From contig JAJQAC010000067.1 of assembly GCA_021204025.1 (NCBI GenBank), positions 1 through 34,866 on the forward strand: a stretch of DNA of 34,866 nucleotides, given 5' to 3'. Position numbers and translations under genes: made by a program. Position 1 is the first letter of the stretch. Every line of letters starts with the position of its first letter. The notes beneath the pieces were generated by a model that saw only the letters and a program-made list of their open reading frames with translations, was not told the DNA's origin and did no database searches. The DNA is from Clostridiales bacterium. Lineage in GTDB: Bacteria; Bacillota; Clostridia; Lachnospirales; Lachnospiraceae. This document shows, piece by piece, positions 1-34,866 of the stretch.

Positions 1-97
1 TATCGCCGTCATCGGGTTTTTATCAAATCCGGGAACGGTACGTATCAGTTCAAGCTATATCGATTTTGCGACGGATGCGTGTGACATGCGGTTCAGC

Positions 98-126
98 TTG
101 CGAGCCGATTTGATATCTGATATAAT
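98..126 (+). promoter_or_regulatory. sigma-A promoter of the IlvD/Edd gene
   Basis: TTGCGA at 98-103 and a perfect TATAAT at 121-126 are separated by exactly 17 bases. Transcription would start near 133, leaving a leader of about 40 bases that carries the AAGGGAGGT ribosome site (about 157-165) eight bases before the ATG at 174. The downstream gene therefore appears to have its own promoter. Confidence 0.7.
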
Positions 127-173
127 CCTTGCTAGCGGGATAAGCCATATTTTCAGAAGGGAGGTAATAGAAT

Positions 174-1922
174 ATGAAATGTTTAAAAAGTCAGGAAATG
201 CGTAAACTTGCCCCAGAGGTGGATCCTCTCCGGCTGGGGACCGGCTGGAAGCCGGAGGATCTGTCCAAACCGCAGATCTTTATCGAGAGTACCTATGGTG
301 ACAGCCATCCGGGCAGCGGCCATCTGAATATCCTGGTGGAAGAGGTCCGGAAGGGGATCTACGAGGCCGGGGGATACGGTGCAAGATATTACTGTACAGA
401 TATCTGTGACGGCGAGAGCCAGGGGACGGACGGGATCAATTTCAGTCTGGCGAGCCGTGAGATGATCGCGAATATGATCGAGATTCAGGAAAATGCCACT
501 CCGTTTGACGCCGGCGTTTATCTGGCGAGCTGTGACAAGGGGATGCCGGGTAATCTGATGGGACTGTGCCGTGTGAATATCCCGGCGGTAGTGGTGCCCG
601 GCGGCACGATGAACGCGGGACCGGACATGCTGACGCTGGAGCAGCTTGGTATGTACAGCGCGGGTTTTGAGAGAGGCGAGATCAGTGAAGAAAAGCTGGA
701 CTGGGCAAAGCAGAATGCCTGCCCGAGCTGCGGCGCCTGCTCCTTTATCGGAACGGCTTCGACGATGCAGATCATGGCGGAGGCTCTGGGTCTGGCGCTG
801 CCGGGAAGCGCGCTGATGCCGGCGACCAGCCCGGATCTGCTGGCATTTGCCAGAGAAGCGGGGCGGCAGGCGGTGAAGCTGGCGCAGATGGAACACATGC
901 GTCCGGGCGATATCGTGACGATGGACAGTTTCGAAAACGCGATCATGGTGCATGCGGCGATATCAGGGAGCACGAACTGTCTGCTGCATCTGCCGGCGAT
1001 TGCCCATGAGCTGGGGATCGAGATTACCGGTGATACGTTTGACAGGCTGCACCGCAACGCGAGGTATCTCCTGGATCTGCGTCCGGCGGGGAGATGGCCG
1101 GCGGAGTGCTTCTATTATGCGGGCGGCGTTCCGGCGATCATGGAGGAGATCCGGGAATGTCTGCATCTGGATGTGATGACAGTGACCGGTAAGACTCTGG
1201 GAGAGAATCTGGCGGAGCTGAAAGCAAATGGTTTTTATGAGCGCTGCGATGGGTGGCTTCAGGAATTTAACCGTCGCTATGGCGTATCGCTGACGAGAGA
1301 GGATATCATCCGTCATTATGACAAGCCGATCGGGACGGACGGAAGCATTGCCGTGCTGAGAGGAAATCTGGCTCCGGAGGGAGCGGTTATCAAACACACG
1401 GCCTGCCCGAAGGAGATGTTTCAGGCGGTGCTTCGCGCGAGACCCTTTGACAGTGAGGAGGAATGCCTGGACGCGGTGCTGAAACATAAGGTGGAAAAAG
1501 GCGACGCGGTCTTTATCCGCTACGAGGGACCAAAGGCAAGCGGCATGCCGGAGATGTTTTATACCTCGGAGGCGATCAGCAGCGATAAGGAACTGGGACG
1601 CAGCATTGCGCTGATCACGGACGGCCGTTTTTCCGGCGCGTCTACCGGGCCGGTGATCGGTCACTGCAGTCCGGAGGCCGCCGATGGAGGACCGATTGCG
1701 CTGGTAGAAGAAGACGATCTGATCGAGATCGACGTTCTGGGGAGAAAGCTCAATATCATAGGCGTCCGTGGAGAGAGAAAGACGCCGGAGGAGATGGATG
1801 AGATACTGGCGGAACGCAGGAAAAACTGGAAACCCAGAGAACGTCGGTATCAAAAAGGCGTCCTGCGGCTGTTTAGTGAACACGCGGCAAGTCCGATGAA
1901 AGGCGCGTATCTGGAATATTAA
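174..1922 (+). CDS. IlvD/Edd-family dehydratase, sugar-acid type likely
   Basis: A 582-residue member of the dihydroxy-acid / phosphogluconate dehydratase family, Fe-S enzymes that remove water from 2,3-dihydroxy acids. Visible family landmarks are Cys78 (CDG), Cys120-Asp-Lys-Gly, and the CPSCGACSF segment with Cys189, the three likely cluster ligands. HAAISGSTN and GRFSGASTG blocks also match the family. Local wording such as AIAHELG, AGGVPAIM and DVMTVTGKTLGENL resembles, from memory, E. coli YjhG/YagF (xylonate-type dehydratases) more than the biosynthetic IlvD, and no other branched-chain amino acid gene is adjacent. A catabolic sugar-acid role is therefore inferred; a true dihydroxy-acid dehydratase cannot be excluded. 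The ATG at 174 has a strong ribosome site. The gene appears monocistronic, with a promoter before it and a hairpin after it. Confidence 0.85.
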   Translation: MKCLKSQEMRKLAPEVDPLRLGTGWKPEDLSKPQIFIESTYGDSHPGSGHLNILVEEVRKGIYEAGGYGARYYCTDICDGESQGTDGINFSLASREMIANMIEIQENATPFDAGVYLASCDKGMPGNLMGLCRVNIPAVVVPGGTMNAGPDMLTLEQLGMYSAGFERGEISEEKLDWAKQNACPSCGACSFIGTASTMQIMAEALGLALPGSALMPATSPDLLAFAREAGRQAVKLAQMEHMRPGDIVTMDSFENAIMVHAAISGSTNCLLHLPAIAHELGIEITGDTFDRLHRNARYLLDLRPAGRWPAECFYYAGGVPAIMEEIRECLHLDVMTVTGKTLGENLAELKANGFYERCDGWLQEFNRRYGVSLTREDIIRHYDKPIGTDGSIAVLRGNLAPEGAVIKHTACPKEMFQAVLRARPFDSEEECLDAVLKHKVEKGDAVFIRYEGPKASGMPEMFYTSEAISSDKELGRSIALITDGRFSGASTGPVIGHCSPEAADGGPIALVEEDDLIEIDVLGRKLNIIGVRGERKTPEEMDEILAERRKNWKPRERRYQKGVLRLFSEHAASPMKGAYLEY

Positions 1923-1929
1923 GGATGGA

Positions 1930-1966
1930 AAAGCACTCGATGATTATGGTATCGAGTGCTTTCCTT
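1930..1966 (+). terminator. terminator-like hairpin after the dehydratase
   Basis: A perfect 12-bp inverted repeat (1930-1941 with 1951-1962, arms AAAGCACTCGAT/ATCGAGTGCTTT) has a 9-base loop and is followed by CCTTTG. The T-tract is short and interrupted, so termination may be partial. Confidence 0.6.
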
Positions 1967-1987
1967 TGATAGGGTGAGGAAGAGAAA

Positions 1988-2923
1988 ATGAGCGAGATCA
2001 TCAAAGAGATCCGACAGCGGCTGTTTGCGCTTCAGGATATGCAGTACCGGGATTTTCAGAGCAGGCTGATGCCGACCGTCGCAAAAGAGACGGTCATCGG
2101 CGTGCGGATGCCAGAACTGCGCCGACTGGCAAAAGAACTGTCCGCGAGAGAAGACATCAAAGAATTTCTGGAAGATCTTCCTCATGGTTATTATGAAGAA
2201 AATAATCTGCACGGGTTTCTGATCATGCAGGAGCGCGATTACACACGTTGTATCGAGAAGCTGGAAATCTTTCTTCCCTGTATCGATAACTGGGCAACCT
2301 GCGATCTGCTCAGACCAAAGATATTTCAGAAAAATCTGCAGGAACTCATTCAGAAGATTCCAGGCTGGCTGGGGTCAGAGCATCCCTATATCATTCGCTT
2401 CGGGATAGAGATGCTCATGGTATACTATCTGGATGAGGCATTCTCGCCGGAATATCCGGAGTGGGTGGCCGGGCTGAGTCAGAAGAAAAGCTCTCAATCG
2501 GTTACTGTGAATTTGCTTTTTGAGCATGCCAATCATGTAGTCCCTGATCGCGGAGAAAGTCCGCAGAGGACATTTTTTACGTCGGCACTTGGTGAGCCGG
2601 ATGGTTTTCCGGCGAACTTAGTACCGCTACGTGAAAACCTAAGTGCGAACGGTCCTCGGAGGACTTTCTCCGCGATCAGGGACGGACGATTTGTCAATAA
2701 TACACCTGATGACAGGCGATACTATGTCAACATGATGATCGCCTGGTATTTCGCAACCGCGTTGGCAAAGCAGTATGAAACCACGCTTCCCTACATAGAA
2801 AATCATGTGCTCGATACCTGGACTCACAATAAAACGATTCAGAAAGCAATCGAGAGTGATCGGATCAGCGAAGAACATAAGGCATATCTGAGAACGCTGC
2901 GGGTCAGGCGTGCCCTTCCTTAA
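1988..2923 (+). CDS. AlkD-like DNA alkylation repair protein carrying an in-frame repeat
   Basis: A 311-residue HEAT-like protein of the AlkD / DNA alkylation repair family, which removes positively charged alkylated bases. The N-terminal part (GVRMPELRRLAKEL, DNWATCDLLRPKIF) and C-terminal part (YYVNMMIAWYFATALAKQ, LDTWTHNKTIQKAI) look typical. Between them, residues 184-237 (VVPDRGESP...DGRFVN) are encoded entirely by a palindromic repeat element. Residues about 163-183 and 238-243 also have no obvious family counterpart, as relatives usually pass almost directly from EWVA to a YYVNMM-like segment. The insert would fall between two helices of the repeat fold, so the protein may still fold with a disordered loop. 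The ATG at 1988 follows GGTGAGGAAGAGAA. The 3' end overlaps the convergent nudC gene by 20 bases. Activity is uncertain. Confidence 0.8.
   Translation: MSEIIKEIRQRLFALQDMQYRDFQSRLMPTVAKETVIGVRMPELRRLAKELSAREDIKEFLEDLPHGYYEENNLHGFLIMQERDYTRCIEKLEIFLPCIDNWATCDLLRPKIFQKNLQELIQKIPGWLGSEHPYIIRFGIEMLMVYYLDEAFSPEYPEWVAGLSQKKSSQSVTVNLLFEHANHVVPDRGESPQRTFFTSALGEPDGFPANLVPLRENLSANGPRRTFSAIRDGRFVNNTPDDRRYYVNMMIAWYFATALAKQYETTLPYIENHVLDTWTHNKTIQKAIESDRISEEHKAYLRTLRVRRALP
2537..2698. repeat. palindromic hairpin element, copy 1 (inside alkD-like gene)
   Basis: The outer arms 2540-2562 and 2661-2683 are perfectly complementary over 23 bases. Inside follow a 3x3 internal loop (gca/gga), a 6-bp stem GAGGAC (2566-2571)/GTCCTC (2652-2657), and an inner stem TTTTTACGT (2574-2582)/ACGTGAAAA (2629-2637). 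Compared with copy 2 there is an extra 46-base insert at the tip of the inner stem that contains its own GCCGGA/TCCGGC hairpin. The unit starts GTAGTCCCTGA and ends GTCAAT. From GTAGT to TCAAT it is 162 bases, i.e. 54 codons in phase with the host gene and without a stop. The exact ends are inferred from comparison with copies 2 and 3. Confidence 0.85.
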
Positions 2924-3743
2924 AATAGGTGATCATTTCCTGCGTCAGACTGGCGTGATTGGGATCATTGACAGGGACATTTTCACGCTCAAACCATTGC
3001 GCGAGCGCGAGCTCGTCTTCCTGCAGGCGGATGGCATCTTCCTCTTCCAGGTCACAGTAAAACCCGGCGAGCAGAGTATCCGTGAAGGACCACGGCTGGC
3101 TCTTATAATAGCGGATATTATTGACCTTAAGGCCAACCTCCTCCATGACCTCCCGCCGGATGGTATCCTCGAGAGATTCACCGATCTCACAGAAGCCGGC
3201 GACCAGGGCATAATTGGTAAATTCGCGGTGCGCATATTTGGTCAGAAGGAGTTTGTTCTGGTGAGTCACGCCGATGATGACGGCCGGACAGATCTTGGGG
3301 TACTCCATCTGATGACAGTGATCACAGTACATCATGCGCTCTTTCGTGTCCTGGCGCATACGGGAACCACAGCGGCCGCAGAAACGCCGGCTGGCATACC
3401 ACTGCGCGAGCTGATGTCCCGTGATTCCGGCAAAGGCCAGATAACGCGGAGCCGCTCCGCGGAAATCCCGGATACTGATCATTTCTCCCCGCAGAGAATC
3501 GGGAATATTCAGCTCGTTGATCAGATAAAAATGGTCGTCATCGATTGAAAAAAGGTAGGTATAATCCCGGAAGATCTGAGGATTTGCTCCTTCCAGATCC
3601 TGAAAGCGGGGAAAAGTAATCTGATCCCCCTGCCGGATAACGAGAGCCTTGCGGTTATTATAATAAAGGACATAACTGTCGGCAGATGGCGGTGTGGGGC
3701 GGTATGCATTGTCATAATGATGGTTTCCAATATCCTGAATCAT
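2904..3743 (-). CDS. nudC: NAD(+)/NADH pyrophosphatase (Nudix)
   Basis: A 279-residue NudC-type Nudix hydrolase, which cleaves NADH (and NAD caps on RNA) to NMNH plus AMP. Visible in order: an N-terminal NudC-like domain; a four-cysteine zinc ribbon (C122, C125, C140, C143); the Nudix box at residues 183-205 (GFCEIGES...REVMEEVGL) with the GX5EX7REUXEEXGU pattern intact; and the NudC signature SQPWSF at 215-220 (canonical SQPWPF). The ATG at 3743 is preceded on the minus strand by AGGAGGT at good spacing. The gene converges on the AlkD-like gene with a 20-base overlap. Hairpin element copy 2 lies just upstream of its probable promoter. Confidence 0.92.
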   Translation of the reverse strand: MIQDIGNHHYDNAYRPTPPSADSYVLYYNNRKALVIRQGDQITFPRFQDLEGANPQIFRDYTYLFSIDDDHFYLINELNIPDSLRGEMISIRDFRGAAPRYLAFAGITGHQLAQWYASRRFCGRCGSRMRQDTKERMMYCDHCHQMEYPKICPAVIIGVTHQNKLLLTKYAHREFTNYALVAGFCEIGESLEDTIRREVMEEVGLKVNNIRYYKSQPWSFTDTLLAGFYCDLEEEDAIRLQEDELALAQWFERENVPVNDPNHASLTQEMITYFKEGHA

Positions 3744-3848
3744 CGTAGTCAGACCTCCTGAAGTGTGATGGTAAAATACAAAATATGGTTATTTTTGCAC
3801 GAAAATAAGCCATATGGTATCTGTGTATAGTGGATGCTTAAGTAAATG

Positions 3849-3877
3849 TTAATATAGTTACTTAATATATATGCCAA
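3849..3877 (-). promoter_or_regulatory. probable nudC promoter
   Basis: On the minus strand TTGGCA (3877-3872), a 17-base spacer and TATTAA (3854-3849) precede nudC by about 100 bases. The -35 box lies five bases from the start of hairpin element copy 2, which may have been inserted just upstream. Confidence 0.4.
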
Positions 3878-3881
3878 TAAA

Positions 3882-3997
3882 GTAGTCCCTGAGAGGAAAC
3901 ATATCCGCAGAGGACATTTTTCACGTCTACGTGAAAACCAGAGTGCAAACGGTCCTCGGAGGATATGTTTCCTCTCAGGGACGGGCGATTCATCAAT
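3882..3997. repeat. palindromic hairpin element, copy 2 (nudC-metF intergenic)
   Basis: The outer arms 3885-3906 and 3961-3982 are perfectly complementary over 22 bases, but their middle sequence differs from copy 1. The internal architecture is the same: gca/gga internal loop, GAGGAC (3910-3915)/GTCCTC (3952-3957), inner perfect hairpin TTTTCACGT (3918-3926)/ACGTGAAAA (3929-3937), and a single-stranded AGTGCAAACG-type stretch on the 3' side. The ends are GTAGTCCCTGA and GGGCGATTCATCAAT. The left flank ATGCCAAT (3871-3878), with GTTACT further out, is shared with copy 1. Confidence 0.85.
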
Positions 3998-4089
3998 ATT
4001 ATAGCCGATTTTGAAATATAAAGAAAGCAAATATTGCGTGATGCGGCAGAATCAAAGAGGCAGAATCAAAGCAACAAAACGAAAACCGC

Positions 4090-4119
4090 TTGACAGCCCG
4101 GAAAGAGATGTGTTACGAT
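4090..4119 (+). promoter_or_regulatory. metF promoter
   Basis: A perfect TTGACA at 4090-4095, an 18-base spacer and TACGAT at 4114-4119. The predicted start near 4126 leaves a leader of under 40 bases, so there is no room for a SAM riboswitch or T-box after it. Confidence 0.65.
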
Positions 4120-4162
4120 AAACCGACAAGAAAAGTAGGTTTAACAAGGAGCGGTGATAACA

Positions 4163-5020
4163 ATGAAAATTCGAGATATTCTTGCGGAAGGAAAGGTTAC
4201 TCTCTCCTTTGAAGTCTTTCCACCTAAGACAGCGGACAAATTTGATTCCGTAGAGATGGCGGCTCGTGAGATAGCGAAACTTGATCCGTCATTTATGAGT
4301 ATTACTTATGGCGCGGGCGGCGGGACGAGCGATTATACCGTGCAGATCGCGAAGATGATTCAGGAGCAGGGCGTGACTCCGCTCGCCCATGTGACCTGTT
4401 ATTCATCGACGAGAGAAAAGGTACATCATGTTCTGGATGAGCTAAAGGAAAATCATATCGAAAATATCCTGGCATTGCGCGGCGATATTCCGGAGGGCGG
4501 GCAGACACCGGGAGTGTACCATCACGCGTCTGAGCTGATTCATGAGATCCGTTCGCAGGGAGATTTCTGTATCGGGGCGGCCTGTTATCCGGAGGGGCAT
4601 CCCGAAGCGCCGAGCAAGGCGGTAGATATTGGATATCTGAAGGAAAAGGTTGACGCGGGCTGTGATTTTGCGACGACACAGATGTTTTTTGACAACAGTA
4701 TTTATTACAGCTATGTATGCCGGGTTTTGCAAAAGGGCATCACGGTGCCGATTATCGCCGGGATCATGCCGATTACGACCAAAGCGCAGGTGAAACGCGC
4801 GGTTCAGCTCTCCGGCAGTGTTATGCCGTCGAGATTCCTTTCTCTGGTTGATAAGTTTGGAGATAATCCTAAGGCGATGAAGCAGGCCGGCATTGCCTAC
4901 GCCACGGACCAGATCATCGATCTGCTGGCAAACGGCGTGAGGGGAATTCATATTTATTCTATGAATAAACCGGATGTAGCGGCAAAGATTTATGAGAATC
5001 TGTCGGAAATGATTCAGTGA
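4163..5020 (+). CDS. metF: 5,10-methylenetetrahydrofolate reductase
   Basis: A 285-residue flavoprotein of the MetF family that interconverts methylene-THF and methyl-THF, supplying methionine synthesis and, in some Clostridia, one-carbon metabolism. Family blocks visible: FEVFPPK near the N-terminus, SITYGAGG, HVTC, ILALRGD, GAACYPEGHPE, ATTQMFFD and PIIAGIMPI; the TIM-barrel length fits. An in-frame GTG at 4154 lies only two bases after AAGGAG, whereas the ATG at 4163 is 11 bases away, so the ATG is chosen. The gene has its own promoter and terminator. No methionine genes adjoin it. Confidence 0.93.
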   Translation: MKIRDILAEGKVTLSFEVFPPKTADKFDSVEMAAREIAKLDPSFMSITYGAGGGTSDYTVQIAKMIQEQGVTPLAHVTCYSSTREKVHHVLDELKENHIENILALRGDIPEGGQTPGVYHHASELIHEIRSQGDFCIGAACYPEGHPEAPSKAVDIGYLKEKVDAGCDFATTQMFFDNSIYYSYVCRVLQKGITVPIIAGIMPITTKAQVKRAVQLSGSVMPSRFLSLVDKFGDNPKAMKQAGIAYATDQIIDLLANGVRGIHIYSMNKPDVAAKIYENLSEMIQ

Positions 5021-5052
5021 AAATGATGAATCAGTGATAAACAAGCAAAAAG

Positions 5053-5099
5053 AAGGGTACGGAGCGGTCATCTGATCCTGTGGCTGTTCGTACCCTTTT
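5053..5099 (+). terminator. metF terminator
   Basis: AAGGGTACG (5053-5061) pairs with CGTACCCTT (5089-5097), followed by TTTC. The loop region is long (27 bases) and has weak internal pairing. It lies 33 bases after the metF stop. Confidence 0.7.
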
Positions 5100-5113
5100 C
5101 TGATTTGTTATAG

Positions 5114-5170
5114 GATCCGGCAGGCTATGCAGGTCATCCGGCTGCCGGTAACAGATCCGGACGCTATGCA
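5114..5170. repeat. short direct repeat in metF-nanA spacer
   Basis: GATCCGGCAGGCTATGCA (5114-5131) is repeated imperfectly as GATCCGGACGCTATGCA (5154-5170) with a third ATCCGG between them. It occupies the gap between the metF terminator and the 3' end of the broken lyase gene. Its function is unknown; it could be part of a decayed spacer repeat. Confidence 0.45.
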
Positions 5171-5204
5171 TGGAGAGGCGGATGATAGTTTTTGCAGCTG
5201 ACGA

Positions 5205-6098
5205 TTACTCGCTTACAAGATCACGGTCCAGCACGGCGTCCAGATATGCCTTCTGTTCTTCTGTCAGCGGAGAGAATGGTCGTCTCGCCTCGCCAACCGG
5301 GATGCCCTGACGTCCCAGCTCGTATTTAATAGCGGGGATCAGGCCCACGCGGCACATGGCCTCCATACAGTTATTGGCTTTATGCTGGAGTTCCAGCGCC
5401 TGTGCGCGGTTCCCTTCTTCAAAGAGCGTAAAGATCTTTTTGTAATGGGGCAGCATCATATTGAACGTGCTGCCGATCGATCCGATGGAGCCGAGCGCCT
5501 GTGCGGCGATCATGGTCTCATCATAGCCGTCAAAAGCGATCAGATCCGGATTCAGATTGAGGATGCGCTCCATCTGAAAGAGGTTATAGTTCGTCTGCTT
5601 TACACCAAGGATGGCTCCGCTGCGGAAAAGTTCACAGTAATCCGGATTGGCGACGTCAAATTCCCTGTGAGTGTTGCCAGGGAAATTGTAGATCAGAACC
5701 GGTGCCCCCGCGGCTTCGGCGATGTCATAGTAATAGCGGCAGATCTCTCTGGAGGAAAAGCCGTAGTAGAAGGGAGCGGTGGCGGCGACAAAATCAAACC
5801 CCATTCCCATGGCGGCCCTGGTATAGCGAACCGCCTCATCCGTGCCGATCGCGCCGACATGGGCGATCAGGTTCGTCTGCCCGGCAAAGGCGGAGGCCGC
5901 TTCAAATACCTAGATGCGTTCGGCTTCCGTCAGCAGGAAACATTCGCCGCTGCTGCCGCCGACAAAAAATCCGGCCGCTCCTTCTTCTATATTGCGCCGC
6001 ATAACAGTCTGCAGGGCAGTTCCGTTCACTCGTCCTTCTCCGTCATAGGGAGTAATACTGGCGGAGTAGATGCCGCCCAGTTGTTCTTTTGTTTTCAT
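5205..6098 (-). pseudogene. nanA: N-acetylneuraminate lyase-like gene interrupted by an amber codon
   Basis: The frame is continuous for 297 codons except for TAG at codon 63 (5912-5910). It encodes a DapA/NanA-type class I aldolase. Residues on both sides of the stop are intact: GGSSGE (substrate carboxylate loop), HVG, PFYYGFS, Tyr137 in YNFPGN, the Schiff-base Lys167 in VKQT, GYDE and GIGST-like GSIGST. By comparison with E. coli NanA (EREQVLE) the stop replaces a glutamine, so a single CAG-to-TAG transition explains it. An ATG at codon 97 (5810) could restart translation but would lack the GGSSGE loop and about a third of the barrel. The ATG at 6098 has an AAGGAGA site and an extended -10 promoter, so the loss looks recent. 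No other sialic-acid genes are nearby. A sequencing error or strain polymorphism is possible. Confidence 0.85.
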
Positions 6099-6174
6099 AT
6101 ACAGGTCTCCTTTATTTGAAATCTTACTGGTTTATTTTGCAGTCATTGCATCAGAAAACATCGTTGGCGAGCTC

Positions 6175-6183
6175 ATTATATCA
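6175..6183 (-). promoter_or_regulatory. extended -10 promoter of the nanA-like gene
   Basis: Reading the minus strand, TGATATAAT (6183-6175) is a perfect TATAAT with an extended TG motif. No good -35 hexamer is seen. It lies about 75 bases from the start codon. Confidence 0.5.
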
Positions 6184-6268
6184 TATTCCGGAAAGTTTGT
6201 GGAAAATTTATGCCTGCGTGCGGGATCATGGGCAGGATAGATGCGCCTGCGAGGATATCATCCCACAC

Positions 6269-6297
6269 TTGCAAACCATTTTGCGCAATGGTATAAT
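6269..6297 (+). promoter_or_regulatory. promoter of the cyclophilin gene
   Basis: TTGCAA (6269-6274), a 17-base spacer and TATAAT (6292-6297). The leader is about 30 bases long and carries the AGGAGA ribosome site at 6321-6326. Confidence 0.75.
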
Positions 6298-6332
6298 GAA
6301 CACCGAAAAATAAAAGAGACAGGAGACCAGTG

Positions 6333-6851
6333 ATGAAAAATCCGGAAATTACAATTACGATGGAAAACGGCGGTGTGATCCGTGCGGAATTATATCCTCA
6401 GATCGCGCCAAATACAGTCAATAACTTTATCAGCCTGGCAAAAAAAGGCTTTTATGACGGCCTGATTTTTCACAGAGTGATTAAAGGTTTTATGATTCAG
6501 GGCGGTGACCCGGACGGTGTCGGCACCGGCGGACCGGGATATTCGATCAAAGGAGAGTTTGCGCAGAACGGTTTCCCGAATGAGTTAAAGCATACGGCAG
6601 GCGTACTGTCGATGGCGAGATCAATGATGCCGAACTCGGCGGGATCCCAGTTCTTTATTATGCATCAGGATTTTCCACATCTGGACGGCGCTTACGCGGC
6701 GTTTGGCATGGTAATCGAGGGGATGGACGTTGTGAATCAGATCGCACAGACGCGCACGGACTGGAATGATCGCCCGTTAAAGGAACAGAAAATCAAAAGC
6801 ATGACGGTAGATACGTTTGGCGAGGAGTACGACGAGCCAAAGAAGTGCTGA
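6333..6851 (+). CDS. cyclophilin-type peptidyl-prolyl cis-trans isomerase
   Basis: A 172-residue single-domain cyclophilin catalysing Xaa-Pro isomerisation. Characteristic stretches are FHRVIKGFMIQGGDP (catalytic Arg in FHRV), GTGGPGY, LSMARS, NSAGSQFFI and LDGAYAAFG. There is no signal peptide, so it is cytoplasmic. The GTG at 6330 is too close to AGGAGA (6321-6326); the ATG at 6333 has six bases of spacing and is preferred. It has its own promoter. The small gap to the next gene (57 bases) without a clear terminator allows read-through into the GNAT gene. Confidence 0.92.
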   Translation: MKNPEITITMENGGVIRAELYPQIAPNTVNNFISLAKKGFYDGLIFHRVIKGFMIQGGDPDGVGTGGPGYSIKGEFAQNGFPNELKHTAGVLSMARSMMPNSAGSQFFIMHQDFPHLDGAYAAFGMVIEGMDVVNQIAQTRTDWNDRPLKEQKIKSMTVDTFGEEYDEPKKC

Positions 6852-6908
6852 GCCGGAGCAGTGTGCTTTGGCAGGCAGCCTGATTGCTAAAAAGGGATCT
6901 TTATCTTT

Positions 6909-7763
6909 ATGACTTACGAAAAAGTTATCCTGATTGACGGGGCAGAGTACCCGGTGACAATTTCAGATGATCCGGAAACCCTCCTGGCAGCGGAAACTGC
7001 CGGGAGGGTTATTATCGGTTTGCAGCAAAAAGATGATTGTCAGCTGCGGCTCCCGGCAGATTATATCATAGAAGTGCCGCATGTGAGCGAACGAGGCACG
7101 GGGGATGAAAACGGAGAGGATGCGGCGGGAGATCATAGCCGGGAGGATTGGCCGGACGATACCTGGCTGGAGCGGGTGGTGAGACGAAAGTATGGTCTGC
7201 CGTGGGAAATTGCCCGCACCGAACGGCTGGTCATCCGTGAGTTTACGGTTGCGGATCTGCCCTGGGTCATTCGCGATCCGGAAGATACAGGGGAGGATCA
7301 GATCTTTCAGGACGCTGTGAGTCTGAAAGCATATATTCAAAGTCAATATATGTTTTTTGAATGCGGGATGTGGGCGCTCATCCGACAGTCGGATGGACAG
7401 TTGATTGGGATGGCCGGTGTTGTCCCGGAGGAATTCGAGGAAGATTTGGGAGAGAAAACCGATAAAGAGCAGTGGAAAAAAGAGTGTACAGAAAAAGAGT
7501 ATGCAGAGAAAACAGAAACCGAGAAACCGGTTTATGAGCTGGGGTATCACATTTACACGCCTTACCGGCGCCAGGGTTACGCAAAAGAAGCCTGTCTCCG
7601 TCTCCTGAAACTTGTAAAGGAGGAGTACGGTGGGCAGGCAGTTGCATATGTATGGCCGGATAATATTGCGTCTGTCAGTCTGTTAGAGTCTATTGGGTTT
7701 CGCGTTCATCAAAGATGTAGCGGATCAGGGAAACTGCGTTATCGACATGCTGCGAATTGGTGA
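6909..7763 (+). CDS. GNAT-family acetyltransferase with N-terminal extension
   Basis: A 284-residue protein. Residues 1-100 form an acidic N-terminal extension of unknown fold. From about 104 (TERLVIREFTVADL) it has the ribosomal-protein-alanine-acetyltransferase style GNAT fold, including ELGYHIYTPYRRQGYAKEA (the acetyl-CoA pyrophosphate loop RRQGYA) and VWPDNIASVSLLESIGF. A Glu/Lys-rich insert of about 35 residues (EEFEEDLGEKTDKEQW...) lies between the beta4 strand and the acetyl-CoA loop and is unusual. The ribosome site is modest (AAAAGGGAT, about 6890-6898). The last 74 bases overlap the convergent gene on the other strand. The substrate is unknown. Confidence 0.82.
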   Translation: MTYEKVILIDGAEYPVTISDDPETLLAAETAGRVIIGLQQKDDCQLRLPADYIIEVPHVSERGTGDENGEDAAGDHSREDWPDDTWLERVVRRKYGLPWEIARTERLVIREFTVADLPWVIRDPEDTGEDQIFQDAVSLKAYIQSQYMFFECGMWALIRQSDGQLIGMAGVVPEEFEEDLGEKTDKEQWKKECTEKEYAEKTETEKPVYELGYHIYTPYRRQGYAKEACLRLLKLVKEEYGGQAVAYVWPDNIASVSLLESIGFRVHQRCSGSGKLRYRHAANW

Positions 7764-8370
7764 TAATGCCAAGGAGAGGCGGTTCCTGAGTGAGACCGGA
7801 GCGCATGACAAAATCGGTTCCGCTGATGTCAACCGCGCAGACGTATTCATTGCCGTCCGGGTTGGTACAGGTCCAGAAGCGGTCCGAGATCCGGGAGACA
7901 AGTTCTTCGTCGAGTAACTCCGACAGATCCAGAAAGGCGCCGCTTTCGCCGTAATGTTCCATATTTTCCGTGTCGCAGATCAGGACATCCAGTTCTCTGG
8001 CTGATATCAGGGCAACGATTTTCTGGAGATTGGCAATGCTGTATTCGGTGGCCTGCTCTCCATAATAGATATAGGAGAGCTCTGCGGTGACCAGATCCTT
8101 TTTGCCGAGACCCAGCCAGGCGGGGAAATCCTCATCGACTACGCTTAAGTCAACCGCCTGATCGGAAAAGCTGTTGACATAGATCACATGGAGCGCAGTC
8201 GTAAATGTGGAGTGGTACAGGACGCCGGCGGCGCTGTACAGGAGAAAAAGCACAATGCAGATGACGCCGATATGAAATTTATAATAAGAAGCGATATACC
8301 AGACCCGGTCCTTTCCGCTCATGAGTTTTAATTTATTCCATTCTTGTGTAACTTTTTCGGTAAATTTCAT
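7690..8370 (-). CDS. membrane-anchored protein of unknown function
   Basis: A 226-residue protein with a charged cytoplasmic N-terminus (about residues 1-32), one hydrophobic segment (about 33-54, HIGVICIVLFLLYSAAGVLY) and an extracytoplasmic domain rich in acidic and aromatic residues. I do not recognise the family. The extracellular part (DVLICDTENMEHYGESGAFLDLSELL) is reminiscent of the binding-protein-like domains in other clostridial single-pass proteins, but that is only an impression. The ATG at 8370 has an AGGAGGAT site. It is divergent from the yesL-like gene and shares its promoter region. Its 3' end overlaps the GNAT gene by 74 bases. Confidence 0.75.
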   Translation of the reverse strand: MKFTEKVTQEWNKLKLMSGKDRVWYIASYYKFHIGVICIVLFLLYSAAGVLYHSTFTTALHVIYVNSFSDQAVDLSVVDEDFPAWLGLGKKDLVTAELSYIYYGEQATEYSIANLQKIVALISARELDVLICDTENMEHYGESGAFLDLSELLDEELVSRISDRFWTCTNPDGNEYVCAVDISGTDFVMRSGLTQEPPLLGIITNSQHVDNAVSLIRYIFDERETQ

Positions 8371-8400
8371 TCATATCCTCCTGAGAAAAGTGTCACAGGT

Positions 8401-8430
8401 ATTATAGCACAAATGATAACATTCTGTGAA
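8401..8430 (-). promoter_or_regulatory. promoter of the membrane-protein gene
   Basis: On the minus strand TTCACA (8430-8425), an 18-base spacer and a perfect TATAAT (8406-8401). It is back to back with the yesL promoter, leaving about 14 bases between the two -35 boxes. Confidence 0.6.
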
Positions 8431-8444
8431 TTGCTTTTTAGAAA

Positions 8445-8473
8445 TTGCTTTTTGGAGTGGAATTCGTTATAAT
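8445..8473 (+). promoter_or_regulatory. promoter of yesL-like / carboxypeptidase operon
   Basis: TTGCTT (8445-8450), 17 bases, TATAAT (8468-8473). It places the transcript start near 8480 and rules out the longer reading frame beginning at 8426. Confidence 0.65.
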
Positions 8474-8503
8474 AGCAGAATGACTGAAAAAGGAGAGGTA
8501 CTC

Positions 8504-9166
8504 ATGTTACAGGAGTTCTTTAATTATGATAATCCGGTATGGCGGTTTATCGGCAAGTTTTTTGATATTTTTTTGCTGAATATTTTATGGATGGTCTGTT
8601 GTATCCTGGTTGTTACGGCCGGGGCGGCTACCACGGCTGTCTATTATGTTACCATGAAGCTGGTGCGTGACGAGGACGGTTCGACGATCCGGCAGTATTT
8701 TAAGTCTTTTAAGGAGAATTTTAAACAGGCGACGGCGATCTGGCTGATCCTGCTGGCGGTTCTGGCTGTTATTGGGTTTGACCTGTATTTTGCGGTGATG
8801 CTGCCCAGCGAGACGCCTTACCGTACGGTGATGATGGCAGTGTTCGTAGGGTTTGCGGTGATCTGGAGTGCGATTTCTCTGTATGTCGCGCCGCTCCAGG
8901 CGACCTTTTATAATCCGGTAAAAAGAACGATATTTAACGCTTTTTTTATCAGTATCCGACATTTTCCGGCGACTCTGGGAATGCTGGTTATCGACTGGGC
9001 GATCCCGCTGACGGCATTTATGGCGGCGGCGTTTTTACAGCCGGTAATTTTTATTTTTGGTTTTCCGCTGGTGGCATTTTTAAACTCGTTTGTGATGGTT
9101 GGTATTTTTCAGCGTTATATGCCGAAGGAAAATCATGAAGAACAAGAAGATCAGGAGGAAGTTTGA
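8504..9166 (+). CDS. YesL-family membrane protein
   Basis: A 220-residue polytopic membrane protein matching the YesL (DUF624) family. Its start, MLQEFFNYDNPVWRFIGKFFDIFLLNILWMVCC, is typical, with a G-A-A-T-T-A segment after the first helix and about five hydrophobic segments. YesL proteins often accompany carbohydrate transport or two-component genes in Firmicutes, but their function is unknown. The start is set by AGGAGAGG (8491-8498) and the promoter at 8445-8473; an upstream in-frame ATG at 8426 precedes the promoter. Its TGA abuts the TTG start of the next gene, and the next gene's ribosome site lies inside its acidic C-terminal tail (EEQEDQEEV). The two are probably translationally coupled. 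Confidence 0.82.
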   Translation: MLQEFFNYDNPVWRFIGKFFDIFLLNILWMVCCILVVTAGAATTAVYYVTMKLVRDEDGSTIRQYFKSFKENFKQATAIWLILLAVLAVIGFDLYFAVMLPSETPYRTVMMAVFVGFAVIWSAISLYVAPLQATFYNPVKRTIFNAFFISIRHFPATLGMLVIDWAIPLTAFMAAAFLQPVIFIFGFPLVAFLNSFVMVGIFQRYMPKENHEEQEDQEEV

Positions 9167-10603
9167 TTGAGGTACAGACTGCAGCGTGCGGTCTGCCGGT
9201 GTCTGATTGTACTGCAGATACTTGGCGTGACCGCTGTTCCGACTTATGCGAAGCCTGCGTGGCCGTCGGATACGGGCATCCAGGCAGAGGCCGGGATTGT
9301 CATTGACGCGGATTCCGGCGCAGTGCTTTTCGGGCAGAATATTCACAATACTTATTATCCGGCCAGCATTACGAAACTGCTGACTGCGCTGATCGTTCTG
9401 GAGCACTGCAGCCTGGACGAGACGGTTGAGTATACCAGTCACGCGCTTCTCAGCGTGGAGGCTGATAGTGGCAATAAATTAAGTCTCAGGGAGGGGGATA
9501 CCCTGACCGTTGAGGATTCTCTGTATGCGCTTCTGTTGATCTCCGTGAATCAGTGTGCCAATGGTCTGGCAGAGCATACAGCGGGAAGTATGTCCGCCTT
9601 TGTGGACCTGATGAATGAGAAGGTCGCAGAGCTTGGGCTGACGGAGAGCCATTTTGAAAATCCATCCGGATTAAACGGTGAGACACAGTATGTGTCGGCA
9701 TATGATATGGCAATGATTGCCAGGGCCGCGTTTGCCAATGAAGATCTGCTGCGGATCAGTTCAACGATTTCCTATAAGATCGGACCGACGCAGCTTTTCC
9801 CGGACGGGCAATCCTTTCGCAATGAACACCGGCTGATATATACGACGGATACGACGAGCCCGTATTATTGCCCGGAGGCGGTCGCCGGCAAGACAGGGTA
9901 TCTGATTGCGGCGGGCAATACGCTGGTTACCTATGGGGAGCGGGATGGACGTCATGTCATATCTGTGATTTTAAAAGGGCAGCCAAGGCAGTATTTTGTC
10001 GATGGCAAGGAACTGCTGCTTTTTGGCCTGGATCGTTTCCAGAATATCAATATCGCGGAAAACGAGACGCGTTATGCGTCTGGTTTTGGGAAAGCGACGC
10101 TTAGTGATGTGTGGGAGGCCTACCCGGATCTTTATGTGGACGCTGACAGCGTAATGACGCTGCCAAAGGGCGCGTCTTTTGAGGATGCAGAAGTGGCAGT
10201 GCGGGAAGAACTGGGGGAGGATGCGCCTCTGGGAGCGGTAGCGCAGCTGATTTATACTTATAATGACAGGCAGGTGGGCAGCGCGTGGCTGATGACAGAC
10301 GGAACCGTGGTGCAGGTAGGCGCGCATGAAGCGGGATCGAATCCTGAAAACGGAGAAGACAGTCAGAGTGGATGGAGCTTTCCGCAGCTGCCGGTTGTCA
10401 GGGCTTTGACGGTGTTTCTGGTGATCGCGATTGTGGTGATCCTGGTGGGCGGAACGTCCTGGTTGATTGTAAGCAGGAGAAAAGAAAGCAGAGACCTGGA
10501 AGAACGTAAGGCACGCCGACGGGAGCGCCTGACTCAGGGCGGGAAGGATCAGCAGGAAGAGTTTGAAAGGATTCTGGAAGAACGAAGAAGAAAAAATAAA
10601 TAA
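9167..10603 (+). CDS. D-alanyl-D-alanine carboxypeptidase (S11, DacA-like)
   Basis: A 478-residue low-molecular-weight penicillin-binding protein that trims the stem pentapeptide of peptidoglycan. Active-site motifs are complete: SITK (Ser67-Lys70), SVN (126-128) and KTG (242-244). An N-terminal signal peptide (about 1-28, ending PTYA) and a membrane segment near residues 410-435, followed by a very basic, then Glu/Arg-rich cytoplasmic tail, show that it is exported and anchored. A beta-rich domain lies between. Translation starts at TTG (9167), because AGGAGGAA at 9153-9160 is ideally placed and no ATG fits. It forms a two-gene operon with the yesL-like gene and ends at a strong terminator. 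Confidence 0.93.
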   Translation: MRYRLQRAVCRCLIVLQILGVTAVPTYAKPAWPSDTGIQAEAGIVIDADSGAVLFGQNIHNTYYPASITKLLTALIVLEHCSLDETVEYTSHALLSVEADSGNKLSLREGDTLTVEDSLYALLLISVNQCANGLAEHTAGSMSAFVDLMNEKVAELGLTESHFENPSGLNGETQYVSAYDMAMIARAAFANEDLLRISSTISYKIGPTQLFPDGQSFRNEHRLIYTTDTTSPYYCPEAVAGKTGYLIAAGNTLVTYGERDGRHVISVILKGQPRQYFVDGKELLLFGLDRFQNINIAENETRYASGFGKATLSDVWEAYPDLYVDADSVMTLPKGASFEDAEVAVREELGEDAPLGAVAQLIYTYNDRQVGSAWLMTDGTVVQVGAHEAGSNPENGEDSQSGWSFPQLPVVRALTVFLVIAIVVILVGGTSWLIVSRRKESRDLEERKARRRERLTQGGKDQQEEFERILEERRRKNK

Positions 10604-10647
10604 AGCAGATCGAAACCACTGACGAAAGAAATAGAACATAAGAGAAA

Positions 10648-10685
10648 AGAACCGGGAAATCGTGGAAAGATTTCCGGTTCTTTTT
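10648..10685 (+). terminator. rho-independent terminator of the carboxypeptidase operon
   Basis: The arms 10648-10661 and 10669-10681 (AGAACCGG(g)AAATC with GATTTCCGGTTCT, one bulged base) close a 7-base loop and run into TTTTT. It is a textbook terminator 45 bases after the stop. Confidence 0.9.
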
Positions 10686-10689
10686 ATGC

Positions 10690-10875
10690 GCAAGGCTGCG
10701 TAAGGAGTTTTTCCGGCTGATGCCGGGTGCTGAGCGCCAGTGGCGCTCGTTTAGCACCGAGCGGAACGGAGTGTAGAGCAGCCCACGCGGCGAGTATGAG
10801 GCGAAAAAGCTGCCTCCTACTCGATTACAACGGCCAGGTAAGGAATTTTGCGGCTTATGCTGCACCTGGGTCTGC
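10690..10875. repeat. structured intergenic repeat region with GTAAGGA(A/G)TT motif
   Basis: The 200-base gap between convergent genes holds no convincing ORF. It contains two related motifs in direct orientation, GGCTGCGTAAGGAGTTTTT (from 10694) and GGCCAGGTAAGGAATTTTG (from 10832), both followed by CGGCT(G/T)ATGC. Between them are two hairpins: GGTGCT...AGCACC enclosing AGCGCCA/TGGCGCT (10726-10758), and CGAGTATGAGGC/GCCTCCTACTCG (10791-10802 with 10812-10823, one mismatch). A third copy of the core motif (GGCCGGGTAAGGAATTCTG) lies at about 27752-27770, again just after a minus-strand gene end. It is probably a dispersed extragenic repeat; its ends are not defined. Confidence 0.6.
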
Positions 10876-10885
10876 GCTCGTTCAT

Positions 10886-12193
10886 TTATTCAGCTTTCTG
10901 ATAATTTAACGCCGCGTAAGCATCCACGACACCTCCGGTAGCGAGCTTATCGGTCAGGGTATCCCATTTTCTGGCGGTATTGAGGATTGCCTCGCGTACA
11001 TCGGCCAGTGAAAAATCGGTACGATACGAGTATATCATGGCGGCGACTCCGGTTACCATCGGAGCGGACATGGAAGTGCCGGTCATATATCCGTAGCCGT
11101 TTCCGGCAGCCAGTCCCAGAATATAAGTGCCGGGAGCAGCGATGTCGATGGTTCCCACACCGTAATTGGAACTGTTTTCCAGACTGCCGTTAAACATCAG
11201 GTTGGCGACAGATATGGTGTTGTCCAGATGGAAGCAGGCCGGATAATCTTTTTGTTCACTGGTATCAACATTCATGCCGGTTCCGCTGGAGTCTCCGTTC
11301 CCGGCGGAGAGGATAAAGAGCATTGAGGAATTGCGCATCAGTTCCTCGAGATCAGGGTAATAATATTCCGTCCCAAAGCTGATATTGCAGATGGATGCTC
11401 CGTTTGCCTCCGCATAGCGGATGGCATTTAAAACGGCTTCCTCCTCGCCGTAGCCATTTTCCGTGCCGAGCACCTTTAACGACATGATTTTTACATATTC
11501 CGGATCCGCGATCCCTGCGATCCCGCCGTCGGAACGTCTGGCTGCGATGGTGCCGGCGGCGTGGGTGCCGTGGCTGTCCTCAGAACCGATATAGATCTGA
11601 TTGGTATCACTGAAAAAATTCCATCCATGGATGTCATCGATATAACCGTTGCCGTCATTGTCGATGCCATCGTCCGGAATCTCATCTTCATTGGTCCAGA
11701 TCGCGCCTTCGAGTTCCGGATGTGTGATATCAATGCCGGTATCGATCACAGCAATGGTTACCGTGCGGCGTTCTCCGGTATCGGCGTCATACTGCTGCCA
11801 TGCCGGCTGGATGTTGATGTCTGCGCCTTTGACGGCGCGAATGCTTCGCTGCCGATAGGAGTCCGGTCCGGAGAATTCCTCCGGGATCTCATAACCGGCC
11901 CAGTTTGCAAAATCGATGAGATAGGCCAGCGTGGGTGAGATATTCTGAAAACGGTTGATGACCTCGACGTACTCCAGATCTCCGTCATTGCGCAGTCCCC
12001 ACTGGTATCTGGCATATTCATCGGAGGAAGAGAGATTGTCCACCCCCGGTCCATAGGAGTAGGCGCTGGCTGAAAAGGACATCGCCTTTGCCGTATCCTG
12101 ATCAGACGGGAAGGCCGGAAAAGTGCCGGTCACTGTTCCATATGCCAGAAGGGCGGCCAGAGAGAGGGGAAGTAATCGCTGTTTATATTTCAT
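10886..12193 (-). CDS. secreted subtilisin-like serine protease (S8)
   Basis: A 435-residue subtilase. A signal peptide covers about residues 1-28 and a propeptide-like segment runs to about 115. The catalytic domain has Asp151 (VIDTGID), His208 (DSHGTHAAG), the oxyanion Asn299 (SAGNGD) and Ser374 (GTSMSAP), all intact. A DGIDNDGNGYIDD stretch (176-188) resembles a calcium-binding loop. It ends directly after the catalytic domain with no cell-wall anchor, so release to the medium is likely. The ATG at 12193 has AAGGAG seven bases away. A nested hairpin lies in the leader. It follows gntR on the same strand with a gap of about 106 bases but has its own -10 box. Confidence 0.93.
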   Translation of the reverse strand: MKYKQRLLPLSLAALLAYGTVTGTFPAFPSDQDTAKAMSFSASAYSYGPGVDNLSSSDEYARYQWGLRNDGDLEYVEVINRFQNISPTLAYLIDFANWAGYEIPEEFSGPDSYRQRSIRAVKGADINIQPAWQQYDADTGERRTVTIAVIDTGIDITHPELEGAIWTNEDEIPDDGIDNDGNGYIDDIHGWNFFSDTNQIYIGSEDSHGTHAAGTIAARRSDGGIAGIADPEYVKIMSLKVLGTENGYGEEEAVLNAIRYAEANGASICNISFGTEYYYPDLEELMRNSSMLFILSAGNGDSSGTGMNVDTSEQKDYPACFHLDNTISVANLMFNGSLENSSNYGVGTIDIAAPGTYILGLAAGNGYGYMTGTSMSAPMVTGVAAMIYSYRTDFSLADVREAILNTARKWDTLTDKLATGGVVDAYAALNYQKAE

Positions 12194-12217
12194 AGAAAAA
12201 CTCCTTCACACTATCTG

Positions 12218-12268
12218 CCAAATCCCCATGTTCCGTTGGGAACTCCGGATTTGGTAACGCCTAGTATA
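12218..12268 (-). promoter_or_regulatory. probable promoter -10 and 5' leader hairpin of the subtilase gene
   Basis: On the minus strand TATACT (12268-12263) would start a transcript near 12257. This is immediately followed by a nested hairpin, CCAAATCC (complement of 12247-12254)/GGATTTGG (complement of 12218-12225) enclosing GTTCC/GGAAC (12230-12234 with 12239-12243). The only -35-like hexamer, TTCACA, is 20 bases upstream, so the promoter is weakly supported; the hairpin is clear. A stem-loop at the extreme 5' end would be expected to stabilise the mRNA. Confidence 0.45.
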
Positions 12269-12299
12269 GCGTATAGAAATGAAAAAATTGTGAACAGAA

Positions 12300-12980
12300 T
12301 CAGTCAGATTCCTGAGCTTTGATATTCTGAAGAATCGTGACCTCCTGATTGTCGATATGTTCGCGAATGGCGGTTCTTGCCTCCTGGATACTGCAGGCTC
12401 TGACTGCTTTTACAATGTGATCATGTTCAATGATCAGGATCTGACGTTTGGAGGTGTCCTTGAGGTATTCCAGACGATAACGGTACATCTGTTCCCTCAG
12501 ATTGTTTAAAATCTGTACAAGCCGGTCATTGCCGGTTGCCTGATAGATTACGTCGTGATAGGCTTCGTCGGTTTCCGCCATGGCCATGGTATCGCCGTTA
12601 TTGACAGCTTCTTCGAAATTTGCCTGGGCTTCTTCCAATGCCTTGATCTGTTCTTCGGTGATTCGCTGGCAGGCCAGTTCAATCGCGAGTTCCTCGAGAG
12701 AACGACGGACTTCCAGAACATCCCGCAGACTTTTTTCCGAGATTTTAGCAACTTCCGCACCTTTGCGCGGGATCATCAGGACAAGTCCTTCCAGTTCCAG
12801 TTTGCGGATTGCCTCACGGATCGGGGTCCGGCTGACGCCAAGCAGATCGGCAAGCTGGATTTCCATCAGACGCTCGCCCGGTTTTAACTCTCCTTTGAGG
12901 ATAGCCTGGCGCAGCGTGTTGAACACGACGTCGCGCAGCGGCAGATATTCATTCATGTTGACTTTCAGATCGTGATTCAT
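12300..12980 (-). CDS. GntR-family regulator, FCD (FadR) subfamily
   Basis: A 226-residue transcription factor. A winged helix-turn-helix covers about residues 14-75 (LRDVVFNTLRQAILKGELKPGERL, SRTPIREAIRKLELEGLV). An FCD effector domain covers about 85-220, with the expected D and H positions (AYHDVIYQATGN, EHDHIVKAVRA, REHI) that usually bind a metal and a carboxylate ligand. Its ATG overlaps the ispE stop (ATGA), so it is co-transcribed and translationally coupled with ispE. TTGTATAC-type palindromes at the ispE promoter are its likely operators. Its effector cannot be deduced. Confidence 0.9.
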   Translation of the reverse strand: MNHDLKVNMNEYLPLRDVVFNTLRQAILKGELKPGERLMEIQLADLLGVSRTPIREAIRKLELEGLVLMIPRKGAEVAKISEKSLRDVLEVRRSLEELAIELACQRITEEQIKALEEAQANFEEAVNNGDTMAMAETDEAYHDVIYQATGNDRLVQILNNLREQMYRYRLEYLKDTSKRQILIIEHDHIVKAVRACSIQEARTAIREHIDNQEVTILQNIKAQESD

Positions 12981-13891
12981 TGGTTTTCCCCCTTTGTAAA
13001 ATGATTTCTGTTATGAAAAAACTCAGTCAGAAAGACCTGTTTGGCAAGCTCGTTTGATTGTGCGTAATGGAACTGTTCGTAAGTGGTTCTGGCGGCGTCG
13101 GGATCGGAATAAAGGCCAAATACCGTAGGACCGCTGCCGCTCATGATGGCGCCGTCCGCTCCGTGTTCCATCATGAAATCCTTGATATTGCGGATGACCG
13201 GATGTTGCCTGAGAGTAACGGTTTCCAGTACATTCCCCATCTTATGGCACAGGCTGGCAAGATCCTGTGATTGTATGGCCTGAATGATGCCGTCGATATC
13301 CGGATGCTGATCCGGTTTGAGTTCGTTCGCGTGCAGGTTCTCATAGACGGCTTTGGTAGAGACGCTAATGCCAGGCTTTGCGATCAGAACCTTGCAGTGA
13401 GGAGGGGGTGGAAGCGGCGTGAGGATCTCGCCGATGCCTTCGGACAATGCTGTGCCGCGCATGACGCAGTATGGCACATCGGCACCCAGTTTTACGCCTC
13501 GTGTCATCAGCTCCTGCTGTGAGAGTCCCAGACGGAACATTTTATTGATTCCGAAAAGTACCGCAGCCGCGTCGCTGCTGCCTCCGGCCATACCGGCGGC
13601 CACCGGGATGATCTTTTTGAGACGGATGTTGACGCCCTGAGTAATGCCAAATTCGTCCATCAGCAGTTTTGCTGCTTTATAAACCAGATTGTTTTCATTG
13701 ACGGGCAGATAAAAAAGATTGGTGCTCAGAGTAATACCCGGTTCTCTGCGCAGATCGATGTCGATGTGATCATAGATACGGACGGTCTGCATGATCATGC
13801 GGACATCGTGATACCCGTCTTCGCGTTTCCTCAGCACATCCAGGCCGAGATTGATTTTTCCATAGGCTTTTAAAGAAAGATGTCGGATCAT
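12977..13891 (-). CDS. ispE: 4-diphosphocytidyl-2-C-methyl-D-erythritol kinase
   Basis: A 304-residue GHMP kinase that phosphorylates CDP-methylerythritol in the non-mevalonate isoprenoid pathway. Visible: LKAYGKINLGLDVL at the N-terminus (substrate-binding Lys), PVAAGMAGGSSDAAAVL (ATP-binding GHMP motif), GADVPYC and the C-terminal GSGPTVFGLY motif. The frame is open to an ATG at 13924, but the ATG at 13891 has AGGAAG upstream and gives the canonical N-terminus, so it is chosen. It is first in the operon with gntR. Two palindromic boxes lie in its leader and promoter. Confidence 0.93.
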   Translation of the reverse strand: MIRHLSLKAYGKINLGLDVLRKREDGYHDVRMIMQTVRIYDHIDIDLRREPGITLSTNLFYLPVNENNLVYKAAKLLMDEFGITQGVNIRLKKIIPVAAGMAGGSSDAAAVLFGINKMFRLGLSQQELMTRGVKLGADVPYCVMRGTALSEGIGEILTPLPPPPHCKVLIAKPGISVSTKAVYENLHANELKPDQHPDIDGIIQAIQSQDLASLCHKMGNVLETVTLRQHPVIRNIKDFMMEHGADGAIMSGSGPTVFGLYSDPDAARTTYEQFHYAQSNELAKQVFLTEFFHNRNHFTKGENQ

Positions 13892-13923
13892 AGGTTTTCT
13901 TCCTGTCCTGAGAAATAATTGCA

Positions 13924-14010
13924 TTTTGTATACTGTTTATTGTATACAAAAATATTATATCTCACTCTGATCGGAATGCAAGCAAAAAATTGTATTTTCT
14001 GGAATACAAT
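13924..14010 (-). promoter_or_regulatory. ispE-gntR promoter with GntR-type operator palindromes
   Basis: On the minus strand TATAAT (13959-13954) follows a weak TTGCAT (13981-13976). Overlapping and just downstream of the predicted start is a perfect inverted repeat, TTTTGTATAC (13924-13933)/GTATACAAAA (13942-13951). Its second arm forms the palindrome TTGTATACAA (13940-13949), the same core as the B. subtilis GntR operator known from the literature. A further palindrome ATTGTATT/AATACAAT (13989-13996 with 14003-14010) lies upstream. The co-encoded FCD-GntR protein is the obvious candidate binder, giving autoregulation of ispE-gntR. Confidence 0.6.
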
Positions 14011-14033
14011 GTGGAGGTGAGCCGTTTCAGAAC

Positions 14034-14095
14034 ACGACAAATTGTGATTGTCGTTAAGGATAACTCTGGCATATGGAACTTAATCGTGTTATGAT
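14034..14095 (+). promoter_or_regulatory. glpK promoter and upstream inverted repeat
   Basis: CTGGCA (14066-14071), an 18-base spacer and TATGAT (14090-14095) form a plausible promoter. Upstream lies the inverted repeat ACGACAA (14034-14040)/TTGTCGT (14048-14054) with a 7-base spacer, a candidate regulator site. The long AT-rich leader (about 14101-14219) contains four loose copies of (A/G)ATACAT/ACACAT. Confidence 0.45.
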
Positions 14096-14192
14096 AAAAA
14101 GAAATGTGAAAATACAAAGTGAAAAAAACCGAAACGGAAATCAAAATGTAAAGATACATAAAACAAAGACACATAAAAAGAGAGATACATGA

Positions 14193-15710
<1,518 letters not shown>

Positions 15711-15713
15711 TGA

Positions 15714-15742
15714 TTGAAATTTATTTTTGCTTATGTTATAGT
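15714..15742 (+). promoter_or_regulatory. promoter of the hydrolase / ATP-grasp cluster
   Basis: TTGAAA (15714-15719), 17 bases, TATAGT (15737-15742). The -35 box starts three bases after the glpK stop. It gives a short leader and excludes start codons upstream of the ATG at 15765. Confidence 0.65.
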
Positions 15743-15764
15743 GAGAAAATGCAGGAGAATTGTC

Positions 15765-16640
15765 ATGGTTGATGTATTTAAAATTACGATTCCGGAGCTT
15801 ACCGGACGGCGCAAAAAGCGCAGAGTCTATGTGTATCTCCCGGAATTTTACGATGAGGATCCGGAGCGCCGTTATCCGGTCCTCTACATGTTTGACGGTC
15901 AGAATGTGTTCTTTGATGAGGACGCAACCTATGGTAAAAGCTGGGGAATGAAGGATTATATGGATGCGACCGGGATGCCGTTCATTATCGCGGCTGTGGA
16001 GTGCAATGACAGTCCCAATAACGGGCGTCTGCGCGAGTATGCTCCCTATTCGTTCCGGGAGGACGGAATCGGGCGCATCACGGGTAAGGGAAGGATCACA
16101 ATGGAGTGGTGGATCCATACCTTTAAACCGATGATCGATGAAAAATACCGCACGCTGCCGTTTCGGGAAACCACGTTTATCGCGGGCAGTTCGATGGGCG
16201 GACTGATGAGCGTGTATGCGCTTCTGGAATATAATCAGTATTTTTCCGGGGCTGCGGCGCTGTCTCCGTCACTCTGGACCGGACGCAGAAAGATTGAGCA
16301 GCTGATTCAGACAGCGGAGATTGATCCCAATACGGTGCTGTATATTGATTATGGAGATCTGGAGTTTGACAATCACTTTGATATGCGCAGCGCTTTCGGG
16401 CGGACGGTGAGTCTGCTGATTGCCAGAGGGATCAAAGTTACTGCCCGTATTATACCGGGAGGTACCCACTGCGAAGCAAGCTGGGAACGACAGGTTCCGT
16501 TCTTTATGAATGTATTGAGCTATGAAAAGGGAGAGGATGGTGCCGGAGACGGAGAAGAGCCGGATGAGGGATACCATGAGGACGAGGAGTATCATGAGGA
16601 TGAAGGATACTGCGAAGAGGAAGGGTATCAGGAGGATTAG
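15765..16640 (+). CDS. esterase-family alpha/beta hydrolase with acidic tail
   Basis: A 291-residue alpha/beta hydrolase of the putative-esterase (esterase D / Fes-like) family. Visible: RVYVYLPEFYDEDPERRYPVLYMFDGQN, an oxyanion region, the nucleophile elbow GSSMGG (Ser143), and the catalytic His235 in GGTHCEASW; the acidic member is probably in the YGDLEFD region. Residues 257-291 form a very acidic tail with tandem YHEDE/GYCEEEGYQED units that is not part of the fold. There is no signal peptide. The start is the ATG at 15765 with CAGGAGA upstream. It is first of three clustered genes with a second hydrolase and an ATP-grasp enzyme. Its substrate is unknown; an acyl, peptide-ester or polyphosphate-like ester are all possible. 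Confidence 0.82.
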   Translation: MVDVFKITIPELTGRRKKRRVYVYLPEFYDEDPERRYPVLYMFDGQNVFFDEDATYGKSWGMKDYMDATGMPFIIAAVECNDSPNNGRLREYAPYSFREDGIGRITGKGRITMEWWIHTFKPMIDEKYRTLPFRETTFIAGSSMGGLMSVYALLEYNQYFSGAAALSPSLWTGRRKIEQLIQTAEIDPNTVLYIDYGDLEFDNHFDMRSAFGRTVSLLIARGIKVTARIIPGGTHCEASWERQVPFFMNVLSYEKGEDGAGDGEEPDEGYHEDEEYHEDEGYCEEEGYQED

Positions 16641-16747
16641 AAAAACGGCGCGGACCGGAGCCTGAGATAGCCGGCAGGGATTTCAGGGAGTAATCCTGTG
16701 GGAATGAAAGGAAAAACGGCAGAGGAGAAGAGAAGGAGGGGAATGCA

Positions 16748-17503
16748 ATGGAAACACAATATTTTAAAGATTACAGTCCGGTTTTAAACAGGGATATGGA
16801 ATGCAAGGTTTATGGACATGCCGGTCAGCCGGTGCTGTTTATCCCTTGCCAGGACGGACGTTTTTATGATTTTGAAAATTATAAAATGACCGATTACTGG
16901 GGACCATGGATTGAGTCCGGTCAGGTGATGGTATTTTCCATCGACACGATCGACAAGGAAACCTGGTCAAATGAATTCGGCGACGCGCGTTGGCGCATCG
17001 AGCGGCATGAACAGTGGATCAGTTATATAACCGATGAGATGGTGCCGTTTATCCGGTCGATCACGAATGAATGCAATGGTACGTCCGGCGAGCCGGGGAT
17101 CATCACTTTCGGCTACAGCCTGGGTGTGACCCATGCGGTTAATCTGTATCTGCGCCGCCCGGATCTCTTCAGCGGTTGTCTGGCACTGAGCGGAATCTAT
17201 ACGGCAGAATACGGCTTCGGCGGTTACATGGACGATCTGGTCTACCTGAACTCCCCGGTACACTATCTGCCCAATATGCCGCAGGATCATCCTTATATGG
17301 ATCTGTACCGTCAGGGAAACTGCATTATCTGCTGTGGCCGCGGACCGTGGGAGCGCCCGGATACGACTTATCAGCTGCGGGATATCATGCGCAGCAAAGA
17401 CATCCCGGCCTGGGTCGATTTATGGGGGTATGACTGCGCACACGACTGGCCGTGGTGGTATAAACAGGTGACATACTTTGTACCGTATTTACTGAAGAGA
17501 TAA
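16748..17503 (+). CDS. second alpha/beta hydrolase (esterase-like)
   Basis: A 251-residue alpha/beta hydrolase. It has GYSLGV with Ser124 as nucleophile, an early VLFIPCQDGRFYDFEN segment and a terminal YDCAHDWPWW carrying His232, all typical of a family annotated only as esterase. There is no signal peptide. The ribosome site AGGAGGGG is very strong, and the gap from the preceding esterase is 107 bases without a promoter or terminator that I can see. Together with the preceding hydrolase and the following ATP-grasp gene it suggests a small pathway. It is related in fold but not closely in sequence to its neighbour. Confidence 0.8.
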   Translation: METQYFKDYSPVLNRDMECKVYGHAGQPVLFIPCQDGRFYDFENYKMTDYWGPWIESGQVMVFSIDTIDKETWSNEFGDARWRIERHEQWISYITDEMVPFIRSITNECNGTSGEPGIITFGYSLGVTHAVNLYLRRPDLFSGCLALSGIYTAEYGFGGYMDDLVYLNSPVHYLPNMPQDHPYMDLYRQGNCIICCGRGPWERPDTTYQLRDIMRSKDIPAWVDLWGYDCAHDWPWWYKQVTYFVPYLLKR

Positions 17504-17532
17504 TTTGTACTTTGGATTGCAGCCAATATCGG

Positions 17533-17553
17533 AGTCCGTCTCACGGACGGACT
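17533..17553 (+). other. hairpin upstream of the ATP-grasp gene
   Basis: AGTCCGTC (17533-17540) pairs with GACGGACT (17546-17553) around a 5-base loop; an alternative pairing GTCCGT/ACGGAC overlaps it. It is followed by A-rich rather than T-rich DNA, so it is not a simple terminator. It could be an mRNA processing or stability element between two genes of the cluster. Confidence 0.55.
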
Positions 17554-17611
17554 GAAAAATAAAATTCAGAAGGGTAAATTAAAATTAAAATACAAAAATG
17601 GGAGGACAATC

Positions 17612-18811
17612 ATGAAAAATTTTATCTTCATCTCACCGAATTTCCCGACCAACTACTGGCAGTTCTGCCGGGAATTAAAAAACAATGGTCTGAACGTACT
17701 GGGTATCGGCGATCAGCCGTATGACGAACTCAGCCAGGAACTGAAAGACAGCCTGAATGAATATTATAAAGTAGGCAGTCTGGAAAATTATGATGAAGTA
17801 TACCGCGCGGTAGCGTTTCTGACGTTCAAGCACGGCCGCATCGACTGGCTGGAGTCCAACAACGAATACTGGCTGGAGCGAGATGCGAGACTGCGTACGG
17901 ATTTTCACATCACGAGCGGATTCCAGACAAGCGATATGCCGCGGATTAAATACAAATCTAAAATGAAGGAATATTATGAGCAGGCCGGTATCCCGACTGC
18001 CCGCTATTATATCGTAGAAGATCTGAAAGGCTGCCAGGCGTTTATCCGTAAGGTCAGCTATCCGGTTGTCGCCAAGCCGGACAACGGCGTGGGAGCGTCC
18101 GATACCTGGAAGATCGAAGACGAAGCACAGCTGCAGAACTTTATGGAAAAGCGCATGGAGGGCGTTACCTACATTATGGAGGAATTCATCCATGCGGAAG
18201 TCAACTCCTATGACGCGATCATTGATTCCAAGGGCAATCCGATTTTTGAGACCGGCAATGTAAGCCCGATTTCGATCATGGACATCGTGAATAACAATGA
18301 TAATTCGATTTATTATATTGTAAAGAAGCTGCCGGCAGATACGAAGAAGCAGGGACGCGCGACGGTTAAGAGCTTTGGCGTGAAGAGCCGTTTCGTGCAT
18401 TTCGAGTTCTTCCGTCTGACCGAAGATCAGGAGGGCATGGGAAAGAAGGGAGACGTGGTAGCGCTGGAGGTCAATATGCGTCCGTGCGGAGGATTCTCTC
18501 CGGATATGATGAATTTTGCGAACAGCACCAATGTCTACAAGATCTGGGCGGATATGATTGCCTATGATAAATCTACGCTGACGTCCGCTGACGAACATTT
18601 CTTCTGCGGTTTCGCCGGTCTGCGTGATGGCAAGAATTTTGTGATGAGTCACGAGGATATCATGAAAAAATATGGCGCAAATATGAAGATGACCGGTCGG
18701 ATGCCGGATGCTCTTGCCGGAGCGATGGGCAACCAGATCTATATCGCGAATTTCTCGACTCAGAAGCAGCTGGATAAGTTTTATGCTGATGTTCTGGCAA
18801 CGAAAGACTGA
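17612..18811 (+). CDS. ATP-grasp ligase of unknown substrate
   Basis: A 399-residue ATP-grasp enzyme of the carboxylate-amine/thiol ligase superfamily. It has an N-terminal pre-ATP-grasp Rossmann-like region (1-110), the central lysine in PVVAKPDNGVGAS (Lys155) with its Gly-rich loop, IMEEFIHAEV (Glu190-191), and the metal-binding ALEVNMRPCGGF (Glu286, Asn288). There is no peptide-carrier or biotin-carrier domain. It belongs to no named pathway that I can recognise. A strong GGGAGG site precedes the ATG at 17612. It is the last gene of a cluster with two serine hydrolases, so it may build an amide or ester conjugate that the hydrolases process; that is inference. It is followed by a structured, terminator-rich region. 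Confidence 0.85.
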   Translation: MKNFIFISPNFPTNYWQFCRELKNNGLNVLGIGDQPYDELSQELKDSLNEYYKVGSLENYDEVYRAVAFLTFKHGRIDWLESNNEYWLERDARLRTDFHITSGFQTSDMPRIKYKSKMKEYYEQAGIPTARYYIVEDLKGCQAFIRKVSYPVVAKPDNGVGASDTWKIEDEAQLQNFMEKRMEGVTYIMEEFIHAEVNSYDAIIDSKGNPIFETGNVSPISIMDIVNNNDNSIYYIVKKLPADTKKQGRATVKSFGVKSRFVHFEFFRLTEDQEGMGKKGDVVALEVNMRPCGGFSPDMMNFANSTNVYKIWADMIAYDKSTLTSADEHFFCGFAGLRDGKNFVMSHEDIMKKYGANMKMTGRMPDALAGAMGNQIYIANFSTQKQLDKFYADVLATKD

Positions 18812-18906
18812 GAAAACAGGAAAAGGGAGACGTTCATAAACTGTTCAAAAAATTCAAAATAAGTTTACATGAGAATCATGATTTTTTCATGTTTCCTGTA
18901 TATACT

Positions 18907-19060
18907 AAGACCATAGACAACAAACAAGTTGTTCTAAGAGTTGCCAGAATTTTTTTTCATAATACCTGAGCTGATATCGAGAAACGTTATCAGCTCTCCT
19001 CCCTTTAACCTCTTTATAAAATGAAAAAAGGAACTGTCCTGAGCGGCAGTTCTTTTTTTG
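18907..19060 (+). ncRNA. candidate structured small RNA or long 3' UTR
   Basis: The 395-base gap after the ATP-grasp gene has no plausible ORF. A TATACT box at 18901-18906 could start a transcript, although no good -35 is seen; an inverted repeat ACATGA (18867-18872)/TCATGT (18887-18892) lies just before it. The region then holds a strong hairpin GAGCTGATA (18968-18976)/TATCAGCTC (18988-18996), directly followed by a single-stranded CU-rich run CTCCTCCCTTTAACC complementary to Shine-Dalgarno sequences, and a terminator ending at 19060. Hairpin, anti-SD tail and terminator are typical of Firmicute small RNAs. It could equally be the 3' end of the upstream mRNA. Confidence 0.4.
19024..19060 (+). 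terminator. terminator 1 after the ATP-grasp cluster
   Basis: GAACTG (19031-19036) pairs with CAGTTC (19047-19052), extended by an A-run before and a seven-T run after. The symmetric A/T flanks make it usable in both directions. Confidence 0.8.
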
Positions 19061-19104
19061 CCTGAGCATACGAAAGGAGCTGCCAGTGGCAGGTCCTGTA
19101 GTTG

Positions 19105-19142
19105 TCCCATAGGAAAATACGTCCTATGGGATTTCTTTTTTA
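19105..19142 (+). terminator. terminator 2 before the amidohydrolase gene
   Basis: A perfect 10-bp stem TCCCATAGGA (19105-19114)/TCCTATGGGA (19122-19131), 7-base loop, then TTTCTTTTTT. It is the second strong terminator within 100 bases. The short stretch between the two (19061-19104) contains only a CTGCCA/TGGCAG palindrome. Confidence 0.85.
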
Positions 19143-19143
19143 T

Positions 19144-19172
19144 TTGACTTATCAGGGATGGTTGTTTAAAAT
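19144..19172 (+). promoter_or_regulatory. promoter of the amidohydrolase gene
   Basis: TTGACT (19144-19149), 17 bases, TAAAAT (19167-19172). It begins directly after the T-run of terminator 2. Confidence 0.7.
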
Positions 19173-19227
19173 ATTCATAAACGATATGTGATCATATCAA
19201 TTTTGGGTGATAACAGGAGAATATTTC

Positions 19228-20418
19228 ATGAGAATAATCTTTAAGAATGCAAATATTGTGGATGTGATCGGAGAGACGACGATCAGGGACGGGGCTGTCC
19301 TGGTCGAGGACGGCATGATCAGGGAGGTCGGCAGTTCGGTTACTGTGCCGCAGGACGCGGAGGTCATCGATATCGGAGGCAGAACCTTGCTCCCGGGTAT
19401 TTTTAACTGTCATGTTCATTCCTGTTCAGACGCGGGAAACGGACGGCGCGAGACAATCAGCGATGCCGCTACAACAATCCGGGCGATTCATAATCTGCGG
19501 ACGCTGTTAAATTCCGGGGTTACTTATATCCGCGATGCAGGTTCTCCGAATTATATTGATATTGACCTGCATGAAGCACAGCAGAAGGGGACAATCCTTG
19601 CTCCCCAGATGCAGACTGCCGGTAAATGTATCTGCATGACCGGTGGGCACGGATACGCGACCGGACGGGAGGCGGACGGACCGGATGACTGCCGTAAGGC
19701 CGCGCGAGAACAATTGAAAGCAGGCGCAAACTGGATCAAAGTGATGGCGACCGGAGGTGTTATGATGAAGGGTGTGGAACCTGGCTCTGCGCAGCTGACG
19801 GAAGACAAACTACGTGCGGCGATTGAGGAAGCGCATAAAGCGGGGGCAAAGGCATTTACTCATGCTCAGGGGATGGAGGGAATCAAAAACGCGCTCCGCG
19901 CCGGTGTGGATTCCATCGAGCATGGTTTCTTTATGGATGACTGGTGCTTTGATTATATGAAAGAGCATCAGGTGTTTTACGTGCCGACGCTGGCTGCTCC
20001 TTACTGGATCAAGGTCAACGGAACAGCGGCGGGGATTCCCGATTATATGGTGAGAAAGGTGGAAAATACCATTGACGCCCATCAGGATACGTTCCGCCGC
20101 GCCCACCGGGCAGGGGTTAAAATTGCTCTGGGAACAGATGCCGGAACACCGTTTAACCGTTATGATATGACGTGTTATGAGTGTGTTCTTATGGTTGAAA
20201 ATGGCATGACTCCTATGGAAGCGATCCAGTGCGGGACGATTCATGCCGCAGAACTTCTGTCTGTGGCGGATACGCATGGCTCGATCACGCCGGGGAAAAA
20301 GGCGGACTTCGCGGTCTTTGAGAAAGATCCGCTGGAGGATATCCACGCGCTTCTGGATTGTTCCATGACGGTACTTGGCGGGAAAGTCGTGTTTGATAAA
20401 TTTTCGTGCTTGACTTAA
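19228..20418 (+). CDS. metal-dependent amidohydrolase (imidazolonepropionase/prolidase-like)
   Basis: A 396-residue amidohydrolase-superfamily TIM-barrel enzyme. Metal-site landmarks: HVH near residue 65 (LPGIFNCHVHS), Lys in ANWIKVMATGG, His in THAQG and SIEHG, and Asp in ALGTDAGTPF. The C-terminal beta domain ends GKKADFAVFEKDPLEDI. The overall pattern matches cytoplasmic Xaa-Pro dipeptidase / imidazolonepropionase-like proteins, many of uncertain substrate. The frame extends to 19207, but AGGAGA at 19215-19220 sets the ATG at 19228. It may be co-transcribed with the transketolase genes 71 bases downstream, since no terminator is seen between them. Confidence 0.87.
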   Translation: MRIIFKNANIVDVIGETTIRDGAVLVEDGMIREVGSSVTVPQDAEVIDIGGRTLLPGIFNCHVHSCSDAGNGRRETISDAATTIRAIHNLRTLLNSGVTYIRDAGSPNYIDIDLHEAQQKGTILAPQMQTAGKCICMTGGHGYATGREADGPDDCRKAAREQLKAGANWIKVMATGGVMMKGVEPGSAQLTEDKLRAAIEEAHKAGAKAFTHAQGMEGIKNALRAGVDSIEHGFFMDDWCFDYMKEHQVFYVPTLAAPYWIKVNGTAAGIPDYMVRKVENTIDAHQDTFRRAHRAGVKIALGTDAGTPFNRYDMTCYECVLMVENGMTPMEAIQCGTIHAAELLSVADTHGSITPGKKADFAVFEKDPLEDIHALLDCSMTVLGGKVVFDKFSCLT

Positions 20419-20489
20419 GAAAGAGAACTTAGTATCATGGTGTTTGGGCTAAAGAGAAAAACTTTTCCCAGATGAAAGGATAAAACACG

Positions 20490-21332
20490 ATGATGACGAT
20501 ATCAGATCTGCAGAAGACTGCAGTCGAGGTGAGAAAAAGTATTATAGAGAGCCTGCACAGCGCCAGATCCGGTCATCCGGGCGGTTCCTTATCGGCCGCG
20601 GATGTGCTGACGTACCTTTATTTTGAAGAATTGAACATAGACCCGAAGGAGCCGGATAAACCGGATCGGGACCGCTTTGTGTTGTCAAAGGGGCATGCGG
20701 CTCCGGCATTGTACGCGGTGCTGGCTTATCGGGGCTTTTTCCCGGTGGAGGAACTGGCCACGCTGCGTCATCTGGGGACGCGTCTGCAGGGACATCCCAG
20801 CATGAAGCATACGCCGGGGGTCGATATGTCAACCGGATCGCTGGGACAGGGGATTTCCGCCGCATGTGGGATGGCGCTGGCGGCGAAGATCAGCGGAGAT
20901 GCTTATCGTGTTTACGCCCTGTTGGGAGACGGAGAACTCGAGGAAGGGCAGGTCTGGGAGGCATTTATGTTCGCAAGCGCCAAAAACCTGGACAATCTGA
21001 CTGTTATTGTGGACAACAATAACCTTCAGATCGACGGCGCATTGGAAGAAGTCAATTCACCTTATCCGATTGATCAGAAATTTGAGGCATTTGGCTTTTG
21101 TGTCATCCATGTGGAGGATGGTAATGATATGAACCAGCTTCGCGAAGCGTTCCGTAAGGCAAAGGAGCCGACAGGGAAACCGGTGGCGATCCTGTTAAAG
21201 ACCGTAAAAGGAAACGGAGTTTCATTTATGGAAAATAAAGCGGACTGGCATGGAAAGGCTCCGAAAGACGCGGAGTATGAGGCCGCGATGCGAGAACTTA
21301 CAGAAGCAGGTGAGAGATTATGTCAGATGTAA
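20490..21332 (+). CDS. transketolase, N-terminal subunit
   Basis: A 280-residue TPP-binding half of a split transketolase. Visible: SGHPGGSLSAAD, KGHAAPALYAVL, GSLGQGIS, and the TPP/Mg motif GDGELEEGQVWEAFMFAS...NNN, with DWHGKAPKD near the end. The second half is the next gene, whose ATG lies 13 bases inside this one, so the two are translationally coupled and act as a heteromer. Split transketolases are common in Clostridia. They interconvert pentose, hexose and triose phosphates, though close homologues can act as 1-deoxy-sugar synthases. GAAAGGA at 20474-20480 supports the ATG at 20490. Confidence 0.92.
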   Translation: MMTISDLQKTAVEVRKSIIESLHSARSGHPGGSLSAADVLTYLYFEELNIDPKEPDKPDRDRFVLSKGHAAPALYAVLAYRGFFPVEELATLRHLGTRLQGHPSMKHTPGVDMSTGSLGQGISAACGMALAAKISGDAYRVYALLGDGELEEGQVWEAFMFASAKNLDNLTVIVDNNNLQIDGALEEVNSPYPIDQKFEAFGFCVIHVEDGNDMNQLREAFRKAKEPTGKPVAILLKTVKGNGVSFMENKADWHGKAPKDAEYEAAMRELTEAGERLCQM

Positions 21333-22258
21333 AAAAGATTGCTACCCGTGACAGTTATGGACGGACACTGGCGGAGCTTGGCGCGGAGTATGATAACCTG
21401 GTCGTGCTGGACGCGGATCTGGCCGTATCGACAAAGACGGAACTTTTCCGGAAAGCATATCCGGAGCGGCATATTAACTGTGGGATTGCCGAGGCCAATA
21501 TGATCGGTATCGCGGCCGGACTGGCTGCGGCCGGTAAGATCCCATTTGCCAGCACGTTCGCAATGTTTGGCGCGGGACGCGCGTTTGAACAGATCCGCAG
21601 TTCGGTGGGTTATCCGCACCTGAATGTCAAAATCGCTCTGACTCACGCAGGTATCTCTGTGGGTGAAGATGGTGCCAGCCATCAGGCGCTGGAAGATATC
21701 GCGCTGATGCGGACGATTCCCGGCATGGTGATTATCAATCCCGCGGATGATATTGAGGCATGTGCGGCGGTCCGGGCGGCCGCGGCGTATGTGGGTCCGG
21801 TGTATCTGCGTTTTGGCAGACTGGCGGTGCCGGTCATCAATGACCGGGAGGATTATCGGTTTGAAATCGGCAGGGGCGTGACGTTAAAAGACGGCGACGA
21901 CCTTACCATCGTTGCGACCGGCCTGTGCGTGGCCGGTGCGTTGGAGGCAGCCACGCAGCTGGAAACCGAAGGTATCCACGCGCGGGTGATTAACATCCAT
22001 ACGATCAAACCACTGGATGAGGAACTGATCGCAAAAGCGGCGCGGGAGACCGGCCGCATCGTTACCGTGGAGGAACATTCCATGATCGGAGGACTGGGCG
22101 GTGCAGTGTGCGAATTTTTGTGTGAGCATGAGCCGACACCGGTGAAGCGCATCGGTATGCGTGATGTATTTGGAGAGTCCGGTTCTGCAGCGGATCTTTT
22201 AAAGAAATATGAGCTGGATGGAGCCGGAATCTACCGGCAGGTCAGGAACTGGATCTAG
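21320..22258 (+). CDS. transketolase, C-terminal subunit
   Basis: A 312-residue subunit with the pyrimidine-binding and C-terminal domains. Markers: VLDADLAVSTKT, the catalytic Glu in CGIAEANMIGIAAG, FAMFGAGRAFEQIRSSV, THAGISVGEDGASHQ, and the C-terminal EEHSMIGGLGGAVCE...RIGMRDVFGESG. The start codon overlaps the N-subunit gene. The gene is followed by hairpin element copy 3, which may serve as its terminator. Confidence 0.92.
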   Translation: MSDVKKIATRDSYGRTLAELGAEYDNLVVLDADLAVSTKTELFRKAYPERHINCGIAEANMIGIAAGLAAAGKIPFASTFAMFGAGRAFEQIRSSVGYPHLNVKIALTHAGISVGEDGASHQALEDIALMRTIPGMVIINPADDIEACAAVRAAAAYVGPVYLRFGRLAVPVINDREDYRFEIGRGVTLKDGDDLTIVATGLCVAGALEAATQLETEGIHARVINIHTIKPLDEELIAKAARETGRIVTVEEHSMIGGLGGAVCEFLCEHEPTPVKRIGMRDVFGESGSAADLLKKYELDGAGIYRQVRNWI

Positions 22259-22285
22259 CGAATGAATGATTAGTTTATCAGAGAA

Positions 22286-22353
22286 GTAGTACCTGAGAAG
22301 AAAAAATATCCGCAGAGGATATTTTTTCTTCTCAGGTGTGGACACTTGTCAAT
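22286..22353. repeat. palindromic hairpin element, copy 3 (minimal form)
   Basis: Perfect 21-bp arms (22291-22311 with 22317-22337) close a 5-base loop GCAGA. It begins GTAGTACCTGA and ends GGACACTTGTCAAT, matching the ends of copies 1 and 2, and retains the left internal motif CCGCAGAGGA. It lacks the whole central module, as if the inner stem had been deleted precisely. The arm sequence differs again from the other copies, and the conserved CCCTGA tip is changed to ACCTGA with the matching change TCAGGT on the other side, i.e. a compensatory pair. The arm includes a run of six T, so it may also terminate transketolase transcription. Confidence 0.8.
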
Positions 22354-22372
22354 ACAACAGAGGAGACCTTTT

Positions 22373-22885
22373 ATGCAGATCACACTGGAACCGGCTCAGA
22401 TGGATGAGCTGGAGGCTTGTTATGGGATGATTGAGTCCGGAAGAAAATTTCAAAGAGAACAGGGCTTCCAACAGTGGCCGGATCATTATCCGAATATGGA
22501 TACGGTTAGCCAGGATATCCGGGAACACAAAGGATATGTGCTGAAGGCAGATGGCGGGATTGCCGGTTATCTGTGCATTACATTTGACGGAGAGCCGGCT
22601 TATGATCAGATTGAAGGCGTATGGCAGACAGAGATGCCATACGCGGTGATTCACCGGATGGCGATTGGCGGCGCGTACCGCGGGCAGGGGTTTGCCGGTA
22701 TCGCATTTCGATTGATAGAAGAAATATGCGATGCAAATCATATTACGGGAATACGGATTGACACAGATTTCCCCAATAAGCGAATGCAGCATGTATTGGA
22801 GAAATATGGTTTTCATTATCGCGGCGTGGTTGATTATCAGGGGTACGGGAAGCGGCTCGCGTATGACAAGATGATTGGCAGATAA
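22373..22885 (+). CDS. GNAT-family acetyltransferase
   Basis: A 170-residue single-domain GNAT protein. Visible: IAGYLCITFDGEPAY, MAIGGAYRGQGFAGIAFRLIEE (acetyl-CoA loop RGQGFA) and RIDTDFPNKRMQHVLEKYGF. The substrate is unknown. The open frame begins at 22346 inside the repeat, but AGGAGA (22361-22366) with six-base spacing fixes the ATG at 22373, immediately outside hairpin element copy 3. A long terminator-like hairpin follows. Confidence 0.85.
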   Translation: MQITLEPAQMDELEACYGMIESGRKFQREQGFQQWPDHYPNMDTVSQDIREHKGYVLKADGGIAGYLCITFDGEPAYDQIEGVWQTEMPYAVIHRMAIGGAYRGQGFAGIAFRLIEEICDANHITGIRIDTDFPNKRMQHVLEKYGFHYRGVVDYQGYGKRLAYDKMIGR

Positions 22886-22886
22886 G

Positions 22887-22956
22887 TATTTCAGGCGGTG
22901 TATATGGTACGGCGGCAGTCGGTATCGGTGTACACTGCCTGAAATATTTTTGTTTT
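22887..22956 (+). terminator. terminator after the GNAT gene
   Basis: TATTTCAGGC (22887-22896) pairs with GCCTGAAATA (22937-22946), with further inner GTGTA/TACAC pairing, followed by TTTTTGTTTTT. The large inner loop is GC-rich and repetitive. Confidence 0.75.
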
Positions 22957-23001
22957 TAACTGAGATTTTATGATAGCAGGTTCCTGATTTTTACATGACT
23001 T

Positions 23002-23010
23002 TGTTAGAAT
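23002..23010 (+). promoter_or_regulatory. possible extended -10 promoter of the ABC importer operon
   Basis: TGTTAGAAT gives a TAGAAT hexamer with an extended TG motif 51 bases before the first ATG. No good -35 is seen. No iron box, riboswitch or other operator is recognised upstream. Confidence 0.4.
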
Positions 23011-23061
23011 CATTCAAACAGATGAAATAACATGGATTTGTATGGAAGGAGTGACAGGGTT

Positions 23062-24222
23062 ATGAACAAACAGGGGCTTTATTTGATTTCAGCGTCTGTG
23101 GTACTGGCGGCGGTATTGACAGGATGCAGCTCGGGTGAGCAGACGACGGCGGAGGTGGCTGAGACAACCACGGCGGCGGAAACGACAGCGGAAGAGACAA
23201 CAGCCGGGCAGACAGAAGCAGCCGCGGAAACAGAAACGAGTGAAGGGGCGGGGACCGGAGGAGAATCTGGAAAGCAGGATATGGTTGTCCAGGATAAGCC
23301 TCTGGTAGTTTATCTGAACGATTTTGATGCAGTGATTCCGGACATGTTTAAGAGTGCGACAGGATATGATGTGGAGGTCGTGGTTGGAAACGGCGCGGAG
23401 ACGATGTCCCGGATCGCGGCGGAAAAGGGCAATCCCCAGTGGGATGTCGTATGGATTGACTCGATGTATGACGTCTACAATCTGGATCAGGAAGGCGAAC
23501 TTCTGACTGGCTGGGAACCGGAAAACGCGGTAAACCTGACGAAACTGTGCGAATCGCTGGTACCGGAGGACCGGTGTTTTTATCCGACTGATATTCACGC
23601 GGCGGGAACCCTGGTATACCGGAATGATGAGTTCTCAGAGGAGGACGCTCCTGAAACGTTCGCAGATCTGACGGATGAAAAATATGCGGGTAAGATCGGG
23701 ATGGCGGATCCCGGCGTAGCGGCGCCGGCATATCCTCTGGCTGCTTATTTTATGGATAAACTTGGGATGGATGATGGAAAGGAATATTTTCAGACACTGT
23801 TTGATCAGGGACTGAAGGTGTTCCCGAAGAATCCGCAGGTCGTCCAGGCTCTTGCAAGCGGTGAGATCTCGATTGCAATGCTTCAGGAGACCAATGCATA
23901 TGATATGCTGGCAAGTGGAGAGCCGATTACGATTATATGGCCGGAAGAAGGTGCTCCGGGTTCGACCCGCGTAGCGGCAATCAGCGCTTCTACGTCTCAG
24001 CCGGAGGTGGCAAAGGCATTTGTCAATTTCCTGTTGGACACGGATACCCAGCAACAGCTGGTGAATACCGGAGATGAGGGATATTTTGAGGCTTCGGTGG
24101 AAGGTGTAACATTAAAGAAAGAGCGGGATCCGGAGGCAAAGCTGGCTGTTGCGGACGTTATGTTTGGCGCGGAGAATGAAGCGGAGATCAAAGCATGGTT
24201 TGCTGATATGTCCGCACAGTAA
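23062..24222 (+). CDS. ABC transporter substrate-binding lipoprotein
   Basis: A 386-residue lipoprotein. The signal peptide ends in the lipobox LTGC (Cys about 23), then comes a low-complexity linker of about 45 residues very rich in Thr, Ala and Glu (TTAEVAETTTAAETTAEE), then a periplasmic-binding fold starting at VVYLNDFDAVIPDMFKSATGYDVEVV. Stretches such as ETMSRIAAEKGNPQWDVVW, AGKIGMADPGVAAPAYPL and AISASTSQPEVAKAFVNFLLD resemble the ferric-iron / 2-aminoethylphosphonate binding-protein cluster. GAAGGAG at 23045-23051 selects the ATG at 23062 over an upstream one at 23032. It is first gene of an importer operon. The substrate is not determined from sequence. Confidence 0.87.
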   Translation: MNKQGLYLISASVVLAAVLTGCSSGEQTTAEVAETTTAAETTAEETTAGQTEAAAETETSEGAGTGGESGKQDMVVQDKPLVVYLNDFDAVIPDMFKSATGYDVEVVVGNGAETMSRIAAEKGNPQWDVVWIDSMYDVYNLDQEGELLTGWEPENAVNLTKLCESLVPEDRCFYPTDIHAAGTLVYRNDEFSEEDAPETFADLTDEKYAGKIGMADPGVAAPAYPLAAYFMDKLGMDDGKEYFQTLFDQGLKVFPKNPQVVQALASGEISIAMLQETNAYDMLASGEPITIIWPEEGAPGSTRVAAISASTSQPEVAKAFVNFLLDTDTQQQLVNTGDEGYFEASVEGVTLKKERDPEAKLAVADVMFGAENEAEIKAWFADMSAQ

Positions 24223-24236
24223 GGGTGAAAAATCAG

Positions 24237-25952
24237 ATGAAGAACAGGGATCATGCAGCAGGTTTTGGTATCCTGATTATTCTGGGGATTCTGGTACTGC
24301 TGCCTTTGGCGGCAGTACTTTTTCAGATCATCTGTCCGGGTCTTGACCCCGGTAAATTCAACCCCGGCAATCTGGCTCTGGTGATGGATGTATTTGTGCG
24401 GCCTCTGTGGAAAAAAGCGTTTATCAATTCGTTTACTCTGAGTGTGGGGACAACGATAGCGGGACTGATCGTGGCGGCGGCGCTGGCGCATATCCGGGTT
24501 CATTATGATTTCTTTGGGGCGAGGATCATCGATATCGTGAGCTGGATTCTGATGATTATGCCGTCGTTTATCCTGGCGCAGGGATGGGTGTATTTTTCTT
24601 CCGGAAACGGAATCGCCAGAGCATGGCTGGGACTTGAATGGGTGAGCAGCTTTGTTTTCAGCTTCAAAGGGCTGGTCTGCGTGATGGTACTCTGCAAGTA
24701 TCCGCTGGCATATGTGACGATCCGGACCGCGATGGAGTGGTATCCCAGACGGCTGATCTATGCCGCGCGGATGAACGGAGCGTCGGCGTTTCGCTCGTGG
24801 CTGACCGTGCAGCTCCCGCTGTGTCTGCCGGCTTTTTGCTCGGCGGCCATGCTGATCTTTATGGATACAGTTGGGGATTACGGGATGTCGTCGACGATCA
24901 CGGCAGTATATTCATTTCCGACGCTTCCGTATACGATTTACAGTGCGATCTGTTCTTCGCCGGTGCGTTTTGATATGGCGGGGGTGCTGTCGTTTTATCT
25001 GATGATCATGATTGTGATCGCCATGGCGGTGCAGTACGCGGCATTGGGAAATAAAAAATTTGATTATCTGGACAATGGGTCAGAACAGACCATGGCAAAG
25101 AAGCCGGGGTCGGTGACATCGGTGATGTTGTCGGCGGGAACGATGGCGTTCCATCTGACAGCGCTGGGGATCCCGGTGGGATCCAATTTTATCATGTCAT
25201 TTTCCAGTTCAGTCAGTATTCAGAAATTCCGCTTTACGCTTGACAACTACCGGGAGGTTTTTGGCAGTGGGAGTGTTCTGCTGGAGGGAATCCGCCATTC
25301 GCTGTGTCTGGCGGGAATTGCGGCCGTGATCGGTATTGTGATCGGATTTTGTGTGGCCTATGTGCTGACGTATTCGGATTTTCGTCTGAAGAAGGGGATC
25401 GATATGCTGACGCTGGTCGCAATGGCGGTGCCGGGCGTAGTGCTGGGTATCGGATATATCTTTGTATGGAATCAGCGATGGCTGGCGAAGATTGGCCTGC
25501 ATTTGTATGGCAGACCATCGATTCTGGTGCTGGCAAGCGTGGCGTCAGCGATTCCTCTGATAAACCGCGTCCTGGTGGGCGGTATGGCGAAGATCCCCAG
25601 GAGTCTCCTGACAGCAGCACAGGTACAGGGGGCGGGATTTGGGCGGAGGCTCTGGACGGTGCTTCTGCCGCTTCTGCACAACAGCAGTGTGTCGGCAGTC
25701 CTCGCGGCGTTTGGCGGCAGCATGTTTAATCTGGCGATTACGACGATTCTGTATCCGCCGAATTACAGTACGCTCCCGGTGTATATCAGTGATTCTTATA
25801 ATGATCTGAAATTTGGATACGTAGCGGCTGCGACAATTGTGGGCGCGGTATTTATCATTACGATTATGATGGCGCTGGAAGTTCTGCTCAATCTGGGACA
25901 CAGGAAAGATACCGCAAAGAGAGAGGTGCAGCTAAATGAAAACGATGCTTGA
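24237..25952 (+). CDS. ABC transporter permease, fused two-domain
   Basis: A 571-residue membrane protein with two binding-protein-dependent permease domains in tandem (roughly 1-280 and 290-571), each with about six helices. Each has an EAA-type coupling loop: AARMNGASAFRSWLTVQLPLCLPAF and AAQVQGAGFGRRLWTVLLPLLHN. This fused architecture is typical of SfuB/FbpB-type ferric iron permeases. The frame is open to a GTG at 24225, but AAGGGTG at 24221-24227 suits the ATG at 24237. The gene starts 15 bases after the binding protein and overlaps the ATPase gene by 17 bases, so the operon is tight. Confidence 0.88.
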   Translation: MKNRDHAAGFGILIILGILVLLPLAAVLFQIICPGLDPGKFNPGNLALVMDVFVRPLWKKAFINSFTLSVGTTIAGLIVAAALAHIRVHYDFFGARIIDIVSWILMIMPSFILAQGWVYFSSGNGIARAWLGLEWVSSFVFSFKGLVCVMVLCKYPLAYVTIRTAMEWYPRRLIYAARMNGASAFRSWLTVQLPLCLPAFCSAAMLIFMDTVGDYGMSSTITAVYSFPTLPYTIYSAICSSPVRFDMAGVLSFYLMIMIVIAMAVQYAALGNKKFDYLDNGSEQTMAKKPGSVTSVMLSAGTMAFHLTALGIPVGSNFIMSFSSSVSIQKFRFTLDNYREVFGSGSVLLEGIRHSLCLAGIAAVIGIVIGFCVAYVLTYSDFRLKKGIDMLTLVAMAVPGVVLGIGYIFVWNQRWLAKIGLHLYGRPSILVLASVASAIPLINRVLVGGMAKIPRSLLTAAQVQGAGFGRRLWTVLLPLLHNSSVSAVLAAFGGSMFNLAITTILYPPNYSTLPVYISDSYNDLKFGYVAAATIVGAVFIITIMMALEVLLNLGHRKDTAKREVQLNENDA

Positions 25953-27006
25953 GATCCGTGATGTGAGAAAATCCTTTGGAAAGAAAGAAATTCTCAGAGG
26001 GATCAGCCTTTCTGTAGAAGAGGGCGAGATCATCAGCGTGCTGGGGCCATCTGGTTGTGGCAAATCGACGCTGTTAAACATTATCGCGGGGATTTTACCG
26101 TTAGACGGCGGCAGCGTGTCTATCCGTGGCAAGGAGGTGTCCGGGGACCGTACAATGATGCCGACCGAGCAGAGAAATATCAATATGGTATTTCAGGACT
26201 TTGCGTTGTGGCCGCACATGAAGGCGAGGGACAATATTTTATATGGGCTGAAAGTCAAAAAGATTGAAAAGAATGAGAGGGAGAACCGGTTGGAACGGGT
26301 TGTATCGCTGTTGCATCTGGACGGGCTGTTAAATCAGTACCCGTCGGAACTTTCCGGCGGACAGCAGCAGCGCGTAGCGATTGCGCGGGCATTGATCACG
26401 CAGCCGTCGATCGTTCTGCTGGATGAGCCGTTGTGCAACCTGGACATCCAGCTGCGAATTGAAATGCGTACAGAGATGGCACAGCTTTTTCACGCATTAA
26501 AGACAACGGTTTTTCATGTGACACACGATCCGTCCGAGGCTTTTGCCATGGCGGACCGGATCGTTGTGATGAACGACGGTGTGATTGATCAGACTGACAC
26601 ACCTTTTGTTTGTTATCAGAGACCAAGGACAGGCATGGTGGCCGGACTTCTCGGTGCGGGAAACCAGCTCAATCTGGCAATTGTATTGTCCGGCAGTGGA
26701 GAGAACTGCAAGGTTGCTCTCGGCGATGCCGCACTGCAGGGGAAATTTTTTGGCGGAGAGATGCCGGAGAGAGAAACCTGGGTAAAGTTAAAGTTTCGGC
26801 CGGAGGACTGCGGATGGACAGACTTGCGTGGACAGGATACCTTTCCGGCACAGATCATCCTGTCGACCTTTGAAGGAGATGTTTACCGCATCAAGGCGCG
26901 GACCGCCGCGGGAGAAGAATTCTGTCTGCTGCATCCGGAATATCTGGAAGAGGGGCAGAGAGGGTATGTGCATATACCGAAAGAGAAGCTGTATGTATAT
27001 GTATAA
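25936..27006 (+). CDS. ABC transporter ATP-binding protein (FbpC/PotA-like)
   Basis: A 356-residue ABC ATPase. Walker [11 protein letters not shown]-loop QDFALWPH, signature [15 protein letters not shown], Walker B IVLLDEP and the H-loop VTHDPSEA are intact. Residues about 240-356 form a TOBE-type regulatory domain ([12 protein letters not shown]). It pairs with the fused permease. A single ATPase gene implies a homodimer under the two permease halves. It ends 61 bases before a small terminator hairpin. Confidence 0.92.
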
Positions 27007-27066
27007 ACAAGATGAAACAGTAAAATGACAGGTGAAAGCTCTGAAAAGAATGGAAAATGGGAAACG

Positions 27067-27090
27067 TTCAGGCTTCACCTGAAATTTTTA
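27067..27090 (+). terminator. terminator of the ABC importer operon
   Basis: TTCAGG (27067-27072)/CCTGAA (27078-27083) with a 5-base loop followed by ATTTTTA. It is short but well placed, just upstream of the hsp20 promoter. Confidence 0.6.
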
Positions 27091-27096
27091 AAAAAA

Positions 27097-27139
27097 TTAG
27101 CACTCACCTCTTGACAGTGCTAACAATAGGTGCTATATT
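27097..27139 (+). promoter_or_regulatory. CIRCE operator over the hsp20 promoter
   Basis: TTAGCACTC (27097-27105), nine bases, CAGTGCTAA (27115-27123). This is the CIRCE inverted repeat recognised by HrcA (consensus TTAGCACTC-N9-GAGTGCTAA) with one mismatch. It overlaps a perfect TTGACA (27111-27116), which with 17 bases and TATATT (27134-27139) forms a consensus promoter. Heat-shock derepression through HrcA is expected. Confidence 0.9.
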
Positions 27140-27224
27140 ACGTGTAGAACAAACAGAGCAAATGAGTTCTGAATGTTTTTAAGATAGATGATTGATACAG
27201 AGACAGAAAAAGGAGAGATGATTT

Positions 27225-27650
27225 ATGTTGATGCCCAGTATTTTTGGTGAGAATTTGATTGATAACTTTTTTGATTTTCCCTTTAACAGCACTTATCGCC
27301 GTGATGACTGCGAACTGATGAAGACTGATATCCGTGACCTGGGTCAGGATTATAAGATTATCATGAACCTGCCGGGGGTGAAGAAAGAGAACGTAAAGGC
27401 GGAACTGAAAGATGGTTATCTGACCATTCAGGCGACTACGAATTCTGGAAAGGATGAGCAGGACTCGAAGGGCAGATATATCCGCAGAGAGCGTTACAGC
27501 GGTTCCTGCAGCAGAAACTTCTATGTGGGCGAAAGCGTGATGCAGGAAGATATCAAAGCAAGATTTGAGGACGGGACACTGAAGCTGACGATCCCGAAGA
27601 AGGATAAGAAGCCGGAAGTGGAGCAGAAGAAATATATTACGATTGAGTGA
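27225..27650 (+). CDS. Hsp20/alpha-crystallin small heat-shock protein
   Basis: A 141-residue small heat-shock protein, an ATP-independent holdase. An N-terminal IFGENLIDNFFDFPF motif, the alpha-crystallin domain (KTDIRDLGQDYKIIMNLPGVKKENVKAEL, GRYIRRERYSGSCSRNFYVGE) and the C-terminal GTLKLTIPKK plus an IXI-like ITIE tail fit the family. AGGAGA at 27211-27216 supports the ATG at 27225. It is transcribed alone under CIRCE control and ends at a clear terminator. Confidence 0.95.
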   Translation: MLMPSIFGENLIDNFFDFPFNSTYRRDDCELMKTDIRDLGQDYKIIMNLPGVKKENVKAELKDGYLTIQATTNSGKDEQDSKGRYIRRERYSGSCSRNFYVGESVMQEDIKARFEDGTLKLTIPKKDKKPEVEQKKYITIE

Positions 27651-27703
27651 CAGTTGCAAAAGAGAGAACGAGTTTGTCGGTGAGAATTTCATAAATTTCA
27701 GAT

Positions 27704-27743
27704 ACAGGAGAGAACACTATTTGAGGCGCCCTCTCCTGTTTTT
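27704..27743 (+). terminator. hsp20 terminator
   Basis: ACAGGAGAG (27704-27712) pairs with CTCTCCTGT (27731-27739), then TTTTT. It is followed at about 27752 by the GGTAAGGAATT motif also seen at 10.8 kb. Confidence 0.8.
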
Positions 27744-27773
27744 ATGCACCTGGCCGGGTAAGGAATTCTGATA

Positions 27774-28565
27774 TCAATATTCCCATTTCTGGATTTCGAG
27801 AAGACCCGGTACCAGTACCTTTGCGCTGGTTTCGAGAATGATGCGTCCCTTTTCCGCGGTAGCCCCGGAAGGATCGCCGCCGATGCCGATCGGCTTGCCT
27901 TCCGCGGTTTTCCAGTCCTCAGAGACCCAGCCGATGGAAACATTTCCGTATGGTTTTAAAGTAGTATTATCCTTAAACGCTGTGGGGATTCCGGCTTCTG
28001 ATGTCTCCAGCTTTACCAGCGACTCATCGACTGCCATGACCATCGAAGTCTCCATCTCGCCGCCATGGAAATCCCAGACATTGCCGGGGGAGATGGTGGC
28101 GACGACGTCCGGGTGGCTGAACGCGCCGGAGGAGAGGATGAAGGGAGATATGCCGAGTTCACTGCGAAGCTCCCGGCTCAGTACCTGGACAATGGGAGCA
28201 TTTCCGCCATGGCAGACGAGAAAAGCGATTTTCTGAAATCCATGGTGGGCCAGACTGACACAGATATCATAAAGGACATGATAATAGGTATCCGGTTTGA
28301 ACGTGATAGAACCGCAGAAATTGCGGTGTTCTGTGCTTAAGCCTATTGGAATCACCGGGAAGATCAGCATTGGAAAATCGGGGTCAACAGCTTCCAGTTC
28401 CCTTTTGAGATATGAGGTCATTGCTTCTGCGATAATGTCGTCCGTACCCAGGGGAGCCTGATTGCCATGCTGTTCGAGGGCACCCAGAGGGATGAGAACG
28501 ATGGTGTGTTTACGGTCGACCTCTTCCATCTCCAGACGGGTGAGGTCGCGGTAGTTGCGGATCAT
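27774..28565 (-). CDS. creatininase-family amidohydrolase
   Basis: A 263-residue member of the creatininase / MftE-like family of metal-dependent amidases. Conserved metal and catalytic positions are visible in PLGALEQHGNQAPLGTDD (Glu, His, Asp), CHGGNAP and VWDFHGGEMETSMVM. The family includes creatininase, 3-dehydro-scyllo-inosose hydrolase and the peptidase MftE, so the substrate is open; no creatine or mycofactocin genes are nearby. The ATG at 28565 has an AGGAGG site. It lies 181 bases downstream of ribU on the same strand, with a strong hairpin between them. Confidence 0.85.
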   Translation of the reverse strand: MIRNYRDLTRLEMEEVDRKHTIVLIPLGALEQHGNQAPLGTDDIIAEAMTSYLKRELEAVDPDFPMLIFPVIPIGLSTEHRNFCGSITFKPDTYYHVLYDICVSLAHHGFQKIAFLVCHGGNAPIVQVLSRELRSELGISPFILSSGAFSHPDVVATISPGNVWDFHGGEMETSMVMAVDESLVKLETSEAGIPTAFKDNTTLKPYGNVSIGWVSEDWKTAEGKPIGIGGDPSGATAEKGRIILETSAKVLVPGLLEIQKWEY

Positions 28566-28690
28566 GATAGATGCCTCCTTTTTGGTAGTTTTAAGTCTGA
28601 CGAATCATGGTGATGCATTTTTAACGGATTGTGGTTTTATGATAGGTATTGAGGGGCATTGTGATTATGGTATATAAGACCCCGGATAAT

Positions 28691-28720
28691 TGGGAGAATG
28701 CGACTTGTCGCATCCTCCCA
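28691..28720 (-). other. strong hairpin after ribU
   Basis: TGGGAGAATGCGAC (28691-28704) and GTCGCATCCTCCCA (28707-28720) pair over 14 positions with one A/C mismatch, giving a tight loop. No T-run follows on either strand, so it is either a weak terminator for ribU or an mRNA processing element. Confidence 0.55.
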
Positions 28721-28746
28721 TGACTTTACGATGATATTAAGAATCA

Positions 28747-29352
28747 TTAAGCTGTGCGCACCGCCGGATAGACGGCCTTGAGGCGACAATAGAGCAGATA
28801 TCCGACAAAGAAATTCAATGAGAGCTTGATGAGATTAAACGGGATCGTCGCCATAACGATAAAGGTTGTCAGGTTGGTGATCGCCGGATTGATGGAAGCA
28901 ACCATCGTTACAACAGCATTCACAGAGACACCCATCGCTTTTGCGTAGAGCGGAAGGGTGATGCATGCGTTGCAGAAGCAGGAAAACGTGGTGCGGATCA
29001 GAACGCTGGAGCTGAGACTCACAAGGACAGCGCTGCGGTTTCTGCCCATTTTCTGATAGATCAGCCAGAGAGGCATAACAAAGAGCGCGATGCCAAGCAG
29101 GTTTGCCAGTTCGCCGACATACATCGTGTTGGTACCGACGGTGATCAGTTTAATGATAATCTTGATCGCTTCCACCCAGGCGGCGGAGACCGGACCCATC
29201 AGAAAGAGGGCGACGACGGTCGGTACGTCGCTGAAATCGACCTTATAAAAAGGCGGCATCATCGGCACGGAAAATTCCAGAGACATGAGTACGCCTGCGA
29301 CGGCGGCCAGCATAGCGGTGGTGATCAGAGTTTGAAGATTGTGGTTTTTCAT
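28747..29352 (-). CDS. ribU: riboflavin ECF transporter substrate-binding component
   Basis: A 201-residue, five- to six-helix membrane protein of the ECF S-component type. LITTAMLAAVAGVLMSLEFSVPMMPPFYKVDFSDVPTVVALFLMGP matches RibU, with the PXXKXDXSDXP-like loop near the riboflavin site. It works with a shared ECF energising module that is not encoded here. The frame is open to 29541, but AGGAGGATTTTATC before the ATG at 29352, and the position of the regulatory terminator upstream, fix the start. An FMN riboswitch in the leader confirms flavin function. Confidence 0.9.
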   Translation of the reverse strand: MKNHNLQTLITTAMLAAVAGVLMSLEFSVPMMPPFYKVDFSDVPTVVALFLMGPVSAAWVEAIKIIIKLITVGTNTMYVGELANLLGIALFVMPLWLIYQKMGRNRSAVLVSLSSSVLIRTTFSCFCNACITLPLYAKAMGVSVNAVVTMVASINPAITNLTTFIVMATIPFNLIKLSLNFFVGYLLYCRLKAVYPAVRTA

Positions 29353-29482
29353 GATAAAATCCTCCTTTTGTGGTTCGGGGGGATAACACAGCGCAGATGA
29401 TCGTGGAGGACAGGACAACCGGATTGGGAGATTTTCCTGCCCGGAGGCTTTTTGTTCCACAGGATGTACTTCCTTATGGAAT

Positions 29483-29514
29483 AAAAAAAGCCTCACATCC
29501 ACGGGGATCTGAGA
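29483..29514 (-). terminator. riboswitch-controlled terminator before ribU
   Basis: On the minus strand CTCAGATCC and GGATGTGAG (complement of 29514-29491) form a stem with one G/G mismatch, followed by GC and seven T. It lies between the FMN aptamer and ribU and is the likely expression platform for premature termination when FMN is bound. Confidence 0.75.
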
Positions 29515-29562
29515 CTGTATCGGATTCATCCAAATATGCAAAAAACATATTTTGATGAAGCT

Positions 29563-29674
29563 CTTCTCTCATCCAGACTGTAACTGTCGGTTCCGGAATT
29601 GCACCAGATCAGCCGCCAATGGCGGGTCGCGGACTGTAACCGCCGGTAGGGAATTGCGCCCTGCCCCGAAGAAC
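29563..29674 (-). promoter_or_regulatory. FMN riboswitch (RFN element)
   Basis: Reading the minus strand, the conserved FMN aptamer blocks occur in order: TTCGGGGCAGGG, AATTCCCTACCGGCGGT, a variable stem (CCGCGACCCGC...), GGTGCAATTCCGGAACCGACAGT and AGTCTGGATG with closing AGAAG. This matches the RFN consensus and its multi-branched fold. It controls ribU. Confidence 0.95.
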
Positions 29675-29697
29675 TGTTTATTTTGTTTTCATTTCAT

Positions 29698-29726
29698 ACG
29701 ATAGCACAATCATAAGCGGATGTCAA
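29698..29726 (-). promoter_or_regulatory. ribU promoter
   Basis: On the minus strand a perfect TTGACA (29726-29721), 17 bases and TATCGT (29703-29698). Transcription would start just before the FMN aptamer. Confidence 0.7.
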
Positions 29727-29859
29727 CTGCCTGCGAAGGAAAAGTCAGGGAAAAGGATAAGTTCGTTAAACACTTTGAAGACCCGTAACGGCGGCGCTCA
29801 CATTTAAAGTTGTCTACGACGAGGCGGGCATCGTTTGGGCTCCATTACGTACCTGGCTC

Positions 29860-29887
29860 CATGCCACGCAGCTCGGTGCGTGGCATG
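29860..29887. repeat. 10-bp perfect inverted repeat
   Basis: CATGCCACGC (29860-29869) and GCGTGGCATG (29878-29887) around an 8-base loop. No T-run follows on either strand. It sits at the boundary where the accessory region starts, 13 bases before the truncated AAA gene, and could be an old element end. Confidence 0.6.
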
Positions 29888-29900
29888 TGTGTGATCGGTA

Positions 29901-30178
29901 ATGAAATTAGACAGCCGTTTTGTGTCTGGCAAAAAAGCGGTTGTGAAAAATTATATGGTGGATCTTACGGACCGGTTGCGCCAGATTAAAGTTATGGTGG
30001 ATCGGGGAGATTACTTCACAATTAATCGTGCGCGCCAGTATGGCAAAACTACGATGCTTGCGGCATTGGAGCATTATCTGCAGGAGGATTACCGGGTAAT
30101 CAGTCTGGATTTTAGAGCCTGAGTACCGGCGATTTCAAAGAAAATGTTGTTTATGAATCAGGGAGGAAGCGTCGATGA
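29901..30178 (+). pseudogene. truncated AAA-ATPase-like gene fragment
   Basis: The first 73 codons (29901-30122) encode an N-terminal AAA-ATPase-like start: KKAVVKNYMVDLTDRLRQIKVMVDRGDYFTINRARQYGKTTML, with the Walker A variant RQYGKTT, and VISLDF. The frame then stops at a TGA, but another frame continues with homologous-looking SLSTGDFKENVVYES (30116-30178), so a frameshift and truncation have occurred. No ribosome site is visible. It appears related to the PF09820-type family to which the neighbouring intact gene on the other strand also belongs. An imperfect hairpin (about 30161-30188) closes the fragment. Confidence 0.6.
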
Positions 30179-30228
30179 CGCTCCCTCCGCATTGTCTTTA
30201 TGGTTTAGACTATAAGTTTACCAGTTCA

Positions 30229-31815
30229 TCATAATTCCTCTATTATGCAGGTATGTTTTTTGCTCCCGGCATTTTTATCATAATTAATGCCGACCAAAAG
30301 TAAATTTCCCGTGTAATCTTGCATCCTTCCTGTATACCGTTTGTCTTTGATCTGCTGGATGGCGCTTTCCGCGGATTTATTGTATTTTAATTCAATAATC
30401 ATGGCAGGCTTATCCGTGTTTTTTCGTGGGATAAACACGAGATCTGCAAACCCTTTCCCGGATGGAAATTCGCGAACGATTTCATAATAGTTTCGTGCGG
30501 TATAATAGGCCAGCATAATCGCGCAGCTCAGAGAATTTTCATCGTTATATTCAAGGATGGATGTGCAGGATTCATGGGAAAGCTCCAATGCGTTTGCTAC
30601 GGTTTCGCTGTCTTTTTTGATAGTTGCTTTCAATAGAGATTCAGATTGTGACAGCAGCTGATTGATTTCTGACCAGGAGGTTCCTTTTACCGCAGATTTG
30701 AATGCGTCAGCAACCTCGAGGTTCGGGATATAAACTTCGGAGTTCCTTTCATCATAAGCAAGGTAACCCAGATGGATCAACAGTGTGAGCACATCATCCC
30801 TGCAGTTGAAAGTGGTCATATCGTTTTGGAATGTATTGACATCGACAGAGATTCTCTGCCCTCCCAGCATCTGTATAATCGCATCTTTCAGCCCGTCAAA
30901 ATTCATGCTGATATATTGTCTCAGAGATTCATACGTCTCTGATTTTGTCCAGTAGCTTCCCAGTTCTTCATTGGCAATGGCATTGATCACGGAATTTGGA
31001 TTGTACAGATGTTTGATTCTGCTGAAAGAATAACCGTCATACCATTTTTGCATGCCTTCAAAATCCAGATGATGTTCCGCACAGAGTTTTTGCACCTCAT
31101 CTTCGGTAAAACCTACATATTCGGCGAGCTTTAGTGGTTTTGCCATCGTAAATTCCCGGAAATCCGTCAGGGCGGATTCTGTTCCGTATTTTTTAATCGG
31201 GAGGATGCCAGTCATATAAGCGCCTGCGATAGCAGATTTCATGGCAGGGCCGGCTTTAAACATTCCCCGAAGAAACTGGATATACGATTTTTGTAATTCC
31301 TCATTTTCTTTGGCTTCACGGAAGAGCGCATCCCACTCATCAATGATAATAAAGAATTTTTCCTTAGTCTGTTGACTGATACGGATCAAAGCGTCGGGAA
31401 GATATTCCTCGGATTCATCAATGCAGCCGGGAAACGCTTTTTTTAATTCTTCAATTACTGCGGCCTGAATCGCCGATACGATCATCGGAGTTCTCTTTGT
31501 CCTTGCACGGGAAATAAACCATGTAATATCCAGATAAATGACATCAAACTGATTCCGATATTTTTCATAGGTGTCTGCCCGGGAAATCGCAAGTGAGTCA
31601 AACAAATCTCCAGAGTCGCAGCTTTTATCATAATAGGCCGATAGCATAACGGCGGCAAATGATTTCCCAAAACGTCTGGGCCGGCTGAAACAGGTCAGGT
31701 TGGCAGAAGTTCCGATCGTACTGTTGATATAGCGGATCAGATTAGTTTTGTCTACATAGATACCGCTGCATATCTGGCGGAATGCTTCATTCCCGCAATT
31801 TAAGTAAGTCCCCAT
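30229..31815 (-). CDS. AAA-ATPase-like / PD-(D/E)XK nuclease family protein
   Basis: A 528-residue protein of the AAA-ATPase_like plus PDDEXK_9 architecture (formerly DUF1703), abundant and often multicopy in gut Bacteroidetes and Clostridia. Walker A is SRPRRFGKS (residues 44-52) and Walker B FIIIDEWD (155-162). The C-terminal nuclease-like motif is GFADLVF...MIIELK (Asp458, Glu475, Lys477). Its function is unproven; selfish or defence-like roles are suspected for the family. The ATG at 31815 has a GAAGGGAG site. It is more AT-rich than the housekeeping genes, fitting an accessory origin. Confidence 0.9.
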   Translation of the reverse strand: MGTYLNCGNEAFRQICSGIYVDKTNLIRYINSTIGTSANLTCFSRPRRFGKSFAAVMLSAYYDKSCDSGDLFDSLAISRADTYEKYRNQFDVIYLDITWFISRARTKRTPMIVSAIQAAVIEELKKAFPGCIDESEEYLPDALIRISQQTKEKFFIIIDEWDALFREAKENEELQKSYIQFLRGMFKAGPAMKSAIAGAYMTGILPIKKYGTESALTDFREFTMAKPLKLAEYVGFTEDEVQKLCAEHHLDFEGMQKWYDGYSFSRIKHLYNPNSVINAIANEELGSYWTKSETYESLRQYISMNFDGLKDAIIQMLGGQRISVDVNTFQNDMTTFNCRDDVLTLLIHLGYLAYDERNSEVYIPNLEVADAFKSAVKGTSWSEINQLLSQSESLLKATIKKDSETVANALELSHESCTSILEYNDENSLSCAIMLAYYTARNYYEIVREFPSGKGFADLVFIPRKNTDKPAMIIELKYNKSAESAIQQIKDKRYTGRMQDYTGNLLLVGINYDKNAGSKKHTCIIEEL

Positions 31816-31922
31816 ATCACAAATCTCCCTTCATGGCGCAGGATCATCATGATACTATTTTAGTCGATGAATTTACGCAAGTCAACTTTAGTCCGTTAAT
31901 TAAATGACAGGAACCTGCACGT

Positions 31923-32218
31923 TTCAGGGAATATCCAGAGTTATTCAAGCTCATTGAGAAAGATGAGATTTGCAGTACATCTTTCGATGTGGGTATGGGC
32001 AAACGCCGGATCAGTATTCATGTGACAAGACCTGCTCCGAGGAACTCAAGAGGAAACAGAGAGAGTGGGCGAAGGAGAACGGACAGCAAGAGAACAGCAG
32101 AAAATGTTGAAAATATGAGAATTGGCTGATTGAGAATGCCCTTTCAATGTGGTATCATGAAAAACGGAATCCATGGAAATGGGAGAAGTTTATAATGGCA
32201 TTTATCCAGCATATTTAA
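31923..32218 (+). pseudogene. decayed ORF, at least two disruptions
   Basis: In one frame (31923-32129) there is a protein-like stretch FREYPELFKLIEKDEI followed by CSTSFDVGMGKRRISIHVT. In another frame (32027-32218) a plausible continuation TCSEELKRKQREWAKENGQ appears, then a TGA (32108-32110), then ENWLIENALSMWYHEKRNPW ending at a TAA. Together they look like one gene with a frameshift and a nonsense codon. I do not recognise the family. No start or ribosome site is visible. Confidence 0.45.
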
Positions 32219-32346
32219 TACAATCCAACGGAACTGTACGCGAGTGTGCAAAGAGATTTTAGGGTGCGCAGGAAGGAATAAGGGTGTTCAGGTGAGAACA
32301 GCTGTGGGATTTACATTCGATTGATTGATTTCAAAGGAGAAAAAAC

Positions 32347-34353
32347 TTGGGCTTAGCAGATTTTTTTGATTTTTGTGAAAAATACGGAATAACAGCAGCA
32401 GTAATAATACTCCTTGGATTCGCAGCAGTAGCATTATTTTTCCCGATATTCAAGGATAATATTTTGTATAAGTTCAGGCATAAAAGAAACAGAGGGTATT
32501 TCCTCTTTGCGATAGTATATGCGATTGTAGGACTGTTGCTGTTTGAATTAAATTTGACTACATCTAAATGGCTGGCAATACTGATGGCTTTGGATGTGGC
32601 TTATTTCATTATCTGTGTTTACACAATGGATCATGAATTCCCCTATGTTCATTACATGCTTCGAAAATATGAACAGTTTTTAGAAGACGGTCTTGCATCA
32701 GAACATATTGATTATTTCGAACCAAAGCATTGGTACATAAGTGAAACCATTGAAAAAATAGCTTATGCAAGGCTTAAAGGGCGGTATTATGCGGATATTG
32801 GGCAGGTGAAAAAGGCTTATGATGTATTTTGCGAAATCAATGTTGATTTGATGTATGACAAAGAAGAAAAAGACTTTACTATAATGAAAGCGATGATGCT
32901 GTGGGAAATGGGAGATTTTTCAGCAGCAGCTAAGTTGTTAGAAAGTAGTGTTTATGATGTTCACCCTGTGAAACACATGCTTCTTTCATTTATATCTGAG
33001 TATGCCGGGAATTTGGATGACGCTTATGAAAAAATGAAAGCAGCAAAGGATTTGTGCGGCACTGCTAAAGTGGATTGTGTTTATCGGATTCAAGTTCTCG
33101 AAAATTTTGGCCGTATTCAATTATTTCGAGGAAACTATTTAGAGGCTGAACAGTATATGCTTCAAGCGGATAAGCTGTTAGGAGAATTAAAAAACCCACG
33201 AGCCGATTTGCAGAAGAATCTGAAACAGAACCTCATACATGTTGAAGCAATCACAAAAGGAGATACTCCATATGTGAGAGGACTTTTAGAGGATTACAAA
33301 AATCAGCTGCCAGCTAATTCTATAGGAAATTTGATAGCTTATAATAATTGCTGTGTAGAATTTTATCGTCAAGTAAATGATACGAAAGCAGCATATGAAT
33401 GCATAAAAACTGGGTACTCACAGCTTATCGGGAAATTAAACTTGACCCAGAAGTGTCTATTTCAGACTTCGACATTTCGAATGCTTATAAATGGAGAATA
33501 TAAACACGATTGGCTTGACCCAGAAATCGAAAATACATATGTTGAGTACGCGAATCTTTCGCTGCCAGACAAAATACTTGTGTATAAAGAATTTTTTGGC
33601 GTTTTTCATCAGGCAAAGTTCTATTCTTTACGGAAAAAAGTTCCCTACCGAAAACTGTGGGAGCAAATCAAAAAATATTATATGGGGTTTGCTGTTTCAG
33701 ACATTGATGATTACTTGGTTTCCTTGGATACCCACGAAATATATCAGAGAAGTCGGCTCATACAGGACAAATTGGCAATTTTAAAGTATCTGCAAAGGGA
33801 CAAGCATATTGCCAAAAGCAAGCAGTTTTACATTGACCTTTATAATATGTTGAAAGACGCCGGACTGCAAATTGATGCCGTCAATGTGCTGATGATTTTA
33901 ATTGATGAGTGTGGGTCGGCAAGCAATATAAAAATACAGTTTAATCCGTTTATGCGTCCGATAAATTATCAAGATTATCTTGATAGATTACCAGCTGGGC
34001 CAGAACCATTACATCTCGAAGATGGTTATCAATTGGTTTATCCAAGCTATATGCCAAGAGCTTATAAAATTTACCCACAACAGGTTCCGTTGATGGAGGA
34101 GCAGCTTAAGATCGTTATACCTATAGTGAAATCGTGGAAAAATCATCCGATAAAATATGAGTATTCACTTCATCTGGCGCATTTTCTTATGGCTTTAGGC
34201 CGTAAAGACGAAGCAAAAGAATTCTTTGATGATTTTGAAAGCAGTGGAATTTCAATCGAACACTATGCTGATTGGATGAGAGAAGACTATATTTTTATGA
34301 AAGCTGAGTTTGCGGCAGATAAAGCAGCAAGTAAAAACAGCAGCAGCTCCTGA
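32347..34353 (+). CDS. membrane-anchored TPR-like protein of unknown function
   Basis: A 668-residue protein. It has three N-terminal membrane segments (about 14-34, 51-68, 74-92) and then a long soluble helical region with TPR-like pairs (for example GRYYADIGQVKKAYDVFCEIN, LWEMGDFSAAAKLLESSV, EYAGNLDDAYEKMKAAKDL, FGRIQLFRGNYLEAEQYMLQADKLL). The C-terminus is low-complexity (KAASKNSSSS). Translation starts at TTG 32347, with AAAGGAGA at 32333-32340 six bases away. Codon use is clearly AT-richer than in the left part of the window, suggesting horizontal gain. It is flanked by decayed mobile-element genes. Its role is unknown; TPR arrays usually bind protein partners. Confidence 0.8.
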   Translation: MGLADFFDFCEKYGITAAVIILLGFAAVALFFPIFKDNILYKFRHKRNRGYFLFAIVYAIVGLLLFELNLTTSKWLAILMALDVAYFIICVYTMDHEFPYVHYMLRKYEQFLEDGLASEHIDYFEPKHWYISETIEKIAYARLKGRYYADIGQVKKAYDVFCEINVDLMYDKEEKDFTIMKAMMLWEMGDFSAAAKLLESSVYDVHPVKHMLLSFISEYAGNLDDAYEKMKAAKDLCGTAKVDCVYRIQVLENFGRIQLFRGNYLEAEQYMLQADKLLGELKNPRADLQKNLKQNLIHVEAITKGDTPYVRGLLEDYKNQLPANSIGNLIAYNNCCVEFYRQVNDTKAAYECIKTGYSQLIGKLNLTQKCLFQTSTFRMLINGEYKHDWLDPEIENTYVEYANLSLPDKILVYKEFFGVFHQAKFYSLRKKVPYRKLWEQIKKYYMGFAVSDIDDYLVSLDTHEIYQRSRLIQDKLAILKYLQRDKHIAKSKQFYIDLYNMLKDAGLQIDAVNVLMILIDECGSASNIKIQFNPFMRPINYQDYLDRLPAGPEPLHLEDGYQLVYPSYMPRAYKIYPQQVPLMEEQLKIVIPIVKSWKNHPIKYEYSLHLAHFLMALGRKDEAKEFFDDFESSGISIEHYADWMREDYIFMKAEFAADKAASKNSSSS

Positions 34354-34390
34354 CAGTTGGTTCTCATAAAGAATTTGTCAGGAGTACGTT

Positions 34391-34657
34391 TTACGCCTGG
34401 ATTTCCGTGCCATCTTTAAACGTCACCCGGACATCGTCCGCTGAATAAACTGTGATGTAATCTACCAGGCTGTGGAATGCCGTCTAGTCAAAGGAGTCAA
34501 GTGCAGTCGGCAGTTTCTCCATAGCTGCAAGGCAGTCATCAATAGTCGCTTTCCGCAACTCCTTGTTGGTGATTTCCTCTGTGACCGCTTCCAGCCGATT
34601 GTTTGCCTTGTTGTACCGAGTCACCAAAGCGTCGTAGCGTTTTTGGTATTCGTTATA
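34391..34657 (-). pseudogene. serine recombinase C-terminal remnant
   Basis: The minus strand reads NEYQKRYDALVTRYNKANNRLEAVTEEI...ELRKATIDDCLAAMEK, a TAG at 34486-34484, then FHSLVDYITVYSADDVRVTFKDGTEIQA and a stop. This is the typical C-terminal end of large serine recombinases of conjugative and mobilisable transposons (TnpX-like, coiled coil plus DUF4368-type tail). The catalytic and zinc-ribbon parts are absent: the frame closes at 34657. It is a scar of a lost mobile element. Confidence 0.75.
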
Positions 34658-34690
34658 TCAGATGAGGAAGTGACTGATGAGATGATTTGA

Positions 34691-34866
34691 ATCGATGGTT
34701 TGCACATTTACTTTTGGATGAGAGCTGTCTGTGGGCGCTTGAAAAGTGATTACAGCTATTCAATTAATATTGTTTATAATAATTTTCCTTGGCCTACGCT
34801 TTCGGATATGCATGTCGGACGGCGAATTGAGGGAGACGCAAACTACAAATTATTTTTCCATCCAGC
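34691..34866 (+). pseudogene. MmeI-type DNA methyltransferase C-terminal fragment (runs off window)
   Basis: In the frame after a TGA at 34688-34690 the sequence reads FWMRAVCGRLKSDYSYSINI followed by VYNNFPWPTLSD. This matches the well-conserved C-terminal GRLKSDYRYS..VYNNFPWP block of large MmeI / type IIG class DNA methyltransferases. The upstream part (catalytic NPPY motif) is missing and the residues after FPWP do not look family-typical, so this is a remnant or a rearranged end. The frame is open to the window edge. Confidence 0.6.

What the first reader, a model, noticed from the sequence alone, without database searches (positions are those of the whole stretch)
2537..2698. Hairpin repeat family whose outer arms differ between copies but stay perfectly paired
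Copies at 2537-2698, 3882-3997 and 22286-22353 share the tips GTAGT(C/A)CCTGA and (GG)AC...TCAAT, and the left internal block CCGCAGAGGA. The two full copies also share GGTCCTCGGA and a TTT(T/C)ACGT...ACGTGAAAA inner stem. The outer arms (23, 22 and 21 bp, no mismatches) have clearly different middle sequences in each copy, and even the tip pair changes in a compensated way in copy 3. Selection on structure, or repair that copies one arm onto the other, must maintain this. A fixed transposon terminal repeat would not look like this. The architecture resembles neither attC sites nor REP/BIME elements that I know. It may be an undescribed folded mobile element or RNA motif.
Basis: seen in the sequence. 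Interest (0 to 1): 0.85.

Follow-up and report, generated by a model that had tools for sequence, protein, structure and literature searches.

The report
Hairpin repeats with self-matching arms
A short repeated DNA element, present in dozens of copies in many related bacteria, carries a conserved folded core clamped by a long hairpin whose two arms change sequence freely yet stay almost perfectly matched; it appears to be an undescribed family and a natural record of one DNA arm being copied onto the other.

Summary
The three window copies belong to a family with 65 cores extracted from the host genome (G000) and 48 from a sister species (G006). A core-only covariance model matches 159 of 397 genomes of the host's family. 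In 398 genomes drawn from the phylum it matches five, four of them of that family. Full copies have a ~90-nt three-way-junction core, a GNRA loop in 111 of 113 copies, and compensated changes in 26 of 29 pairs between species. An outer hairpin (21-24 bp in the host, up to 56 bp elsewhere) clamps the core; its sequence differs between species and, in the host, between loci.

In 108 copies, 2203 of 2268 fixed outer pairs are Watson-Crick. Arm-length changes are symmetric in 12 of 14 clear cases. At 12 orthologous sites, 40 of 47 changed pairs are compensated. I read the arms as kept matched mainly by arm-to-arm DNA copying (template switching), and the core as conserved as folded RNA or single strand. 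RNA-level selection is a serious rival. Copies disperse like MITEs/REPs, but neither Y1 transposases nor reverse transcriptases track them. Rfam has no match. What moves it and what it does remain unknown.

The parts
2540..2562 (+). copy 1, outer left arm (23 bp, perfect)
2563..2660 (+). copy 1, conserved core (internal loop, P2, P3, P4)
   Evidence: R1 match 2538-2688, 174.7 bits
2566..2571 (+). copy 1, P2 left strand GAGGAC
2574..2637 (+). copy 1, P3 long hairpin with CUUAG-like and tandem-GA internal loops
2643..2650 (+). copy 1, P4 mini-hairpin; GNRA tetraloop GCGA at 2645-2648
2652..2657 (+). copy 1, P2 right strand GTCCTC
2661..2683 (+). copy 1, outer right arm (23 bp, perfect)
2684..2698 (+). 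copy 1, right tail GGACGATTTGTCAAT, similar to the tails of many copies in this species
1988..2923 (+). DNA-alkylation-repair-like ORF (PF08713) that holds copy 1 in frame
3885..3906 (+). copy 2, outer left arm (22 bp, perfect)
3907..3960 (+). copy 2, shortened core (much of P3 missing)
3961..3982 (+). copy 2, outer right arm
22291..22311 (+). copy 3, left arm of a solo hairpin without core (21 bp)
22312..22316 (+). copy 3, loop GCAGA, matching the 5' side of the core
22317..22337 (+). copy 3, right arm

Best explanation
These are copies of a dispersed, non-autonomous, palindromic repeat family. A full unit is a ~90-nt core that folds as a three-way junction (P2, long hairpin P3 with CUUAG/CUUAG and, in most sequences, tandem-GA loops, and mini-hairpin P4 with a GNRA loop), closed by a long outer hairpin. 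The core is the conserved, functional part, most likely recognised as a folded RNA or single strand by whatever spreads the element; that step is inferred. The outer arms act as a clamp, so their sequence is free to drift. When one arm mutates, replication template switching between the arms copies one arm onto the other, restoring either the old or the new pair, so arms diverge between loci and species while staying nearly perfect (inferred from the pattern). Shown: the family, the predicted fold, the covariation, arm drift at orthologous sites, symmetric length changes. Not shown: transcription, transposition, the partner protein and any cellular role.
For: Family and fold. Arms: taking the inner 21 pairs of all 108 copies with context and choosing nothing, 2203 of 2268 are Watson-Crick, 23 G-U and 42 other; two copies shifted by one base give 25 of those 65. 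On stems chosen by score the figures are 2389, 18 and 20 of 2427. With the feet found independently on each side, 12 copies have symmetric arms of a length other than 23, 2 have clearly asymmetric ones, 1 more has a doubtful right foot, 87 are 23/23 and 6 were not placed. At 12 orthologous sites 40 of 47 changed pairs are compensated (the 13th pair was set aside because one deletion shifts its register). On one alignment, changed cells are one-sided in 8 of 118 for the arms and in 20 of 74 for the core. Left and right arms are each 77-80% identical within a genome, the outer core parts 93-95%. GNRA loop in 111 of 113 copies. Template switching between inverted-repeat arms is a described process (passages of PMC8794818 and PMC8604942) and is proposed for mitochondrial palindromes (passages of PMC6649704).
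Against: The scarcity of G-U intermediates is not special to the arms: across species the core has only 18 one-sided against 172 two-sided cells. Core alleles differ between orthologous sites as if exchanged, so gene conversion from other copies or re-insertion may also replace arms. At 2 loci (62/105 and 4/72) the two species carry elements in opposite orientation, tips included, which looks like separate insertions. Co-directional neighbours favour one orientation in G000 (23 against 8, p 0.011) and weakly in G006 (20 against 9, p 0.061), which hints at RNA-level selection; other species show no bias (12 against 15). In G248 and G098 the arms are alike between loci. No pre-insertion site was found, and neither protein family tested tracks the element.
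Confidence: 0.5

Rival explanations
1. Structured non-coding RNA under ordinary selection: the transcribed hairpin is needed and compensatory mutations are fixed one after the other, in the arms as in the core.
For: Conserved core with GNRA tetraloop, frequent tandem GA and compensated changes in 26 of 29 pairs; one-sided cells are about as rare in the cross-species core (18 of 190 changed) as in the arms (8 of 118); orientation bias along the upstream gene in G000; copies lie nearer gene 3' than 5' ends in both species.
Against: Symmetric length changes (12 against 2) and single compensated pairs at otherwise near-identical orthologous elements (0/90, 19/75). G-U is not in clear excess over other mismatches in the arms (18 against 20 on chosen stems, 23 against 42 on fixed pairs). 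No orientation bias in the other species sampled.
Confidence: 0.3
2. REP-like element moved by a RAYT/Y1 (HUH) transposase as single-stranded DNA; GTAG at the foot is the guide and YCAAT tips are the cleavage sites (both roles by analogy, recalled).
For: GTAG 5' of the hairpin in G000, G006 and G098, and YCAAT-like tips in G000 and G006; divergent pairs of copies resemble BIMEs.
Against: Y1_Tnp is present in 83 of 159 element-bearing and 136 of 238 other genomes (odds ratio 0.82, p 0.35) and missing from 28 of 56 element-rich ones (the 397 genomes are taken to be the same in both searches). G417, G248 and G334 copies show no GTAG foot. REP stems are mostly 6-9 bp (PMC3733652, passages).
Confidence: 0.08
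3. Arms and cores are homogenised and reshuffled by ectopic gene conversion between copies, and this alone explains paired changes.
For: Core alleles differ between orthologous sites as if exchanged; cores mostly share species-specific variants, GCAAGC/GCAAAC in G006 and GCGAGC/GCGAAC in G000.
Against: 47 of 54 left arms compared in G000 are distinct, and single compensated pairs differ at otherwise near-identical orthologous elements (0/90, 19/75).
Confidence: 0.1
4. Unrelated local inverted repeats or terminators that look alike by chance.
For: None found.
Against: Long shared core, shuffle and slide controls, 69 copies of a core 16-mer against 1 reversed control.
Confidence: 0.02

Closest known systems
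REP / BIME (GTAG-tagged repeats, RAYT-associated)
   Same: Dispersed palindromes, mostly between genes; GTAG at the 5' foot in the host species, its sister and G098; divergent pairs of copies; REP sub-families with complementary stem changes are described (passages).
   Different: Arms of 21-24 bp in the host and up to 56 bp elsewhere instead of mostly 6-9 bp; a conserved ~90-nt branched core; no link with Y1 transposases. The same paper reports that G-T pairing is often seen in REP stems; it is rare here.
Rickettsia palindromic elements (RPE)
   Same: About 150 nt, palindromic, can sit in frame inside a gene, as copy 1 does (RPE description from passages of PMC10969869).
   Different: Only copy 1 was examined in this respect; 13 copies overlap a predicted ORF, most of them short. 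I know of no such core fold or freely varying perfect arms in RPEs (recalled).
MITEs (ERIC, Correia, BOX and others)
   Same: Short, multi-copy, palindromic, without a gene of their own.
   Different: MITE terminal repeats are shared between copies (recalled); here 47 of 54 left arms in the host are distinct. No target-site duplication was established.
Palindromes thought to be kept by template switching (Nematomorpha mitochondrial coding palindromes; RNA hairpins of Monttinen and Loytynoja)
   Same: Nearly all arms perfect, many repeats species-specific, location inside a coding gene possible (passages).
   Different: Not a dispersed family with a shared conserved core.

Membership tests
REP/GTAG repeats (RAYT-mobilised) | GTAG tetranucleotide at the 5' foot of the hairpin | tested here: inconclusive
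   Common in G000 and G006 and present in G098, but not in the G417, G248 and G334 copies shown
REP/GTAG repeats (RAYT-mobilised) | Associated Y1 tyrosine transposase in the genome | tested here: not met
   Y1 missing from 28 of 56 element-rich genomes; odds ratio 0.82 over 397 genomes
REP/GTAG repeats (RAYT-mobilised) | Short stem, 20-40 bp element | tested here: not met
   Hairpins of 136-188 bp for most full copies, arms 21-24 bp
MITE | Terminal inverted repeats shared between copies and with an autonomous element | tested here: not met
   47 of 54 left arms distinct in G000; no autonomous element was looked for beyond the Y1 and RT tests
MITE | Target-site duplication | tested here: inconclusive
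   Of four sites examined, two are deletion derivatives that keep element tails and two hold altered copies; none is an empty site
Rfam RNA families | Match above a family's gathering score | tested here: not met
   only sub-threshold miRNA-type hairpins on the element; other matches (FMN riboswitch, T-box, weak Clostridiales-1) lie elsewhere in the searched stretches
Rickettsia palindromic elements | In-frame insertion in coding genes | tested here: inconclusive
   Copy 1 is in frame in two species and absent from homologues in 5 relatives; most other copies lie between predicted genes
Retroelement (RT-mobilised) | Reverse transcriptase (RVT_1) in element-bearing genomes | tested here: not met
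   28 of 46 element-rich and 25 of 34 other genomes (80 genomes of my choice)
Integron attC | R'/R'' core sites and an integron integrase | not tested
   Not pursued

The most novel reading that the evidence does not exclude
A family-wide class of bacterial mobile element whose main conserved part is a riboswitch-sized folded core. The core is moved, as RNA or single-stranded DNA, by an unidentified machinery that is neither a Y1 transposase nor a reverse transcriptase of the tested families. The long arms are not inherited as fixed sequence but are continually re-made by copying one from the other.
Probability: 0.3. Interest if true: 0.92.

Novelty: new variant of a known kind. Interest (0 to 1): 0.8.

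Why it matters
If right, about 40% of the sampled genomes of one bacterial family carry a conserved folded element that Rfam lacks. It also offers many natural palindromes in which arm-to-arm copying can be measured locus by locus, a direct test of the proposal that template switching, rather than successive double mutation, keeps long hairpins paired. The conserved core gives a handle for finding the machinery that spreads it.

Tried and rejected
Y1/RAYT partner: PF01797 over 397 genomes, no association. The two Y1 genes found in the host have stops inside the matched stretch and no copy of the element was seen beside them in the sequence read; 'IS200-like' is a recalled label. Reverse transcriptase partner: no association. 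Phages and plasmids: no blastn match to copy 1 at E 0.01. Viral contigs: two hits of a 20-base pattern, L279 and L280, do not show the element when folded and lie in predicted coding sequence in L280; taken as chance. Empty sites in the sister species: of four places looked at (entries 3, 22, 85, 98), two are deletion derivatives and two hold altered copies. Three places seemed to hold the element in opposite orientation; one of them (8/71) is a separate neighbouring copy, since a left-arm remnant of the true orthologue lies beside it, which leaves two (62/105, 4/72). Spacer inversion by arm switching does not explain 62/105 and 4/72, because the tips are inverted too. A general orientation bias was not seen outside G000/G006.

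Rows dropped before a count: orthologous pair 28/100; pairs in opposite orientation and partial pairs, which did not pass the filter; 5 of 113 cores without enough context on both sides (108 used); copies without 23-bp stems in the identity figures (54 of 65 and 36 of 48 used); reverse-strand shadow matches of R1. The script preferred equal arm lengths, so feet were found again independently, with the same 12 symmetric cases.

Literature: searches were aimed at the family and gave no description in their listings; two were aimed at mechanism and RPEs. Passages only were seen of PMC3733652, PMC8794818, PMC6649704, PMC8604942, PMC10969869 and PMC8040213; PMC7202029 was seen in a listing. PMC8040213 reports 3161 candidate RNAs, 250 of them palindromic; its tables were not read, so this family could be among them.

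Full report
What was checked. The window holds three copies as described: 23-, 22- and 21-bp outer arms without mismatch, shared tips and inner blocks. Copy 1 folds far better than its shuffles (z -9.7 as RNA, -9.1 as DNA).

The family in the host. CCGCAGAGGA occurs 55 times in the 3.04-Mb genome against 5 reversed controls. The core 16-mer TACGTGAAAACYTRAG, with up to 2 mismatches, occurs 69 times against 1. A 32-mer with up to 3 mismatches gives 68 places in the host G000 and 44 in G006, the only one of 60 relatives with a match. G006 is very probably the MAG U_126911, since its contig C22 and record JAJBUA010000067.1 have the same length and both end in copy 1. A covariance model of 30 copies (R1) was searched in both. 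A script extracted 113 cores from the stretches held, 65 in G000 and 48 in G006, mainly 90, 96 and 139 nt long; the long form carries an extra hairpin. Window copy 2 has a shortened core and copy 3 none.

The arms. The inner 21 outer pairs of all 108 copies with enough context, with nothing chosen, are Watson-Crick in 2203 of 2268 cases, G-U in 23 and otherwise mismatched in 42; two copies shifted by one base account for 25 of the 65. On stems chosen by score the figures are 2389, 18 and 20 of 2427. Left arms are 77% (G000, 54 copies) and 80% (G006, 36 copies) identical on average, while the outer parts of the core are 95% and 93% identical; 47 of 54 left arms in G000 and 31 of 36 in G006 are distinct. 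With feet found independently on the two sides, 87 copies have 23/23 arms, 12 have symmetric arms of another length, 2 are clearly asymmetric, 1 has a doubtful right foot and 6 were not placed. In the 30-copy alignment 25 of 51 pairs have a double compensated change, 164 cells against 43.9 +/- 6.0 in shuffles, and every slid control is far lower.

Orthologous sites. Flank comparison gave 12 same-orientation pairs, two of them on one flank only, and 36/112 was added. Without 28/100, the 12 pairs left contain 226 unchanged, 40 compensated, 6 one-sided and 1 doubly changed non-Watson-Crick pair. Some sites differ by a single compensated pair (0/90, 19/75), others by 4 to 7. Core alleles differ between species at the same site. 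At two more loci the element lies in opposite orientation with its tips inverted. The orthologue of copy 2 keeps only the right arm and tail, and two of four further places examined are deletion derivatives.

The family beyond the genus. R1 found matches in 127 of 397 genomes of the host's family. Because a long hairpin alone can score with R1, a core-only model R2 was built from 26 sequences of many species. R2 matches 159 of 397 family genomes at E 1e-4 and 5 of 398 drawn from the phylum, 4 of them of the family (host included) and one, G799, of another family. At most 10 candidates per genome were scored, so counts per genome are lower bounds; 56 genomes reach that ceiling. Four G799 copies folded, two of them on the other strand, show the core motifs and different long arms. 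Other species have arms of different sequence, with uninterrupted Watson-Crick arms of 56 bp in L188 and 48 bp in L192. In G417 and G334 the arms differ between loci; in G248 and G098 they are alike. Over 51 hairpins of these species, 1091 of 1119 arm pairs are Watson-Crick, 6 G-U and 22 other, found by a script that looks for pairing and so favours it.

The core. Across 26 sequences, 26 of 29 pairs show a compensated change, 172 cells against 49.3 +/- 5.8 in shuffles. Constant or frequent features are CUUAG facing CUUAG, tandem G-A mismatches, ACCGCU and a two-pair mini-hairpin with a GNRA loop. The loop is GNRA in 111 of 113 copies of G000 and G006, closed by C-G or T-A in 107 of these and by T-G or C-T in 4; in other species 46 of 64 candidate places read GNRA, 14 did not fit the search expression and 4 had another loop. 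Rfam 15 has no match above threshold on the element.

Copy 1 inside a gene. Copy 1 lies in frame in a DNA-alkylation-repair-like ORF. Homologues in five relatives run straight across the site and lack about 77 residues; the extra stretch exceeds the hairpin by about 60 nt upstream and 15 nt downstream of its tail. In G006 the frame is also open on both sides, read from two contig ends separately, although arms and core differ.

Where the copies sit and what tracks them. Neighbouring predicted genes are more often convergent than divergent (14 against 5 in G000, 10 against 4 in G006). Co-directional genes favour one orientation in G000 (23 against 8) and weakly in G006 (20 against 9), but not in other species (12 against 15). 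Y1 transposases (83 of 159 against 136 of 238 genomes) and reverse transcriptases (28 of 46 against 25 of 34) do not track the element.

Reading. Ordinary compensatory evolution of an RNA stem passes through one-sided, often G-U, states and rarely gives symmetric length changes (general knowledge). In the host alignment, changed cells are one-sided in 8 of 118 for the arms and 20 of 74 for the core; across species the core has 18 of 190, so this contrast holds within the species only. The symmetric length changes and the single compensated pairs at orthologous sites are the stronger points for arm-to-arm copying. Template switching between inverted-repeat arms is described (passages of PMC8794818 and PMC8604942; E. 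coli assay in PMC7202029, listing only) and proposed for mitochondrial palindromes (passages of PMC6649704). I therefore assign the arms mainly to arm-to-arm copying and the core to conservation of a folded RNA or single strand. Selection for perfect double-stranded RNA or for a DNA cruciform would look similar.

Limits. No expression data, no observed movement, no clean pre-insertion site, no partner. Gene calls are simple ORF scans. E-values of R1 and R2 are rough. The absence of a description rests on Rfam 15 and on the listings of four searches of open papers.

Noticed in passing
G006 C23 end (L174), C34 end (L175), C97 start (L176, L278): Three copies are interrupted inside the core at the same base, just before P4, by the same foreign sequence, and the contigs end there. 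This looks like an insertion sequence that targets the core; its own gene was not found, and a plasmid search with its end gave nothing.
   Followed up: partly
G000 C29 (L014, L078), C71 (L123), C10 (L002, L004): Extra tandem copies of the right half of the element only (P4, P2 right strand, right arm, tail).
   Followed up: no
G000 C15, C63; G006 C79, C110, C117; also G417 C35, G307 C3, G130 C30: Neighbouring copies often form divergent pairs: of 9 pairs within 2 kb in G000 and G006, 5 are (-,+), 4 (+,+), none convergent. Divergent pairs in the other three species appear in the capped lists.
   Followed up: partly
L053-L056 (G000 C55 and C14): Two Y1 transposase genes with stops inside the matched stretch, near contig ends.
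   Followed up: partly
G000 C54 (L030/L136), C10 (L004), and C55 (L056): Another repeated sequence (GGAAGTTGCTGACGCAACTTCCGATAAGTTATATTATGGG-like) lies near two copies and at one Y1 gene.
   Followed up: no
window 29557-29677 (-): FMN riboswitch (RF00050, 111.7 bits) ahead of the ORF at 28747-29541 (-).
   Followed up: no
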